Both the position numbers and the translations under genes were made by a program. Positions 1-64,000 of a DNA stretch of 64,000 bases are shown here, in pieces (positions within the stretch are counted from its first letter, which is position 1; every line of letters begins with the position of its first letter). Source of the DNA: an uncultured Sulfitobacter sp. GTDB lineage: Bacteria; Pseudomonadota; Alphaproteobacteria; Rhodobacterales; Rhodobacteraceae. The notes beneath the pieces were generated by a model. It made no database searches, was not told where the DNA came from, and saw nothing but the letters and a program-made list of their open reading frames with translations. Location: the NCBI GenBank assembly GCA_947502265.1, contig CANMZB010000014.1:1-64000 (forward strand). The letters run 5' to 3'.

Positions 1-75
1 ATCACTGAGCCCGTAGGCTAAATCCGTCTGGGGTAAGCGGAAGAGCGTCCTTAACCAGATTTGTGCAACAAAGCC
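1..75 (+). mobile_element. Right end of an IS5-family (IS903-like) element, cut by the window edge
   Basis: Positions 58-75 read gatttgtgcaacaaagcc, the same terminal inverted repeat that closes the complete IS5-family element at 13,171-13,190. The bases just inside (about 11-45) also match the inner right end of that element near 13,127-13,160 with few differences. Only the last part lies in the window, so the transposase is not visible. Its orientation is the same as the complete copy, making the two directly repeated. The terminal 10 bp caacaaagcc is immediately repeated at 76-85, which may reflect an imprecise junction. Confidence 0.75.
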
Positions 76-207
76 CAACAAAGCCCAAATAAGTCGAAAA
101 ATATTTATAAAATTTCAAAACCGAAATTAATCACTTTTCTTACAAAAACGAAAAACCGAAAACGATTCACCGCGCTCTTTCTTAAAAGAGAGAAAAATTC
201 CCTCCGC
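76..207. other. AT-rich segment of unknown origin between an IS end and eutA
   Basis: This stretch is clearly richer in A and T than its neighbours and lies between the IS5-family end and the point where EutA similarity stops. The eutA frame runs into it and ends at 127, giving about 26 lysine- and phenylalanine-rich residues that do not look like an EutA C-terminus. I see no gene of its own. It may be the remnant of another insertion. Confidence 0.4.
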
Positions 208-888
208 GACAGGTTTTCCCAATCGAGCTTCGATTTCGTCGATCACGTCTACCGCTGGCATGGCCGTGCAAGACATAAACACCGCGTCGATGTGTGGCGA
301 ATCTAATGATACGGCGGCGTCTATCAACGTGGTGCGATCAAGCCGCGCCATATCGCGATCGTCTGCAATATTGAAACAGGCGGCCGTTTGAATGCTCAGC
401 CCTTGCTGTCTAAAATAGTCTACCATCGGTGCCGTGGTTTCGATCAGATAAGGCGTCAATAGCGCGATGCGGCGCACATCCAACGCGCGGAATGCTGCGA
501 GCGCCGCCGAGGAGGGCGTCACGACAGGCAAACCGAGGCGCACCTTGGCGATTGCACCGTAGACAACATCGTTGCTGATCGTGATGGAGGCTGACGTGCA
601 GGCGAAGGCTATCGCGGCAAGGTCAACGCCCGGTACCAAGAGGTCAGCTGCAGCAGAAAGGCCCGGACCCATCGCGTGCAAATTATCAGGCGTGGTCGGG
701 TTTTCAAAGGCGATGCGCGAAACATGCAGCGTGGCCTCATCATGTGTTATCAGCCTGCTGGCATCCCGTTCCATGGTAAGATCGGTTGCCAGCGCAACCA
801 TGCCCAAACGGGGCAGGTCATTGGCCTGTGATACGCAATGTGGGGAAAGCGTTTTGATTTCCACCACGCGTGCCTCGCCGTCAGACAA
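127..888 (-). pseudogene. eutA: eutA, ectoine-utilisation protein of the Asp/Glu racemase (maleate isomerase-like) family, 3' end replaced
   Basis: The protein belongs to the aspartate/glutamate racemase superfamily. Both cysteine motifs are visible, FACTSAS in the first half and MSCTAM near the C-terminus. In roseobacters eutA follows usp in the ectoine operon, exactly as here, where its ATG overlaps the end of usp by 8 bp. The exact reaction of EutA in ectoine breakdown is not settled. Similarity ends after a GKPV motif at about position 208; the last 26 residues come from AT-rich DNA next to an IS end. The expected downstream genes eutBCDE are absent. I infer that an IS-linked rearrangement removed the 3' end of eutA. 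The open frame is 253 codons, but the product is probably not functional. Confidence 0.65.
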
Positions 889-1318
889 CGAGAACCGGCT
901 GTTTCGCCAGTTCTGTCACTTTGTGTGAAACGCTGCCAAGCAAATAGCCGTCAATTGCACCATTTCCGCGAGAACCTAACACGATCAAATCACTCTCGTG
1001 TTTCTTGGCGAAATGCACGGTCATGCGTGCCGGTTGGCCGGATCGCACAAAAGCGCGTACATCCGCATATCCAGCATCAGTTGCGACTTTTCGGCCGGCA
1101 TTTGCAATCTCGGTTGCACCTGCCTCCAATGCTTTGTCTGGCGTGTCGTAATCCGCACCGCGCACCAGTGATAATGATGCTTCCAGCATGGAGTGATGCC
1201 GATAGACCGTGAGGATCAACATCTTTGCCTTGCAAAGCTTTGCAAGGTCAATTGCCTTCTTAAGGGCTCTTTCAGATTGGACGGACCCGTCAAAAGGCAC
1301 AAGGATCGTTGAAAACAT
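881..1318 (-). CDS. Universal stress protein UspA family, part of the ectoine uptake operon
   Basis: This 145-residue protein has a single Usp domain with an N-terminal ILVPFDGS strand and a C-terminal ATP-binding loop GSRGNG...GS at about residues 115-129. A usp gene sits after the TRAP transporter genes in ectoine clusters such as that of Ruegeria pomeroyi; in the related TeaABC system of Halomonas the Usp protein TeaD binds ATP and modulates transport. The start is the ATG at 1318, because MFSTILVPFDGS is the normal family N-terminus; the reading frame runs 9 codons further upstream. It is the only gene on this arm with no lesion. Its transporter partners are broken, so it may now be an orphan. 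Confidence 0.8.
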   Translation of the reverse strand: MFSTILVPFDGSVQSERALKKAIDLAKLCKAKMLILTVYRHHSMLEASLSLVRGADYDTPDKALEAGATEIANAGRKVATDAGYADVRAFVRSGQPARMTVHFAKKHESDLIVLGSRGNGAIDGYLLGSVSHKVTELAKQPVLVV

Positions 1319-1325
1319 AGCTTCC

Positions 1326-2604
1326 TCATTTGAAGGCGATATCACGCAGGAATAGGGCGATCTGTGGGAAGAAGATCAATGCGATCGACACAGAAAGCAG
1401 CATGAAGATGAACGGCGGGGTGCCGCGAATGACTTCCAAGTAGGGCCGTTTAAAGACAGCGATGGCCGTAAATATATCGCACCCGAATGGCGGCGTGGCC
1501 GAGCCAATCGCGACCTGTAGCGTGATAATGATACCGACGTGGACGGGATCAAGCCCGACGGCATCCACAACCGGTGCGAAGATCGGTACCAGCACCAGAA
1601 TAACGACAATCGGGTCAACGAACATACAGCCAACGAAGAAGCCGACAGAGATGACAAACAGCACGCCAGTTGCGCCCATTTCATCAATCCCAATAGAGCT
1701 CAGTATGGATTGCGGAATTTGTGCGAAAGAAATGATCCATGAGAACGCAGCACCTGCGCCCACCAGAATAAACACAACTGCGGTGATCAGGCCGGTCGAT
1801 TTTGCGGTATCAAAGACACCGCGCAGGTTCAGTGAACGGAAAATAGCAACTTCGAGAATAGGCGCATAAAGCACACAGGCAGCGGCGGCTTCCGTCGGAG
1901 AAAAGATGCCGCCGCAAATGCCGCCGATAATGATAGCCGGAAACCCTAAGGGCCAAAGGGCGCGTTGCACCGCCTTGATGCGCATAGCCCAAGCTGCTTT
2001 CGGTTCGGTCGGCACGTCATTGCGGATCGCGTAAAGAACCGAGTAGACGGAGAATAAGAACAAGCAAGCCGGGGCCAATGCCCGCGATGAATAATTCCGC
2101 AATCGACGTGTTCGATACGACGCCGTAGATGATCATCCCGATAGATGGGGAGAACAAAAAGGCGATGTCATTGGCGTTGACGATCAAGGCCAGAACAAAG
2201 TTGTCTTTTTAACCCGCTTTCAGCATACGAGGCCGCAACGGTGAGCCGATGGCAACAACCGTCGCTTGCGTCGACCCCGACACCGCGCCAAACATCGTGC
2301 AGGCGGTTGCAGTTGTTACTGCCAGCCCGCCTTTCATGCGACCGACAAAGCTCATGACCATGTCGATTAACCGACCAGCGGATTGCCCGCGCGTCATGAT
2401 GTCGGCCGCAAAAATAAACATCGGCACCGCAATCAGGGATGCCGGACGAATACCGGCGATCATTTGCTGCACCGCGGTTTCCAGTTGCCCGAGATCGTCA
2501 AAAATCATCAAGAATCCGGTGAGCGTCCCTGCCAGCAGGGGGATCATCATTGGAAAGCCCAAAAGTAAAAGCACGATCATGACTGCAAAAACGGTAAGTG
2601 CCAT
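1326..2604 (-). pseudogene. uehC: uehC, large membrane subunit of the ectoine TRAP transporter, one nonsense codon and one frameshift
   Basis: The gene encodes the multi-spanning DctM-type subunit that would carry ectoine and 5-hydroxyectoine across the inner membrane. Translation starts at ATG 2604 and stops after MLKAG at a TAA (2209-2211) where homologues continue with a sense codon; the same frame then goes on as KDNFVLALIVNAND. Near 2066 one extra T (cttgtt for ctgtt) shifts the frame into LFSVYSVLYAIRND, which continues to the normal end at 1326. Removing that base gives exactly 426 codons, a normal length for the family. The GAVSGS motif typical of DctM proteins is present at about residue 108. 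Two independent lesions make a functional product unlikely. Confidence 0.85.
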
Positions 2605-2658
2605 GGATCAGATCTCCCGTTCGTCGTTGTCGTAGCCTTCGAGCACGTTGGTCGAAAG

Positions 2659-3234
2659 CTATATATCGTCTTCGATGACGTTCTTGATTGCAGTCAAGGT
2701 ATACTGAATGCCGGTGAGCAAGAAGCCCAAGGGAACCCAGCACAGCGTAATCCAGATGGGGATTTGCAAGGCAGGAAGGACACGTCCGCGCCCCATTGTC
2801 GTCAGCAGGAATTGCAACGAATACCATGCCAGCCCCAGCATAAAGACCGCTGTGACCACCGAAATAAAGATCGTTAGCAATTTGCGCGGGCGGGGTGGCA
2901 ATGTGTCATATATCGCCGACATGCGGATGTGGCGACCGTGACGTGCAGCATAGCTGATCCCGGCGAAGGTAATCAGGATAATCAGGATGCGGTTCAGTTC
3001 TTCGGAAAAATAGATGCTTTCGAAAAAGACGCGGCCAATCACATTGGCCACTGTGTTCAACGCCACGAGCAACACGCCAACCGCGAGCATGATCGCTTCT
3101 AGTTTCGCAATGGCAAGGTCGAACACACCGAGAAAACCCGGTAAAGCCGATGTGGAATCTTCGAGAATATCCGGTTCGACCTCGGCTGCAATAATGGGAG
3201 CCGGATCTGGCGAATTTGGCGGTTCTTGTGTCAC
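2659..3234 (-). CDS. uehB: uehB, small membrane subunit of the ectoine TRAP transporter, C-terminus cut by a nonsense codon
   Basis: This is a DctQ-type four-helix subunit of a tripartite ATP-independent periplasmic transporter, with hydrophobic segments and the motif SEELNRI. The chosen start is GTG 3234, preceded by a weak purine-rich site. The frame stops at TAG 2659-2661 after VIEDDI. The same frame stays open for another 17 sense codons (STNVLEGYDNDEREI at its end) to a TGA at 2608-2610, directly before the uehC start. I infer that the TAG replaces a tyrosine codon and the original protein had 208 residues instead of 191. The membrane core is intact, so this subunit could still fold, but both partners are broken. 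Confidence 0.75.
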
Positions 3235-3310
3235 GGGAAATTCCGGATTTACAAAAAGGAGAAATGTGGTGTGTGTCGGGCGCGATCTAGCCCGACACAT
3301 TGGTATGCGC

Positions 3311-4326
3311 CTAGTTTGTGGCTTCTTCAGCGGCTGCAAGATCCGCTTTCAACTGGTTGAGGATTTCCTCACCGCGATCTCCCGCCATTTCGACAAATGC
3401 GGCCTCGACAGGTCCAGACGTGGCCATGAACGGTGCGCGCTCCTCGTCGGACAGGATGTTGATCTCCATCCCGGGTTTAGCTTTAAGAATATTATCAAAG
3501 CTGGTTTCACCCAGTTCCTGCTGGTAGCTGAGGATGTATTCGAACGCGGCGTCCGTGGCGTTTTGGATCAGCATTTGTTCATCTTCGCCCAGCCCGTCAA
3601 AGAAATCCTTGTTGGCCATCATTGCAGTGGTGAAGTTGTTGTGACCAATACAGGTGATCACGTCGGTGGCTTCATACATCTTCGTCGAGTCGAGGAAGAA
3701 ACGCGGGTTATCCTGACCCTGAATGATGCCTGTCTGCAAAGCACCATAGACCTCGCCCCACGGCAGCGGCGTTGGTGTCGCGCCGAGGTGCCATAGCTTC
3801 CAACAAGCAGCGGGTTGGTCATGACGCGGAATTTCACGCCGTCCAGATCCGAGGGCGAGCGAACAGGTTCCTGCGTCGTCATGCAGGCTTCGCCTTCAGG
3901 ATACATGGTCATAAGCTCAAGCCCTTGCTCGGCATAAAACTCGGGGAACATTTCATTGATTGCAACGGAATTGGTGAAGAATTCCTGAAGCGTACTTTCG
4001 TCCTGTGGCATCAAATAGGGAACAAAGAACACCTGCGCTTCAGGGATCAATGCGCCTGTGAAGCCCGGTGATTGACTAACAAACTGCAAGATGCCAGCCT
4101 GAGCCTGCTCCATGATGTCCGCGCTTTCGCCCAACGTCCCGAACGGGAACAACTGGACCTCATGATCTGAGTTTGCTTCGATTTCTTCTTTGAATTTTTA
4201 AGCAAAGACGCCTTGCACTTCTGTTGCAGCTTCTTCGTGCGCATAGCGCCAAGTGTCGGCAAATGCTGCATTTGCAGAGACTAGCACGGTCGCTCCGGCA
4301 AGAACAGTTTTCAGGTTCGGTCGCAT
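3311..4326 (-). pseudogene. uehA: uehA, periplasmic ectoine-binding protein of the TRAP transporter, one nonsense codon and one frameshift
   Basis: The gene encodes a DctP-type solute receptor. From ATG 4326, preceded by the strong site aaaggagcatc, it begins with a Sec signal peptide ending near ANAAFA. The frame is stopped by TAA 4198-4200 in a context (VFA-stop-KFKEEIEANSDH) where one base change from a leucine codon explains the stop. Near 3786 one base is missing: restoring it turns SYGTSARHQ into SYGTFGATPTPLPWGEVY, the conserved ligand-pocket region of the family. The rest then reads to the end at 3311. With the base restored the gene is exactly 339 codons. Both lesions fall before or inside the binding domain. 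Confidence 0.85.
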
Positions 4327-4431
4327 AAGATGCTCCTTTAATTGATTTTCATCGTCCCGCGCTTTGATGCGCAGGTGTTCTCGTCGAAGTTTGAAACAAT
4401 ACAAAAGAGAGTCAATGGCAACATTAAATCA
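4327..4431 (-). promoter_or_regulatory. Probable uehA promoter/operator region between enuR and uehA
   Basis: Read on the minus strand, a TTGACT box is followed after 17 bp by AAACTT, a possible sigma-70 promoter, and then by the ribosome site aaaggag before the uehA ATG. The near-palindrome tttgtattgtttcaaa overlaps the spacer. Its core gaaacaat is also found upstream of enuR. This would fit an EnuR operator, but the assignment is inference from position only. Confidence 0.35.
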
Positions 4432-5818
4432 TTACAATCTGCGTTGCCTGTTCATCGGCGCTTCAATTTCCGATGCAAGTTTATCCAGCACTTCAAGCCC
4501 TTCGCGCAGGGCTTTCGGTTTCGTTTGACCAAGCGACAACCGCACGCCGGGCACGGATGGCAAGGTTCCGATCGAGAACGTTGAGCCGGGCGCGATCAGG
4601 ATGCCTTCATCACGCGCGCGATCTACCAGCCGGGCCTCTGTTCCGATGTCGGGGCAAGGCAGCCATGCCATCAGACGTGTGTTTGTGCGCACATCAAAGT
4701 GGCCCAACACCTGTTGCGCTATGTCGCACCGGGCGCGTAATGCGATGCGTTGCCAGTCCAGCAGACGCAGGGCCGTTCCGTCAGCAATCAGGTGCGCAGC
4801 GATATCCAGCATCAAAGGCGTCACCATCTAGCTGGTCAGCATATGACGTTCCTGAATCGTGGTTGCGGCGTTTTGCGGCGCGACAAGAAACCCGACCCGA
4901 AAACCCGGCGCAAGGCATTTGGTCAGGCTGGTAAAGTAGTAGCACCGCTCCGGCGCGAGTGTTGCGAACGACGGAATGTCTGTCCCGTCCAATGGTCCCC
5001 AGCCGTCATTTTCGATAATTGTTATGCCGTGGTGACGGGCCACTCCGACAAGTGCGCGCCGCCGGTCCTCCCCCATGAGGCTACCGACAGGGTTCGAGCG
5101 CGGCATGATATAAAGGGCTTTGACGGTCTCGGATTGGCACGCCGCGTCAAGCGCGGTGGGTATCATGCCTTCGCCGTCAGTCTCCAATCCGTTCAGACGC
5201 ACCCCGAGACTGCGGCACAACGACGGCAAGTCGTGATGCCACATTTTCTCCGCAACAATCAGATCGCCGCTGCGCGCGACGCTCAAGAGTGCAACCATCA
5301 TCGCGGAGGTGTTGCCATTTGTCGGAATGAAGGTTTGTTGCTGACGCCCAACGCCGCATAATGCAAGCCATTGGTCAATGACCGGAATGTGGCGTTTGAC
5401 GATGGTGGATGCCCGAAACGAAGACAACATTTCATCTGGCATTTTCTTGGCAAGATACTTGAGCGCGGCTTTCATCGCGTCCTTGTGAGGGTCTGCCGTC
5501 ACAGGTTTGAGAAGCGCCAGATCAAGGGTGCCGCGTTTTGCCCTCTGTGCCGGAAAAGGCAGGCGCGCAACACTTTCCAAGGGGCGTACAAAGCTGCCGC
5601 GCCCCACTTCCCCCACGACCTCACCTGCTTCCACAAGGACCGAATAGGCCCGGCTAACGGTCTGGATGCTTACCCAATTCAAAGGCCAGTTCACGATGCG
5701 TCGGCAGGCGCTGGCCCGGCTCAAGCGTTCCGTTCTCTATCGCGGCTTTGATAACGCTCATCAGCGAGCGGTAACGCGGGCGTTTCAGATCGGCCTTGGG
5801 AGGGAGCCATTCGATCAT
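4432..5818 (-). pseudogene. enuR: enuR, MocR-type (GntR plus aminotransferase domain) repressor of ectoine genes, frameshift and nonsense codon
   Basis: EnuR represses ectoine uptake and catabolism genes; its aminotransferase-like domain binds PLP and ectoine-derived inducers. Translation from ATG 5818 gives a GntR winged helix (PRYRSLMSVIKAAIE, LPTHRELAFELG). At about 5672-5675 two bases are missing (ggta where ggtgta is expected), and the helix continues in another frame as VSIQTVSRAYSVL. The PLP lysine motif SLTKCLAPG is preserved. A TAG at 4828-4830 interrupts LTS-stop-MVTPLM, where a tryptophan codon is expected, and the frame then runs to 4432. Restoring the two bases gives exactly 463 codons. 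Loss of the regulator could leave the divergent catabolic genes uncontrolled. Confidence 0.85.
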
Positions 5819-5883
5819 GACAATACCATTCATTGTTTCACATCAATTGACAAGCCGTTCGGCTTGGTTGACATGATGCTCCT
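5819..5883. promoter_or_regulatory. Divergent control region between enuR and the AsnC/DoeX gene
   Basis: Only 65 bp separate the two divergent starts. It holds a perfect palindrome caagccgttcggcttg at 5851-5866, a TTGACA box at 5847-5852, and a looser inverted repeat acaat-N7-attgt at about 5820-5836 whose complement contains gaaacaat, shared with the uehA upstream region. These are plausible operators for DoeX and EnuR. No binding data exist in the sequence itself. Confidence 0.4.
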
Positions 5884-6366
5884 ATGAGCATCTTTCGTCT
5901 GGACAAGATAGATATTTCCTTGATGGCGGAGCTTGCCAAAAATGGCCGGTTGAGCAAAAGCGAACTGGCGCGTCGTGTCGGTCTGGGCCCGACGGCCTGC
6001 TGGGAACGCATGCAAAAGTTGGAAAAAGCCGGTGTGATCACCGGCTACCGGGCCGAATTCTCGCTTCGCGCCATCGGCCCATGTGTCACGATTTTTGTCA
6101 TGGTCGAACTTGGCGAACATAAGTCGCAGAACTTTGACCGGTTCGAGCGTGAAGCGGCACGCCATAACGAAATTACCGGATGTTGGGCGATTGGCGGGGG
6201 CTATGACTATCTGATGCAGGTCGTCACGCGTGACATCGACAGCTATCAGGCGTTGATGGATACCGTTCTCGAACAGCGCGCGGGCGTTTCGCGATACTTC
6301 AGTTATATCGTCACAAAATCCGTCAAGGACGCGCCGCCCCCGTTCGACGTTCTTTCGCAGATTTGA
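5884..6366 (+). CDS. Lrp/AsnC-family regulator of the ectoine cluster (DoeX/AsnC type)
   Basis: This 160-residue protein has an N-terminal AsnC helix-turn-helix (LSKSELARRVGLGPTACWER, about residues 23-42) and a C-terminal ligand-sensing RAM domain with the conserved GGGYDYL segment. Such a gene, called doeX in Halomonas and asnC in Ruegeria, accompanies ectoine catabolic genes and is thought to respond to pathway intermediates such as alpha-acetyl-diaminobutyrate. It is divergent from enuR and stands 107 bp before the aldehyde dehydrogenase start. It shows no lesion. Likely role: activation of the downstream ssd-atf genes. Confidence 0.8.
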   Translation: MSIFRLDKIDISLMAELAKNGRLSKSELARRVGLGPTACWERMQKLEKAGVITGYRAEFSLRAIGPCVTIFVMVELGEHKSQNFDRFEREAARHNEITGCWAIGGGYDYLMQVVTRDIDSYQALMDTVLEQRAGVSRYFSYIVTKSVKDAPPPFDVLSQI

Positions 6367-6473
6367 TCATTGGGCCGACGATCTATCGGTCAAAGGCGTG
6401 AATTTCATGAAAGAACCTCGTCGGGGGTGAGGTTAAACTTCGGGAAACCCACACTTTTATGACGGAGTGCCAC

Positions 6474-7958
6474 ATGCCCGCGTTTCTAAATCGCAGCCAC
6501 CCTCTTTGCGCCGCCATTTCTGACAGCGATTTGTTGCGGACAAGTGCGCATCTGAACGGGCAATGGGTTGATGGGGTGCTGGGCGTGACCCAAGCCGTTA
6601 CTGACCCGGCCAGCGGCAGTGAGCTTGGGCAGATCGCCAGTCTGTCAGCGCAGGATGCAAAGTCGGCCGTAAAGGCGGCCCATGATGCGTGGTCCGCTTG
6701 GGCTGGATTGCTGCCGCAGGAACGAACCGATTTCTTGCGCCGCTGGTTTGAGTTGATGCTTGAGCATCGCGAAGATCTGGCGCTGATCATGACATACGAG
6801 CAAGGTAAACCAATTTCCGAGGCGCGAGGCGAAATCGACTATGCTGCTGCCTTTATCGAATTCTACGCCGAAGAAGCGCGCCGCCCCAATATCGAAAGCG
6901 TCACATCGCATTTGCCCGATGCCGAAGTTGAAGTTTGGCGCGAGCCGGTTGGCGTCGCTGCCCTCATTACGCCATGGAATTTTCCATCCGCCATGCTGAC
7001 GCGCAAAGCTGCGGCTGCTCTTGCTGCAGGTTGCACGGTTGTTGCACATCCATCCATCGAAACACCGCTGTCCGCGCTGGCACTTGCCGAACTTGCGCAA
7101 CGTGCGGGCATGCCGGACGGGGTGTTTAACGTGATCACGGGGAGCGCACCCGACATCGTAGGTGCTTGGATGGAAGATCCCCGCATCCGCGCCGTGTCCT
7201 TTACTGGATCAACCGAAATTGGTCGGCTGCTGTATCGTCAGGGGGCTGACACCATCAAACGGCTGGTGCTGGAATTGGGCGGCCACGCGCCGTTTGTGGT
7301 GTTTGCGGATGCCGACATGGAACAAGCTGTGGATGAGGCTATCAAAGCCAAATTCGCAACCTCCGGTCAGGATTGTCTGGGCGCGAACCGTTTTTTTATC
7401 GAGCGTTCTATCTATGATGATTTTTGCGCGCGCTTCACAACCGCGACCAAGGCGCTTCGTGTTGGCGTCGGTATGGACGATCCCGACATTGGCCCGCTGA
7501 TGAACGCAAAGGCCATCGAAAAGCAGGAAGAGCACGTGAAAGACGCGCTTGATAAAGGCGCGCGATTGCTATGCGGAGGAGCCCGGCATCCGGCGGGCGA
7601 TCTGTTTTATCAACCGACAGTCTTGGCCGATGTACCCGCGGATGCCAAAATCATGTCTGAGGAAACGTTCGGCCCTGTTGCCGCAATCACCCCGTTTGAT
7701 ACCGAAGACGAAGCACTGACACGGGCCAACGATACCGAATATGGCCTTGTCGCATACCTTCATACCCAAGACCCGCGCCGCATTTACCGCGCCAGCCGCG
7801 CGCTGCGGTTCGGGATGGTCGCCATTAACCGAACCAAGGTTACAGGCGCGCCGATCCCGTTTGGCGGTATGAAGCAATCGGGCCTTGGTCGCGAAGGGTC
7901 ACGCCTTGGGCTGGAAGCATTTACCGAAGTGAAATACGTATGCCGCGACTGGGCCTGA
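6474..7958 (+). CDS. NAD(P)-dependent aldehyde dehydrogenase (ectoine-cluster semialdehyde dehydrogenase, Ssd/DoeC type)
   Basis: The protein has the complete aldehyde dehydrogenase fold: TPWNFP cofactor segment, FTGSTEIG nucleotide loop, the general base in LELGGHAP, and the catalytic cysteine in SGQDCLG at about residue 301. In ectoine catabolism such an enzyme oxidises aspartate semialdehyde to aspartate; the overall sequence also resembles succinate-semialdehyde dehydrogenases. The start at 6474 is preferred over 6459 because ggag lies 7 bases upstream of it. It is followed after 27 bp by the aminotransferase. No damage is seen. Assignment to the ectoine route rests on gene order. Confidence 0.8.
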   Translation: MPAFLNRSHPLCAAISDSDLLRTSAHLNGQWVDGVLGVTQAVTDPASGSELGQIASLSAQDAKSAVKAAHDAWSAWAGLLPQERTDFLRRWFELMLEHREDLALIMTYEQGKPISEARGEIDYAAAFIEFYAEEARRPNIESVTSHLPDAEVEVWREPVGVAALITPWNFPSAMLTRKAAAALAAGCTVVAHPSIETPLSALALAELAQRAGMPDGVFNVITGSAPDIVGAWMEDPRIRAVSFTGSTEIGRLLYRQGADTIKRLVLELGGHAPFVVFADADMEQAVDEAIKAKFATSGQDCLGANRFFIERSIYDDFCARFTTATKALRVGVGMDDPDIGPLMNAKAIEKQEEHVKDALDKGARLLCGGARHPAGDLFYQPTVLADVPADAKIMSEETFGPVAAITPFDTEDEALTRANDTEYGLVAYLHTQDPRRIYRASRALRFGMVAINRTKVTGAPIPFGGMKQSGLGREGSRLGLEAFTEVKYVCRDWA

Positions 7959-7985
7959 CCCCGAACGCGAAATAAGGAGCATGAG

Positions 7986-9365
7986 ATGAGCAAGCAACTG
8001 AGCAACGACCAATTGACGCAATGGGATCACGACCACTTTTTCCATCCCTCCACACATCTCGCGCAATTTGCACGGCGTGAATTGGGCAACCGTATCATTC
8101 AAACCGCAAACGGTGTTCACATCACGGACCGCGAAGGACGCAGTTCGCTGGATGCTTTTGCCGGTTTGTACTGTGTGAATGTCGGCTACGGGCGCACGGA
8201 AATCGCCGATGCCATTGCCGCGCAGGCGCATGAACTGGCCTATTACCATTCCTATGTCGGTCACGGCACCGAGGCCTCGATCACCCTGTCGCGGATGATC
8301 GCGGAGCGGGCACCCGAAGGGATGAACCACGTCTATTACGGGATGAGCGGATCAGACGCCAACGAGACGAACATCAAGCTGGTCTGGTATTACAACAACA
8401 TTCTGGGACGTCCTGAAAAGAAGAAGATCATCGCGCGCTGGCGCGGCTATCACGGGTCCGGCCTGATGACCGGATCGTTGACGGGGTTGGAGCTGTTCCA
8501 CAAGAAATTCGACCTGCCGCTGTCGCAGGTTGTCCACACCGAGGCGCCATATTACTTCCGCCGCCAAGACCGCTCTATGAGCGAAGCAGAATTTAGCGCC
8601 GATTGTGCGCAAAAGCTGGAAGAACTGATCCAGCGCGAAGGGCCGGACACGATCGCCGCGTTCATCGGTGAGCCGGTTCTTGGTACCGGTGGCATCGTGC
8701 CACCACCAGCCGGCTATTGGGAGGCCATCCAGAAAGTCCTCAAAAAACACGACATCCTGTTGATCGCCGACGAGGTCGTCACCGGTTTTGGCCGTTTGGG
8801 GACAATGATGGGCTCTGAACACTACGGATTGAAGCCGGACCTGATTACCATCGCCAAGGGCTTGACCTCTGCCTATGCGCCACTCTCCGGTTCCATCGTT
8901 TCTGATCGCATGTGGGAGGTGCTGGAGCGCGGCACGGATGAATTTGGCGCTATCGGTCACGGCTGGACTTATTCCGCGCACCCGATTGGTGCTGCAGCCG
9001 GTGTCGCCAATCTGAAGCTTCTCGATAGCCTGAACCTCGTTTCCAACGCGGGTGAGGTGGGCGGATACCTCAACAAAGCCATGCGCGATGCATTGGGGGA
9101 TCATGCAAGCGTCGGGGACATCCGCGGCGAAGGGATGCTCTGTGCGGTCGAGTTTGTCAAAAATCGCGACGATCACATTTTCTATGATGCGGCGGATAAA
9201 ATCGCGCCACGGATCGTCGCCAAAATGCTTGACCTCGGCGTGATTGCACGGGCGATGCCACAAGGCGACATCATTGGTTTCGCGCCGCCATTCTCGCTAA
9301 CACGGGAGCAGGCGGACGAGGTCGTCGCCGTCACTAAAGCGGCTGTTACGGACGTGCTGGGTTAG
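7986..9365 (+). CDS. Class III PLP-dependent aminotransferase (ectoine-cluster Atf/DoeD type)
   Basis: This 459-residue enzyme belongs to the omega-aminotransferase (class III) family. It shows the SGSDANETNIKL cofactor loop, the aspartate in IADEVVTGFGR, and the PLP lysine in IAKGLTSAYAPL at residue 291. In ectoine degradation the equivalent enzyme converts 2,4-diaminobutyrate to aspartate semialdehyde, which the preceding dehydrogenase would then oxidise. A clear ribosome site (aaggag) sits before ATG 7986. The gene is intact and probably co-transcribed with its neighbours. By family alone, other omega-amino acids are possible substrates. Confidence 0.8.
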   Translation: MSKQLSNDQLTQWDHDHFFHPSTHLAQFARRELGNRIIQTANGVHITDREGRSSLDAFAGLYCVNVGYGRTEIADAIAAQAHELAYYHSYVGHGTEASITLSRMIAERAPEGMNHVYYGMSGSDANETNIKLVWYYNNILGRPEKKKIIARWRGYHGSGLMTGSLTGLELFHKKFDLPLSQVVHTEAPYYFRRQDRSMSEAEFSADCAQKLEELIQREGPDTIAAFIGEPVLGTGGIVPPPAGYWEAIQKVLKKHDILLIADEVVTGFGRLGTMMGSEHYGLKPDLITIAKGLTSAYAPLSGSIVSDRMWEVLERGTDEFGAIGHGWTYSAHPIGAAAGVANLKLLDSLNLVSNAGEVGGYLNKAMRDALGDHASVGDIRGEGMLCAVEFVKNRDDHIFYDAADKIAPRIVAKMLDLGVIARAMPQGDIIGFAPPFSLTREQADEVVAVTKAAVTDVLG

Positions 9366-9382
9366 GCGACTTAAGGTATGAA

Positions 9383-9419
9383 ACCAGTATTGCGCAAGGA
9401 TACCCTGCGCGATACTGGT
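9383..9419 (+). other. 14-bp-stem hairpin between the aminotransferase and M20 genes
   Basis: Arms at 9383-9396 and 9406-9419 pair over 14 bp with one G-U pair and a 9-base loop. It begins 18 bases after the aminotransferase stop and ends 19 bases before the preferred M20 start. No T-run follows on the plus strand, so it is not a classical terminator; an mRNA-processing or attenuation role is possible. Confidence 0.55.
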
Positions 9420-9437
9420 CAAGGAAAGGGTCACCTT

Positions 9438-10574
9438 GTGAACACCGATTTAGAGACATTGATCGGGCTGCGCCACTGGCTCCATGCTCACGCTGAAATT
9501 TCGCGACACGAGGTTGAAACCGCAAAACATATGCGGACTTTCCTCGAAGAATACGCCGCGCCCGACAGGATCGTTACTTTGCACGGTGCGGGGTTCGCTG
9601 CCGTTTATGACGGGTTCGGACACGGCAAAACCGTGATGCTTCGGTGCGAATTGGACGCGCTTCCTATTCATGAGGTAAATACAGATCTGCCCTACCGGTC
9701 GAAATATGATGGCGTTGGCCATAAATGCGGCCACGACGGGCATATGACGATTTTGGCGGGGGTCGCGCAAAGGCTGGCGCAACGCCCAGCCAAGGGTCGC
9801 GTGGTTCTGTTGTTTCAGCCGGATGAAGAAACAGGCACGGGCGCGCGGCAATGTTGCACCCATCCGAATTTTGCGCAAATAGAGCCGGATTTCGTTTTCG
9901 CCCTGCACAATTTACCGGGCTTTTCCCAAGGCGAAATCATCTGTCGCCAAGGAACATTTGCGTCCAAAGTGAAATACGCGGCCATTAAATTCACCGGCAA
10001 AGAGGCCCACAGCGCACAACCCGAAACAGGGGCCAGCCCGTCCATGGCTTCGGCGGAACTGACGCTGAAATCCCGCGACATTCAGGGGAAATATGACCAG
10101 CCGGACAATTACGCTTTGATGGTTCCGGTCTATGCTCATATGGGTGTGCAAGCGTCTGGCGTCAGTCCTGCTATGGGAGAGACCCATTTCACATTGCGCG
10201 CAACCCGTGCCGACACCGTGCAGGCCATGTGGGCCGAATTGACAGCCTATGCGAAAAGCTTGGCGGTGCGCGACGGGTTACGCGTGGCGTTCGAGACGAA
10301 AGAGGAGTTCGCCGCGACCACCAACAGCGAAACCGCCGTAGAAATGATCCAACAAGCAGCAACGCAGGCGGGTCTGCATTACAGCCACATCGAACATGCA
10401 TTCCGTTGGGGCGAAGATTTTGGCGAGTTCACCAAACGTTATGAAGGCGGCATGTTTGGTTTGGGCGCAGGGAAGAACCGGCCCGACCTTCATAACGCGG
10501 ACTATGATTTTCCAGATGAAATTCTGGAAAGCGGGATCGCGATATTCACCGAATTGATCAAGCTCGCGTGGTAA
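9438..10574 (+). CDS. M20-family amidohydrolase/deacylase, possible N-acetyl-diaminobutyrate deacetylase
   Basis: The protein is an M20D (hippuricase-like) metal-dependent amidohydrolase. Metal ligands are visible in HKCGHDGH, in QPDEETG, and in the late HNADYDFPDE motif. GTG 9438 is chosen because aaaggg precedes it and MNTDLETLIGLRHWLH fits the family; the frame could also start at ATG 9378. Its place at the end of the ectoine catabolic genes, with the usual deacetylase gene eutE not seen, suggests that it removes an acyl group from an ectoine intermediate such as N-acetyl-diaminobutyrate. This is inference. The stop codon TAA (10,572-10,574) lies in the end of the following IS3 element, so the original last residues are probably replaced. 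Confidence 0.7.
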   Translation: MNTDLETLIGLRHWLHAHAEISRHEVETAKHMRTFLEEYAAPDRIVTLHGAGFAAVYDGFGHGKTVMLRCELDALPIHEVNTDLPYRSKYDGVGHKCGHDGHMTILAGVAQRLAQRPAKGRVVLLFQPDEETGTGARQCCTHPNFAQIEPDFVFALHNLPGFSQGEIICRQGTFASKVKYAAIKFTGKEAHSAQPETGASPSMASAELTLKSRDIQGKYDQPDNYALMVPVYAHMGVQASGVSPAMGETHFTLRATRADTVQAMWAELTAYAKSLAVRDGLRVAFETKEEFAATTNSETAVEMIQQAATQAGLHYSHIEHAFRWGEDFGEFTKRYEGGMFGLGAGKNRPDLHNADYDFPDEILESGIAIFTELIKLAW

Positions 10575-10640
10575 TCTCCCCCAAAAGTAAGGGGCTGCAA
10601 AAGTAGAATTTTCTCGGCAAGATGAACGAGGAGATTTTGA

Positions 10641-10904
10641 ATGAAGATGACCAGATATAGCGAACCCCAGATCCTTGCGATCCTGCGCCAAGCCGAAAGC
10701 GGTGTGCCTGTGGCTGAGCTTTGCCGTGAACATGGCATGAGCAATGCATCATTCTACAAGTGGCGGGCGAAGTATGGCGGGATGGATGCGTCCATGGTCA
10801 GCCAGATGAAAGCCATGGAGGAAGAGAACCGCAGGCTGAAGCGGATGTATGCCGATCTGAGCATGCAGAACGATCTGTTGAAGGAAGCCCTCGGAAAAAA
10901 GTAA
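10641..10904 (+). CDS. IS3-family transposase OrfA
   Basis: This 87-residue protein carries the helix-turn-helix of IS3 OrfA ([16 protein letters not shown], then [22 protein letters not shown]) followed by a leucine-rich coiled coil (about residues 55-83) that mediates assembly. It ends at a TAA directly after the slippery run, so about all ribosomes that do not slip release OrfA alone. OrfA binds the element ends and regulates transposition. Frame and spacing relative to OrfB look intact. Confidence 0.9.
10895..10901 (+). other. Programmed -1 frameshift site (AAAAAAG) of the IS3 element
   Basis: Six A residues followed by G lie immediately before the OrfA stop. A -1 slip here joins OrfA to the OrfB frame, producing the OrfAB transposase. 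This is the standard expression mode of IS3-family elements. Confidence 0.8.
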
Positions 10905-10927
10905 CGGGGCCATCTCAGCGCCGCGAG

Positions 10928-11728
10928 ATGGCCGAAACGGCGGTGGAACGACGGGGCGTCAGCATCGCTCTGGCGTGCAGGGCCTTCGGTGTCAGCGAGA
11001 CCTGCTATCGTTACAGCCCGAAGCTGAAGGACGAGAACGAGGTGATCGCCGATCTGCTGACAGGGCTGACCGATGCGCGCAAGACTTGGGGGTTTGGCCT
11101 GTGTTTCCTGCACCTGCGCAACGTGAAGGGGCATCCGTGGAACCACAAGCGGGTCTATCGGATCTACTGTCAGTTGGAACTGAACCTGCGCATCAAGCCC
11201 CGCAAGCGATTGAAGCGGGATAAACCTGACGTTCTGGCCGTGCCGGACGCGCCGAATGTGACCTGGTCTATGGATTTCATGGCTGACCGCCTCGGCGATG
11301 GTCGAGCTTTTCGGCTATTGAACGTGTTGGATGACTTCAACCGTGAGGGGCTGGGGATCGAGGTTGATTTCTCGCTGCCAGCCGAACGGGTCACACGGAG
11401 CCTCGATCGGATCATAGAATGGCGAGGAAAACCGGGCACGATCAGGATCGATAACGGCCCCGAATATATCAGCGAAACGCTGAGAAAATGGGCTGTGAAA
11501 CATGGCGTTACGATCCAGCACATCCAACCCGGCCAGCCCCAGCAGAACGCTTATGTCGAGCGCTACAACCGCACCGTTCGGCACGAATGGCTGGACCAAT
11601 ACATCATCGAAAGCATTGAGAAGGCACAGGATCAGGCCACACAATGGCTCTGGACTTACAACAACGACCGCCCCAACATGGGGATCGGCGGCATAACACC
11701 CGCCATGAAACTGAAAATGGCCGCATAA
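10928..11728 (+). CDS. IS3-family transposase OrfB (DDE integrase domain)
   Basis: The frame contains the rve-type catalytic domain with all three acidic residues: [15 protein letters not shown] and [10 protein letters not shown], the last followed by the usual basic segment. The stand-alone start given is ATG 10,928; the active enzyme is expected as an OrfAB fusion made at the slippery site 10,895-10,901. The protein ends in [13 protein letters not shown], typical of this group. No lesion is seen, so the element may still be mobile. Confidence 0.88.
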
Positions 11729-11860
11729 GTTCTATGAATGAGCCCCGTTAAAAATGGGGGGATTACCGAGTTTAACCGAGCATAGTTTTCCAAGACCGAC
11801 AGTGAATATGTTGCCAATTACCATTACTTCAGGGGGAGTTCCTGTATCGCACAAGTGAGG

Positions 11861-12055
11861 TTAGGTGTTTAGTCCCGGCATCTGGTGGATCGGGTCGAGG
11901 GTGAATCTTTCTGGCTCTGAAGTCCAGGTTTTGCAAATGTATTCGTAGGGCGTGAGGTCGCTGAGAGTTTTGAGTCTGCGGGCGAAGTTGTCGGCAGTCA
12001 TGAAGTCGCCGAGATGTGTTCGCAGCTGATCATGGTTGTCGTAATGGTATCGCTT
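11861..12055 (-). pseudogene. C-terminal fragment of an IS481-type transposase, interrupted by the IS5 element
   Basis: On the minus strand the frame encodes about 65 residues ending FTLDPIHQMPGLNT, with RRLKTLSDLTPYEYICKTW before it. This is the typical C-terminus of IS481-family transposases in Rhodobacteraceae. The upstream catalytic domain is missing: the frame is cut at 12,055/12,056 where the IS5-family inverted repeat begins, and the missing part is not found beyond the other end of that element. The fragment is therefore a remnant of an earlier insertion. Confidence 0.75.
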
Positions 12056-12575
12056 GGCTTTGTTGCACAAATCAGCACTAATGGGGATTCATGTTGGGAA
12101 TCCAGTCTGATGGCGGGCTGGAATGAGCAGTTGGATCCTTACGAAGTATGCGACCAGGAACCGGTCTTATTACAATCATGCCCTGAAGCAGCGAGGTTCG
12201 CTGGAGGTCTGGTTTGATCTTGAGGTGGACTGGACAGCCAAGCCTACGGGAAGTCGGGGTCGACAGCCGCTGTACAGCGATGCTGCAATCCAGGTCTGCC
12301 TGATGATCAAAGTTCTGTTTGGTTTGCCGCTACGGCAGACGACAGGGTTCGTGCAAAGCCTGTTGAATCTGGCCGACCTCGACTGGGAGGTTCCGGACTA
12401 TAGCACGCTGTGCAGACGACAGAAGTCTCTGCCTGTTGCCGTCCCCTATCAAGGTTCAAAGGGTCCACTACACCTGCTGGTTGACAGCACCGGCATCAAA
12501 GCCGAGGGCGAAGGCGAGTGGAATGCCCGCAAACACGGCGGCACCAAACGCCGCCTCTGGCGTAAGATACACATA

Positions 12576-12615
12576 CCTCGCCCGGCAGGGCATTGCACGG
12601 CAATGTCCCGAGAGG
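12576..12615 (+). repeat. 40-bp hairpin insert, copy 1 of a small palindromic element
   Basis: The insert begins cctc and ends tcccgagagg. Its centre folds as ggg + cattgc, loop acg, gcaatg + bulged t + ccc (12,588-12,609). It interrupts the transposase codons for KIHI/GIDE. Copy 2 at 12,958-12,998 lies in the opposite orientation and shares the flanking blocks caggg and tcccgagagg. Confidence 0.7.
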
Positions 12616-12957
12616 GGGATCGACGAGCAAACGCTGGAGATACGTGCCGTCGAGGTGACAGGGAGCAACATCGGTGATGCCCCCATGCTTCCCGATTTAC
12701 TCAGCCAGATTGCGCCAGACCAAGAGATTGGGAGCGTCACGGCAGCCGGAGCTTATGACACCCGCAAGTGCCACGATGCCATCGCAGCTCGGAACGCACA
12801 TGCGGTCATCCCGCCGCGCAAGAACGCGAAGCTGTGGAATCCAGACACACCAGGTGCAAGGGCACGAAACGAAGCAGTTCGATCCTCAAAGTATCTGGGC
12901 CGCGCACTTTGGCGACGATGGTCTGGCTACCACCGCCGAAGCCGCGTCGAGACGAAG

Positions 12958-12998
12958 CCTCTCGGGATCATGCTGCGCATAACCCTGTCGGCCAATGG
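12958..12998 (-). repeat. 41-bp hairpin insert, copy 2 of the small palindromic element, inverted
   Basis: Read on the minus strand it contains caggg, ttatgc, loop gca, gcatga and tcccgagagg, the same layout as copy 1. The inner 6-bp stem differs in sequence but still pairs (one G-U). It interrupts the transposase after RVETK, with VHCVKLL following in the restored frame. Confidence 0.7.
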
Positions 12999-13318
12999 GT
13001 GCATTGTGTGAAACTGCTCGGTCAGCGCCTTACCGCGCGGGACTTCGATGGGCAGGTCGCGGAGATCCAAATCCGTGCCGCGATCCTAAACGGCTTCACA
13101 GCTCTTGGCATACCGCGCACAATGGCTGTAGGCTGAATCCGTCTGGGGTAAGGGGAAGTCCAAACTCAAGCTGATTTGTGCAACAAAGCCGGGCCGCGGA
13201 TGACTACAAGACAACAGGACACGTCAGACCGCCGCACGCGATTACTGATACTTTCCTTCCACCCCTATTCCCGCGTCATTTCAGATGTCGACTATCTTGG
13301 AAGCTTACGCCCGGCCTC

Positions 13319-13999
13319 TCATCCCGTCATGAACACATCGTAGCGCGTTGATTTGCCAAGTATCTGGTGCGAACATGCCCGTATCCCCTTGATCGGATCT
13401 GCCTTCGCAGGCCATTTTAGAACCACACGATTGCGTGCATTCTCTAGTGCAACACGCACCAGATCGGCCGCGTCATCATCCGTTCCAACGATCTCGCGGA
13501 CTTGGCGTAGCTCGCGCTTTACCAGCGCCGAATTTTTACGTGGTGGATGCATTGGATCAATCAATATTGCTTCGCCAGACAACTCAGGCAGCAAATCCCT
13601 GGCATCTCCCTTCAAGAGAGTCATGCGCCCAATGATTTCGCGAAGTTCGCCGCCTTCTTTCACCGCCCGATCCATGCCTTGAACCAACAAAGAATGCATT
13701 TTCTCCGACCGTTCGATCAATGTGACCTGTGCCCCTAACGATGCCAGTAAAAACGAGTCGCGGCCCAAGCCTGCCGTGGCGTCAACAATCATTGGCGTTT
13801 TACCCGCGCGCAGCCCCATTGCTTTTGCCAACGCTTGCCCGCGTCCCCCGCCAAACCGGAGCCGGTGCGCGACGGCACCGCCGACAAAATCAACCCGCAA
13901 CTCGCCAACACTCTGTTTCATGCTCTGCTCATCGCCATTTCCTGCATAGACTTCAAAATCCGCAGATCGCTTTGCCCGAGGATGCGCAATGCGCGACAT
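13319..13999 (-). CDS. rsmJ: RsmJ-like 16S rRNA (guanine-N2) methyltransferase
   Basis: The 226-residue protein has a class I SAM-binding fold: VDATAGLGRDSFLLASLGA for cofactor binding, LIERS for the ribose, and DPMHPPR as the catalytic motif IV (DPMFPHR in E. coli). RsmJ methylates G1516 of 16S rRNA in the cytoplasm. An N-terminal LRVDFVGGAVAHRLRFGGGRGQ segment matches the family's nucleotide-binding lead-in. It is slightly shorter than E. coli RsmJ. RsmJ is best known from gammaproteobacteria, and the gene stands next to an IS-rich region, so acquisition by transfer is possible; a vertical origin is not excluded. Confidence 0.85.
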   Translation of the reverse strand: MSRIAHPRAKRSADFEVYAGNGDEQSMKQSVGELRVDFVGGAVAHRLRFGGGRGQALAKAMGLRAGKTPMIVDATAGLGRDSFLLASLGAQVTLIERSEKMHSLLVQGMDRAVKEGGELREIIGRMTLLKGDARDLLPELSGEAILIDPMHPPRKNSALVKRELRQVREIVGTDDDAADLVRVALENARNRVVLKWPAKADPIKGIRACSHQILGKSTRYDVFMTG

Positions 14000-14068
14000 C
14001 TACCCCGCTTGGGGTCAGGGTGCAGGCATAAATTTCTGCAAAAAATGGAGATCGCAACGTCGAGTGCA

Positions 14069-15109
14069 TTATTCATAGCCGGTCATCTCCAGATAGCCGG
14101 TGCCGGACGTGCTGCCGCTGACGCGGACAGGGCCTTCCCAATAGGGGACGGTCAGATCCATCCAGCTTTGCGGGTTGAGCGCTTGGACGGTGACGTTGAG
14201 GTCTTTTGATGGCACCTCAAGCCGCCAGCGTGTCGGGATGTCGCGCCCTGCCACAGGGTTGGTTACCAGCGGCGTGGCGTCAAATTCGCCATCGGGCAGG
14301 GCGGTTGTCTGGCCTTCGGGGGTGATCCATGTCCCGGATGTATAGTAGCTGCCGTCGCTTTGGCGCAGTCGGAAACCCATCAATTTATCGCCCGCGTCAA
14401 ATGAAAGCGAGAACCAGTCCCAGCCGGTCTGGTCTGCTGCCAAGGGCTGCGATGACCACTCGCGATCAAGCCACGCAGTGCCTGTTACCCGCACATCGCC
14501 CTCGGGCAGGGTGAGCGTGCCGGAAAGATCAAAGAACGGTTGCGAGTAGTAATAGCTTGCCTGCCCCTGCGCGGATTTGACGGAATAGCCGCCTTCACCA
14601 TGAAAAACGAGCGGGCCTTTTGCGCGCAACTCCACATCATAGGCAAACTCCGGCCCGGCGGCGGTCAGGCGCATGTCGTCAAAGCTGTCTCCGGCCAGTT
14701 GCCATTCATCAATCCACGCGGCAAAGGGGGCGGAATTCACCCCTGCTTGCCCGATGCCGCCACGGGCATAGCGGTCAGCGGCGTAGTGAGTGTCGGGTGT
14801 GGTGACTGCCGCGTGACCAAACCAGATCTGCGGGCTGGTCCATCCCTGTCTTTCGTGCGGGGCGAGCGCCGAGCGGAACAGCGTCCATTGCAAACCATAG
14901 GCGGTGCCATCGGGACCGGTCATATTGGCCGTAAGATACCACCACTCGATCCGGTATTCGGGATGCGCGCCGTGATCGGCGGGGAACTCGAAATCGGGCG
15001 AAGGTGCGGGAATGGCAAAGCCCTCTGCCTGCCCCCCCAGACCGGCAAACCCCTGCGCATGGGCGCACAACGGCAGCAATAGCACGAGCAGGAAGACCTT
15101 AACGTTCAT
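14069..15109 (-). CDS. AttH-like lipocalin-domain protein (CrtC N-terminal family) of an ABC export system
   Basis: The protein (346 residues) starts with a cleavable signal peptide (KVFLLVLLLPLCAHAQG), so it is exported. The mature part is the twin lipocalin-like fold shared with carotenoid 1,2-hydratase, with HPEYRIEWWYLTANM near the N-terminus and TAWLDREWSSQPL in the middle. Genes of this type are linked to AttEFG ABC transporters, and the permease here overlaps it by 11 bp. Its substrate is unknown; a lipophilic ligand handed over by the transporter is a reasonable guess. No carotenoid genes are nearby, so a hydratase role is unlikely. Confidence 0.75.
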   Translation of the reverse strand: MNVKVFLLVLLLPLCAHAQGFAGLGGQAEGFAIPAPSPDFEFPADHGAHPEYRIEWWYLTANMTGPDGTAYGLQWTLFRSALAPHERQGWTSPQIWFGHAAVTTPDTHYAADRYARGGIGQAGVNSAPFAAWIDEWQLAGDSFDDMRLTAAGPEFAYDVELRAKGPLVFHGEGGYSVKSAQGQASYYYSQPFFDLSGTLTLPEGDVRVTGTAWLDREWSSQPLAADQTGWDWFSLSFDAGDKLMGFRLRQSDGSYYTSGTWITPEGQTTALPDGEFDATPLVTNPVAGRDIPTRWRLEVPSKDLNVTVQALNPQSWMDLTVPYWEGPVRVSGSTSGTGYLEMTGYE

Positions 15110-17498
15110 TGGCGAACACCTTGAGCAGATCTGACGGCGGGGTGCGCGCGAGCCGTCGGGCGGGCAGGACCGCCGCGATTACGGCGGCAAAAAGCGCGAA
15201 CACGCCCAGCTTTGCATAATCGAGCGGGAACAGGAACATGGGCAACCGCCAGCCGAAGGCTTCGACATTCACCACCGCCAGCAGCACCCACGCCAGCGCC
15301 AGCCCCAAGGGCAGGGCGCAAGATGCCGTGAGTACGGCCAGCACCATTGCGCGGATCAATTCAAGCTGCCCCAGACGGCGGCGTGTCAGCCCCAGCGCCC
15401 ACGCAGGAGCCAGTTGCGGCAGGCGCATTGCGGCCAGCGTCAGAAGGCTCATAAAGATGGCAAAGCCCGCAACGGCGAGCGTCAGCACATTCAGCGCTGC
15501 GGTGACGGTAAAGGTGCGCTCGAACACCGAGAGCGAAAACGCCTTGATCTGTGCCTGATCGGTGATGCTTCCGGCGGATAGTCCAAGCTCTTGCTCCAAT
15601 GCCGCGCGCAACGCCTTGGGTGTGTCGCTGCGCAAGCCAAAGCGCAGCGCGGTCACATCCGGGTGAATGTTGCGAAAGAGCGGTTCGGCGACGATGGCCT
15701 GACCGATGGGGTTGCCGTAATCACCGAACACGCCAGCGATCGGCAAGGTCGGGCCGCCCTCCAACGCAAGGTTGTCGCCCACCCAAAGTCCGGCACGGCG
15801 CGCGAGTTGTTCGTTCACAAGCAGCGCGTGTTGATCCGCCACACGGTTCCAGACGTCCGGCGCCTGGTCCAGCAGCGTCCAGTTCTCGCGGTAGGTGGCA
15901 CCGATCCGCGCGCCGTGAAGTTCGGCGGGAAGCCCCGCCAGCGTTGTGTCCACCGACAGCAGTGGCAGTGTTTCGGTGACGCGGGGGGCGGTGAATGCCT
16001 CAAGCGCGGCCGCCTGCGCAGCGCTGTCGGTCGCGACATAAAGCTCCGAGGCGAGGCGTTGATCGAGAAAGCCGGTAAAGGTGAGGCGGAAGCTCGACAC
16101 CATTGTAGACACGCCGATATTCGCAGCCATCGCCAGCAACAGCGCCATAAGCGCGAGGCTTAAACCGGGTAATTGTTGGCGGGTATCGGCCCAGAACCAT
16201 TGCGCGGTGACGCCGGATGCGATCCGCTGTGCGCCAGCCAATGCCACATCAAGCAGAAAGGGAAGCAAAAGGGCCGCGCCGATTAAAAGGCAGCCCAGCA
16301 GCGCGAACCCGATGATCAAGCCGTTGCCCAGCACGGTCAAGGCGCCCGCGAGCGTCAAAAGCAGGAGCGCCGTCGCGATCTGAAGGCGCCGCGTGGTGGT
16401 GCGCGCGGTGGCCCACGCGCGCGGGCGTGCGCTGGCCAATAACGGCATCCGCGCGATACCGGTAAGCGCCCCGGCCGCCGCAATCGCGGTTCCCAAAACC
16501 GAGATGCCAAGGCCCGACAGCCACCATGCTGGCCGCAGCTGCAAGGTGCCGGAGACCTGCGCACCATAAAGCCCTTCAAGGGTGGCGGCCACATCGGGCA
16601 GCAGGCTGGCCGCAATCAGATAACCCAACAAGACGCCCGTCAAACCGCCCAGCAACGCCAATGCCAACAGCTCCACCGCCATCAAGCCAATAAGCGGCCC
16701 CAAAGGCATCCCAAGCGCGCGCAGGGTGCGGACCATGCCGCGCCGTTGTTCAAACGCCAGACCAATCGCGCCATGCACGATGAAAATACCCACGGCAAAG
16801 CTGAGCAGGCCAAACGCCGTGAGGTTGAGGTGAAAGCTGTCCGTGAGCCGCCCCACATCGCTGCCGCCACTGGCGGGCTGGCGGACCAGATCGGGGGCAA
16901 CCGTGGCAAGAGGCGGGCGGCCCAATGGCTGTTGGGTCGCCACGATCAGACGGCTTAGGTCGCCTTGCCTGTCCAGCAGACGCTGTGCGACGGAAATATC
17001 GGCGATTGCGGTATCGGGGGCTATTCCTGCGTCAATCACCACCGGCGCGTCTATCACCCCCTCCAGCTTGGCGGCGGTGGCGGCGTTGGCATAGACGGGA
17101 AGCTGTTCAAGGTAGCTTGGCAAATCTGCCGCAGCAGCGCGGGTCATGGGGCCGAGACCGGCAGGGGTTGTCAGCGGATCAAGACCCACCAGACGCACGC
17201 GCGCGCCTTGCGCGCCGATGCGCCCTTCGACAACCGGCCCGACAAGCCAGCCTGCACGGCGCAGCGCGATGAATGTGGCTTGCGGGATCGTGTTTCCCGC
17301 AGCGGGCAACAGTTGATCGTATTGACCGTCCCCCAATGTCGCCGCCGCGGCGTCATAGCTGGCACGCGCCTCGGAATTGACGGCCTGCACACCGGACCAA
17401 AGCGCCGTCGCCAGCGCCAGCCCCGCCACCAGCGTGAACAACTGCAAAGGGTTGCGCCGCCAATGCGACAGCAGCGCAGAGAGCGCCGCGCGCATCAT
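15099..17498 (-). CDS. FtsX-like ABC transporter permease, double length (AttF-AttG type)
   Basis: This 799-residue membrane protein has the layout of a MacB/FtsX-type permease: an N-terminal transmembrane helix (LFTLVAGLALATALWSGVQA), a large periplasmic domain, three helices (about 235-345), a middle helical pair (about 370-410), a second periplasmic domain, and three more helices at the C-terminus ending PARRLARTPPSDLLKVF. It appears to combine two FtsX domains that are separate AttF and AttG genes elsewhere. It overlaps the ATPase gene by 4 bp and AttH by 11 bp, indicating translational coupling. Such systems move lipids or lipophilic compounds away from the inner membrane; the substrate here is unknown. 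Confidence 0.85.
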   Translation of the reverse strand: MMRAALSALLSHWRRNPLQLFTLVAGLALATALWSGVQAVNSEARASYDAAAATLGDGQYDQLLPAAGNTIPQATFIALRRAGWLVGPVVEGRIGAQGARVRLVGLDPLTTPAGLGPMTRAAAADLPSYLEQLPVYANAATAAKLEGVIDAPVVIDAGIAPDTAIADISVAQRLLDRQGDLSRLIVATQQPLGRPPLATVAPDLVRQPASGGSDVGRLTDSFHLNLTAFGLLSFAVGIFIVHGAIGLAFEQRRGMVRTLRALGMPLGPLIGLMAVELLALALLGGLTGVLLGYLIAASLLPDVAATLEGLYGAQVSGTLQLRPAWWLSGLGISVLGTAIAAAGALTGIARMPLLASARPRAWATARTTTRRLQIATALLLLTLAGALTVLGNGLIIGFALLGCLLIGAALLLPFLLDVALAGAQRIASGVTAQWFWADTRQQLPGLSLALMALLLAMAANIGVSTMVSSFRLTFTGFLDQRLASELYVATDSAAQAAALEAFTAPRVTETLPLLSVDTTLAGLPAELHGARIGATYRENWTLLDQAPDVWNRVADQHALLVNEQLARRAGLWVGDNLALEGGPTLPIAGVFGDYGNPIGQAIVAEPLFRNIHPDVTALRFGLRSDTPKALRAALEQELGLSAGSITDQAQIKAFSLSVFERTFTVTAALNVLTLAVAGFAIFMSLLTLAAMRLPQLAPAWALGLTRRRLGQLELIRAMVLAVLTASCALPLGLALAWVLLAVVNVEAFGWRLPMFLFPLDYAKLGVFALFAAVIAAVLPARRLARTPPSDLLKVFANER

Positions 17499-18151
17499 GC
17501 AAGCGTGCCCTGCCGCAGATGCAATTGCCGCTGCATCCGCGCGGCCAAAGCGCGCGAGTGGGTCACCATCATCAGGGCGGCACCGGTTTCAGCGACCAGC
17601 GCAAGCATCTGGTCCAGAACCTCCCCGGCGGTAGCTTCATCAAGGTTTCCTGTCGGTTCGTCCGCAAGGATCAGCTTGGGCCTTGCTGCCAGCGCGCGCG
17701 CAATTGCGACGCGCTGTTGTTGCCCGCCCGAAAGTTGTTCGGGGTATTTGTCCAGTTGCGCACCCAGCCCCAGCGCGCGCGCCAGCCTGTCTGCGGCCTG
17801 TGCATCATAGCGTCCGGCGAGGCGCGCCTGAAACGCGATGTTGGCCGCGACATCCAGAGAAGGAATAAGATTGAACTGTTGAAATACGATGCCCACGGCG
17901 CTGCGGCGCAGGGCGGCGCGGCCCTTGTCGTCGAGCCGCATCATGTTCTGCCCGTCGAGCAGGATTTCCCCGCTGTCCGCCGTATCCAACCCGCCCACCA
18001 GATGTAAAAGCGTGCTTTTGCCCGAGCCGCTTTCGCCGGTCAGCGCAAGCGTCTCGCCCGGTGCCAGCGTCAGATCCACACCGCGCAGCACCGGAACGGG
18101 GCCATCGGCACCGGCATATGATTTCGTGAGCGCGTGGACGCTGAGCAGCAT
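17495..18151 (-). CDS. ABC transporter ATP-binding protein (LolD/MacB type, AttE)
   Basis: The 218-residue ATPase carries Walker A GESGSGKST (about residue 39), the signature LSGGQQQR, Walker B LILADEPT and the H-loop MVTHS. The start ATG 18,151 is chosen because ggag precedes it and MLLSVHALTKSY is the expected N-terminus; the frame runs 35 codons further upstream without homology-like sequence. It overlaps the double permease by 4 bp. Together with that permease it should form a type VII (MacB-like) ABC machine that works mechanically on periplasmic partners such as the AttH protein. Confidence 0.88.
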   Translation of the reverse strand: MLLSVHALTKSYAGADGPVPVLRGVDLTLAPGETLALTGESGSGKSTLLHLVGGLDTADSGEILLDGQNMMRLDDKGRAALRRSAVGIVFQQFNLIPSLDVAANIAFQARLAGRYDAQAADRLARALGLGAQLDKYPEQLSGGQQQRVAIARALAARPKLILADEPTGNLDEATAGEVLDQMLALVAETGAALMMVTHSRALAARMQRQLHLRQGTLA

Positions 18152-18383
18152 GGGGTTCTCCGCAATTGCTTCAGAAGTAACCATTCCACGCGCGAAGGCC
18201 AGCAGGTTTTTCCCGCCTGTCCCCTGATGGAGCTTTGTATCCGCAACGCAATTCACGCTGTGGCGGGCGGGCAGACCGCTCTCTTTGCTTTTGCCTCAGC
18301 AGGCTGTTAACCTGAAATAGGCCGGTACGGTGGACAGTGAAATTGGTTGACGTATCAACTGTTTTGCATGATCATAAATCCGT

Positions 18384-18854
18384 ATGAGCAATCCCGATGG
18401 AAATGAACGCGTAGCCGCGCATCTGACGTCTTTTATGACGTTCCGGTTGGCGCGCGCCCATAACAAGCTGAATGCGCAGATTTCACACTACCTCAAGATT
18501 TACTCCGACATCACCCTCGTGGACTGGCGTGTTTTGCGGCTTTTGGAAGCGATGGGGGACACGACGATGTCGCAACTGTCGCGCCTGCTACAGATGGACA
18601 AGGGCCAGTTAAGCCGGAAAATCCGTGGTCTGGTGGTGCGCAAACTGATTACCAGCAGGATGGATATGGTGGACAGCCGACAGCAAATCTTGCGAATTGA
18701 TGCGGCTGGCCGTGATTTGGTCAGGCATATTTTGCCCAAGGTGCAAGAAAGGCAAAGGATGCTGGTAGAGGGCATTTCACGGCAGGAACTCGAAATCTTT
18801 CTTGATGTACTTGCCAGAATCGATATCGCTTCTGAAACGCGCGACCCTCTATAG
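18384..18854 (+). CDS. MarR-family transcriptional regulator
   Basis: This 156-residue protein has a MarR winged helix-turn-helix: MSQLSRLLQMDKGQLSRKIRGLVVRKLI in the centre, followed by the wing MDMVDSRQQILRIDAAG. Flanking helices for dimerisation are present. It is divergent from the ATPase gene of the Att system with 232 bp between the two starts, so control of that operon is a plausible but unproven role. The ligand cannot be told from the sequence. Confidence 0.85.
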   Translation: MSNPDGNERVAAHLTSFMTFRLARAHNKLNAQISHYLKIYSDITLVDWRVLRLLEAMGDTTMSQLSRLLQMDKGQLSRKIRGLVVRKLITSRMDMVDSRQQILRIDAAGRDLVRHILPKVQERQRMLVEGISRQELEIFLDVLARIDIASETRDPL

Positions 18855-18947
18855 AGGCGAAGCACCGTTTTTCGGATGAAGAGCAATGCGTATTTCCAGC
18901 ACAAAAAAGCAGGGAGCCGCGCATGGGGCAAGCTCCCTGCCGCGCGT

Positions 18948-19796
18948 TCAGGTCTTTTTGCTGTCGTCGATAACGTTCATATTGGCGAGACCGGAGTTGC
19001 CCAGTTCGACACCGGCAAACGGGCCACCGTGGCGCATGTGGCTCGGGTCTTGCGGGTCCATCGGCGGCTCGTTCGCCAGCACCTCTTGCGCAAAGACTTC
19101 GGCGTTGTCCTTGGGCCGGTAACCGATAAAGCTGGCGTTGGCATTGTCCACCGGTGCGCGGTCATTGTCAGAGACGCCGTAGATGATGGCGAAACCTGTC
19201 ACCGGCGTTTCGATGCAGCGGGTGACAAGCTGGATCAGGTCATCATAGCTTAACCATGATCCAAGCGCGCGTGCGTTGTTGACCTGCGCGCAGGAAAGAA
19301 TGCGCATGTGCACGCTCTCCAGCCCGCGCTTTTCCCAATACATCCGGCCCAGATCCTCGGTAAAGCATTTGGCGAGGCCATAGAACGTATCGGGGCGGTG
19401 CGCCACATCGGTGCCGATGAATTCGTTCTTGGGGTACATGCCAACCGCGTGGATCGACGAGGCATAGACCACGCGGCGCACGCCGTGGCGGTGGGCGGCT
19501 TCCCACACGTTGTAGGAGCCGACGAAATTGGGGCCAAGCAACTGCTCGAACGGGCCTTCATCCACAAACGCACCCATGTGGATGACCATTTCGGCCCCCT
19601 CGATCACCTCCATCATCGCGTCAAAGCTGGCCAGATCGGCCTGCATATACGTCTCGCCGGGGTAAAGCGTGCCGGGTTGGTCCTGAATGTCGGTTGAGAC
19701 AAGTGTGTCACACATCTTTGCGAGCGGCTCGCGCAGGTAGGAGCCAAGGCGACCTGCAGCACCGGTAAGGACGATTTTCTTGAGTTTACGGGTCAT
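18948..19796 (-). CDS. NAD-dependent epimerase/dehydratase, uronate-dehydrogenase-like
   Basis: This 282-residue extended short-chain dehydrogenase has the NAD loop TGAAGRLGS, the catalytic serine region YASSIHAVG, and the Tyr-Lys pair in FYGLAKCF. The overall order (FEQLL...NVWEAA, HRPDTFYG, YRPKDNAE near the end) is like bacterial uronate dehydrogenases, which oxidise glucuronate or galacturonate to the lactone. No other uronate pathway genes are nearby; the upstream genes are hyuB and hyuA. The substrate is therefore open. It lies 24 bp after hyuB on the same strand, probably in one operon. Confidence 0.75.
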   Translation of the reverse strand: MTRKLKKIVLTGAAGRLGSYLREPLAKMCDTLVSTDIQDQPGTLYPGETYMQADLASFDAMMEVIEGAEMVIHMGAFVDEGPFEQLLGPNFVGSYNVWEAAHRHGVRRVVYASSIHAVGMYPKNEFIGTDVAHRPDTFYGLAKCFTEDLGRMYWEKRGLESVHMRILSCAQVNNARALGSWLSYDDLIQLVTRCIETPVTGFAIIYGVSDNDRAPVDNANASFIGYRPKDNAEVFAQEVLANEPPMDPQDPSHMRHGGPFAGVELGNSGLANMNVIDDSKKT

Positions 19797-19820
19797 GTCG
19801 GGGTCTTTCTGAAAGGGAAA

Positions 19821-21530
19821 CTAGATGTCTTCGCCTGCGCGGATGGCGCGCTGTACTTCGGCGATGTCGGCCGCGCTCAGGCCATAATCGCGCGCCGCAC
19901 TCTGTGCTGTGATATAGCCGCGCGCAAGGTCACGTTTTACCGCCTCGGGCGCGCGTTCGGACGCGGGGCCATAACCTGCGCCGCCGGGGAAGGCCATCAG
20001 CACATGACGCCCGGACGGGACGAATTGTTTGCCCTTGCCCTGCATGGGGGTACCGTCGTCCTGCGCGATGGTGGTGGGCGCGCCTGTGCCACCGCCGCGT
20101 CGGCCCCGCGCGGGATGATCCACGCGGTCGAACATGGCCGACATGTCAAATTCATATCCGGCGCGCGCGCTGACTTCCATGTATTGCCCCAAACCGCCGC
20201 GCTGCTTGCCGGTGCCGCCCGATCCGGTGCGCAATTCCTTGCGCCAGATGATAACGGGGCCTGCGTGTTCTGTCGCTTCGACCGGCATGGTCATCACGCC
20301 GGAGGGGAAAGCGGTTGCGTTCAACCCGTCGACGGTGGGCCGTGCGCCTGATCCGCCCGAGTTGAACGTCAGCACTTCGCCGCGCCGCGCGCCTGCAGGT
20401 GCATCCGCGCGCGGGCGCAATGACACCTGAAAGTTGCACAGGCATCCCGCGCCTTCGGCAGGCACCACACCCGGCAGCAACTGGTCCAGCGCGGCATAAA
20501 CCGTATCGGGGACAAAATGCCCGACAATATGACGCAGCGCCACAGGGGCAGGGTGTAGGGCGTGGACAATGGTGTTTTCGGTCGCCGCAATCTCGAATGG
20601 CGCGAGGGACGCGGCGTTGTTAGGGATTTCGGGCGCGATGGCACATTTGAGCGCATAACAGGCGTAGGCCTTGGTATAGACCAGCGGGCAGTTGATGCCC
20701 TTCGGGTCCAGCCCCGACGAACCGGTAAAATCCGACAGAATGCGGTCGCGTTCAATCGTCAGCTTTACGCGCAGGGTAATGGGCGTGTCAAAGCCGTCCA
20801 CCGTCATTTCGCCACTGGCCGAGCCTTGGGGCAGGGCGGCAATCCGCTCCAGCGTGGCGCGCCGCGAGTTGTCGAGGATGAAATCAGAGATGCCGCACAG
20901 ATCGTCCAGCGCGAATTCCTTCATCATGTCGATCAGGCGGCGGTGGCCGATTTCGTTGCAGGTGGACAACGCGTACAGATCGCCAATCAACTGGTCCGGC
21001 TCGCGCACGTTGCTGCGCAGGATCGTGATCAGCGTTTCGTCCACGGCACCTGCATCGGCAAAGCGTATGATCGGGACGTGAATGCCTTCCTCGTATACGC
21101 TGTTGCCATCCGCGCCAAAGCCGCGCCCGCCCACGTCCACAACATGCGCCGTGCAGGCAAAGAACCCGACAAGCGCGCCGTGATGGAAGGACGGCGTGAC
21201 CATCGTGAAATCATGCAGGTGACCGGTGCCTTCCCACGGATCGTTGGTCAGATACACGTCGCCTTCACGGATATTCGCGCGCCCGATCCGGCGGATGAAG
21301 TGCGGCACGGCGTCGGCCATGGCATTTACGTGACCCGGCGTGCCGGTGACAGCTTGGGCCAGCATCCTGCCCTGAGCGTCGTACACGCCGGCCGACAAAT
21401 CACCCGCTTCGCGTACCGAGGTGGAAAAAGCTGTGCGCACCAGTGCCTGCGCCTGCTCCTCGACCACCGAAATAAGGCGGTTCCACATGATTTGATACGC
21501 AACGTTTGACTGTCGGGACATGGGAGTCAA
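19821..21530 (-). CDS. hyuB: Hydantoinase B/oxoprolinase family subunit
   Basis: The 569-residue protein is a complete HyuB: the N-terminal SNVAYQIMWNRLISVVEEQA segment, the DLSAGVYDAQGRMLAQA region, the YLTNDPWEGTGHLHD metal-site motif, and the glycine-rich FNSGGSGARPTVDGLNATAFP segment. HyuA and HyuB together form ATP-dependent ring-opening enzymes (N-methylhydantoinase, 5-oxoprolinase) or acetone/acetophenone carboxylase-like complexes. Its start overlaps the end of hyuA by 4 bp, so the subunits should be made in equal amounts. The substrate cannot be deduced. Confidence 0.88.
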   Translation of the reverse strand: MTPMSRQSNVAYQIMWNRLISVVEEQAQALVRTAFSTSVREAGDLSAGVYDAQGRMLAQAVTGTPGHVNAMADAVPHFIRRIGRANIREGDVYLTNDPWEGTGHLHDFTMVTPSFHHGALVGFFACTAHVVDVGGRGFGADGNSVYEEGIHVPIIRFADAGAVDETLITILRSNVREPDQLIGDLYALSTCNEIGHRRLIDMMKEFALDDLCGISDFILDNSRRATLERIAALPQGSASGEMTVDGFDTPITLRVKLTIERDRILSDFTGSSGLDPKGINCPLVYTKAYACYALKCAIAPEIPNNAASLAPFEIAATENTIVHALHPAPVALRHIVGHFVPDTVYAALDQLLPGVVPAEGAGCLCNFQVSLRPRADAPAGARRGEVLTFNSGGSGARPTVDGLNATAFPSGVMTMPVEATEHAGPVIIWRKELRTGSGGTGKQRGGLGQYMEVSARAGYEFDMSAMFDRVDHPARGRRGGGTGAPTTIAQDDGTPMQGKGKQFVPSGRHVLMAFPGGAGYGPASERAPEAVKRDLARGYITAQSAARDYGLSAADIAEVQRAIRAGEDI

Positions 21531-23605
21531 CCTTTCACGGTGATGTCGATGCAGCCGTCAGGCTGGCGGATCGCGCGGCGCGAGGCGGGCAGGATGATGG
21601 TTGTCTCGTCCTCGGTGATCGCGGCGGGGCCATCCACGGTTTGGCCGGTTTCGATTGTGTCACGCAAAACCACCTGTGCGTCTGTGTAGGCCGACAATGC
21701 CGGATCAAAAAGGCGGCGCGGCGCGTGGGTGGTGGCCGCATTCCCGCGCGCGGCTTCGCTTACCCGCGCTACGGCATCTGGCGGGGTGGTTGCATTGACG
21801 GACCAGACTGTAATTTCAATATCCAGCCCCGCAACAGGCCGCCCGAACAACCGCGTGTAATCTTCGGTAAAAAGCCGCTCGAACACCTCTGCATCGGGGG
21901 CCATCGCCTGCGCCTCGCTTAAAATGATCGGGATTTCCCACCCCTGACCCTTGTAGCGCATATACACCTTGAATTCGCTCAGGATATCGGCGTCAGGTGC
22001 GCAGGTGCGCACAAAACCGCGCGCTTCATCTGCGAGCTCGGTCAAGAGCGACACAATCTGTTGCGCATCGAACCCGCCCAGCGTCATATAGACAGAGCGG
22101 TTTGCCTCGAAACTGAAAGGCGCGCGCAGGAAACCGATGGCAGAGCCGACACCCGCCCCCTGTGGCACCAGCAGACGGTCCACGCCGAGTTTCTCACACA
22201 AACGACCCGCGTGCAGGGGCGCAGCTCCACCAAACGCAATCATCGTATATCCGCCCAGATCTTCGCCGTTCTCTACGGCATGGACGCGCGCGGCGTTCGC
22301 CATGTTTTCGTCCACCACCTCAGCCAGACCAAAGGCGGCGGTGGCGGCGTCCATCTCCAGCGCAGCGCCGATTTCTACCTGCAATGCCGCCTCGGATGCG
22401 GCGGGATCAAGCGGGATGGTGCCACCGGCAAAGCTGTCTGGATCAAGCTTGCCCAGCACCAGATCGGCGTCTGTCACAGCGGGCCGCGCACCGCCGCGCC
22501 CGTAACAGGCGGGGCCGGGTTCCGATCCCGCGCTTTCCGGCCCGACGCGAATCTGGCGCAGCGCATCGACCCAGCCGATTGATCCGCCGCCCGCGCCGAT
22601 TTCCACCATGTCGATCACGGGGATCGAAATGGGCATGCCCGATCCTTTCTTGAACCGGTAGGTGCGGGCGACCTCGAACACCCGCGATGTTTTCGGGGTT
22701 TGGTTTTTGATCAGGCAAATCTTGGCTGTGGTGCCGCCCATGTCAAAGCTCAGAACCTTGTCCAAACCGTAGCGCGCCGCGATGTGGGCGGCAAAAACGG
22801 CACCGCCCGCAGGCCCGGATTCGACCAGCCGCACAGGAAACTCGGCAGCGCTTTCGATCGAGATAATCCCGCCGCCCGAATGCATCAGGAACACCGGACA
22901 GCCCACGCCTTCATCGGCAAGCCGCCCGCGCAGACGGCCCAGATAGCTTTTCATCAGCGGCTTGATATAGGCGTTGGCAACAACCGTATTGAAGCGCTCG
23001 TACTCGCGCATTTGCGGTGAGACTTCGCTCGAGAGCGACACCATCACATCCGGCAAACGCTCGTTCAGTACATCGCGCACCAGCTGTTCGTGCGCGTCGT
23101 TGAGATAGCTGTGGATCAGCCCGATGGCAACGCTTTCATACCCCGCCTCGGCAATTGCATCCACTACCGGCTCTATTTCGGCACGGGTGAGGGGGACCAG
23201 TTCTGCCCCCGAAGCATCCATACGGCCCGGCACGGTATACCGCATCTGGCGCGGCAACAGCGGCTCGGGCAAGGAGAGGTTCAGATCATACTGCTCGAAC
23301 CGCGACTCGGTGCGCATTTCGATCACATCGCGAAAGCCCTGCGTGGTGATCAGTGCGGTTTTCGCCCCGCGCCGCTCGATCAGGGCGTTGGTGGCCAGCG
23401 TTGTTCCGTGAATGATCTGGCCGATGTCCTGCGGTGCGATCCCTGCCTTGGCGCAGACCTGACGCATTCCGTCGATGATCGCATTTTCGGGTGCGCCATA
23501 GGTGGTCAAAACCTTTGTGCTAAAGCTGCCGTCGCCGGTTTCCAGCACCACATCGGTAAAGGTGCCGCCAATATCAACGCCAAGCCGGATCGAAGGTGAG
23601 CCCAT
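21527..23605 (-). CDS. hyuA: Hydantoinase A/oxoprolinase family subunit (ATP-binding)
   Basis: This 692-residue partner of HyuB has the actin-like ATPase start LGVDIGGTFTDVVLE, the GTTLATNALIERRGAKTAL segment, the central SGPAGGAVFAAHIAARYG and DMGGTTAKICLI phosphate loop, and the GGAAPLHAGRLCEKLG motif. It would phosphorylate a carbonyl of a cyclic amide and pass the intermediate to HyuB. Length is normal for the family. It lies in a minus-strand set with an FAD oxidoreductase and a GNAT upstream and a short-chain dehydrogenase downstream, suggesting breakdown of a cyclic or N-methylated compound. Confidence 0.88.
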   Translation of the reverse strand: MGSPSIRLGVDIGGTFTDVVLETGDGSFSTKVLTTYGAPENAIIDGMRQVCAKAGIAPQDIGQIIHGTTLATNALIERRGAKTALITTQGFRDVIEMRTESRFEQYDLNLSLPEPLLPRQMRYTVPGRMDASGAELVPLTRAEIEPVVDAIAEAGYESVAIGLIHSYLNDAHEQLVRDVLNERLPDVMVSLSSEVSPQMREYERFNTVVANAYIKPLMKSYLGRLRGRLADEGVGCPVFLMHSGGGIISIESAAEFPVRLVESGPAGGAVFAAHIAARYGLDKVLSFDMGGTTAKICLIKNQTPKTSRVFEVARTYRFKKGSGMPISIPVIDMVEIGAGGGSIGWVDALRQIRVGPESAGSEPGPACYGRGGARPAVTDADLVLGKLDPDSFAGGTIPLDPAASEAALQVEIGAALEMDAATAAFGLAEVVDENMANAARVHAVENGEDLGGYTMIAFGGAAPLHAGRLCEKLGVDRLLVPQGAGVGSAIGFLRAPFSFEANRSVYMTLGGFDAQQIVSLLTELADEARGFVRTCAPDADILSEFKVYMRYKGQGWEIPIILSEAQAMAPDAEVFERLFTEDYTRLFGRPVAGLDIEITVWSVNATTPPDAVARVSEAARGNAATTHAPRRLFDPALSAYTDAQVVLRDTIETGQTVDGPAAITEDETTIILPASRRAIRQPDGCIDITVKG

Positions 23606-23650
23606 GTTGTTTCCTTGTCGTTCCTGCGGTGAAATCCGGCCTTGGGCCGT

Positions 23651-24097
23651 TCAGATCTTGATGTCGTACGTCAGCCATTGTGTGCGCGTGGCGATCTTGT
23701 CGTACACACCGCGGGCGCGGTAATTGTCGTCTGCGGTGATCCAGCGGATCAGGCTCCAGCCGCGCGTCTCGCCTTCAGTCTTCAATGCGTCGATCAGGGC
23801 ATCGGCAGCGCCACTGCCGCGCGCGTGCGGATCGACAAACAGATCATCCAGAAACCCGCCTGTTGCCGCCGCCAGCGGGCGCGCAAAGGGGCGGTAATGC
23901 GCAAGCCCGATCACTTTGCCCTTCGCATCCTGTGCGAGCAAACCGCTGGTCTGGTGACTCTCGTCGTGCAGCCAGCCCCAGACGGTATCGCGCATCCCCT
24001 GATCCTGCGCGACCTTGTAGAACCGTGCATAGCCTTCATAAAGCGCGTTCCAGCGGTCGAAATCCTCTGGTGTGACGGGGCGTGTGGTGACGGTCAT
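23651..24097 (-). CDS. GNAT-family N-acetyltransferase
   Basis: The start ATG 24,097 follows a strong ribosome site (aaaggaa) and gives 148 residues beginning MTVTTRPVTPED; a longer frame to 24,157 looks spurious. The acetyl-CoA-binding motif is seen as DDLFVDPHARGSGAADALIDAL, followed by RWITADDNYRARGVYDKI. This resembles small amine acetyltransferases of the GNAT superfamily. The gene sits 45 bp before hyuA and 103 bp after the FAD oxidoreductase. It may acetylate an amine released by those enzymes; that is inference. Confidence 0.85.
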   Translation of the reverse strand: MTVTTRPVTPEDFDRWNALYEGYARFYKVAQDQGMRDTVWGWLHDESHQTSGLLAQDAKGKVIGLAHYRPFARPLAAATGGFLDDLFVDPHARGSGAADALIDALKTEGETRGWSLIRWITADDNYRARGVYDKIATRTQWLTYDIKI

Positions 24098-24200
24098 GGC
24101 CGCGTTCCTTTTGGTGTGCGTTACCGCCAAGGCACCACTGCTGCGACGCACTGTCAATAACAGAACGTTCCGGTCGCGCGATCAAACGGGCTGCGCATGC

Positions 24201-25397
24201 CTAGATCACCGCCGTTTCCCGAAAGCTTTTCCCGCGCAACAGACGGTTGACGTCAAACGCGCCCAGATCAAGACTGCGGTATTCGCCAAAATTGATCAGC
24301 TCGGCAATGCCGCGCCCCATGGCGGGCGCCTGTTGCAGGCCATGACCCGAAAAGCCGTTGACGAAGATGAAATTCTCGCACCCGTCAGCACGGCCAATCA
24401 GGGCGTTCTGGTCGAAGGTGTTGTAGGCATAATGGCCAACCCATTCATTGATCACCTTCACCGCCTCGAACTGCGGAATACGGGTGGCGATTGCGGGCCA
24501 TACCTTTTGCTCCCACAGGGCATGATCAAAACCGAAATCATCATAGGCCACGTCGGGATCATCGTCCGGGGTGCAGCCCGCCATGTAATATCTGCCGTCC
24601 GTGCGCATGTGCACACCGCACGGGTCGATCGTCAGCGGCAAATCGCAATCCAGCGGATGCGCGGCATCGAACACGTAAGTATAACGTTTGCGCGGCACGA
24701 CAGGGATATCCAGCCCTGCCATCCGCGCCGTTGCCGCGCCGCGCGGACCCGCCGCATTCACAAGTGTGCCGCACCCAATCGTGGTGCCATCCGCCAGCGT
24801 GACGCTTTGCACACCGTGGGCGCCGCGCGTGATGGCTGTGACGTCGCCGTGCAGATATTCGACTCCGTTGCGGCGCGCCATACGTTTGAACCAGTCAAAC
24901 ATTGTGCCGCCGTCAAAATAGCCTTCATTCACGGTGTTGTGGTTGCCTGCGATGATGTCGTCGAGGTTGTAAAAGGGGTAAGTTGCGGCGATGGCATCGC
25001 GGCTCATGTGGCGGGTGCCTGCGCCAAGCGATTCCTGTATCGCCTGCGCCTGTTTCAGATCGCGCGCAAACGCGGGCGTATCGGCGAGATAGAGATAGCC
25101 AAAACTTTGCAGCGTGATCTCTGGCACCTCGGGATCACCGCCCATAAAGTCGCGAAAGCCATGGATGAACTCTGCGCCGAACTGTGAGACACGGATGTTG
25201 GTTTCGGTGCTGAATTGTTGCCGGATACAACTGTTGGTGTGCGAGGTGGAGGCAAACGCATAAGCCGGATCACGTTCGATCACCAGAATAGTGCCGTCGA
25301 AACCGTCTTGTCGGCTTAACCACCACGCCACGGACGAACCGTGCATTGCACCGCCGACAATCACCACGTCATAGCAGGATCGGATCGGTGGTGTCAT
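24201..25397 (-). CDS. FAD-dependent oxidoreductase (DadA/glycine-sarcosine oxidase type)
   Basis: The protein begins with the FAD dinucleotide fold YDVVIVGGAMHGSSVAWWL, followed by ILVIERD. Further DAO-family marks are HTNSCIRQQFS, LVNAAGPRGAATARMAG and FVNGFSGHGLQQAPAMGRGIAELI near the C-terminus. Such enzymes oxidise secondary or primary amines such as sarcosine, glycine or D-amino acids in the cytoplasm. ATG 25,397 is preferred (398 residues); the open frame extends 38 codons upstream without family-like sequence. It heads a same-strand group with a GNAT, hyuA, hyuB and an SDR, fitting a role in breaking down an N-methylated or cyclic nitrogen compound. Confidence 0.82.
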   Translation of the reverse strand: MTPPIRSCYDVVIVGGAMHGSSVAWWLSRQDGFDGTILVIERDPAYAFASTSHTNSCIRQQFSTETNIRVSQFGAEFIHGFRDFMGGDPEVPEITLQSFGYLYLADTPAFARDLKQAQAIQESLGAGTRHMSRDAIAATYPFYNLDDIIAGNHNTVNEGYFDGGTMFDWFKRMARRNGVEYLHGDVTAITRGAHGVQSVTLADGTTIGCGTLVNAAGPRGAATARMAGLDIPVVPRKRYTYVFDAAHPLDCDLPLTIDPCGVHMRTDGRYYMAGCTPDDDPDVAYDDFGFDHALWEQKVWPAIATRIPQFEAVKVINEWVGHYAYNTFDQNALIGRADGCENFIFVNGFSGHGLQQAPAMGRGIAELINFGEYRSLDLGAFDVNRLLRGKSFRETAVI

Positions 25398-25538
25398 GGT
25401 CGTATGCCTTTTTAACATAGGGATGTTGCGACGATAACCACAGTGGGGCCGCCATGCCCAGACATATTCTTCGTGATGCAAGAAAGTCTGTGGAGGCAGA
25501 TAACAGGACATCGCGGGTATGCGGATTTTGCGCGAAAG

Positions 25539-26312
25539 TTAGTCGTGCGCGAAGGGTGGATCAGGATAGGTGACACCCGCGAGATAAAGCCCTTGTGGCG
25601 GGCAAACCGGCCCGCATGCGGCGCGGTTTCGTGCCTCAAGCGCCGCCTGAACGCCATCCGCGCTCATCGAGCCGCTGCCGACCCGCTCTAATGTGCCGAC
25701 AAAGCTGCGCACCTGATTGTGCAGGAAGGAGCGCGCGCGCACGTCGAAATGCACCTCTGTTCCGTGTTGCAGCTCAACACGGCTGATCCGCAGGGTATCG
25801 AGCGTTTTCACAGGGCTTTGCGCCTGACAGATGGTCGAGCGGAAGGTGGTGAAATCATGCTTGCCCACCAGACGGTTCGCGGCCTCCTGCATGGCGTCCA
25901 CGTCCAGATCATGTTTGACCTGCCAGACAAGCCCCGCCTGATGCGTTGCAGGGGCGCGGCGGGTGAGCAAACGGAAGTGATAGCGCCGCCCCAACGCGGA
26001 AAACCGCGCATGGAAGGCATCGGTGACGCGCACGCAGTTCACAACCGCGACGGGCTGCGGCTTGAGATGGTAATTCAGCGCCTCGGACAGGCGGAACGGC
26101 TCCCAGTCGCGGTCCATATCGCAATGCGCAACCTGTCCCAGCGCATGCACCCCCGCATCGGTGCGTCCGGCGGCGGCAATGTTGTGGGTGCGCGGCTCCA
26201 GCTTGGCCAGCGCAGATTCGATCGCGCCTTGCACAGACGGATGTTGTGTCTGGCGTTGCCAGCCCGAGAACGGCGCGCCGTGGTATTCTATTTGAAGGGC
26301 ATAACGATGCAT
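25539..26312 (-). CDS. truA: tRNA pseudouridine(38-40) synthase TruA
   Basis: TruA modifies uridines 38-40 of the tRNA anticodon arm. The 257-residue protein shows the family start [18 protein letters not shown], the catalytic aspartate in [16 protein letters not shown], and the late [14 protein letters not shown] motif. Length is normal. It is divergent from ycjX, whose likely start lies 90 bp away. No oddities are seen. Confidence 0.95.
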
Positions 26313-26401
26313 GTCGCGGATTTAGCCTGAGGGCAGGGTTCTGGCAATCCCCGCAACGGCACCTTATGTTGAAGCCTGGAACAAAGGCAGGGCGCAAACG
26401 G

Positions 26402-27817
26402 GTGGTCATTTCTCAAATCGCGGATGGTATCTGGAGACAGGTCGAGGCGGTGCAGGACACGGTGTCGGAGACTTTCTTCGAGCCGGTGATTCGACTGGGT
26501 GTCACCGGCCTTGCACGTTCGGGCAAGACGGTGTTCATCACCTCGCTGGTGGCAAACCTGCTGGACAGAGGCCGCATGCCCGGACTTGTCGCGGCTGCCG
26601 AAGGCAGGATCGAAGCCGCATTTCTGCAACCGCAGCCCGACGATACCGTCGCGCGGTTCGATTACGAATCGCATCTGGGCGCGCTGACCGCCCCACAGCC
26701 AAGCTGGCCTGACAGCACCCGCGCGATATCCGAATTGCGGCTGAGCCTTCGGGTGCGGCCCAAAGGGTTGCTTTCGGGGTTTCAGGGGCCGCGCACGATC
26801 CATCTGGATATTGTCGATTATCCGGGCGAATGGCTGCTGGATCTGGGGCTGCTGGACATCAACTATGACCAGTGGTGCGCCCTGACACTGGAGCGGATCG
26901 CGCAGCGCGCAGCGGCGCAGGCCTATCTGGCGCTGATGGCCGAAACCGATCCTCGGGCGGAGCTGGACGAACCTGTCGCCAAGGCGCTTGCCGCCAGCTA
27001 TGCGGCCTATCTGCAAGAGGCCCGCGCGCAAGGCTTCTCCGACTGCACGCCGGGACGGTTCCTGCTGCCGGGTGATCTGGCGGGCTCTCCGGTGCTGACG
27101 TTCGCGCCGTTGCCGGGCGGCGGTGCGGACGCGCGCAAATCCCTGCGCCGCGAGATGGCGCGCCGTTTCGAGGCGTACAAGCGCGAGGTCGTCAAACCGT
27201 TCTTTCGCGATCACTTTGCGCGCATTGACCGGCAGGTGGTGCTGGTTGATGCGCTGGGCGCGATCAACGCAGGTCCGCCCGCCATCGAAGACCTGCGCGC
27301 CGCGATGAGCGAAATTCTCGGGGCATTCCGGCCCGGTCGAAACCGCTTTCTCTCAAGCATTCTGGGTGGCAAACGGGTTGAAAGAATCCTGTTCGCCGCG
27401 ACAAAAGCCGATCACCTGCACCACACGCAGCACAAACAGCTTACCGCGATTATGGAAGCATTGACCCGCGATGCGCGCGACCGCGCCCAATTTGCGGGGG
27501 CGCAGACGCAGGCGCTGGCCATCGCATCGCTGCGCGCCACCACCGAAGAAATAATGACCCACGAGGGCGCATCGCTGGGCGTGGTGCGCGGTCTGCTGCT
27601 TGATACCGGCAAGCAGGCGGCGTTTTACCCCGGTGATTTGCCTGATGATCCGAACGCGCTGCTTGCGCCGGCGCGGGCGGGGGCGCAAAGCTGGCTTGAT
27701 GCCGATTACCGCGTGATGCGCTTTGCACCCAGCCCGCTCAAGCTGCGACCGGGGGATGGGCCGCCGCACATCAGGCTGGACCGTGCGGCGGAGTTCCTGA
27801 TCGGGGACCGGCTGTGA
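26402..27817 (+). CDS. YcjX-family GTP-binding protein
   Basis: The protein has a P-loop GLARSGKTVFITSLVANLL and the LDIVDYPGEWLLDL motif in the position of a G3 switch. YcjX proteins are DUF463 family members with an unusual GTPase-like fold; in enterobacteria ycjX and ycjF are linked to phage-shock and stress genes. GTG 26,402 is the chosen start (471 residues), preceded by aaaggcaggg; ATG 26,366 and a longer frame from 26,246 overlapping truA are also open. It overlaps the following acetyltransferase by 4 bp and is two genes before a YcjF homologue, so the pair is conserved here with a GNAT in between. Confidence 0.85.
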   Translation: MVISQIADGIWRQVEAVQDTVSETFFEPVIRLGVTGLARSGKTVFITSLVANLLDRGRMPGLVAAAEGRIEAAFLQPQPDDTVARFDYESHLGALTAPQPSWPDSTRAISELRLSLRVRPKGLLSGFQGPRTIHLDIVDYPGEWLLDLGLLDINYDQWCALTLERIAQRAAAQAYLALMAETDPRAELDEPVAKALAASYAAYLQEARAQGFSDCTPGRFLLPGDLAGSPVLTFAPLPGGGADARKSLRREMARRFEAYKREVVKPFFRDHFARIDRQVVLVDALGAINAGPPAIEDLRAAMSEILGAFRPGRNRFLSSILGGKRVERILFAATKADHLHHTQHKQLTAIMEALTRDARDRAQFAGAQTQALAIASLRATTEEIMTHEGASLGVVRGLLLDTGKQAAFYPGDLPDDPNALLAPARAGAQSWLDADYRVMRFAPSPLKLRPGDGPPHIRLDRAAEFLIGDRL

Positions 27818-28263
27818 CGGCCGTTCACCTGCGCGCGGCGCATCCGCTTGATGCGGGCAGGCTGGCGGCGATCATGGGCGATGCAAATGCGCGGCTGGGC
27901 TGGTTGCCCAAGCTGTACAGTGGCGCGCAGGAGATCATGTTTACCGGACAGCTGATTGATGCCGGTTGGGTGCGCGTTGCTGAATGTGATGCGGAAACTG
28001 CGGGCTTTATGGCGCGCAGGGGCAACGAGATACATGCGCTGTACCTGCGGCCGCATTTGCAGGGGCGCGGCATCGCACGCGCGTTGATGCAAGAGGCGCA
28101 ACGCGAGGCGGATACGCTTGGCCTGTGGAGTTACGAGCAGAACGCCCGCGCGGCGCGGTTCTACCGCAAGGCGGGCTTTCACGAGGTTACGCGCACCGAC
28201 GGGGCGGGCAACGATGCCCGTCTGCCCGACATCCGGTTCGAATGGCACAGGGAGACAGCGTGA
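27814..28263 (+). CDS. GNAT-family acetyltransferase between ycjX and ycjF homologues
   Basis: The 149-residue protein starts at GTG 27,814, overlapping the ycjX stop by 4 bp, and ends overlapping the next ATG by one base. The acetyl-CoA motif is EIHALYLRPHLQGRGIARALMQEAQREA, followed by EQNARAARFYRKAGFHEV, a common ending for GNAT enzymes acting on small molecules or protein N-termini. Tight coupling suggests that it is co-translated with the YcjX/YcjF pair. A functional link to them is not established. Confidence 0.88.
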   Translation: MTAVHLRAAHPLDAGRLAAIMGDANARLGWLPKLYSGAQEIMFTGQLIDAGWVRVAECDAETAGFMARRGNEIHALYLRPHLQGRGIARALMQEAQREADTLGLWSYEQNARAARFYRKAGFHEVTRTDGAGNDARLPDIRFEWHRETA

Positions 28264-29273
28264 TGGCCAAAGGCCCGGTATTATTCGATCTTGAGGCAGA
28301 TGCAGGCCCGCGCCCTTCGGTTGCAGAAGCCCCGCCGGTGCACGATGCGCCCGATGCGGGGGCTGCGCAGGGGCAGGCCATGCAGATTGCCGCCCGGCTG
28401 GCAGCGCGTAAACCCTCGGTGTTGATGCGGCTTTTCTGGAGCTTGGCAGGTGCGCTTGTTGCCGCGCTGGTGTCACTTGCCGCGTGGCGATTTATCACCG
28501 ACCTGATGGCGCGCTATCCGGTGATCGGGTTGGCCATGAGCGTGCTGATGGGGGCGTTCTTGCTGGTGCTGTCGCTGGTGGCGCTGCGCGAAATGGCGGC
28601 GTTCGGCAGGCTTGGCCGTCTGGACGGGTTGCACCACGACGCCACGCAGGCGCTGGCTCATGAGGATCTCGTGCAGGCGCGCGGTGTGATCGACCGTTTG
28701 CAGGCGCTGTACAAGGGGCGCGAAGACACCCGCTGGGGCCGCGACCGTCTGGCGGAATTGCGCGGTGACCAGTTGGACGCGACGAGCCTTTTGCGCGTGG
28801 CCGAGGCAGAGCTTCTTGCCCCGCTCGACGTTGCCGCGCAGCGCGAAGTCGAGGCCGCAGCGCGTCAGGTGGCGACCGTTACCGCGCTTGTGCCTTTGGC
28901 ATTGGCCGATGTGGCCGCGGCGCTTACGTCGAATTTGCGGATGATCCGGCGGATCGCGGAAATCTACGGCGGGCGGTCCGGCTTTTTCGGCTCGTGGCGG
29001 CTGACGCGCACGGTGCTGGCGCATCTGGTGGCCACAGGGGCGGTCGCTGTGGGCGATGACCTGCTCGAACCGATTTTGGGCGGTTCGCTCCTTAGTAAAC
29101 TCAGCCGGCGTTTCGGTGAGGGATTGGTGAATGGCGCGTTGACCGCGCGGGTGGGCGTCGCCGCGATGGAGGTCTGCCGCCCGCTGCCGTTCGGCGCAGG
29201 GCGCCGCCCAAAGGTCAGAAACATCATCACCCGCAGCCTTGGCGGGTTGTTCGGCGCGGGCAAGGCAGGTTAA
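28263..29273 (+). CDS. YcjF-like membrane protein (TIGR01620/DUF697 family)
   Basis: The start ATG 28,263 overlaps the previous stop (tgATG); GTG 28,260 is an alternative. The 336-residue protein has a charged, proline-rich N-terminus, two predicted membrane helices at about residues 58-110 (LFWSLAGALVAALVSLAAW and GLAMSVLMGAFLLVLSLVAL), and a C-terminal DUF697 domain rich in alanine and glycine. YcjF proteins are inner-membrane partners of YcjX with unknown activity. Co-occurrence with ycjX upstream supports the call. Confidence 0.82.
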   Translation: MAKGPVLFDLEADAGPRPSVAEAPPVHDAPDAGAAQGQAMQIAARLAARKPSVLMRLFWSLAGALVAALVSLAAWRFITDLMARYPVIGLAMSVLMGAFLLVLSLVALREMAAFGRLGRLDGLHHDATQALAHEDLVQARGVIDRLQALYKGREDTRWGRDRLAELRGDQLDATSLLRVAEAELLAPLDVAAQREVEAAARQVATVTALVPLALADVAAALTSNLRMIRRIAEIYGGRSGFFGSWRLTRTVLAHLVATGAVAVGDDLLEPILGGSLLSKLSRRFGEGLVNGALTARVGVAAMEVCRPLPFGAGRRPKVRNIITRSLGGLFGAGKAG

Positions 29274-29377
29274 GGCAGGGCTGCTGGCGTAAGGGTTTGC
29301 GTGATTTTGGCAGTGCCGCCGCACCTGTAACCTGACCGGCGCGCATCGAAAGACGATCTGTAGTAGGAGTGTTTGGT

Positions 29378-32152
29378 ATGGATGGTCTTCTGATAATCCT
29401 CGGTTTGGTTGTGTTGGGAATCCCGATCAGCATCGTCTTGCTGTTTATCAGCCAGTCCACCCTGCGGCAGCGGCTTGGTGCGGCGCAAAACGAAATTGAG
29501 GACCTGCGCCGTGATGTTGATACATTGCGCAAGGGCGGGCAGGAACCTGTAGGCAAATCCGCCACGCCGGTTCCAAAGCCACAAGGGCAAGACGCACCTC
29601 CCGCTGTGGCAGAGACCGCCGCGCCGGTGAGTGCGCCACGCGATGTTGCGGTGTCTCTGCCACCACCCCCGCCGCCTATGTCTGGGCGTGCGCCGTCGCC
29701 TGTTGCGCAGGCCTTGGCTGCGTTCGGTCCCTGGTTGCAACAAAACTGGTTTTACGCTGTGTCCGCAGCTTCGCTGGCTCTGGCGGGGATTTTTCTTGTG
29801 CAATACGGGATGGAAAACGGGCTTCTGCCGCCCGCCGCGCGGGTTGCGACGGCGTTGGCCTTTGGCGGCGCACTGATTGCCGTCGGAGAAGTGATCCGCC
29901 GCCGGTTCGGGGACGGCATAGAGACGGCGACAGCCTATCTGCCATCGGTGTTTTCCGGCGCGGGGATTGTTACATTGTTCGGGGCGGTTCTGTCTGCACG
30001 GTTGTTATATGATCTCATTGGCGGCGGTGCCGCGATGGTCGGTATGGTGGCGGTCGCGTTGATTGCGATTGTGCTGGGCTGGCTTCATGGTCCGCTGTTG
30101 GTCGCGGTGGGGGTAATCGGCGCGTATTCGGCACCTGTGGTGTTGGGCAGTTCCAACACAGATGCCAGCCCGCTTTATGGCTATTTCGCTGCGATTGCGG
30201 TGCTCGGACTTGGTGTTGATACGATCCGGCGCTGGGGCTGGATTTCGGTGCTGACGCTGGTGCTGGCGTATTTTATGGGCTTTGTTCTGACATGGGGCGG
30301 TGGGCGCAACGTGGTGTTCAGTGCACAGCTTTATCTTTTTGCCCTGCCGTTGCTGGCCACTTTGATTCCTGCGCGCGCCCTGTGGCCCGATCACGCGGGC
30401 GTGCCCGTTGTCTTTGCTGTGGCGGGGCGGGGCGGTGCCGTCAAAATACCCCTGCCGGGCTTTGCGACGCTGCTTGCCTTTGGCGCGATGGCGGCCACGT
30501 CGGTGATGTTGTTGCTGCTTTGGAAGCCGGGGGAGGTCGAGTTCTGGCTCAGCACCGGGATATTCGGCGCGCTGACGCTGATTGCTGTACTGTGGTCCCT
30601 GCGCGCGCCTGCGCTTCAGGATCTGGCGGTTATGCCCGCCGCAGCGCTTTTGGTGTCGGTTTGCGCGCAGGGGGAGACTTACAGCATCACCTACCGGAAT
30701 TTTGTCGCAACCTATGTGGATGCACCCGAAGCGGCCTTTCCCTGGACCGTAACAATCCTTGTGGCGCTGGGCGTGTTGGTGTCGGTCATGGCCGCGTGGC
30801 GATCCCAGCGCGGCGGGCAGTTCGCAGCGCTGTGGGCCGCATTTGCCGCCCTCTATGCGCCCGCAATGGCGATTGTGCTTGAGACGTTCTGGTTGCCTGC
30901 CGAGGTGATTGGTGCCTATCCTTGGGCGCTGCACGCGGCTGCGCTGGCTGTGTTGATGGTCGGTATGGCCGAACGGTTTGCGCGCCATGACACCAAAGCG
31001 CGCTTGCGGGTCAGCTTTGCGGTGATGTCGGCGCTGTCCTGTCTGGCCTTCGCCTTTGTCATTGTGCTGAGCTCGGTCGCACTTACCATCGCGCTGGCGG
31101 TGACGGTGGTCGTTGCCGCAGTGCTTGACCGGAAGTGGGATCTGCCGCCGTTAAGCTATTTCATCGCGGCAGGGGTCGTGACGATTGGTTACAGACTGGT
31201 CGTCGATCCGGGACTTGAATTTGGTCGCAGCGGGTCGTTGGATGCAGTGCTGCTGGCGTATGGCGGCAGTTTCGCAGCCCTTGTTGCGGCCCTTTGGCTG
31301 CTAAGGCCGCGCGCCCGCGTGATGGCAACGATCATGCTGGATTCGGCGGCGTGGTCCGTCGCGGGCATGACAATCAGTCTTTTGATTTTCCGCTGGATCG
31401 AGACCCGCTTTGGTGCGTCGTATTTCGATACCCATTGGAGTCTTGGCCTCAATGGCGCGATCTGGTTCGGTCTTGCATTGGCACAGATGCAGCGCACCGA
31501 AGCGGGCGCGTCACGTCTGATGACGGGTATCCGATGGGGCCTTGCGGCTGTGTTCGCTTTCCTTGCGGGCGGGGCGATGGTGGTGGCGCTGACCGAAGCC
31601 AATCCGCTGCTCAATGGCGGCCTGCGCCAGATCGTTCATGGTCCGGTGTTCGTCAATACGCTTGCGGCGGCCTATCTGCTGCCTGCGCTGGTGCTGCTTG
31701 GTGGTGCGTGGCGGTTGCGTGGGGCCGATGCCGTGCTGCGGCGCGCGCTGGCGGGGGGTGGTATTGCGCTCGGTGCGTTCTGGGCGCTCGCCGTGATCCG
31801 CCATTTCTGGCAGGGCGGGGAGGCGATGCAGATGTCTGCCGGTATCTCCCAGCCGGAGCTTTACACCTATACGATGGTTTTGCTGCTGCTGGGGGCGGGT
31901 CTGTTTTATCAATCACTGGCCCGCAAGTCGTCTGCCTTGCGACGCGCGGGGCTGGCGGTGATCGGTCTGGCGGTGGCCAAGGTGTTCTTTGTCGATATTT
32001 CGGGGCTTGGGGGGCTGACGCGGGTGTTTTCCTTGCTGGTGCTGGGCCTGTCGCTTGCGGCTCTTGCATGGCTCGACCGTTGGGCGCAAACCAAAAGCGG
32101 CGGTGTGCAGCCGCCCGCACCGGCACCACCCCCGCTGCCTCAAGCGGAGTAA
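29378..32152 (+). CDS. DUF2339 polytopic membrane protein
   Basis: This 924-residue protein is almost entirely hydrophobic with more than 20 likely membrane segments. After one N-terminal helix (IILGLVVLGIPISIVLLFI) comes a short coiled coil (LGAAQNEIEDLRRDVDTLRK) and a proline-rich cytoplasmic or periplasmic linker ending about residue 105. The first helix of the main block reads WFYAVSAASLALAGIFLVQYG, typical of DUF2339. The ATG at 29,378 is chosen because aggag precedes it. Function is unknown for the family. The C-terminus is again proline-rich. It stands alone between ycjF and ileS. Confidence 0.82.
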   Translation: MDGLLIILGLVVLGIPISIVLLFISQSTLRQRLGAAQNEIEDLRRDVDTLRKGGQEPVGKSATPVPKPQGQDAPPAVAETAAPVSAPRDVAVSLPPPPPPMSGRAPSPVAQALAAFGPWLQQNWFYAVSAASLALAGIFLVQYGMENGLLPPAARVATALAFGGALIAVGEVIRRRFGDGIETATAYLPSVFSGAGIVTLFGAVLSARLLYDLIGGGAAMVGMVAVALIAIVLGWLHGPLLVAVGVIGAYSAPVVLGSSNTDASPLYGYFAAIAVLGLGVDTIRRWGWISVLTLVLAYFMGFVLTWGGGRNVVFSAQLYLFALPLLATLIPARALWPDHAGVPVVFAVAGRGGAVKIPLPGFATLLAFGAMAATSVMLLLLWKPGEVEFWLSTGIFGALTLIAVLWSLRAPALQDLAVMPAAALLVSVCAQGETYSITYRNFVATYVDAPEAAFPWTVTILVALGVLVSVMAAWRSQRGGQFAALWAAFAALYAPAMAIVLETFWLPAEVIGAYPWALHAAALAVLMVGMAERFARHDTKARLRVSFAVMSALSCLAFAFVIVLSSVALTIALAVTVVVAAVLDRKWDLPPLSYFIAAGVVTIGYRLVVDPGLEFGRSGSLDAVLLAYGGSFAALVAALWLLRPRARVMATIMLDSAAWSVAGMTISLLIFRWIETRFGASYFDTHWSLGLNGAIWFGLALAQMQRTEAGASRLMTGIRWGLAAVFAFLAGGAMVVALTEANPLLNGGLRQIVHGPVFVNTLAAAYLLPALVLLGGAWRLRGADAVLRRALAGGGIALGAFWALAVIRHFWQGGEAMQMSAGISQPELYTYTMVLLLLGAGLFYQSLARKSSALRRAGLAVIGLAVAKVFFVDISGLGGLTRVFSLLVLGLSLAALAWLDRWAQTKSGGVQPPAPAPPPLPQAE

Positions 32153-32335
32153 GAGGCGCTTGCTCCACACGGGGCAGCGCCCTATAAGCGGCGCAAAGAT
32201 GACACGGACGTTGATCATAAAGCGAATTATTCCCCCGGCGCTCGGCCTTGTCTGAGCCGCCGGGCAAAGGTGTTTGAGCCACTCGCACCGCTCCCTTCTT
32301 TCCCTATTGTATCCGACGAAAAAGGACGCCTCCGC

Positions 32336-35257
32336 ATGTGCGCCGAAACACCCGACTATAAATCAACGCTGAACCTGCCAAAGACCGATTTCCCGATGCG
32401 CGCAGGCTTGCCCAAGCGCGAGCCTGCATGGCTGGAACGCTGGGAAGAGATCGGCATCTATGACCGCCTGCGCGAGAAGGCCAAGGCGCAAACGCGCACG
32501 CCGTTCACGCTGCACGATGGCCCGCCCTATGCCAACGGCCATTTGCACATCGGTCACGCGCTGAACAAAACGATCAAGGATATGATCGTGCGTTCGCATC
32601 AGATGATGGGTTTTGACGCGCGCTATATCCCCGGCTGGGATTGCCACGGTCTGCCGATCGAGTGGAAAATCGAAGAGCAGTACCGCAAGAAAGGCCGCGA
32701 CAAGGATCAGGTGCCGGTCAACGAATTCCGCGCCGAGTGTCGCCAGTTCGCCGCCGGCTGGGTCGATATCCAGCGCGAGGAGTTCAAGCGCCTTGGCATC
32801 ACCGGCAATTGGGACGACCCGTATTTGACGATGGATTTCCACGCCGAGCGTGTGATCGCCGAGGAGTTCATGAAGTTCCTTATGAACGGGACTTTGTATC
32901 AAGGATCAAAACCCGTCATGTGGTCGCCTGTGGAACAAACCGCGCTGGCCGAGGCCGAGGTGGAGTATCACGACAAGGACAGCTTTACCGTCTGGGTGAA
33001 GTTCGACGTGGTGGGCGGCGGTGATCTGGAAGGCGCACAAGTCGTCATCTGGACCACGACACCGTGGACCATGCCATCGAACAAGGCTGTCGTTTACGGC
33101 GAAGGTGTCTCTTACGGTCTTTATGAGATCACCGGAACACCGGACGAATGCTGGGCAAATGTGGGTGATCGCTATCTGCTGGCCGACACGCAGGCCGCAG
33201 ATGTTTTGGGCCGTGCGCGGCTGGAAGAAGATCAGTGGTCCCGTGTGCGCGATGTCACCAACGACGAATTGTCGGGCATCCGTCTCAAGCACCCCCTCGC
33301 TGGCGCCGAAGGGTCAAACGGCGAATGGGACGACCTGCGCGATTTCCGCGCGGCGGATTTTGTGACCGACACCGAAGGCACCGGTTTTGTACATTGCGCG
33401 CCCTCTCACGGTCTTGAGGAATACGACCTCTACCGCGAGTTGGGGATGCTGGAGCAGGTAATCACCTACAACGTGAATCCCGATGGCCGTTTCCGCGATG
33501 ATCTGCCGTTTTTCGGCGGCAAGGCGATTCTCAAGCCGAACGGCAAGGAAGGCAACGCCAACGCCGCCGTGATCGACAAGCTGGTGGAGGTTGGCGGCCT
33601 GCTCGCGCGCGGCAAGATCAAGCACAGCTATCCGCACTCGTGGCGCTCAAAAGCGCCGGTGATCTATCGCAACACGCCACAATGGTTTGCCGCTATCGAC
33701 CGCCCTGTGGGCGACGGGCAGGACACCTTTGGCAAGACGATCCGCGAACGCGCACTGACCGAGATCGACAATGTCAAATGGACCCCGAAATCAGGCCGCA
33801 ACCGCCTGCATGCGATGATGGAGGCGCGCCCCGACTGGGTGCTGTCGCGCCAGCGCGCATGGGGGGTGCCGCTGACCTGCTTTACGCGCAAAGGCACGTT
33901 GCCGACGGACGCGGATTTCCTGCTGCGCGACGCGGCGGTGAATAAACGCATCGTCGATGCGTTCGAGGCCGAGGGCGCCGATGCGTGGTACGAGGACGGC
34001 GCAAAGGCGCGCTTCCTTGGCGGTATCGTGAACCCGGATGAGTATGAACAGGTGATCGACATTCTTGATGTCTGGTTTGATTCCGGCTCGACTCATGCGT
34101 TCACCCTGCGCGACCGTGAGGACGGCTCCGAAGACGGGATCGCGGATGTCTATATGGAGGGCACCGACCAGCACCGTGGCTGGTTCCATTCATCGCTGCT
34201 GCAAAGCTGTGGCACCTACGGGCGTGCGCCGTACCGGCAAGTTGTCACACATGGTTTCACGCTGGATCAGAAGGGCATGAAGATGTCCAAATCTATCGGC
34301 AACACCATCGTGCCTGACGAGATCATCAAACAATACGGCGCGGATATCCTGCGCCTTTGGGTGGCGCAGGCCGACTATACCGCAGATCAACGGATCGGGC
34401 CGGAGATCCTCAAAGGGGTTGCTGACAGCTATCGCCGTCTGCGCAACACCATGCGCTATATGCTGGGCGCGTTGAACGATTTCACGGAAAGCGACCGCGT
34501 CGATGCGGCGGATATGCCCGAGCTTGAGCGCTGGGTGCTGCACCGTCTGGCAGAACTGGATACGGTTGTGCGCGACGGCTACGCCCGTTTTGACTTTCAG
34601 GGCGTGTTTCAGGCGGTGTTCAACTTTGCCACGCTTGACCTGTCGGCGTTCTATTTCGATATCCGCAAGGATGCGCTGTATTGCGATGGCGATACGCTGC
34701 GCCGGCGCGCCGCGCGTACGGTGCTGGACCTGCTGTTCCACCGGCTGACGACCTGGCTGGCCCCCGTGCTGGTGTTCACAATGGAAGAAGTCTGGCTGGA
34801 GCGGTTCGAGGGCAAGGACAGCTCCGTCCACCTGCAAGACATCCCCGCCACGCCCGAAGGTTGGCTTGATCCCGAACTGGCCGCGAAATGGGCAAAAGTG
34901 CGCGCCGCGCGCCGTGTGGTCACCGCCGCTTTGGAGGTGCAGCGCACGGACAAGGTGATTGGTGCTTCGCTCGAAGCGGCTCCGACCGTTTATGTCGAGG
35001 ATGACGCCCAACGCGCCGCGCTGGAAAGCGTGTCGTTCGAAGACGTTACCATCACGTCGCAAATTGCGGTCAGCGGTGACGCTGCCCCTCAGGAGGCGTT
35101 CCGGATGCCGGAAACAGTAGGCGTAGCGGTGGTCTTTGCCAAAGCAGAGGGCGAGAAATGCGAGCGGTGCTGGAAGGTCTTGCCGGATGTCGGCACCCAC
35201 AGCCACCCCGGCGTTTGCGCGCGCTGTGATGCGGCCGTGAGCGCCGTGCAGGCCTGA
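32336..35257 (+). CDS. ileS: Isoleucyl-tRNA synthetase
   Basis: IleS charges tRNA-Ile in the cytoplasm. The class I signatures are both present: HLHIGHALNKTIKD (about residue 70) and KGMKMSKSIGNTI (about 650). The editing domain lies between them with TTPWTMPSNKAV. The C-terminus has two CxxC pairs (CERCWKV and CARCDAA) forming the zinc site. ATG 32,336, preceded by aaagga, gives 973 residues; a GTG 66 bases upstream is in frame but poorly supported. No upstream leader resembling a T-box was seen, as expected for this group. Confidence 0.96.
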   Translation: MCAETPDYKSTLNLPKTDFPMRAGLPKREPAWLERWEEIGIYDRLREKAKAQTRTPFTLHDGPPYANGHLHIGHALNKTIKDMIVRSHQMMGFDARYIPGWDCHGLPIEWKIEEQYRKKGRDKDQVPVNEFRAECRQFAAGWVDIQREEFKRLGITGNWDDPYLTMDFHAERVIAEEFMKFLMNGTLYQGSKPVMWSPVEQTALAEAEVEYHDKDSFTVWVKFDVVGGGDLEGAQVVIWTTTPWTMPSNKAVVYGEGVSYGLYEITGTPDECWANVGDRYLLADTQAADVLGRARLEEDQWSRVRDVTNDELSGIRLKHPLAGAEGSNGEWDDLRDFRAADFVTDTEGTGFVHCAPSHGLEEYDLYRELGMLEQVITYNVNPDGRFRDDLPFFGGKAILKPNGKEGNANAAVIDKLVEVGGLLARGKIKHSYPHSWRSKAPVIYRNTPQWFAAIDRPVGDGQDTFGKTIRERALTEIDNVKWTPKSGRNRLHAMMEARPDWVLSRQRAWGVPLTCFTRKGTLPTDADFLLRDAAVNKRIVDAFEAEGADAWYEDGAKARFLGGIVNPDEYEQVIDILDVWFDSGSTHAFTLRDREDGSEDGIADVYMEGTDQHRGWFHSSLLQSCGTYGRAPYRQVVTHGFTLDQKGMKMSKSIGNTIVPDEIIKQYGADILRLWVAQADYTADQRIGPEILKGVADSYRRLRNTMRYMLGALNDFTESDRVDAADMPELERWVLHRLAELDTVVRDGYARFDFQGVFQAVFNFATLDLSAFYFDIRKDALYCDGDTLRRRAARTVLDLLFHRLTTWLAPVLVFTMEEVWLERFEGKDSSVHLQDIPATPEGWLDPELAAKWAKVRAARRVVTAALEVQRTDKVIGASLEAAPTVYVEDDAQRAALESVSFEDVTITSQIAVSGDAAPQEAFRMPETVGVAVVFAKAEGEKCERCWKVLPDVGTHSHPGVCARCDAAVSAVQA

Positions 35258-35284
35258 TCGCGCAGCTTGAGCAGATAGCTTTTT

Positions 35285-35306
35285 GATTGCGCCTTCGGGC
35301 GCAATC
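35285..35306. terminator. Perfect 9-bp hairpin after ileS, without a U-tract
   Basis: The arms gattgcgcc and ggcgcaatc flank the stable loop ttcg, 27 bases after the ileS stop and 16 bases before the ogt start. No T-run follows on the plus strand, so it may act as a weak terminator or an mRNA end-stabiliser. Confidence 0.4.
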
Positions 35307-35322
35307 CCTCACCTTGAAGAAT

Positions 35323-35778
35323 ATGTACCAGCGCACCGTTCCTACACCCTTTGGTGATCTGACCCTTGTCGAGGAGGATGGCGCAATTGTGGCGCTTGAA
35401 TGGCGCCGTGTCTGCGTTGATGATAGCACCGATCTGCTGGACGAGGCAGCGGCACAGCTTGCGGCCTATGCGGCGGGCACGCGTGAAACCTTTGATCTGC
35501 CCCTGCGCGTAAAAGGTTCCGTATTTCAGCGTGACGTATGCGCTGCGATGTCCGCGATTCCGTTCGGCCATACCTGCACTTATGGCGACATAGCAAAGAG
35601 GCTTGGCGTGCCTGCGCAAGCGATAGGGCAGGCGTGTGGGGGAAACCCGATACCGGTCATTATTCCGTGTCACCGCGTCATGGGTGCCAAGGGGCTTACC
35701 GGATTTTCCGGCGCAGGCGGGGTCGAAACCAAGGTCGCGCTGCTGCGCCACGAGGGCGCAGGTGGATTTTTGATCTAG
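35323..35778 (+). CDS. ogt: Methylated-DNA-[protein]-cysteine S-methyltransferase (Ogt type)
   Basis: This DNA-repair protein removes alkyl groups from O6-methylguanine onto its own cysteine. The acceptor motif IPCHRVMG is clear in the C-terminal half, preceded by the DNA-binding FGHTCTYGDIAKRLG helix and followed by GLTGFSGAGGVETKVALL. ATG 35,323 gives 151 residues, with ttgaaga upstream; the frame extends to 35,287 without similarity. The gene ends overlapping by 4 bp the convergent pcs gene. Confidence 0.93.
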   Translation: MYQRTVPTPFGDLTLVEEDGAIVALEWRRVCVDDSTDLLDEAAAQLAAYAAGTRETFDLPLRVKGSVFQRDVCAAMSAIPFGHTCTYGDIAKRLGVPAQAIGQACGGNPIPVIIPCHRVMGAKGLTGFSGAGGVETKVALLRHEGAGGFLI

Positions 35779-36473
35779 ATATCTTTGTCGTCAAAAAAGA
35801 ACTGCTGCGCGATTCCGGCAAACATCAGATATAGGGATGTGACGACAAGCCCCCATTGCGCCCAGCTTTCGGGGTGAAAATTCACCCATGCGGCCCAGGC
35901 TGCAAAGAATGTCCACGCCAATGCCATCGGCAAAGTGACGCTGCGCCAGCGTTCGGTGCGCACGGGGTGTACGAATTTCAACGGCAGGAACATGGTGATG
36001 GCAAGGAAGGTCACCAGCACAAGGCTGATGTACCACTGAACATCCAGCGCAAAGATCACGATCACCAGCATGTTCCAGCAGCCGGGAAAGCCCCAGAATG
36101 AATTATCTTTTGTTTTCATGCGGGTATCGCAGAAATACATGGCACTTGCGAAGGTGACGATGATGATCATCACCCATCCGCTCCACCCGTCCATCAGGCC
36201 CGATTTGAACAAGGCAAAGGCGGGGATGAACACATAGGTCAGATAATCAATGATGAGATCAAGCAAGACACCGTCAAACTGCGGTGCGTTGGTTTCAACG
36301 TCATATTTGCGTGCCAGCGGGCCGTCTATCCCGTCGACAAAAAACGCGACCACCAGCCAGAGAAACATCATATCGTATCTGGCTTCAACGGCGGCCAGCA
36401 TCGCCAGCATGGCGAAAACGGCACCTGTCGCGGTGAGAAGATGAACGGCGAGAGCTTTGTTTTGTGCGGTCAT
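35775..36473 (-). CDS. pcs: Phosphatidylcholine synthase (CDP-alcohol phosphatidyltransferase family)
   Basis: Pcs joins choline directly to CDP-diacylglycerol in the inner membrane. The hallmark of the family, DG-x2-AR-x8-G-x3-D-x3-D, is recognisable in slightly extended form at DGIDGPLAR...FDGVLLDLIID (about residues 48-77). Around eight hydrophobic helices follow, with the KFVHPVRTERWRS loop conserved in bacterial Pcs. ATG 36,473 gives 232 residues; the longer frame uses a TTG. Pcs is typical of alphaproteobacteria that have phosphatidylcholine membranes. Confidence 0.9.
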   Translation of the reverse strand: MTAQNKALAVHLLTATGAVFAMLAMLAAVEARYDMMFLWLVVAFFVDGIDGPLARKYDVETNAPQFDGVLLDLIIDYLTYVFIPAFALFKSGLMDGWSGWVMIIIVTFASAMYFCDTRMKTKDNSFWGFPGCWNMLVIVIFALDVQWYISLVLVTFLAITMFLPLKFVHPVRTERWRSVTLPMALAWTFFAAWAAWVNFHPESWAQWGLVVTSLYLMFAGIAQQFFFDDKDI

Positions 36474-36519
36474 ACGCGTGTTTCTCAAATCATGAAGCGG
36501 GATGCAAAAGGAAAAGCTG

Positions 36520-37458
36520 TCAGGCGCGGGGATGTGCGCGATTGTAGACTTCCATCAGGCGGACCGTATCGACCGCCGTATAGGCTTGTGTGGTGGAAAG
36601 AGATGCGTGGCCCAACAGCTCCTGTATCGCGCGCAGATCACCACCCGCGTCGAGCAGATGCGTGGCAAAGCTGTGGCGCATGGCATGGGGCGTCGCACTT
36701 GCGGGCAGGCCCAGTTGCATCCGGGCCGACGCCATAACCTTCTGGATCGGACCGGGACCGAGTTTGCCACCCCTGATCGCGCGGAAAAGCGGCTCTTGCG
36801 CTTCTTGCGGGTGCGGACATAGCCGCAGGTAGGTTGTAACAGCATCGCGCGCGGCGGGCAGGACCGGCACGACACGTTCCTTGCCGCCTTTGCCGGTGAT
36901 GCGCAGGACATCCGGCAGTGGCGCGTCCGCGCCTGTGAGGTTCAGCGCCTCGGAGATACGCAGCCCGCAACCCCATAACAGCGTCAGCACGGCCACGTCC
37001 CGCGCGCCGATCCATGCGTCGCGGCCCTGTATTTCGACACAATCGATCAGTTCACGCGCGGCGTCGATGGCCAGCGGGCGTGGCAGTTTCTTTGTGAATT
37101 TGGGCGAACGGGTGGACAGCACAGCAGTGGGTTCGAACCCTTCGCGCTCTGCCAGCCAGCGATAGAACGCCTTGACCGCCGAAAGCTTGCGCGCGAGCGA
37201 GCGCGGGCCAACATCCGCGCTGCGCGTTTGCGCCATCCATGCGCGCATGTCGCTCACGGTGATGCGCGCAAGGGCGCCAAGACCCTGGGCTTCTGCGTGA
37301 TGGATGCTGATAAACGCGAGAAATTCGGTCACATCACCCTGATAGGCGGTCAACGTGTTGTCGGCGGCACCTTTAAGGGCGCGCTGATGGTCAAGCCATG
37401 TTTGCAGGGCGTCCCGCGCGGCGGGGCTGATGGCAAGCGTATTTGCAGGCGTGCTCAA
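36520..37458 (-). CDS. xerC: Tyrosine recombinase XerC
   Basis: XerC resolves chromosome dimers together with XerD. The 312-residue protein has an N-terminal SAM-like core-binding domain (about 20-110) and a C-terminal catalytic domain with the arginine in WGCGLRISEAL, the HAMRHSFATHL box, the LLGHASLSTTQAYT box and the tyrosine that follows. It starts at TTG 37,458 overlapping the DUF484 stop by two bases. The DUF484-xerC pairing is the same as in enterobacteria, supporting a housekeeping recombinase and not a mobile one. Confidence 0.9.
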   Translation of the reverse strand: MSTPANTLAISPAARDALQTWLDHQRALKGAADNTLTAYQGDVTEFLAFISIHHAEAQGLGALARITVSDMRAWMAQTRSADVGPRSLARKLSAVKAFYRWLAEREGFEPTAVLSTRSPKFTKKLPRPLAIDAARELIDCVEIQGRDAWIGARDVAVLTLLWGCGLRISEALNLTGADAPLPDVLRITGKGGKERVVPVLPAARDAVTTYLRLCPHPQEAQEPLFRAIRGGKLGPGPIQKVMASARMQLGLPASATPHAMRHSFATHLLDAGGDLRAIQELLGHASLSTTQAYTAVDTVRLMEVYNRAHPRA

Positions 37459-38162
37459 GACAGCCAGCGGCGCATTGCGCGCTCGAACACACCGGTGAAA
37501 AACGCCAGAAGATCAGTGCCTTGCTGGGGCCCGAACATATGCGGATCCTCTGCTCCCAATACCAGCATGCCGGGCAGGCGGCCCGCGCCGAAGTCAAGCT
37601 TGAGACAAGCCTCGGAGCGGATCCATTCCGCGTTTTGTCCGTAAATCTGGTCGGAGGCATCTTGGACCGATCGCAGTGTCACCTGCCGCACAGCGCTGCC
37701 GCGCCCTTGGGTAAGGTAACTGTCGATAAAGCCCGGTTCTGCCACGCTCAGAACATCACCCAGCCGCTGGACCGCCGGATCGCTGTCGTTCTGGACCGAT
37801 TCCAGCATCAGCTTTACAGCATCAACGCGCAGGATATCGGCCACTTCACCGCCCAGATCGCGCAGGAACGGTTCGAACTCAAGCGGATCAAGCATCCGCA
37901 GAATCGCGCGGTGGATCTGGTTGGTGCCGGCCAGATTTTCATAAGCAGCGGCGATCACGCTGCGGTGTGTGTCTTCAAGCCGGTCAAGCCGCGTTTCCAA
38001 CCGCTCCATTGCGATGCCGCGTAGATCGACGATATTGCCGCCCATCGCCTTTACATTCGCTGCGATCAACGCCTGCATGACGTCGCTGTCATCCAGAATC
38101 ACATCGGGTTGCGAAATAATTGCCTCGCGTACGGCATCTTCGATCTTGGCGCTGCTGCTCAT
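37455..38162 (-). CDS. DUF484 family protein (GAF-like), xerC partner
   Basis: The 235-residue protein starts SSAKIEDAVREAIISQPDVILDDSDVMQALI, followed by NIVDLRGIAMERLETRLDRLEDTH, the classic opening of DUF484 proteins. The rest forms a GAF-like domain, with LVLGAEDPHMFGPQQGTDLLAFFTGV near the end. It is directly upstream of xerC, as in E. coli (yigA). A function in division or recombination control has been suggested for the family but not shown. Confidence 0.88.
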   Translation of the reverse strand: MSSSAKIEDAVREAIISQPDVILDDSDVMQALIAANVKAMGGNIVDLRGIAMERLETRLDRLEDTHRSVIAAAYENLAGTNQIHRAILRMLDPLEFEPFLRDLGGEVADILRVDAVKLMLESVQNDSDPAVQRLGDVLSVAEPGFIDSYLTQGRGSAVRQVTLRSVQDASDQIYGQNAEWIRSEACLKLDFGAGRLPGMLVLGAEDPHMFGPQQGTDLLAFFTGVFERAMRRWLS

Positions 38163-38275
38163 GCTGCTCTCTGTTTATGTTTGGTACTTCATAGCAGGGG
38201 CTTGTGCAAAAAGCTGCCCCTTTTCTGCGTGAAGCAGTCTCAAGACGTAAGGCGCAGCGTTTCTGCTGCACCTGT

Positions 38276-38296
38276 GGCCGGTCGGAATGACCGGCC
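38276..38296. terminator. Hairpin, 8-bp stem, between DUF484 and the aldolase gene
   Basis: Arms ggccggtc and gaccggcc pair perfectly around a 5-base loop. It is the second hairpin downstream of the aldolase gene (minus strand). No long T-run follows on either strand. Confidence 0.35.
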
Positions 38297-38349
38297 CTAC
38301 GATGTTACGGCGGAGTGGTTAATGACAGGCTAACGCCAGTGGTCCCGAG

Positions 38350-38384
38350 CCGTATCGGGACGCAGTTGACACGTCCCGATACGG
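38350..38384 (-). terminator. Strong hairpin just after the transaldolase-like gene
   Basis: A perfect 13-bp stem (ccgtatcgggacg and its complement) with a 9-base loop begins 6 bases past the aldolase stop on the minus strand. It probably ends or protects that transcript, although a U-tract is missing. Confidence 0.5.
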
Positions 38385-38390
38385 TCTGGA

Positions 38391-39044
38391 TCACAGGATA
38401 TTCTGACCGGTTTTTGCCCAGTCTTTCATGAACTGGTCAAGCCCTTTGTCGGTCAGCGGATGGCTGACCAGCTTGCGGATAACTTCGGGCGGGGCCGTCA
38501 TCACGTCCGCGCCGATGCGCGCGCAATCGAGCACATGGTTTGCCGACCGGATGGAGGCGGCGAGGATAGATGTCTCGAAGCCGTAATTGTCGTAGATGGT
38601 GCGGATGTCCTGAATCAGATCCATGCCGTCAAGGTTGATGTCGTCGAGCCGCCCGATGAACGGAGAGATGAACGTGGCCCCCGCCTTGGCCGCCAGCAGT
38701 GCCTGATTGGCAGAGAAACACAAGGTGACGTTAACCATCATGCCGTCATCCGACAGCACTTTGCAGGCTTTCAGCCCGTCCCACGTCAGCGGTAGCTTGA
38801 CGGCGATGTTTTCGGCAATATCGGCCAGCTTGCGACCTTCGGCGATCATCGCGTCGGCTTCCATTGCCACCACTTCGGCAGAGACGGGGCCGGAAACGAT
38901 GTCACAGATTTCCTTGGTCACTTCCATTATGTCGCGGCCCGATTTGAGGATCAGCGACGGGTTGGTCGTAACCCCGTCCACCATCCCCAGATCGTTCAGC
39001 TCTTTGATGTCTTCAATCTCGGCTGTGTCTACAAAAAATTTCAT
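38391..39044 (-). CDS. Transaldolase-like fructose-6-phosphate aldolase (Tal/Fsa subfamily)
   Basis: The 217-residue TIM barrel starts [20 protein letters not shown] and contains TTNPSLI, the Schiff-base lysine in [13 protein letters not shown], and [25 protein letters not shown], all typical for short transaldolases (subfamily 3A) and Fsa-type aldolases. These either transfer a dihydroxyacetone unit in the pentose phosphate pathway or cleave fructose 6-phosphate. Sequence alone does not separate the two roles. It is divergent from priA with 128 bp between the starts. Confidence 0.92.
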
Positions 39045-39172
39045 GTCGCATCCTTCGCGGTTGGATTGGCAGCAGGGTTAGGTATATCTGGCTTTGCTTT
39101 ATCGCATGATCTGCGATGCTGAAAGCCCTCAAACCCATTCGTGTAGCGAGAGGCCAACCCTTGGCGCAAAAG

Positions 39173-41356
39173 ATGTTTTTCGATGAAGGTGAACTGGTGG
39201 CGGTGCAAACAACGCAGCCTCTGGATCGCGCGCTGGATTATAAAGCGCCAGAAGGCGGCTGTCATCTTGGCGCTTTCGTCGAGGTGCCTTTGGGGCCGCG
39301 CAAGGTTCTGGGCGTGGTCTGGGGGCCGGGGAAGGGTGATTTTGACTATACCAAGGTGCGGTCTGTCATTCGCGTGCTGGACGCGCCGCCGCTGCGCGAC
39401 GAGATGAAAACGTTTCTGGTGAAATCCGCCGCCTATACGTTGACCCCGCTCAGCGCGATGTTGCGGCTTGCCACCCGCGCGCCGGGCCTTGGTGATCCGC
39501 CGTCGATGCGCAAAGTGTACCGGCGCGGCACAAGCGAGCCGGACCGCGTGACCAAAGCGCGCACGCAGGTGTTGGAGGTGTTGGCGGAGTACGGAGATCT
39601 GTCGTTCACGCTCAAAGAACTGGCGGAGATGGCGGGGGTCACGTCCTCGGTTATCAAGGGGCTGGTCAAGCAGGATGTGGTGTTCGAAGAGGACTCCCCG
39701 CGCGATCTGCCCTTTGCGCGGCTTGACCCGGAACTGCCAAGCAAGGAGTTGACGGACGATCAGGCGGCGGGGGCGGCGGCATTGGCCGCCGGTGTGGCGT
39801 CTGGCGATTATGGCACGACGCTTTTGCGCGGGGTGACCGGATCGGGCAAGACCGAAGTTTATCTGGAGGCGGTCGCTGCGGCCTTGCGACAGGGGCGTCA
39901 GGCGCTGGTGCTGCTGCCGGAAATTGCGTTGACGGCAGAGTTCCTTACGCGCGTCGAAGCGCGGTTTGGTGCCAAGCCCGCCGAATGGCATTCGGGGGCG
40001 ACGATGACAGAGCGGCGCCGGATCTGGCGGATGGTGGGCGAGGGGCAGGCGCAACTGGTCATCGGCGCACGCTCGGCGCTGTTTTTGCCGTTCCGCAACC
40101 TTGGCCTGATCGTTGTGGATGAGGAACACGACACATCCTACAAGCAGGAAGACGGGGTGCTGTATCATGCCCGCGACATGGCCGTGCTGCGCGCGTCTAT
40201 TTGCGGCGCACATGTGGTGCTGGCCTCGGCCACGCCGTCGCTTGAAAGCTGGTCGAACGCAAAGGCAGGAAAATATGCGCGCCTTGATCTGGTGTCACGC
40301 TTTGGCCCTGCGGTCATGCCCACAATGGGCGCGATTGACATGCGCGGCGAGGGGTTGCCATCGGACAGGTGGGTGTCTCCGACGTTGAAGAAAGAGGTGG
40401 ATAAACGGCTTGAGAATGGCGAGCAGGCGATGCTGTTCATCAACCGCCGTGGCTATGCGCCGATCACACTGTGCCGCGCGTGCGGCCATCAGATCGGATG
40501 TGACCACTGTGATGCGCGCATGGTCGAGCACCGGTTTCTCAAACGGCTGATCTGCCATCAATGCGGCGAAAGCAAACCGATGCCCGAAGCCTGCCCGTCC
40601 TGCGAGGCAGTGGACAAGATGGCCCCCGTTGGACCCGGTGTGGAGCGGTTGGGTGAGGAGGCGGCAGCGCTTTGGCCCGATGCGCGGATTGCGACGTTGA
40701 GTTCGGACATGTACGGCACGGCCCGCGCGCTCAAGGCGGAAATCGCGGGCATCGCGCAGGGGGCCGCGGACATCATCATTGGTACGCAACTGGTCGCCAA
40801 GGGCCACAACTTTCCCAAGCTGACCCTTGTTGGTGTCATCGACGCCGATCTGGGGCTTTCCGGTTCTGACTTGCGGGCGGCGGAGCGCACTTTTCAGCTG
40901 ATGCGTCAGGTGGCGGGCCGTGCCGGGCGCGCGGACAAGCCCGGCACGGCGCTTTTGCAGACCTTCCAACCCGATCATCCGGTCATCCGGTCGATTCTGG
41001 CGGGTGATGAGGAGGAATTCTGGCAGGCCGAAGCGGTGGAGCGGTCGCAGGCGGGAATGCCCCCCTACGGGCGACTTGCGGGGATCATATTAAGCGGGCC
41101 GGATGCGGCGGCGGTATTTGACGCAGGCAACCGGCTGGCACGCAATGATCGTGCGCTGCGCGATGTTGGCGCGCAGGTGTTCGGGCCTGCCCCAGCACCG
41201 ATCGCACGGGTACGCGGGCGACATCGCGTGCGGCTTTTGGTGAAGGCCGACAAGAGCGTGGCCTTGCAGCGGGCTTTGGCGACATGGATTGGCCAGTTGC
41301 GGCTGAAAGGGGATCTGCGGTTGGCGGTCGATATTGATCCGCAGAGTTTTTATTGA
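39173..41356 (+). CDS. priA: Primosomal replication protein N' (PriA helicase)
   Basis: PriA restarts stalled replication forks. The protein has an N-terminal DNA-binding region, Walker A GVTGSGKTEVYLEAV, the Walker B/DEEH box VVDEEHDTSYKQ, and a zinc-binding insert with pairs CRACGH, CDHCDA, CHQCGE and CPSCEA. Helicase motifs V-VI appear as GTQLVAKGHNFP and QVAGRAGRADKPG. ATG 39,173 (727 residues) is chosen because MFFDEGELVAVQ is the family N-terminus; the frame extends 19 codons further upstream. A hairpin and a repeated motif follow the stop. Confidence 0.94.
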   Translation: MFFDEGELVAVQTTQPLDRALDYKAPEGGCHLGAFVEVPLGPRKVLGVVWGPGKGDFDYTKVRSVIRVLDAPPLRDEMKTFLVKSAAYTLTPLSAMLRLATRAPGLGDPPSMRKVYRRGTSEPDRVTKARTQVLEVLAEYGDLSFTLKELAEMAGVTSSVIKGLVKQDVVFEEDSPRDLPFARLDPELPSKELTDDQAAGAAALAAGVASGDYGTTLLRGVTGSGKTEVYLEAVAAALRQGRQALVLLPEIALTAEFLTRVEARFGAKPAEWHSGATMTERRRIWRMVGEGQAQLVIGARSALFLPFRNLGLIVVDEEHDTSYKQEDGVLYHARDMAVLRASICGAHVVLASATPSLESWSNAKAGKYARLDLVSRFGPAVMPTMGAIDMRGEGLPSDRWVSPTLKKEVDKRLENGEQAMLFINRRGYAPITLCRACGHQIGCDHCDARMVEHRFLKRLICHQCGESKPMPEACPSCEAVDKMAPVGPGVERLGEEAAALWPDARIATLSSDMYGTARALKAEIAGIAQGAADIIIGTQLVAKGHNFPKLTLVGVIDADLGLSGSDLRAAERTFQLMRQVAGRAGRADKPGTALLQTFQPDHPVIRSILAGDEEEFWQAEAVERSQAGMPPYGRLAGIILSGPDAAAVFDAGNRLARNDRALRDVGAQVFGPAPAPIARVRGRHRVRLLVKADKSVALQRALATWIGQLRLKGDLRLAVDIDPQSFY

Positions 41357-41365
41357 ACATTGCCG

Positions 41366-41387
41366 ATCCTGCCCTGAAGGGCAGGAT
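41366..41387 (+). terminator. Perfect 9-bp hairpin after priA
   Basis: Arms atcctgccc and gggcaggat enclose the loop tgaa, 9 bases past the priA stop. No T-run follows; the repeated motif at 41,390 comes directly after. A terminator or 3'-end processing role is likely. Confidence 0.5.
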
Positions 41388-41389
41388 GG

Positions 41390-41411
41390 TGAGTTTAAAG
41401 GCCAAATGAAG
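41390..41411 (+). repeat. 22-bp intergenic motif, copy 1 (3' of priA)
   Basis: The core agtttaaaggccaaatgaag is preceded by tg and is identical over 22 bp to 59,354-59,375 downstream of fhs. In both places it follows a hairpin and lies on the sense strand of the upstream gene. Confidence 0.6.
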
Positions 41412-41504
41412 CCGGGGCGCGCGCCTTGTTTTCGAGCGGTGCGTACAGAGCGGGTGGGGCTTTTATGGCTCGTCTTTACGGCAGGGCGGGCGTAATGCTG
41501 AAGC

Positions 41505-42737
41505 ATGAGACAGATCCTTACCCTTGATGCCGCCTCCGGCCAGCCGCTCTGGCGACGCCCGATTTCCTTGTTGTTTCTGATGGCGCTGGCGATGCCGGTG
41601 GCGTTTTTCACATGGTACGCGCTGCTCAACAACTTTGTGCAAGAGGTGGCGCAGTTTGACGGGGCCGACATCGGGCTGCTGCATACGATTCGCGAGATAC
41701 CGGGGTTTTTGGCGTTTCTGGTGATTTTCCTGATTATCTTTGTGCGCGAACAGGTTTTGGGGTTGGTGTCCTTGATGCTGTTGGGGGCGGCGACGGCGAT
41801 TACTGCGTGGTTTCCGCAACTGACTGGTATCATGATCCTGACGTTCCTCAGTTCAGTCGGCTTTCACTATTACGAGACGGTCAACCAGTCGTTGCAAATG
41901 CAATGGTTGCCTAAGGATCGCGCGCCGCAAATTCTGGGCTGGCTGATGGCCACCGGGTCGGCAGCGACATTCTGTGTTTACTTCGTGATCATGCTTTTGT
42001 GGGAGCCTTTGGGGCTGACCTATAATCTGGTGTTCATGACGGGCGGTGGCATTACCGTGGCAATCGCACTGTTCGCACTGCTGGCCTATCCGCAGTACGA
42101 AAGCCCGCATCCGCAAATCAAGCGGATGGTGATCCGACGGCGCTATTGGCTGTATTACGCGCTGCAATTCATGTCGGGCGCGCGGCGGCAGATATTCATG
42201 GTGTTTGCGGGCTTTATGATGGTCGAGAAGTTCGGCTTTGCCGTACATGAAGTGGCGGGGCTGTATCTGGTCAATCTAATGCTCAACATGATCATTGCCC
42301 CTCTGTTGGGGCGGATTGTCGCGCGGTTTGGCGAGCGTAACGCGCTGGTGTTCGAGTACACGGGTCTTGTCTGCGTTTTTCTGGCCTATGGCGGTGTCTA
42401 TTTCTTTGACTGGGGCTTTCAGGTTGCAGCGGTTCTGTATGTGCTGGATCATATGTTTTTCGGGCTCGCACTGGCGCTCAAAACCTATTTCCAGAAGATC
42501 GGCGCACCGGGCGATATGGCACCTACGGCGGCGGTTGCGTTCACGATCAACCACATTGCGGCCGTGTTCCTGCCGGTGACGTTGGGGTTGTTGTGGCTGG
42601 CCTCTCCTGCGGGGGTGTTTTTGCTGGCGGCGGGTATGGCGTCTGTGTCGCTTGCGCTGGCGACGCTGATTCCGCGCCATCCAGAGCCGGGGAACGAGAC
42701 GGTCTTTGCTGCGGCGGTGCCTCAGGCGGCGGAATGA
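41505..42737 (+). CDS. Major facilitator superfamily permease
   Basis: The 410-residue protein has about twelve hydrophobic helices arranged as two six-helix halves, with a charged loop (QYESPHPQIKRMVIRRRYW) in the middle. The short conserved loop LGRIVARFGERNALVFEY matches MFS motif A-like sequences. No signal for a particular substrate is visible and the neighbours (priA, prmA) give no hint. Export of a small compound or uptake of a nutrient are both possible. Confidence 0.82.
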   Translation: MRQILTLDAASGQPLWRRPISLLFLMALAMPVAFFTWYALLNNFVQEVAQFDGADIGLLHTIREIPGFLAFLVIFLIIFVREQVLGLVSLMLLGAATAITAWFPQLTGIMILTFLSSVGFHYYETVNQSLQMQWLPKDRAPQILGWLMATGSAATFCVYFVIMLLWEPLGLTYNLVFMTGGGITVAIALFALLAYPQYESPHPQIKRMVIRRRYWLYYALQFMSGARRQIFMVFAGFMMVEKFGFAVHEVAGLYLVNLMLNMIIAPLLGRIVARFGERNALVFEYTGLVCVFLAYGGVYFFDWGFQVAAVLYVLDHMFFGLALALKTYFQKIGAPGDMAPTAAVAFTINHIAAVFLPVTLGLLWLASPAGVFLLAAGMASVSLALATLIPRHPEPGNETVFAAAVPQAAE

Positions 42738-42819
42738 GCGCGTGGCGTTGTGTCCCGGCGGCTCTTGACCCCGCATCCGCGCGGGCCTACCCGAACCTTG
42801 ACAGACACAGGAGCCGCTG

Positions 42820-43692
42820 ATGCCGACCTTTACCGCCCTTACCACGTTGACAGGCCGCGATGCGGCTTATGCCCTTGGCGATGCCATGGAAGCCCTGATC
42901 CCCGAGCCGACAGGCGTGGGCGTTTTCGAAATGGAGGACGGATCGGGCCTGTGGGAGGTGGGCGGCTATTTCGAAGAAGCGCCGGATGATGCGGCGCTGG
43001 CCGTGCTTGCCGTGGCGATGGGGGCCAAACCATTCATCGTGTCCGAACTGCCGGAAACTGATTGGGTCGCGCATGTGCGCCGCGAATTGGCACCGGTCGA
43101 GGCGGGGCGGTTCTTTGTCTATGGCAGCCACGATGCGGACAAGGTGCCGGAAGGATGCCAGCCGTTGTTGATCGAAGCGGCGATGGCGTTTGGCACCGGC
43201 CATCACGGCACAACTCTGGGCTGTTTGCGCGCGCTTGACAGGCTGGCCACAGACGGGTTTGTCGGTCGCCGTGTGGTGGACGTTGGCTGTGGTACTGCCG
43301 TGCTGGCGATGGGGGCGGCGCGCATCTGGAGCGATCCTGTTCTGGCCTCGGATATTGACGAGGTCGCTGTGGATGTGGCGCGCGCCAATGTTACGGCGAA
43401 CGGGCTGGAAGGCCGTGTGACATGTGTTGAGGCGGCGGGGTTTGACCATCCCGCGCTGGAAGAGGCCGCGCCCTTCGATCTTGTCTTTGCCAATATTCTC
43501 AAAGGGCCGCTGGTGGCGCTGGCCCCTGACATGGCCGGGGCAATGCAAGGCGATGCCTTTGCGATTCTCTCCGGCATCCTGAACGAGCAGGCAGACGAGG
43601 TGATCGAGGTTTATGCACGCAATGGCATCAATCTGCACCATCGCGAAAGCATTGGTGACTGGACGACGATAACGCTTAGGAAACTAGCCTGA
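42820..43692 (+). CDS. prmA: Ribosomal protein L11 methyltransferase PrmA
   Basis: PrmA trimethylates ribosomal protein L11. The 290-residue protein has the linker motif AMAFGTGHHGTTLGCL, then SAM motif I VVDVGCGTAVLAMGAARI, ASDIDEVAVDVARAN, and the catalytic FDLVFANILKGPLV. Spacing and length are normal. The start has a clear aggag site 6 bases upstream. It is preceded by the MFS gene without an obvious promoter, so the two may be co-transcribed. Confidence 0.93.
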   Translation: MPTFTALTTLTGRDAAYALGDAMEALIPEPTGVGVFEMEDGSGLWEVGGYFEEAPDDAALAVLAVAMGAKPFIVSELPETDWVAHVRRELAPVEAGRFFVYGSHDADKVPEGCQPLLIEAAMAFGTGHHGTTLGCLRALDRLATDGFVGRRVVDVGCGTAVLAMGAARIWSDPVLASDIDEVAVDVARANVTANGLEGRVTCVEAAGFDHPALEEAAPFDLVFANILKGPLVALAPDMAGAMQGDAFAILSGILNEQADEVIEVYARNGINLHHRESIGDWTTITLRKLA

Positions 43693-43802
43693 CAATGACC
43701 ATAATTGGGGCGGCTCTGCCCCAATTTCCCCATTTTCGCCACATTTGATGCGTAAAACTTGATTCAACAGCGGTGGGGGCCGACTGTAGAGAGACCACTG
43801 CC

Positions 43803-44141
43803 ATGGTTGAAACAAAAGATCATTTCGTGCAGCGCCTTAGCGGCTTGCAACGCAAGCACGCCAAGAGCGGCGTTTATACCCGTGTGGACAACAACGGCGT
43901 CCTCATCATCAAGGCCAAGCGTAGCCGGTTTTATTTCCCTTACAAGGGCTTGGCCCTTCTGGTCGTCAGCTTCTTTGTGCTCAAGGCGTTCATGTTGTCG
44001 GTCAACGGCCCTGATACATATGGAGATCGTCTGGCGATCTTGGAAAATGGCACAATAGTCGAAGCGATGGGGGCTAAATTGCTTGGCGTGGATGCCGCGA
44101 CCCAGATGTTGGCGGACAAGATCGGACCGCTTCTCAGATAG
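43803..44141 (+). CDS. Hypothetical small membrane protein
   Basis: I do not recognise a characterised family. The 112-residue product has a basic N-terminus (about residues 1-45), one hydrophobic helix GLALLVVSFFVLKAFMLSV (about 49-67), and a C-terminal soluble part of about 45 residues beginning NGPDTYGDRL. The topology suggests an inner-membrane anchor with a periplasmic tail. ATG 43,803 is favoured because gagag precedes it; the frame could extend to 43,773. A strong terminator follows. Sense-strand coding with normal codon use makes it a likely real gene. Confidence 0.7.
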   Translation: MVETKDHFVQRLSGLQRKHAKSGVYTRVDNNGVLIIKAKRSRFYFPYKGLALLVVSFFVLKAFMLSVNGPDTYGDRLAILENGTIVEAMGAKLLGVDAATQMLADKIGPLLR

Positions 44142-44222
44142 CATTCAGGAATTGCTGTTTTGCGGCTGTGCTTCCAGGGGGAGTGCGCCGTAAGGCAGGT
44201 CGCGTGTGTTTCTGGCGCAATG

Positions 44223-44259
44223 AAAAGGCCGCGTCCGGATTATCCCGGCGCGGCCTTTT
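44223..44259. terminator. Strong bidirectional rho-independent terminator
   Basis: Arms aaaaggccgcg and cgcggcctttt give an 11-bp stem followed by T residues on both strands (ttttt on plus; the a-run gives t on minus). It lies between convergent genes: the hypothetical membrane protein and the DUF1127 gene. Confidence 0.85.
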
Positions 44260-44311
44260 TACGTCTTGGACAGTCGCGGCCCTGTTGTCGGGAACCGCGC
44301 CTTAATGTCGC

Positions 44312-44533
44312 TTAGCGGATGAAAATGCTGCGTGCTACGTCGTCGATTGCGCCGCGCTCGAGGCCGATATCGGCCAGTTCGCGGTCTGTGAGACCGGACA
44401 GGGCCTTGCGTGTGACGCGGGCATCGTTCCATGCTGTCAGCGATGCGGCCAAATCGGCAACAAAGGAGACTGTGCGATTTGCAAACGATGCAACGCCGTA
44501 AGTGGTGCGGGAGGTGTCAAAAGCAGCCATCAT
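44312..44533 (-). CDS. DUF1127 small protein
   Basis: The product of about 73 residues ends with the DUF1127 motif WNDARVTRKALSGLTDRELADIGLERGAIDDVARSIF. Proteins of this group are small, basic and often RNA-related; in Rhodobacter a relative (CcaF1) affects sRNA maturation. The start is the double ATG at 44,533/44,530 preceded by aaggac; the open frame continues far upstream without similarity. It converges on the terminator at 44,223-44,259. Confidence 0.85.
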   Translation of the reverse strand: MMAAFDTSRTTYGVASFANRTVSFVADLAASLTAWNDARVTRKALSGLTDRELADIGLERGAIDDVARSIFIR

Positions 44534-44871
44534 AGCCGTCCTTCTAATTAAACTTGTTATGTCGATTTTCTCGACCAGGTGATTGGCAATTAGGCAGTTT
44601 GAGAACACAGCACAATGGCATAGAACGCACGGCTGATATGCGTTTTTTGCATGGACCGTTTTAGGCGGTAAAGTGCCGAAAATTAAGGGAAAATAGCGAT
44701 GGTGACGGGTCGCTATCTGACATCCAAGTGTCGGTTTCGCCGCGCCGCGGCAGGGACGCTGCAAAAGCGACACGCCGAATGTCGTATTCCAGTCATCCGC
44801 TGAATTTCATAGTCAATGTTCGTGTTTCGTGCTAGTGCATCCAAAAAGCAACATTATCGAGGGTGGAGCAG
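44534..44871. other. 338-bp gene-free region between DUF1127 and ruvC
   Basis: No gene, tRNA or strong hairpin was found. It must hold the divergent promoters for the DUF1127 gene (minus) and the ruvCAB operon (plus), but no box pair convincing enough to name is visible. The part near 44,620-44,700 is AT-rich, and 44,735-44,765 contains the GC-rich run cgccgcgccgcggc. Confidence 0.5.
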
Positions 44872-45381
44872 ATGATACGGGTGATCGGTATCGATCCGGG
44901 GCTCCGGAATATGGGCTGGGGTGTGATTGATGTCACAGGGAGCCGACTCAGCCATGTGGCGAACGGAATTTGCCATTCAGACGGTGCGCAGGATCTGGCC
45001 AGCCGGCTTCTGGCGCTGCACGGCCAGTTAACCCGCGTTTTTGTGACATACCGCCCGCAGGCTGCTGCGGTCGAGCATACGTTCGTCAACAAGGACGGGG
45101 CTGGCACGTTGAAGCTGGGTCAGGCGCGCGGCATCGCATTGCTGGTGCCTGCGCAGATGGGGCTGAGCGTGGGGGAATACGCGCCCAACAACGTCAAGAA
45201 AACTGTCGTTGGCGTGGGACATGCGGACAAGGGGCAGGTCGCGCATATGGTGCGAATGCAGTTGCCGGGGGTCGAGATCGCGGGGCCGGACGCCGCTGAC
45301 GCGCTGGCGGTGGCCATCTGCCACGCGCATCACGGAGGGGCCTCGACGCTGGCCACCGCCATCGCGAGGGCCAGCGCATGA
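44872..45381 (+). CDS. ruvC: Holliday junction resolvase RuvC
   Basis: RuvC cleaves four-way DNA junctions with RuvAB. The acidic catalytic residues are visible in [15 protein letters not shown] (start), [10 protein letters not shown] (middle) and [17 protein letters not shown] (end). ATG 44,872, after gagggtggag, gives 169 residues. It overlaps ruvA by 4 bp, opening the ruvCAB operon. Confidence 0.96.
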
Positions 45382-46043
45382 TTGGCAAGGTCACAGGTCG
45401 CATCGACTACCGCGCGCCCGATCACGTCCTGATTGACGTGCGCGGTGTGGGATACCTTGTCTATTGCTCGGATCGCACGATGGCGGGCCTGCCCGGTGTC
45501 GGCGAGGTGACAGCGCTTTTTACCGATCTGTTGGTGCGCGAGGATCTGATGCAGCTATTCGGCTTTGCCTCGTTGGCAGAGAAGGAATGGCACCGGCTTT
45601 TGACATCTGTTCAGGGCGTGGGCGCGAAAGCGTCGCTTGCGATTCTCGGCACGCTTGGCCCCGATGGCGTAAGCCGGGCGATTGCGTTGGGGGATTGGAA
45701 TGCGGTGAAGGCGGCCAAGGGCGTCGGTCCCAAGCTGGCGCAGCGCATTGTGCTGGACCTTAAAGACAAAGCGCCGGGTGTGATGGCGATGGGTGGATCG
45801 GTTGCGCAGGCGCACGGTGATGCGCAAGAGCAGGTGATCGAAACACCCGCCGCACCCCGCGTCCCGCGCGCGCAGGCACCGAACGCCAGCGCGCAGTCGG
45901 AGGCTTTATCGGCGCTGGCGAACCTTGGTTATGGCCCTGGCGATGCGGCGGGGGCTGTGGCACAGGCCGCGGGCGATCTGTCGGATGCCGATACGCCGAC
46001 GCTTATTCGCGCGGCGTTGAAACTTCTTGCTCCAAAAGAGTAG
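45378..46043 (+). CDS. ruvA: Holliday junction branch-migration protein RuvA
   Basis: RuvA binds the junction and loads RuvB. The 221-residue protein starts [28 protein letters not shown], has the paired helix-hairpin-helix motifs ([15 protein letters not shown] and [19 protein letters not shown]), an alanine- and proline-rich linker, and the C-terminal RuvB-contact domain ([21 protein letters not shown]). ATG overlaps the ruvC stop. Confidence 0.96.
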
Positions 46044-46088
46044 AGTGCGCTTATTGCGCCCTGACCGGGCTCTCTTGGCAGGATGGAC

Positions 46089-47108
46089 ATGATAGACAGC
46101 GATCCGACATTGCGGCCTCAGGTGCTGCCCGGAGACCATGACCGCGCGTTACGTCCGCAGGTGCTGGATGAATTTGTGGGGCAGGCGGAGGCGCGTGCCA
46201 ACCTCAAGGTGTTCATCCAGTCTGCCAAACAACGCGAAGAGGCGATGGACCACACGCTGTTTCACGGGCCCCCCGGCCTTGGCAAAACGACGCTTGCGCA
46301 GATTATGGCGCGCGAGTTGGGAGTCGGATTTCGCATGACGTCCGGTCCCGTGCTGGCGAAGGCGGGTGATCTGGCCGCGATCCTGACCAACCTCGAAGCG
46401 CGCGATGTGCTGTTCATTGACGAAATTCACCGGCTTAATCCGGCAGTCGAAGAGGTGCTGTACCCCGCGCTCGAGGATTTCGAGCTGGATCTGGTAATTG
46501 GCGAGGGGCCGGCGGCGCGCACGGTGCGGATCGAGTTGCAGCCTTTTACGCTGGTGGGGGCGACAACGCGCATGGGGCTCCTCACGACCCCGCTGCGCGA
46601 CCGTTTTGGCATTCCTACGCGGCTTCAGTTCTACACCGAGGACGAGCTTTTTATTATTGTGGAGCGGAACGCCCGAAAGTTGGGCGCGCCTGCGGATGAA
46701 GGAGGGGCGCGCGAGATTGCGCGCCGCGCGCGCGGCACGCCACGGATCGCCGGACGTCTGCTGCGGCGGGTCGTTGATTTTGCCGTCGTCGAAGGAGACG
46801 GGCGGGTGACCAAGGCGCTGGCGGATATGGCGCTGACGCGGCTCGGAGTGGATCATCTGGGCCTTGACGGGGCCGACCGGCGCTATTTGACGTTGATTGC
46901 CGAGAATTATCAGGGCGGGCCTGTCGGGATCGAGACGATGTCGGCAGCCTTGTCTGAATCGCGCGATGCGCTGGAGGAGGTGATCGAACCGTTTTTGTTG
47001 CAACAAGGCCTGATACAGCGCACACCGCGCGGGCGGATGCTGGCGCAGAAGGCTTGGACGCATTTGGGAATGGCACCGCCCAAGCGGTTGTCGGATCTGT
47101 TTGACTGA
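46089..47108 (+). CDS. ruvB: Holliday junction helicase motor RuvB
   Basis: RuvB is the hexameric AAA+ motor of branch migration. Walker [16 protein letters not shown], Walker [12 protein letters not shown], sensor [18 protein letters not shown] with its arginine finger region, and the C-terminal winged helix ([16 protein letters not shown]) are all present. ATG 46,089 is chosen because aggatgg precedes it; ATG 46,083 is an alternative. Length (339) is normal. Confidence 0.96.
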
Positions 47109-47117
47109 ACCCTGGAT

Positions 47118-47144
47118 TTGGATATTTTTGGCCAAAAGAAATAG
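47118..47144 (+). repeat. Diverged relative of the intergenic ggccaaa motif (3' of ruvB)
   Basis: Nine bases past the ruvB stop, ggatatttttggccaaaagaa shares the order gat/gag, T-rich spacer, ggccaaa, gaa with the two 22-bp copies at 41,390 and 59,354. Similarity is partial, so membership of the same family is tentative. Confidence 0.3.
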
Positions 47145-47161
47145 GGGCCGGAGAAAGAGAC

Positions 47162-47800
47162 TTGAGCATGGAGCCGGACGAGATCGAAGCGCTGTTTACC
47201 CGTCAGGACGGGCAGTTCGTGTTTGCCCGCTGGGGGCGGCCGATCGCTCCTGTTGTTTTCGGAGTCGAGGACGCGACGCTGGAGGTTGTCAAAGGCGCGT
47301 TGGAGGCGGTGGCGGTGTTGGCCGGTCATAAAATGGCCGAGACGGACCCGGAGCTTGGTGCGAACCTGATGTTGTTCTTCTTTGCCGATTGGGCAGAGCT
47401 TCTGGATGTGCCGGGGATGGACCGTCTGGTGCCGGATCTGGCACCGCTGGTGGAGACGCTCGCATCCGGGGATGCCAATCAATACCGTTTCTTCCGGTTC
47501 GACGACAGCGGCGCGATTAAGGCCTGTTTTGTGTTCTTGCGGATGGACCGGCATTTGTCGGCGGTGCCTGCACAGACGCTGGCGCTGAGCCAGATCGTGC
47601 AATCGTATGTCTTGTGGTCCGATACGGCGTTTCGGGATAAATCCCCGTTGGCCGTGGCGGGAGAAAGCACGATCCTGCGGCCTGAAATTGCGGCGCTGAT
47701 CCGTGCGGCTTATGATCCGGTTTTACCGCCAGCGACGCAGGACGCCTCGCACGCATTGCGCCTTTATGCGCGGATCGCGGTTGGGGAGAAAAATCAATGA
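47162..47800 (+). CDS. Conserved hypothetical protein between ruvB and ybgC
   Basis: No characterised family is recognised. The 212-residue soluble protein starts MSMEPDEIEALFTRQDGQFVFARWGRPIAPVVFG and has no signal peptide or membrane helix. Its place between ruvCAB and the tol-pal genes is one I associate with roseobacter relatives, and its stop overlaps ybgC by 4 bp (ATGA), so translation is coupled. TTG 47,162 has a well-placed ggag 8 bases upstream; ATG 47,168 is the alternative start. Function unknown. Confidence 0.75.
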   Translation: MSMEPDEIEALFTRQDGQFVFARWGRPIAPVVFGVEDATLEVVKGALEAVAVLAGHKMAETDPELGANLMLFFFADWAELLDVPGMDRLVPDLAPLVETLASGDANQYRFFRFDDSGAIKACFVFLRMDRHLSAVPAQTLALSQIVQSYVLWSDTAFRDKSPLAVAGESTILRPEIAALIRAAYDPVLPPATQDASHALRLYARIAVGEKNQ

Positions 47801-48183
47801 GCCACAGTTTGACTTTGCGTGTCTACTACGAAGATACCGATATGGGCGGGATCGTTTATTACGCCAACTATCTGCGCTTTATCGAGCGCGGGCGCAGCGA
47901 TTGGGTGCGCGAGATCGGCATCGACCAACTGGCAATGAAAGCGCAGGGCGTGGTGTTTGCCGTGCGCAAGGTCGAGGCCGAGTACATTCAGCCCGCGCGT
48001 TTCGAGGATGTGCTTGAGGTCCGCACGACGCTTGATAGCTTGTCCGCGGCGCGCATGGTCATGGGGCAGGAGGTCTGGCGCGGCGATGATCTGCTGTTCA
48101 GTGCCAAGGTTTTGATCGTGTGTATCGGCGCGGGCGGCAAGCCCACGCGTTTGCCAGCGGAACTTCGCCTACTGCAATCGTGA
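47797..48183 (+). CDS. ybgC: Tol-Pal-associated acyl-CoA thioesterase YbgC
   Basis: This 128-residue hot-dog-fold enzyme hydrolyses acyl-CoA and heads the tol-pal cluster. The catalytic motif YYEDTDMGGIVYYANYLRF is intact, with the aspartate in the usual position. It ends LPAELRLLQS. It overlaps the preceding gene by 4 bp and stands 113 bp before tolQ, where a promoter for the tol genes could lie. Confidence 0.93.
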   Translation: MSHSLTLRVYYEDTDMGGIVYYANYLRFIERGRSDWVREIGIDQLAMKAQGVVFAVRKVEAEYIQPARFEDVLEVRTTLDSLSAARMVMGQEVWRGDDLLFSAKVLIVCIGAGGKPTRLPAELRLLQS

Positions 48184-48296
48184 TTGTGCGGCTTTGCACC
48201 TAACTCTCGCTTTTCTATTTGCCTTGCGATAGTTTCCCCCCAAATGGAGCTTGGAAAACAGGCCCGTCCGAGGCAGAGAAGTAAAGAGCACAAAAT

Positions 48297-48992
48297 ATGC
48301 AAACAGCACTGATCGCCGCCGAAATCGGCGGCAACATCACCGTTTGGGGGATGTTCGCGCAGGCGACCCTGACCGTTAAAATAGTCATGATTATACTGGT
48401 CCTCGCGTCTTTCTGGTGCTGGTCGATCATTGTACAAAAGATCATGCAATACCGGTCGGCGCGCCGTGCGGCTTCCAGCTTTGACCGGGCGTTCTGGTCG
48501 GGCGAGCCTTTGGACACGCTTTATGACCAGATCGGGTCGGAGCCCTCGGGCGCTGCCGAGAGGATTTTTGCCGCAGGCATGACGGAATGGCGACGCTCGC
48601 ACCGCGAGGATGGCGGCTTGATCCCGGGTGCCACGGCGCGCATCGACCGCTCGATGGATGTGGCAATTGCCAAGGAAGCGGAGCGTTTGCAAAAGGGGCT
48701 GCCCGTGCTTGCGACCACCGGATCGACCGCGCCCTTTATCGGGCTTTTCGGGACGGTGATCGGGATTATGAACGCGTTTGTCGAAATCGCAGCCCAGCAA
48801 AACACCAACCTTGCCGTTGTAGCTCCCGGCATTGCCGAGGCGCTTTTGGCGACGGGCATCGGCCTGTTGGCGGCGATCCCTGCGGTGATCTTTTATAACA
48901 AGCTGAATGCGGACAGCGAACACATTTTAAGCGGTTATGAGGCCTTTGCCGACGAATTCGCCACGATCCTCAGCCGCCAGTTGGACAGCTGA
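48297..48992 (+). CDS. tolQ: TolQ, proton channel subunit of the Tol-Pal system
   Basis: TolQ with TolR uses the proton-motive force to power TolA during outer-membrane constriction. The 231-residue protein has three helices: VKIVMIILVLASFWCWSIIV near the N-terminus, then ATTGSTAPFIGLFGTVIGIMNAF and AEALLATGIGLLAAIPAVIFYN in the C-terminal half. The GTVIGI and AIPAVI motifs are those of MotA/TolQ/ExbB channels. It is two bases from tolR. Confidence 0.94.
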   Translation: MQTALIAAEIGGNITVWGMFAQATLTVKIVMIILVLASFWCWSIIVQKIMQYRSARRAASSFDRAFWSGEPLDTLYDQIGSEPSGAAERIFAAGMTEWRRSHREDGGLIPGATARIDRSMDVAIAKEAERLQKGLPVLATTGSTAPFIGLFGTVIGIMNAFVEIAAQQNTNLAVVAPGIAEALLATGIGLLAAIPAVIFYNKLNADSEHILSGYEAFADEFATILSRQLDS

Positions 48993-48994
48993 CC

Positions 48995-49465
48995 ATGGCA
49001 GCCGGGATCATGCACAGAAAAAACGGCGCCGGGCGGCGGCGTCGCAGGGGCGGCGCGCAGCCCATGGCCGAGATCAACATCACGCCCTTCGTTGACGTGA
49101 TGCTGGTGTTGTTGATTATTTTCATGGTGGCCGCTCCGTTGCTGACGGTCGGTGTGCCGGTGGAACTGCCCAAGACGGCGGCGACCGCCCTGCCCAGCGA
49201 TCAGGAAGAGCCGCTGACTGTAACGCTGACCGCCGAAGGTTCGATCCAAATCATGACAACTGAAACCCCGCGCGAAGACCTTGTGACCAAGCTGCGCGCG
49301 ATTGCCGCCGAGCGTGAGGGGGACCGTGTGTTTCTGCGCGCGGACGGGACGGTGCCTTATAGCGCTGTGATGGAGATCATGGGCGCGCTGAGTGCAGGCG
49401 GATTTTCCAACATCGGGCTGGTGACGGACATCGGCGGGCCGTTGCTGGATGGAACCGGGAACTGA
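48995..49465 (+). CDS. tolR: TolR, ExbD/TolR-family channel subunit
   Basis: The single helix with the essential aspartate is seen as MAEINITPFVDVMLVLLIIF at about residues 29-48, followed by a periplasmic domain of about 90 residues (VELPKTAATALP, VFLRADGTVPYSAVMEIMGAL). The basic, arginine-rich N-terminus before the helix is longer than in E. coli but common in alphaproteobacteria. Length 156. Confidence 0.94.
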   Translation: MAAGIMHRKNGAGRRRRRGGAQPMAEINITPFVDVMLVLLIIFMVAAPLLTVGVPVELPKTAATALPSDQEEPLTVTLTAEGSIQIMTTETPREDLVTKLRAIAAEREGDRVFLRADGTVPYSAVMEIMGALSAGGFSNIGLVTDIGGPLLDGTGN

Positions 49466-49469
49466 ACCC

Positions 49470-50573
49470 ATGCCGCGCGCACGCAAGACAGGCAATATTA
49501 TTTCGGGGGTGGGGCATGCTGGCCTCATCGGCTGGATTCTGTTCGGGGGGTGGTTCACAGCGCGCCCCGAGCCGGTAGAGGTGCGCGAAGTGGCCGTGAT
49601 CAGCGGTGCGGAGTTTCAGGCGATGCTGGAGGCGCAGCAACAGCCGCTAGAAATCGCGCAAGATCCGCAGACAGCAGCGCCCGAAGCAACACCTGACGCG
49701 CCGGACGTGACGGTTGCGCCGGAAGAACCAACACCGCTGCCACCCGAAACGGTCGCAGAGGAGCCTGCCGAAGAGCCGATAGAGGAGCCTGTTCCGGAAG
49801 TTTCCGAAGCAGCACCCGAAGCACCGGAGCCGCCCGCCGAAGTCACGGTTGAAGACGCGCCAGTGGCCGATACACCAGTGGAGCGCCCTGCCGAGCGAGT
49901 CGCGCCCGAACCAGCGCCGCGCCCCGCGCCCGAAGTGACCCAAGACCCTACCCCGCAAGAAGCCGTGACGCCCGAAGAAACAGGCGAGACCGTGCGCGAG
50001 CAGCAGGAGGCGGCGCAAACGCCCGAAGCAACCGACCGGATCATCACCGAAGCGGCCGAGCCGCCTGCGTCGTCGCCTACCGCATCAATGCGCCCGCCTG
50101 CACGCAGGCCCGAGCGTCCGGCCCCCACGCGCACAGTGGAAACGCCTGCGCCAGCGCCTGCCCAAGAGGAAACCAGTGAAGTGGATGACGCTGCGGTGCG
50201 CGCCGCGCTTGAAGCGGCGATGAGTTCGTCGCAGGTCGAGGTGCCGACAGGTCCGCCGATGTCTTCGGGCGAAAAGGACGCTCTGCGTCTTGCGGTGCAG
50301 AATTGTTGGAACGTCGATCCCGGCGCGCGTTGGGCGCAGACCACAGTGACAGTCGCCATGTCGATGACGCAGGATGGCAAGGTCGTGCAAAACTCGCTGC
50401 GCATGATCGCCAGCGAAGGCGGCGATGCGGCGTCGGCAGATGCGGCTTTCGGTGCGGCCCGCCGTGCCATTTTGCTGTGTCAGAAGGATGGCTATCCGCT
50501 GCCGCCCGAAAAATACGGCCAGTGGCAGGATATCGAGATGACATTCAATCCCGAGCGGATGCGCATAAGGTGA
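49470..50573 (+). CDS. tolA: TolA-like energy-transducing protein, Pro/Glu-rich
   Basis: The product links the TolQR motor to Pal at the outer membrane. After one helix (GVGHAGLIGWILFGGWF, about residues 8-28) comes a linker of about 200 residues dominated by proline, glutamate and alanine, in place of the helical Ala/Lys rod of E. coli TolA. The C-terminal domain (from about 265) reads LRLAVQNCWNVDPGARWAQTTVTVAMSM and resembles TolA/TonB C-termini. ATG 49,470 gives 367 residues; an ATG at 49,449 within tolR is also in frame. Confidence 0.88.
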   Translation: MPRARKTGNIISGVGHAGLIGWILFGGWFTARPEPVEVREVAVISGAEFQAMLEAQQQPLEIAQDPQTAAPEATPDAPDVTVAPEEPTPLPPETVAEEPAEEPIEEPVPEVSEAAPEAPEPPAEVTVEDAPVADTPVERPAERVAPEPAPRPAPEVTQDPTPQEAVTPEETGETVREQQEAAQTPEATDRIITEAAEPPASSPTASMRPPARRPERPAPTRTVETPAPAPAQEETSEVDDAAVRAALEAAMSSSQVEVPTGPPMSSGEKDALRLAVQNCWNVDPGARWAQTTVTVAMSMTQDGKVVQNSLRMIASEGGDAASADAAFGAARRAILLCQKDGYPLPPEKYGQWQDIEMTFNPERMRIR

Positions 50574-50724
50574 GACGACTGCATGCAACCATTGCCGCCC
50601 TCTGCGCGTTGTCGGGTGCGTGCCGCTTGCACAGGGGGAGAGTTCACCGCACTCTCCTTCTTGAAACGACTGCCGTGCGGCGCAACAATATGTCGGGATT
50701 CAACCGCGAAAGGATGAGTGGCAC

Positions 50725-52062
50725 ATGATTTTTCTGAGGACCGCTTCGGCGTTCGTTTGCGCCTGTGCGCTTGCTGTGATGATTCCCGTCGGGGCGGCGC
50801 AGGCTCAACAGGGGCCGCTGCGTATCACCATCGAGGAAGGTATCATCCAGCCTTTGCCGTTCGCTGTGCCGGATTTTCAGGTCGAAACAGGCGAGGCCGC
50901 TCAACTGGCTGGTGAGCTTTCCCGCGTGATTGCGGCGGACCTTGAAGGCACCGGCGTGTTTCGCGAAATCCCCAGTTCTGCCTTTATCGCGCAATACTCC
51001 GATTTTAACGCCGCGGTACAATTCGCGGACTGGAAGGCCGTCAACGCGCAGGCGCTGGTGACCGGCGCTGTTTCGGTGTCCGGCACCAACGTGAACGTGA
51101 AATTCCGCGTTTACGATGTGGTTTCCGGCACGACGCTGGGCGAGGGGTTGCAATTTTCCGGCACCACTGAGGGCTGGCGGCGCATGGCGCACAAAATTGC
51201 CGACGAGGTGTATTCCCGCATCACCGGCGAAGGCGGCTATTTCGACAGCCGTGTGGTGTATGTGTCCGAAACCGGACCGAAGGACGAGCGCAAGAAGCGT
51301 CTTGCGGTGATGGACTATGACGGTGCCAACGTGCGCTATTTGACTGACAGCAGTGCGCTGGTACTGGCACCGCGCTTTTCACCGTCAGGCGATCGTGTGC
51401 TTTACACCAGTTATGAGAGCGGCTTTCCGCGCATTTATGTGCTTGATGTGGGGTCGGTACAGCGGCGTGTGCTGGAAAGCGCCGATGGCACAATGAGCTT
51501 TGCACCGCGTTTTTCACCCTCGGGCCAGACGGTTGCCTATTCGCTGACGCAAGGTGGCAACACCGACATCTACACGATGGATATCAACTCGGGCCAATCC
51601 GTGCGCCTGACCAATACACCGGCGATTGAAACCGCGCCCAGCTATAGCCCCGATGGCAGCCGCATCGTGTTCGAAAGCGACCGTTCCGGCACACCCCAGC
51701 TATATATCATGTCGGCGGGCGGCGGCGAGGCACAACGTATTTCCTTTGGCGATGGGCGTTACGGCACGCCGGTCTGGTCGCCGCGCGGTGATTTGGTTGC
51801 GTTTACCAAACAAAACGCGGGCCGCTTTCACATCGGCGTCATGCGCACGGATGGCTCCGAAGAGCGTCTGTTGTCGGCATCGTTCCTTGATGAGGGGCCA
51901 ACGTGGGCGCCTAATGGCCGCGTGATCATGTTCACCCGTGAAACCCAGGGCGAAGGCGGCGCGTCCTCGCTGTATTCCGTAGACATCACGGGTCGCGTCC
52001 TGCGCAAGGTGGCCACCCCCGAAGGCGGATCCGACCCAAGCTGGTCGCCGTTGCAGCAATGA
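50725..52062 (+). CDS. tolB: TolB, periplasmic beta-propeller protein
   Basis: TolB interacts with Pal in the periplasm. A Sec signal peptide ([19 protein letters not shown]) is followed by the N-terminal domain ([18 protein letters not shown]) and six WD40-like PD40 repeats, each with phrases such as [19 protein letters not shown] and [23 protein letters not shown]. The 445-residue length is usual. It is separated from tolA by 151 bp, which holds no gene that I can support. Confidence 0.95.
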
Positions 52063-52150
52063 TTGCGGGCCTTCCCCCCATGGGGCGGGCTGTGATACCG
52101 TACATCCAAGAAGAATAGCAAACACGACAATCAAACCGAGGTCGAGACAT

Positions 52151-52675
52151 ATGAAATTCCTGCCCCTGACGGTCCTCGTCGCAGCCGTTGCGCTGTCGGC
52201 TTGTACCAACCCGAACCGCTTTGGTGCCGATGATGCGCTTGCGGGCAATCCGAACGGCGGTGTGCCGCTGAATTCGATCCAGCCGGGCAGCGCCAATGAT
52301 CCGACCTCGACCGCCTATTTCAACCTGACCGTTGGCGATCGTGTGCTGTTCGGGATTGACCAATCCGGCCTTACGCCGGCGGGCCGCGCCACGCTGGACG
52401 GACAGGCGACGTGGTTGATCACCAACTCTGACTATCAGGCCGTGATCGAAGGTCACGCGGACGAGCAGGGCACACGCGAATACAACCTTGCGCTGGGTGC
52501 GCGCCGCGCCAACGCCGCGCGTGAATACCTGCTTTCCAAAGGGGTGCCGGCAAGCCGTTTGCGCGTTGTCAGCTATGGCAAGGAGCGACCCATCGAGATC
52601 TGCTCGAATGAAGCGTGCTATGCTAAGAACCGCCGTGCGGTGACCGTTCTGGCAGGTGGCGGGCTGACAAGCTAA
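52151..52675 (+). CDS. pal: Peptidoglycan-associated lipoprotein Pal
   Basis: Pal anchors the outer membrane to peptidoglycan. The lipoprotein signal ends LSAC (residues about 16-19), so the cysteine is lipidated. The OmpA-like domain contains the diaminopimelate-binding VIEGHADEQGTREYNLALG and RRAVTVL motifs. Length is 174. An 88-bp gap separates it from tolB. Confidence 0.95.
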   Translation: MKFLPLTVLVAAVALSACTNPNRFGADDALAGNPNGGVPLNSIQPGSANDPTSTAYFNLTVGDRVLFGIDQSGLTPAGRATLDGQATWLITNSDYQAVIEGHADEQGTREYNLALGARRANAAREYLLSKGVPASRLRVVSYGKERPIEICSNEACYAKNRRAVTVLAGGGLTS

Positions 52676-52711
52676 GGCGTGCCTGCGGGCTTGTGAAAAA
52701 GGACTGATTCC

Positions 52712-53530
52712 ATGCGCTTTGCTTTTATTTTTGCCGTTGTTCTGGGGGCTGTGCCAATGGGCGCAGCTGCGCAGGATGCCCAGACTCTGGCGGACATCCG
52801 TCAGGAGTTGACCGTTCTGAACACCGAGATGGCAAAGCTGAAACGCGAGCTGTCGACAACCGGCACCGCAGGCAGCGACACGCAGCTGGCCGCTGGGTCG
52901 GTGTTGGAGCGGGTCGGCACGATGGAAAGCGAACTGGCGCGGGTGACCTCCAAGACAGAAGAGCTGGAACATCGCATCAACCGTATTGTCGATGATGGCA
53001 CCCGCCGGATTGCCGATCTGGAATTCCGGCTTGTCGAGCTGGAAGGCGGCGATATCTCGACCTTGGGCGAGACGACGACGCTGGGTGGTGAAGGGCAGGC
53101 GACAGCCCCGGCCCCGACGCCTCAAACCGGCAGCACACAGCAACTCGCCGTTGGCGAAAAAGACGACTTTGCGCGGGCGCAGGAGGCGCTCGCATCCGGT
53201 GACTTTCGCGGCGCCGCCGAGCAGTTTGAGACCTTCAATCAGACCTACCCGGGTTCTCCGCTAGCGGCTGATGCGGATTTGCGCCGGGGGGATGCGCTGA
53301 ACGGTATCGGCGATACGCGCGAAGCGGCTCGCGCCTATCTGGGCAGCTTTGGCGCCGCACCCACGGGCGGGAATGCGCCAGAGGCGTTGTTCAAACTGGG
53401 CGCGGCCCTTGGCACCTTGGGGCAGACGGCAGAGGCCTGCGTGACCTTGGGCGAAGTCTCCGGTCGCTTTCCCGACAGCGCATTTGTGGTGCAAGCCACG
53501 GCAGAGCGGCAAAAGCTGAGCTGCTCCTAA
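52712..53530 (+). CDS. cpoB: CpoB (YbgF), Tol-Pal-associated TPR protein
   Basis: CpoB coordinates peptidoglycan synthesis with outer-membrane constriction. The 272-residue protein has a signal peptide (FIFAVVLGAVPMGAAAQ), a coiled coil at about 28-100 (LADIRQELTVLNTEMAKLKREL; VTSKTEELEHRINRIVDD) that trimerises in relatives, a disordered linker, and C-terminal TPR repeats (DDFARAQEALASGDFRGAAEQFETF). It lies 3 bases before tilS. Confidence 0.92.
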   Translation: MRFAFIFAVVLGAVPMGAAAQDAQTLADIRQELTVLNTEMAKLKRELSTTGTAGSDTQLAAGSVLERVGTMESELARVTSKTEELEHRINRIVDDGTRRIADLEFRLVELEGGDISTLGETTTLGGEGQATAPAPTPQTGSTQQLAVGEKDDFARAQEALASGDFRGAAEQFETFNQTYPGSPLAADADLRRGDALNGIGDTREAARAYLGSFGAAPTGGNAPEALFKLGAALGTLGQTAEACVTLGEVSGRFPDSAFVVQATAERQKLSCS

Positions 53531-53533
53531 GCG

Positions 53534-54781
53534 ATGGAACCGCTGGAAGAGGCCGTATTGGCCGCTCTCGGCAGGCATAAGATACAGCGCCTAGGGGTGG
53601 CCGTTTCGGGTGGCAGCGATTCGGTGGCGCTGCTGCATATCCTGAAAAATATTAGCGATTCCAGCGGGGTCCGGATTTACGCTGCGACGGTTGACCACGG
53701 ATTACGACCTGAGGCAGCGGCGGAGGCGGCGGGCGTGGCAGACCTTTGCCGCACCCTTGGCGTTGCGCATCAAACGCTTCACTGGCGGGGTTGGGACGGT
53801 ACGGGGAACCTTCAGAATGCCGCCCGCGACGCCCGCTATGGTCTGATGCGCGATTGGGCGCAGGCGCTCGGGCTTGAGGCTGTGGCGTTGGGTCATACCG
53901 CCGAGGATCAGGCCGAAACCGTTCTGATGCGTCTTGCGCGGCGCGCGGGCGTTGATGGCCTTTCGGCGATGTCGGATCATAGCCTGCGCAACGGTGTTGT
54001 GTGGCTGCGGCCCTTGTTGAACCAACGGCGCGGCGCGTTGCAGGCCTATCTTGCGGCGCGCGGGGTGTCTTGGGTGTCGGACAGCAGCAACGTGGACCTG
54101 CGGTTTGACCGCGTAAAGGCGCGTGCGGCGCTGGTGGCACTGCAAGATCTGGGGATCGGTATCGCGGAATTGTCAGAGGTGGCGCGCAATATGGCCGATG
54201 CCCGCACGGCGCTGCGCAGTCTGGCACAGGACGGGCTGCTTGCCTGTGCGCGTCCGGTTCATGGCGGTGTGAAGATCGACATTGCAACGCTTGAGGCGCT
54301 GCCAAACGAGACGCAGCGGCGCGTCTGGAATCATGCTCTCGGATGGATCAACGCGCGGCCCTATCCGCCGCGCCGTGCGGCTCTTGCGGCGTTCATGGGC
54401 TCTGTTGGGGCTGGTGAAGGCACCGTGTTGGGCGGTTGCGCGGTGATTTGCCGACGCGGCACCGCATGGCTGTTTCGCGAATCTGCGCCGGTGTCTGAGG
54501 TTGTCTGCAACGCCAGCGCGCTCTGGGACGGGCGCTGGCGGTTAGGGGGCGAGCTGTCAGGCAAGGTACCGGACACATATGAAATCCGCGCCTTGGGTGC
54601 TAATGGTTTGAAACAATGTGGAAAATGGCGTGACCTCGATCTGCCGCGCGGGCTTCTTCTTGGCCATCCTGCCCTGTGGCACGGTGACACGCTTATTGCA
54701 TCACCGGCTGCAAAACCCCACGAAATATGGTATTGGTCGCTGGTACGCCATGAAAAAGCCTTTTTTGACATGCCATTATGA
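53534..54781 (+). CDS. tilS: tRNA(Ile)-lysidine synthetase TilS
   Basis: TilS converts C34 of tRNA-Ile(CAU) to lysidine. The PP-loop ATP-binding motif VAVSGGSDSVALLHIL is at residues about 20-35, and the downstream ALGHTAEDQAETVLMRLARRAGVDGLSAM segment is typical. The C-terminal domain is shorter than in E. coli. It follows cpoB by only 3 bases and precedes ftsH, a conserved order. Confidence 0.93.
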   Translation: MEPLEEAVLAALGRHKIQRLGVAVSGGSDSVALLHILKNISDSSGVRIYAATVDHGLRPEAAAEAAGVADLCRTLGVAHQTLHWRGWDGTGNLQNAARDARYGLMRDWAQALGLEAVALGHTAEDQAETVLMRLARRAGVDGLSAMSDHSLRNGVVWLRPLLNQRRGALQAYLAARGVSWVSDSSNVDLRFDRVKARAALVALQDLGIGIAELSEVARNMADARTALRSLAQDGLLACARPVHGGVKIDIATLEALPNETQRRVWNHALGWINARPYPPRRAALAAFMGSVGAGEGTVLGGCAVICRRGTAWLFRESAPVSEVVCNASALWDGRWRLGGELSGKVPDTYEIRALGANGLKQCGKWRDLDLPRGLLLGHPALWHGDTLIASPAAKPHEIWYWSLVRHEKAFFDMPL

Positions 54782-54863
54782 CATTGAACTGACGGCCTGC
54801 ATGTCTATCTTAGGTGTGTGGTCAGAATAGACCTCTGACCGAAACGCATTCAGGAGAATTTCC

Positions 54864-56783
54864 TTGGGCAATTTACGCAATCTCGCATTCTGGGCAGTCT
54901 TGCTGGTCCTCGTATTTTCGTTGTTCAATCTGTTCAGCGGTGGATCGGGTGGCCTTCAGAACCGCGAGATCAGCTATTCCGATTTCGTGAGCGCCGTTGA
55001 AAACGGTGACGTGACCAACGTAACGCTCGACGGGGAGCAGGTGCGCTTTCGCCGGTCTGATGGCGCCGATTATGTCACGATCAAACCGACGGATGCCACA
55101 ATCACCGATCTGTTGATCGACAACAACATCCCCGTCCGTGCAGAAAGCCAGCAGGAAAGCGGCCTACAGACGTTCCTTGTCTCGTTGTTGCCCATTCTGC
55201 TGCTGATCGGGGTCTGGATCTATTTCATGAACCGGATGCAGGGCGGCGGCAAAGGCGGGGCAATGGGCTTTGGCAAATCCAAGGCCAAGATGCTGACGGA
55301 AAAGCATGGCCGCGTGACGTTTGACGACGTGGCGGGCATTGACGAGGCCAAGGAAGAGCTCGAGGAAATCGTTGAATTCCTGCGCAACCCGCAGAAGTTC
55401 TCGCGCCTTGGCGGCAAAATTCCCAAAGGTGCGCTTCTCGAAGGTCCTCCGGGTACGGGTAAAACCCTGCTTGCGCGTGCGATTGCAGGCGAGGCGGGGG
55501 TGCCGTTCTTCACGATCTCGGGTTCGGATTTCGTTGAAATGTTTGTGGGTGTGGGTGCATCGCGTGTGCGCGACATGTTCGAGCAGGCCAAGAAAAACGC
55601 GCCTTGCATTGTGTTCATCGACGAAATCGACGCCGTGGGACGCCACCGTGGCGCAGGCTATGGCGGGGGCAACGACGAACGCGAGCAAACGCTCAACCAG
55701 TTGTTGGTCGAGATGGACGGTTTTGAAGCGAACGAAGGTGTGATCATCATCGCGGCAACAAACCGTAAGGATGTTCTCGACCCCGCGCTGTTGCGTCCGG
55801 GCCGTTTTGACCGTCAGGTGTCTGTCGGTAATCCCGACATCAAAGGCCGCGAAAAGATTTTGGGCGTACATGCGCGCAAAACTCCGCTTGGTCCTGACGT
55901 GGATCTGCGCATCATCGCGCGCGGCACACCCGGATTTTCGGGTGCGGATCTGGCCAACCTCGTGAACGAGGCGGCGCTGACTGCCGCGCGTCTGGGCCGC
56001 CGGTTTGTTGCCATGATGGATTTCGAATCCGCCAAGGACAAAATCATGATGGGAGCCGAGCGCCGCTCGATGGTTCTGACCCAGGATCAGAAGGAAAAAA
56101 CCGCCTATCACGAAGCGGGCCACGCCATTGTCGGCATTAAGCTGCCCAAATGTGATCCGGTTTACAAAGCGACAATCATCCCGCGCGGTGGTGCCTTGGG
56201 CATGGTGATGAGCCTGCCTGAAATGGACAAACTCCAGATGTTCAAAGACGAGGCCGAGCAGAAAATCGCCATGACCATGGCGGGCAAAGCGGCTGAAATC
56301 TTCAAGTATGGTGCTGAAACCGTGTCGTCGGGTCCGATGGGCGACATCATGCAAGCCAGCCAGCTGGCGCGCGGCATGGTGATGCGCATGGGTATGTCCG
56401 ACAAGGTTGGTAATATCGACTATTCCGAAGCGGCGGCCGGTTATCAGGCCAACGGCGGGGCCGGCGGCTTTAGCGTGTCTGCCGCGACCAAGGAACTTAT
56501 CGAAAGCGAAGTGAAGCGCATTATCGACGAAGGATATGCGCGCGCGGTCCAGATCATCACGGATCACGACGAAGAGTTTGAACGTCTGGCACAGGGGCTG
56601 CTTGAGTACGAAACCCTTACCGGCGAAGAAATCAAACGCGTGATGGAAGGCAAGCCGCCGCAAGCACCGAAAGACGACGATACGTCCGACAGCGGCTCCG
56701 CGCCCAGCGTGACGGCGATTCCGAAGGCCAAAGGCAAGAAATCCCCGCCATCGGGCGGGTTGGAGCCTGAACCCTCCGTCTGA
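54864..56783 (+). CDS. ftsH: ATP-dependent zinc metalloprotease FtsH
   Basis: FtsH degrades membrane and regulatory proteins at the inner membrane. Two helices flank a periplasmic domain (about residues 5-24 and 102-121). The AAA domain has Walker [22 protein letters not shown], Walker [14 protein letters not shown] and the second region of homology [19 protein letters not shown]. The zinc site HEAGHAIVG is followed by the third ligand region. The start is TTG 54,864, preceded by ggagaa. The 639-residue length is normal. A terminator follows. Confidence 0.96.
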
Positions 56784-56804
56784 CCGGAATTGCCATTGAA
56801 ATTG

Positions 56805-56840
56805 AAAGGCTCCGCCATCTGCGCGGGGCCTTTTCTTTTT
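56805..56840 (+). terminator. Rho-independent terminator after ftsH
   Basis: Arms aaaggctccgc and gcggggccttt form an 11-bp stem with one G-U pair, followed by ttcttttt. It begins 22 bases past the ftsH stop and closes the tilS/ftsH transcript. Confidence 0.85.
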
Positions 56841-56883
56841 GCCTGCTCTCGCGCAGTCTGCACCTATTCCGAGGAGACGCCAA

Positions 56884-57486
56884 ATGCCCGCACTTATCCC
56901 GACAGACCATTATGCGACCGTGACCTGGCTGGGCATTGTGCCGGACCGCGCTACGGGTCTAAAAGCGGTGCCGCGCACGGCGCTTGATCTCGGCTTTGCC
57001 GGGCCAGCGGGCGAGGATCACGGAGGGCTGACGCGGCCCTCATGCAGTCGGGTTTTATCCCAGTATCCGCGTGACACGCCGATCCGCAACACCCGCCAAC
57101 TCTGCGTGATGAGCGCCGAAGAGATCGCGGCAATTGCGGCTGCGATGGGTCTTGAGGTGCTTGACCCGTGCTACATGGGCGTGTCGATGGTGATCGAAGG
57201 GATCAGCGATTTTACCCATGTTCCGCCGTCTTCGCGGCTGCAAGCCCCGTCGGGGGCGACGATTGTGGTGGATATGGAAAACCTGCCCTGCGTGTTGCCC
57301 GCCCGCAAGATCGAGGCGGACATGCCGGGGCAAGGCAAGAGCTTCAAGAGCGCGGCCAAAGACCGGCGTGGTGTGACCGCATGGGTCGAGCGCGAAGGGG
57401 GGATTACGTTGGGTGCGCGGTTGCGACTGCATGTACCCGATCAGCGGGCGTGGGCACCCGCGCTGTTTTCCTCACCGGTTTCTTAA
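56884..57486 (+). CDS. MOSC-domain protein
   Basis: The 200-residue protein starts MPALIPTDHYATVTWLG, with gaggag upstream of ATG 56,884. It has the MOSC-type fold features GPAGEDHGGLTRPSCSRV and ARKIEADMPGQGKSFKSAAKDRRGVTAWV. MOSC domains act in sulfur transfer and molybdenum cofactor chemistry, with a conserved cysteine for the sulfur-binding role. Here the cysteine is present in RPSCSRV. No molybdenum genes are nearby, so the substrate is open. Confidence 0.78.
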   Translation: MPALIPTDHYATVTWLGIVPDRATGLKAVPRTALDLGFAGPAGEDHGGLTRPSCSRVLSQYPRDTPIRNTRQLCVMSAEEIAAIAAAMGLEVLDPCYMGVSMVIEGISDFTHVPPSSRLQAPSGATIVVDMENLPCVLPARKIEADMPGQGKSFKSAAKDRRGVTAWVEREGGITLGARLRLHVPDQRAWAPALFSSPVS

Positions 57487-57613
57487 AAGAAACCGACGCA
57501 CGCTGCCACGCCGCAACCCGCGTCGAAAATGTCGTAATCCAGACCTGTAGTTCTGGCCGTCCCTTGTATGCATCCGGTAGAACTTGCCGCACCGGCTTAG
57601 AATGGGGATCACC

Positions 57614-59290
57614 ATGGCTTTCAAGACTGACATCCAAATCGCGCGCGAAGCGTCCAAGAAACCCATTCAGGAGATCGGCGCGAAGCTGGGGATTTCCTCG
57701 GATGATCTGCTGCCTTACGGCCACGACAAGGCGAAGGTAAGCCAGTCGTTCATCGACTCGGTGCAAGACCGCAAGGACGGCAAGCTGATCCTTGTCACGG
57801 CGATCAACCCGACGCCTGCGGGCGAGGGCAAGACCACAACAACTGTTGGTTTGGGGGATGGTCTGAACCGTATCGGCAAGAACGCCTGCGTGTGTATTCG
57901 CGAAGCGTCGCTTGGCCCGAACTTTGGCATGAAGGGCGGGGCCGCTGGCGGTGGCTATGCCCAGATTGTGCCAATGGAAGAGATGAACCTGCACTTCACC
58001 GGCGATTTCCACGCGATCACCTCGGCGCATAACCTGCTGAGCGCAATGATCGACAACCACATCTACTGGGGCAACGATCTGGAAATTGACGCGCGCCGTG
58101 TTGTGTGGCGCCGTGTTGTGGATATGAACGACCGTGCGCTGCGCCAGATCACAGCATCGCTTGGCGGTGTCTCCAACGGTTTCCCGCGCGAGGCGGGGTT
58201 TGACATTACCGTGGCCTCCGAAGTCATGGCGATCCTGTGCCTGTCCAAAAACCTGACCGATCTGCAAGAGCGTCTGGGGAGCATGATCGTCGCGCACCGG
58301 CGCGATCGTTCGCCCGTCTATTGCCGTGACATCAAGGCGGATGGCGCGATGACGGTGCTGCTGAAAGACGCGATGCAGCCCAACCTTGTTCAGACGCTTG
58401 AGAACAACCCTGCCTTCGTACACGGTGGCCCGTTTGCCAACATCGCCCATGGCTGTAACTCGGTCATCGCGACTACTACGGCGTTGAAACTGGCCGACTA
58501 TGTAGTGACCGAAGCGGGCTTTGGCGCCGATCTGGGGGCCGAGAAGTTCATGAACATCAAATGCCGCAAGGCGGGGCTGGCTCCGTCTGTGGTGGTGGTC
58601 GTGGCAACCGTGCGCGCGATGAAAATGAACGGCGGCGTGGCCAAGGCGGATCTGGGTGCAGAGAACGTCGATGCGGTTAACAAAGGCTGTGCAAACCTTG
58701 GCCGTCACATCGAGAACGTCAAATCCTTTGGCGTGCCGGTCGTTGTGGCAATCAACCACTTTGTCACAGATACCGACGCCGAAGTGCAGGCGGTAAAGGA
58801 TTACGTCACCGAGCAAGGCGCCGAAGCGATCTTGGCGAGACATTGGGAGCTTGGCTCTGAAGGCTCTGCCGATCTGGCCACCCGCGTGGCAGAGATTGCC
58901 GATGAGGGCCACGCGCAGTTTGCGCCGATCTATCCTGACGATATGCCGCTGTTCCAGAAGATCGAGGCCGTTGCCAAACGGATTTACCGTGCTGACGACG
59001 TGTTGGCGGATCAAAAAATCCGCAACCAGTTGAAGGATTGGGAAGCGCAGGGCTATGGCCATCTGCCGGTTTGTATGGCCAAAACGCAGTACAGCTTTAC
59101 CACCGATCCCGACCGTCGCGGCGCGCCTGTGGGCTTCTCTGTACCGGTGCGCGAAGTACGTCTGAGCGCGGGCGCAGGGTTTGTTGTGGTCATCTGCGGT
59201 GAGATCATGACGATGCCCGGCCTGCCGCGTGCCCCCTCGGCGGAGAATATCAAGTTGAATGCAGATGGGGATGTTGAAGGGTTGTTCTGA
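57614..59290 (+). CDS. fhs: Formate-tetrahydrofolate ligase
   Basis: Fhs makes 10-formyl-tetrahydrofolate from formate, ATP and THF. The N-terminal nucleotide motif [23 protein letters not shown] is clear, followed by [24 protein letters not shown]. The C-terminal half holds the folate part, ending [25 protein letters not shown] 57,614 follows ggggatcacc; the frame could begin 30 bases earlier. The protein has 558 residues. It forms a one-carbon pair with folD, 101 bp downstream, behind a terminator-like hairpin. Confidence 0.96.
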
Positions 59291-59307
59291 GCACTAATTG
59301 GCACGAG

Positions 59308-59342
59308 AAATCAGAGCGGGGGATTGACCCCCGCCCTGATTT
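59308..59342 (+). terminator. Terminator-like hairpin after fhs
   Basis: Nested arms aaatcag/ctgattt and gcggggg/cccccgc form a long stem 17 bases past the fhs stop. Only a short tt follows on plus, so termination may be partial and folD may be reached by read-through. Confidence 0.6.
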
Positions 59343-59353
59343 GGGCTTCGCCA

Positions 59354-59375
59354 TGAGTTTAAAGGCCAAATGAAG
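59354..59375 (+). repeat. 22-bp intergenic motif, copy 2 (3' of fhs, before folD)
   Basis: It is identical over 22 bp to 41,390-41,411. Here it includes an ATG that could start a six-codon reading frame (MSLKAK then TGA), ending 23 bases before the folD start. Confidence 0.6.
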
Positions 59376-59391
59376 AAGAGGACTGATCGAG

Positions 59392-60294
59392 ATGACGGCG
59401 ACACGAATTGATGGCAAGACCTTTGCAGCAAAAGTGCGGGGGCAGGTGGCCGAGCATGTCACGCGGTTGAAAAATGATCACGCGATCACGCCCGGATTGG
59501 CCGTGGTTCTGGTGGGCGAAGACCCCGCGAGCCAGGTTTACGTCCGCTCCAAAGGGAAGATGACCGTCGAAGTCGGGATGAAATCGGTCGAGCATAAACT
59601 GGACATCAACACGCCGGAAGCAGATCTTCTGGCGTTGATCGACCAGTTGAATACTGATCCCGAAATTCACGGTATTCTTGTGCAATTGCCGCTGCCCAAG
59701 CATCTGGACGAGGATCTTGTGATCAATGCCATTGATCCAGCCAAGGACGTGGACGGCTTTCACATCTCGAATGTCGGCCTTTTGGGGACGGGGCAGAAAA
59801 GCATGGTGCCCTGTACACCGCTGGGCTGTTTGATGATGCTGCGCGCGCATCATGGTTCGATCTCTGGGATGGATGCGGTCGTCATTGGCCGGTCGAATAT
59901 CGTGGGAAAGCCGATGGCGCAGCTATTGCTGAACGACAGCGCGACAGTGACCATTGCCCATAGCCGGACCAAGGATCTGGCCGACGTTGTGCGGCGCGCA
60001 GATATCGTAATTGCCGCAGTGGGACGCCCGCAGATGGTGCCGGGCGACTGGATTAAACCGGGTGCCACGGTGATTGATGTGGGCATCAACCGGCTGGACG
60101 CGCCCGAAAAGGGTGAAGGCAAGACAAGGTTGGTAGGCGACGTGGATTTCGACAGTTGCGCGGCGGTCGCGGGGGCGATCACGCCGGTGCCGGGCGGCGT
60201 GGGGCCGATGACCATTGCGTGCCTGCTGGCCAATACCGTCACGGCTTGCTGCCGCGCCAATGGCTTGGCAGAGCCTGTGGGCCTGACCGCCTGA
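59392..60294 (+). CDS. folD: Bifunctional methylene-THF dehydrogenase/methenyl-THF cyclohydrolase FolD
   Basis: FolD interconverts 5,10-methylene-, methenyl- and 10-formyl-THF, joining Fhs to the folate pool. The 300-residue protein has the active-site segment [14 protein letters not shown] with its lysine, the [13 protein letters not shown] motif, the NADP site [14 protein letters not shown], and the closing [19 protein letters not shown]. Length is normal. No lesion is visible. Confidence 0.96.
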
Positions 60295-60478
60295 TACATG
60301 ATCTAAGGGGTGGAGGTGGCAGTTTGCGGGGCTTTTGGTGTTGTTTGCAACGGGTTGTTGCATCTGCCCAACAGCTTCGGCGGGGCTCATGGATCGCGCC
60401 GGCATGGGAATGGCGACAGATGTAACCCAGCAGGCAGGAAGACACCAATTGGGGCGTCCATTCATACGGTGCATCAAA

Positions 60479-61786
60479 TCACTTTACGACATGTTCGTCT
60501 TTTACGAACATGTTGGCCCACGCGCGGTCCATCAATTCGGGCGTCATTTGATAGGGGATACCTTCAAAATCGCAGATCGCGATGATTTGGTCGATGAGAA
60601 AGATCGGCTGATAGTTTGCGTAGACGCTGTCGATGCTGGGGTATTTGTTTTTCAGCAGATGGATCAGGGTCGATTCATCCAGCGGCATTTTGCGTTTCTT
60701 GGCCACCATCGCGAAAATCTTGAGGAAGTTAGCCTGACTTGGACCGTCGATCTTGATCTTGAAGAAGATACGGCGCAGGGCGGCCTGGTCGAAGATTTCA
60801 TTCGGGTGGAAGTTGGTCGAGAAAATCACCAACGTATCGAACGGCACCTCGAATTTCTCGCCCGATTGCAGTGAGAGGATGTCCTTGCTCTCTTCCAGCG
60901 GGACAATCCAACGGTTCACGAGGCTTTGGGGAGGTTCGGCCTGACGCCCCAAATCGTCGACGATAAAGATGCCGCCGGTTGATTTTAGCTGTAGCGGCGC
61001 CTGATAGGTCCGCGCGGTGGGATTATACACCAGATCCAGCATATTAAGCGACAACTCGCCGCCGGTAATCACGGTGGGGCGTTCGCAGCAAACATAGCGG
61101 GCATCAAAGCGGGTGACGCGGCGCAGCGCAGTTGGGTCTTGCGCGGCTTCGGCGACTTCATTGTGAACGATCGGGTCGAAAACTGTGATCACCTGCGACG
61201 CGTATTCGATGGCGCGCGGAACATAGACGTGATCGCCAAGCGCGTCGCGGATGCCGTTCGAGATCGAGGATTTGCCGTTTCCCGGAGGCCCGTACATCAG
61301 GATAGACCGGCCCGCAGATACAGCGGGACCAAGATTGTCGAGCAGTGAATCGGGCAGCACCAAATGGCCCATCGCGCCGGTAAGTTGCGCACGGGTGATC
61401 TGCATGTTGCGGACTGACTGGCGTTTGACCTGTTCGCGGTAAACATCCAGCGGCACCGGCATCGGGCCAAAATACTCTGACTGGGCCAGCGCGTCCATCG
61501 CGCGCGCCTTGCCTGCATCGGTCAGCTGATAGCCCATCTCGTTGCCGTTTTGCGCGTTCAGCGTGCCGGTCGCCTCAAGCAGGCGTTGGGTGCGGCACAT
61601 ATCCACCAGTTCCTGTGTCACGGGGACGGGCAAGCAGATCGCGCGGCTAAGCACGCTGACCAGTTCGACGTTTTTGCGGAAAATGGTTTTGAGAAGAATG
61701 TCGCGCATCATCACGACGGGCAGGCGCATGTCCTCAAGCGTTTTGGGCGGCGGCGGGGCGAGGACGGCGGTGTTCGGGGCGTTCAT
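60479..61786 (-). CDS. AAA ATPase beside the tad locus
   Basis: The 435-residue protein has Walker A YGPPGNGKSSISNGI (about residue 175), Walker B IFIVDDLG, a sensor region FDTLVIFSTNF and an RRIFFKIKI arginine pair. The N-terminal 110 residues contain no signal peptide or membrane helix and look like a helical targeting domain. It is not one of the named Tad ATPases (TadA or TadZ). ATG 61,786, preceded by agaggga, is the preferred start; ATGs at 61,810 and 61,831 are also in frame. Its position after the prepilin peptidase suggests a role near Flp pilus biogenesis, which is inference. Confidence 0.8.
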   Translation of the reverse strand: MNAPNTAVLAPPPPKTLEDMRLPVVMMRDILLKTIFRKNVELVSVLSRAICLPVPVTQELVDMCRTQRLLEATGTLNAQNGNEMGYQLTDAGKARAMDALAQSEYFGPMPVPLDVYREQVKRQSVRNMQITRAQLTGAMGHLVLPDSLLDNLGPAVSAGRSILMYGPPGNGKSSISNGIRDALGDHVYVPRAIEYASQVITVFDPIVHNEVAEAAQDPTALRRVTRFDARYVCCERPTVITGGELSLNMLDLVYNPTARTYQAPLQLKSTGGIFIVDDLGRQAEPPQSLVNRWIVPLEESKDILSLQSGEKFEVPFDTLVIFSTNFHPNEIFDQAALRRIFFKIKIDGPSQANFLKIFAMVAKKRKMPLDESTLIHLLKNKYPSIDSVYANYQPIFLIDQIIAICDFEGIPYQMTPELMDRAWANMFVKDEHVVK

Positions 61787-61852
61787 TCTAATATCCCTCT
61801 GCTCTGACATGGGCTTTCTTGTCTGACCCATAGCGCATGAAAATGGCCTTAA

Positions 61853-62347
61853 TCAGGCACCGTAAAACAATCCGAGCCCCAAATAGAGCGCCAGTGTGGC
61901 ACCCAGCGCGAGGCCCATGGGAAATTTCTTGCCTTGTTCCCAACTGGTCCAATGGGGGGCCAGCCTGCGCAGGGGTGTGTGTTTGATCGTCCGGTGCGTG
62001 GCGACAGAGGCCAACAGCGCGGCCATGAACAAGAACATCAGCAGCCGCAGATCCCCCAGCGCGATAAAGGGCGCGGCGGCGGCGGCGAATTTGCTGTCAC
62101 CCGCGCCCATGGCACCCGCCGCGTTCAAGATGAATCCAACCACCAGCACAATGCCAAGGCTCGCCAACCGCCACAGATATAAATCGAACGGCAATGCAAT
62201 CAGCCCGACAACCACGAAAACAGCGGCCAACAGAATGTTAGCGCCATTGGTGATCTTCATCCGCGCCATATCCGTATAAGCCACATAAAGGCAGATCGGC
62301 AGGACGAACGGGAAAAACCACGCGGCTGAGTAAATTGTAATCGCCAC
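61853..62347 (-). CDS. Type IV (A24) prepilin peptidase, CpaA/TadV type
   Basis: This 164-residue polytopic enzyme cleaves Flp prepilin leaders at the inner membrane. The two catalytic aspartates are visible in YVAYTDMARMKITN and in GAMGAGDSKFAAA. It lacks the N-methylation domain, as is usual for TadV/CpaA. About five helices are predicted. It is 3 bp after the TPR lipoprotein gene and 66 bp before the AAA ATPase, in one minus-strand group. Confidence 0.9.
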   Translation of the reverse strand: MAITIYSAAWFFPFVLPICLYVAYTDMARMKITNGANILLAAVFVVVGLIALPFDLYLWRLASLGIVLVVGFILNAAGAMGAGDSKFAAAAAPFIALGDLRLLMFLFMAALLASVATHRTIKHTPLRRLAPHWTSWEQGKKFPMGLALGATLALYLGLGLFYGA

Positions 62348-62350
62348 TGA

Positions 62351-63199
62351 TCAGCTTTCGAGCGCTGCGAGAGAGCGCGACGCAGCTTCGAAGTGCTGTG
62401 GATGGGTGTCGATGGCGTCGCGCAGAAGGCCCTTGCCGGTCTCGACATCGCCCTGTTTGATCGCAGACAGGGCCATCGTATGCAAAAGCTGCGCGCGCTC
62501 GGACTGATCCATTGGGATCACGGGCAGAGTATAATTGCGCTGTGCGCCACGGGCCAGAACAAGGTTGTTCTTGGCGGTGAACAGACCCGCGTCCTGGGTG
62601 ATCGCGCTTGTGAACAGGCGCTCGGCATCCTTGTAATCACCGCGTGTCAGTTTGGAATAACCCCAGTTGTTCAAAACCGGCGCGGGCGAAGTGGTGAGGC
62701 CCACGGCGATCTCGTAGAAACTGTCGGCTTTGGTCCACTGCTGTTTGCTGTCGGCGATGATCGCCTCCAGCCGGTAGCGCGCGAATGTCTCGTGGGTAGG
62801 CGGGATCGCGGTGAGGATTTTTTCTGCCTCCGCCCAGTTGCCCGACCGGATCAACGCATCGGCAAGCTCGACATGATCGGTATCGGTGCTGGCGGGTAGA
62901 GCGATTGTGCGCTGCCATGCGGCAGCCCCTTCATCATAGCGTTTGGCGCGCATCAGCGATTGTGCCAGACCGCGATGATGCTCAACCTCCTCGGGGGCTT
63001 CTTTAAGCACACGCTGAAAATAAATTACCGCCTCGTTCGGATCCGCGACGGTCAACATCACATCATTGAGGTTGGCATCGTCGATCACGTTCACGTCCTG
63101 AAAGGCACGTTGAACGGTCTCGTCTGCGGACTTCTCTGCGCAACCGCTCAGAAAAACGGCCCCTGCAACAAGGGCGCTCAAAACATGGGAGTGGCGCAT
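62351..63199 (-). CDS. TPR lipoprotein of the tad locus (TadD-like)
   Basis: The 282-residue protein starts with a lipoprotein signal (LSALVAGAVFLSGC), giving an anchored cysteine at residue about 20. The mature part consists of tetratricopeptide repeats, for example NLNDVMLTVADPNEAVIYFQRVLKEAPEE and RSGNWAEAEKILTAIPP. Such proteins act like pilotins or assembly scaffolds in Flp pilus secretion. It follows the shorter TPR lipoprotein after 70 bp. Confidence 0.82.
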   Translation of the reverse strand: MRHSHVLSALVAGAVFLSGCAEKSADETVQRAFQDVNVIDDANLNDVMLTVADPNEAVIYFQRVLKEAPEEVEHHRGLAQSLMRAKRYDEGAAAWQRTIALPASTDTDHVELADALIRSGNWAEAEKILTAIPPTHETFARYRLEAIIADSKQQWTKADSFYEIAVGLTTSPAPVLNNWGYSKLTRGDYKDAERLFTSAITQDAGLFTAKNNLVLARGAQRNYTLPVIPMDQSERAQLLHTMALSAIKQGDVETGKGLLRDAIDTHPQHFEAASRSLAALES

Positions 63200-63269
63200 T
63201 TTGCGTCCTTTTACTGCTTCTGCCTCAACGGTGCTTTGGGCCTGAAAGGGTGCTGCGCCTATATTTAGG

Positions 63270-63869
63270 TCACAACGCCTGCCGGATTACGAAATCCGCA
63301 GAACCACGACGCACCAATTTATAATCTTGGTTATCCCCCAAAGATGTACCAGAATTTTCGGATTTTTCGAGCGCTAATCGCAGATTGTCGCGGATTGAGA
63401 CACTTTCGCCATTGTCGAGCGCAAAAGCCTTGCGAAATATCTGGGTTGCATCGGCATTTTTGCCACGCTCCATCAGGACAACGCCCAGATTGTTCCAGAT
63501 TTCGGGTTGTGTCGCGTCCCGCTCGACCGCGCGGCGCAGTTGGGTTTCTGCCTGTCCAAGCCGCCCCAGACCCAGATTGGCCGTGCCAAGCCCCGACAGT
63601 ATTTCGGCGTCCACGGTGCCGCGATCAATTGCGGCGCGGTTGAACGAGCGGATCGCCAGTTCGTATTGCCCCGCCGCGACCAGCCGATGACCGGTCTCAA
63701 GGTTGTCGGCCCCCTCGGCCCCCAGATCAACTCCGGGTGCATCGACACCTACAGCTTTTTTCGCCCCGATCCCCGGCATGCCAAAGCCGCCTGCGGTGCA
63801 GGCAGCCAAGGCAAAGGGAAGTATCAGGATAAGAGCGCGCGCAGTGCCGCGCGCCGGGCCGGGTGTCAT
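63270..63869 (-). CDS. tadD: TPR lipoprotein TadD
   Basis: The 199-residue protein begins with a lipoprotein signal ending LAAC and then a helical TPR region (NLETGHRLVAAGQYELAIRSFNRAA; GTANLGLGRLGQAETQLRRAVERD; NLGVVLMERGKNADATQIFRKAF). TadD is the usual gene after tadC in roseobacter tad loci. Its ATG overlaps the tadC stop by one base (taATG). It is the first of two TPR lipoproteins here. Confidence 0.85.
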   Translation of the reverse strand: MTPGPARGTARALILILPFALAACTAGGFGMPGIGAKKAVGVDAPGVDLGAEGADNLETGHRLVAAGQYELAIRSFNRAAIDRGTVDAEILSGLGTANLGLGRLGQAETQLRRAVERDATQPEIWNNLGVVLMERGKNADATQIFRKAFALDNGESVSIRDNLRLALEKSENSGTSLGDNQDYKLVRRGSADFVIRQAL

Positions 63870-64000
63870 TATTGTCCAGGTCCACTCATTTCGCCAAGTT
63901 TCGCAATGCCCATTGCCGAAGGTCCAACCAGAATGACCAACAGCGGCGGCACTGTCAGCATCATAGTGGCAAGTGTCATCTTGGTTGGCAACTTGTTTGC
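63869..64000 (-). CDS. tadC: TadC, type II secretion F-domain protein (C-terminal end only)
   Basis: Only the last 43 codons are inside the window. They read NKLPTKMTLATMMLTVPPLLVILVGPSA and end GEMSGPGQ, the typical terminal helix of TadC inner-membrane platform proteins. The gene continues past the right edge. Its stop overlaps the tadD start, so both are translated from one message. Confidence 0.8.
   Translation of the reverse strand, partial: ANKLPTKMTLATMMLTVPPLLVILVGPSAMGIAKLGEMSGPGQ

Follow-up and report, generated by a model that had tools for sequence, protein, structure and literature searches.

The window, that is, the whole stretch of 64,000 nucleotides of Sulfitobacter DNA that was analysed, contains an IS5-family element whose transposase gene is interrupted twice. 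The initial annotation had described two hairpins of 40-41 bp in opposite orientation within this gene, and both were found at the places given, with the coding pieces otherwise intact. The features of the element are listed below.

12056..13190, plus strand: IS5-family element bearing both hairpins; ends read directly off the sequence
12123..12575, plus strand: transposase coding piece 1 (residues 1-151 of intact relatives), open; tblastn, Pfam DDE_Tnp_1_5
12576..12616, plus strand: hairpin copy 1, net insert 40 bp, ends uncertain by 1-2 bases; model and alignment
12616..12957, plus strand: transposase coding piece 2 (residues 152-265), in another frame, open; tblastn, Pfam DDE_Tnp_1
12957..12997, minus strand: hairpin copy 2, net insert 41 bp, ends uncertain by 1 base; model and alignment
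12999..13133, plus strand: transposase coding piece 3 (residues 266-310), open, in the first frame again; tblastn

The element is bounded by perfect terminal inverted repeats of 21 bp (12056-12076 and 13170-13190). Its plasmid relatives align across query positions 12060-13190, and those annotated as intact are about 1045 bp long. In a tblastn comparison, the intact 310-aa IS5 transposase matched in three pieces in alternating frames, with the breaks exactly at the hairpins and zero stops; the third piece is back in the first frame because 40 + 41 = 81. The intact relative spans residues 1-151, 152-265, and 266-310 without stops, in agreement with the claim that removal of the inserts restores the frame. 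Intact relatives carrying the same segments would have refuted the claim, but those annotated as intact that were compared carry neither. The covariance model (R1) matched hairpin copy 1 at 12571-12618 and copy 2 at 12955-13002. At the first site, a clean 40-bp gap was observed in all 12 other covering copies. The second site was empty in 7 of 14 other covering copies and filled in the other 7, which include copies from this genome, from P. inhibens plasmids, and from one Pseudosulfitobacter plasmid, the last with a different stem.

The fold energy of the two copies alone was unremarkable (z from -1.50 to +0.56 over both strands), and thermodynamic stability was set aside as weak evidence. A sequence pattern allowing 3 mismatches was not rarer than chance in the window (1.85 expected), and both matches found there have 0 mismatches. 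Rfam returned nothing at E≤1 across 11500-13500. An open frame at 11861-12050, adjoining the left end of the IS5 element, resembles the C-terminal end of another transposase, which we take to be IS481-like, and a two-frame IS3-type element, in which the hairpin pattern found no copy, lies beside the IS5 element at 10641-11728.

A covariance model built from 15 hairpin copies was used for the search for further copies that the initial annotation had proposed. In this genome it gave at least 35 matches at E≤0.001 (100 of 2557 candidates scored) and at least 45 at E≤1 (150 of 2662 candidates scored). Matches at E≤0.001 were present in 22 of 61 genomes of the same family, Rhodobacteraceae. Class-wide, where the scoring was limited to 15 candidates in each genome, 10 of 385 genomes matched at E≤1e-4, and five of the 10 did not belong to the family. 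Among plasmids, 97 records matched, and the hairpin 48-mer had no match in phages at E≤0.01. An exact pattern scan of the genome collection returned at least 118 stretches. Nearly all of the 80 listed titles were Rhodobacteraceae or other Rhodobacterales, the exceptions being two entries of Vreelandella neptunia, one Hyphomicrobiales, one Robiginitomaculum bin, and two unplaced alphaproteobacteria. The Vreelandella neptunia entries (L057, L087) come from an assembly labelled as gammaproteobacterial and carry these hairpins in IS-like DNA, which implies either horizontal transfer or contamination.

Copies were also collected with a motif scanner. Over 1.27 Mb of fetched DNA it detected 316 copies, 214 of them distinct, compared with 0 in the reversed sequences used as control. 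The scanner was designed after the first copies were known, and because it requires a stem, pairing is built into the copies that it reports. It misses a common bulged-stem class as well as copies that are degenerate (the fourth hairpin of the IS3 in genome G013 is one), and its counts are therefore lower bounds. Before clustering, 198 of the 214 copies passed the mismatch filter, and 179 of these 198 had enough flank.

The family consensus is YRTC followed by CAYTGCCCGGCAR-stem-YGAGAGGG, a fixed frame around a variable inner stem that still folds. In a logo of 209 copies, the observed order of parts was YRTC, CAYTG, NCC, GGCA, a closing R-Y pair, an inner stretch of 15-22 bases, GAGA, and GGN. 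The YRTC site was variable (Y 77%, R 90%, T 78%, C 84%), and 124 different inner sequences were present. The last outer pair was C-G in 166 copies, A-T in 11, and G-C in 7 (n=209); where its 3' base was T, the next base was always T (11 of 11). The inner stem-loop sits within a 4x4 internal loop formed by GGCA and GAGA.

Covariation within a shared fold, which had been inferred from the inner stems of the two window copies, was borne out on 15 family members. Paired cells amounted to 98.3%, compared with 82.2% in shuffles, and 7 of 12 pairs had changed on both sides; neither value was reached in 500 shuffles. Further pair types were reached by 14 of 500 shuffles. The initial annotation had described variation in the inner stems; the outer CCC/GGG stem also varies compensatorily. 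Folding was assessed independently of the scanner on 125 exact matches picked by their flanks alone, with 91 distinct inner sequences. An unbroken end stem of at least 5 bp was present in 79 of the 125, or in 58 of the 91 distinct sequences against a shuffle mean of 5.4, and many of the other 46 matches belonged to one bulged-stem class. Among the distinct inner sequences, 86 of 91 folded better than the mean of their own shuffles.

The unit of insertion was read from the IS3 element of G013, in which inserts of 38, 40, 38, and 38 bp are the sole indels relative to three intact IS3 references (from Phaeobacter, strain SC52, and Pseudosulfitobacter). Two of the four inserts follow YRTC or a one-base variant, and the other two follow GGAC and TAAC. 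Each terminates with the outer stem, so that the inserted unit is a single hairpin. Apart from one ambiguous base, none of the sites compared (two in IS5, four in IS3) showed a target duplication. The proposal of a small mobile palindrome entering coding DNA was upheld by these exact empty sites, by tens more copies in the genome, and by hundreds in relatives. Mobility was, however, deduced from the comparison of empty and filled sites, and no jump has been observed.

Beyond the initial annotation, the coding DNA entered proved to be a transposase or other IS gene in most testable cases, across many unrelated IS groups. At 72 of 73 non-redundant loci, we selected the longest open frame in the 360 bases on either side of the hairpin, which yielded 142 fragments. 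These matched 28 Pfam families, and of the 25 listed, 18 were transposase or IS families, 6 were helix-turn-helix families, and 1 was of another kind. As a control, 96 fragments at least 2 kb away in 33 loci matched 42 Pfam families, with no IS family among the 25 listed. We then considered all 39 singleton copies (34 stretches, one fragment each, Pfam E≤0.01). Twenty-six lay beside a named transposase or IS family, 21 of them above the Pfam cut-off; 4 had only helix-turn-helix families, which are common in transposases; 1 lay beside another family (SnoaL_4); and 8 were uninformative, several of these being transposase-like by eye. The singleton fragments were chosen by us, mostly as the most transposase-like near the hairpin, which may hide non-IS neighbours, whereas the survey of 72 loci used the longest frame.

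At least eight IS groups are affected, with up to five hairpins in one IS copy. The Pfam names in the flanks presumably stand for IS3, IS4/5, IS6, IS21, IS66, IS91, IS110, and IS256, and IS630 is likely also among the groups. Of 60 listed plasmid places, 53 had no annotated feature, 3 were in transposase genes, 2 were in hypothetical genes, and 2 were in unannotated records; the 53 are uninformative because pseudogenes are absent from the feature table. Relative to the gene, 58 distinct inserts were oriented plus in 25 cases, minus in 30, and undecided in 3. The frame was broken by 53 of the 58, and the length was a multiple of three in only 5, which ruled out in-frame translation of the inserts.

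A second finding that goes beyond the initial annotation is that hairpin-bearing ISs have themselves multiplied. In three genomes they were observed as 3-6 near-identical copies, with no close hairpin-free sibling found. G013 has six full-length IS3 copies, all with the same four hairpins, the others being 98.5-99.2% like the first. A DNA search of this genome found no full-length hairpin-free IS3 sibling, and the remaining matches were fragments. Plasmid pDSHI04 of Dinoroseobacter shibae has three identical IS5 copies of about 920 bp with two hairpins, and the hairpin-free IS5 relatives in that genome are 73-75% alike. G055 has four IS5 copies with two hairpins (98.9-99.7% alike), and its sole hairpin-free relative found is alike across 115 bp only. 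In P. porticola, an IS3 contains five hairpins, and two of four IS3 copies (L371-L374), at different places, have in common a 131-bp internal deletion between GTCACC repeats. The deletion removes one hairpin together with coding DNA, indicating that a surely broken IS3 copy was moved or copied. It could alternatively have been spread by recombination; another pair of copies has a common flank.

Some sites were used more than once. Codons 265 and 151 of the IS5 transposase were each entered by hairpins with different stems. The carriers of a codon-265 hairpin form no clade, in a tree that is unsupported and whose support was not examined. At codon 265 one stem class occurs more often than at other places (7 of 14, compared with 15 of 200 elsewhere), with the reservation that the Fisher tests treat related copies as independent and that the classes were chosen after the data were known. 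The excess may reflect repeated site-specific insertion or an old insertion with precise losses, and we could not decide between them. Gene conversion was rejected as the cause of the equal hairpins at IS5 position 795, as local divergence was not below expectation (ratio of local to upstream divergence 0.84 in same-class carriers and 0.80 in free copies).

Other palindromic inserts were also seen in this transposase in other genomes. A second family of 61-62 bp was present at IS5 reference positions 189, 192, 598, and 598 (L338, L350, L354, and L363); it contains TTCAGCCCTGAA and GGGCGTC-type motifs and is possibly a CGTC-tagged REP. A 42-bp insert of other sequence, a multiple of three, was found at reference position 393 (L336), in a transposase with no other indels within the part compared.

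The explanation that we favour, with rather better than even confidence, is that a non-autonomous hairpin of Rhodobacteraceae and related bacteria enters DNA near YRTC as a lone copy, causes no duplication, and travels with ISs that are moved in trans. A single unit of about 37-43 bp would insert after the preferred YRTC, leaving no target duplication. The combination of a fixed frame (CAYTG, the NCC/GGN outer stem, and the GGCA/GAGA loop) with a nearly free hairpin sequence suggests that the enzyme probably reads the fold, and by analogy with Y1 transposases of the IS200/IS605 type, we infer that it may recognise a folded single strand. This enzyme is unidentified and, by inference, seems to act in trans. 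Copies would accumulate in transposase genes of unrelated ISs, mostly breaking the frame, and the broken ISs would then be copied with their hairpins, most likely by transposase from relatives. This last step, also inferred, is weakened by G013, where the longer transposases of other IS3 elements have only 25-37% residue identity, beside fragments at 50-78%, so that the source acting in trans is not evident now.

The observed preference for transposase genes remains unexplained. The hairpins might be directed specifically to the transposase genes of unrelated ISs by an active process. Such a process could be a hyperparasite living on ISs, or it could be a host defence that disrupts ISs and so amounts to a bacterial version of repeat-induced mutation; some sites seem to attract the same hairpin class repeatedly, as in homing. 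We regard this as possible but doubtful. Insertion might instead be unselective, with survival only in ISs as the sole dispensable DNA, which we consider unlikely. Many carriers are decaying, and the codon phases were flat in four pairs that share a hairpin and separated recently (5.6-9.4% divergence in the flanks), as such a sink would allow. Intergenic DNA should, however, then hold many copies, yet only 9 of the 39 singletons lacked an IS-type Pfam signal (intergenic density was not measured), and the accumulation of up to five hairpins per IS, with several copies having 2-4 hairpins and no other indel, also argues against a mere sink.

Another reading, to which we give only a small chance, is that the hairpins are skipped in expression, by translational bypass or removal from the mRNA, so that carrier ISs still make transposase; there are no RNA or protein data. 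The multiplied copies are in its favour, namely the six IS3 copies of G013 with neither another indel nor a full-length free sibling and the IS5 copies of D. shibae and G055. On the other hand, the G013 copies differ mostly by residue-altering changes, one at the first start codon (judged by eye), and hairpins occur in both orientations within one gene, so that their RNAs differ.

Whether the interrupted genes are still used was assessed by comparing 56 IS copies with intact references. Forty-two were carriers, with 75 hairpins; some of these carriers are not independent of one another, since the set includes 4 of the 6 G013 copies and repeats of G055 and G031 copies. The 42 carriers contained 52 other frameshifting indels, many of them in a few poorly aligned copies, and several carriers with 2-4 hairpins had none. 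The codon-position count was limited to carriers of the hairpin family; an earlier version had taken any insert of 28-70 bp. In the IS5 carriers that could be polarised (25 of 29), the carriers' own changes fell 25/16/59% at codon positions 1/2/3, compared with 21/11/67% in hairpin-free partners. Carriers thus appear somewhat relaxed, which speaks against skipping, while they retain a strong third-position bias that trans mobilisation does not require and that weakens the favoured explanation. Stops were present in 10 of 29 carriers and 8 of 29 hairpin-free copies, as skipping would allow. In a clade of four IS5 copies with a common hairpin at codon 207, dN/dS was 0.12-0.25, compared with a median of 0.11 for 182 hairpin-free pairs; this site was, however, seemingly filled more than once, also outside the clade (L073), so that the ratio may predate insertion. 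The four recent pairs show no codon-phase bias, contrary to skipping, and in these and two further pairs at 14% the hairpin had 0-1 differences while the flanks differed by 6-14%. In our reading of these data, the hairpins mostly entered working ISs recently, and these ISs then decayed and were mobilised in trans, but expression through the hairpin remains possible.

The hairpins could also be ordinary REP elements moved by a RAYT (Y1) transposase, a possibility we hold to be improbable. They are imperfect palindromes with a conserved foot, with neighbours in opposite orientation and a structure kept despite sequence change, and in G015 the only hairpin match shares its contig with a Y1 match, at a distance of about 8.7 kb. 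Copies inside IS genes rather than mainly intergenic, and a single insertion unit, do not fit REPs. Moreover, the Y1 family (PF01797) does not track the copies: it was present in 7 of 61 genomes and absent from G013 (27 matches), G002 (12), G035 (11), and G039 (7), and in G000, G007, and G044 no match among those listed shares a contig with the Y1 gene. Reverse transcriptase (PF00078) was likewise considered as the mover and rejected, as its presence (21 of 61 genomes) does not track the copies; it was absent from the window's own genome and from G000, G055, G002, and G044. An assembly or sequencing artefact or chance palindromes can practically be dismissed, because the element recurs in many genomes and complete plasmid records and was absent from the reversed control.

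If the hairpins can find transposase genes, this would be a new kind of targeting or defence; if hairpin-broken ISs stay active, there would be hidden processing of bacterial messages; and if ISs are merely a sink, past insertions can be counted there. All three readings are testable in Dinoroseobacter shibae, with its three identical hairpin-bearing ISs on one plasmid.

MITEs are short non-autonomous repeats, and the hairpins are likewise short and non-autonomous, but they lack target duplication at the sites compared and have no recognised terminal repeats of a known IS. IS200/IS605-type elements insert 3' of a short fixed target without duplication; at the hairpin sites no duplication was seen and YRTC is preferred rather than fixed (GGAC and TAAC at two of the four IS3 sites), and one hairpin is the inserted unit instead of two hairpin ends bounding an element. 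Mitochondria of Magnusiomyces capitatus contain, according to the portion of the paper available, many short frame-breaking block inserts that are bypassed in otherwise intact genes (PMC5009743); the hairpins differ from these in having no demonstrated bypass, in occurring in both orientations, and in lying mostly in IS genes. Rickettsia RPE-4 and RPE-6 are palindromes inside coding genes and are reported, in the sections consulted, as encoding residues of varied host genes (PMC3733652), whereas most hairpin inserts break the frame.

No description of the hairpin family was found in the literature searched, which was covered partially, by titles and abstract openings, and a term search of the main texts of PMC3733652 and PMC12306157 found no mention of Rhodobacter or Roseobacter. 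CGTC-tagged REPs are described, in the accessible part of the source, as mostly alphaproteobacterial, some intragenic, without a known dedicated transposase and with few and fortuitous links to transposase genes; they have a fixed CGTC tag, stems of 8-9 bp, loops of 4-5 bases, and mostly CCA tails (PMC3733652). The hairpins are likewise mostly alphaproteobacterial, with some copies intragenic and no dedicated transposase known, and their preferred YRTC site includes CGTC, but, as far as that account goes, the hairpins differ in their outer stem, their 4x4 internal loop, and the variability of YRTC. REPs and BIMEs are, in the excerpts available, short, dispersed imperfect palindromes with a conserved foot, often in opposite orientation and with compensatory changes, mostly extragenic, and rayt genes are flanked by REPs (PMC2817692). 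The hairpins resemble them as imperfect palindromes with compensatory changes but, against this partial description, differ in lying in transposase genes, in being inserted singly, and in having no linked Y1 gene. The hairpins are thus closest in form to REPs and CGTC-tagged repeats, yet they fail the defining position, tag, or transposase of these. Descriptions of small palindromic repeats usually place them outside genes and link one large class of them to Y1 transposases; the family described here has neither trait.
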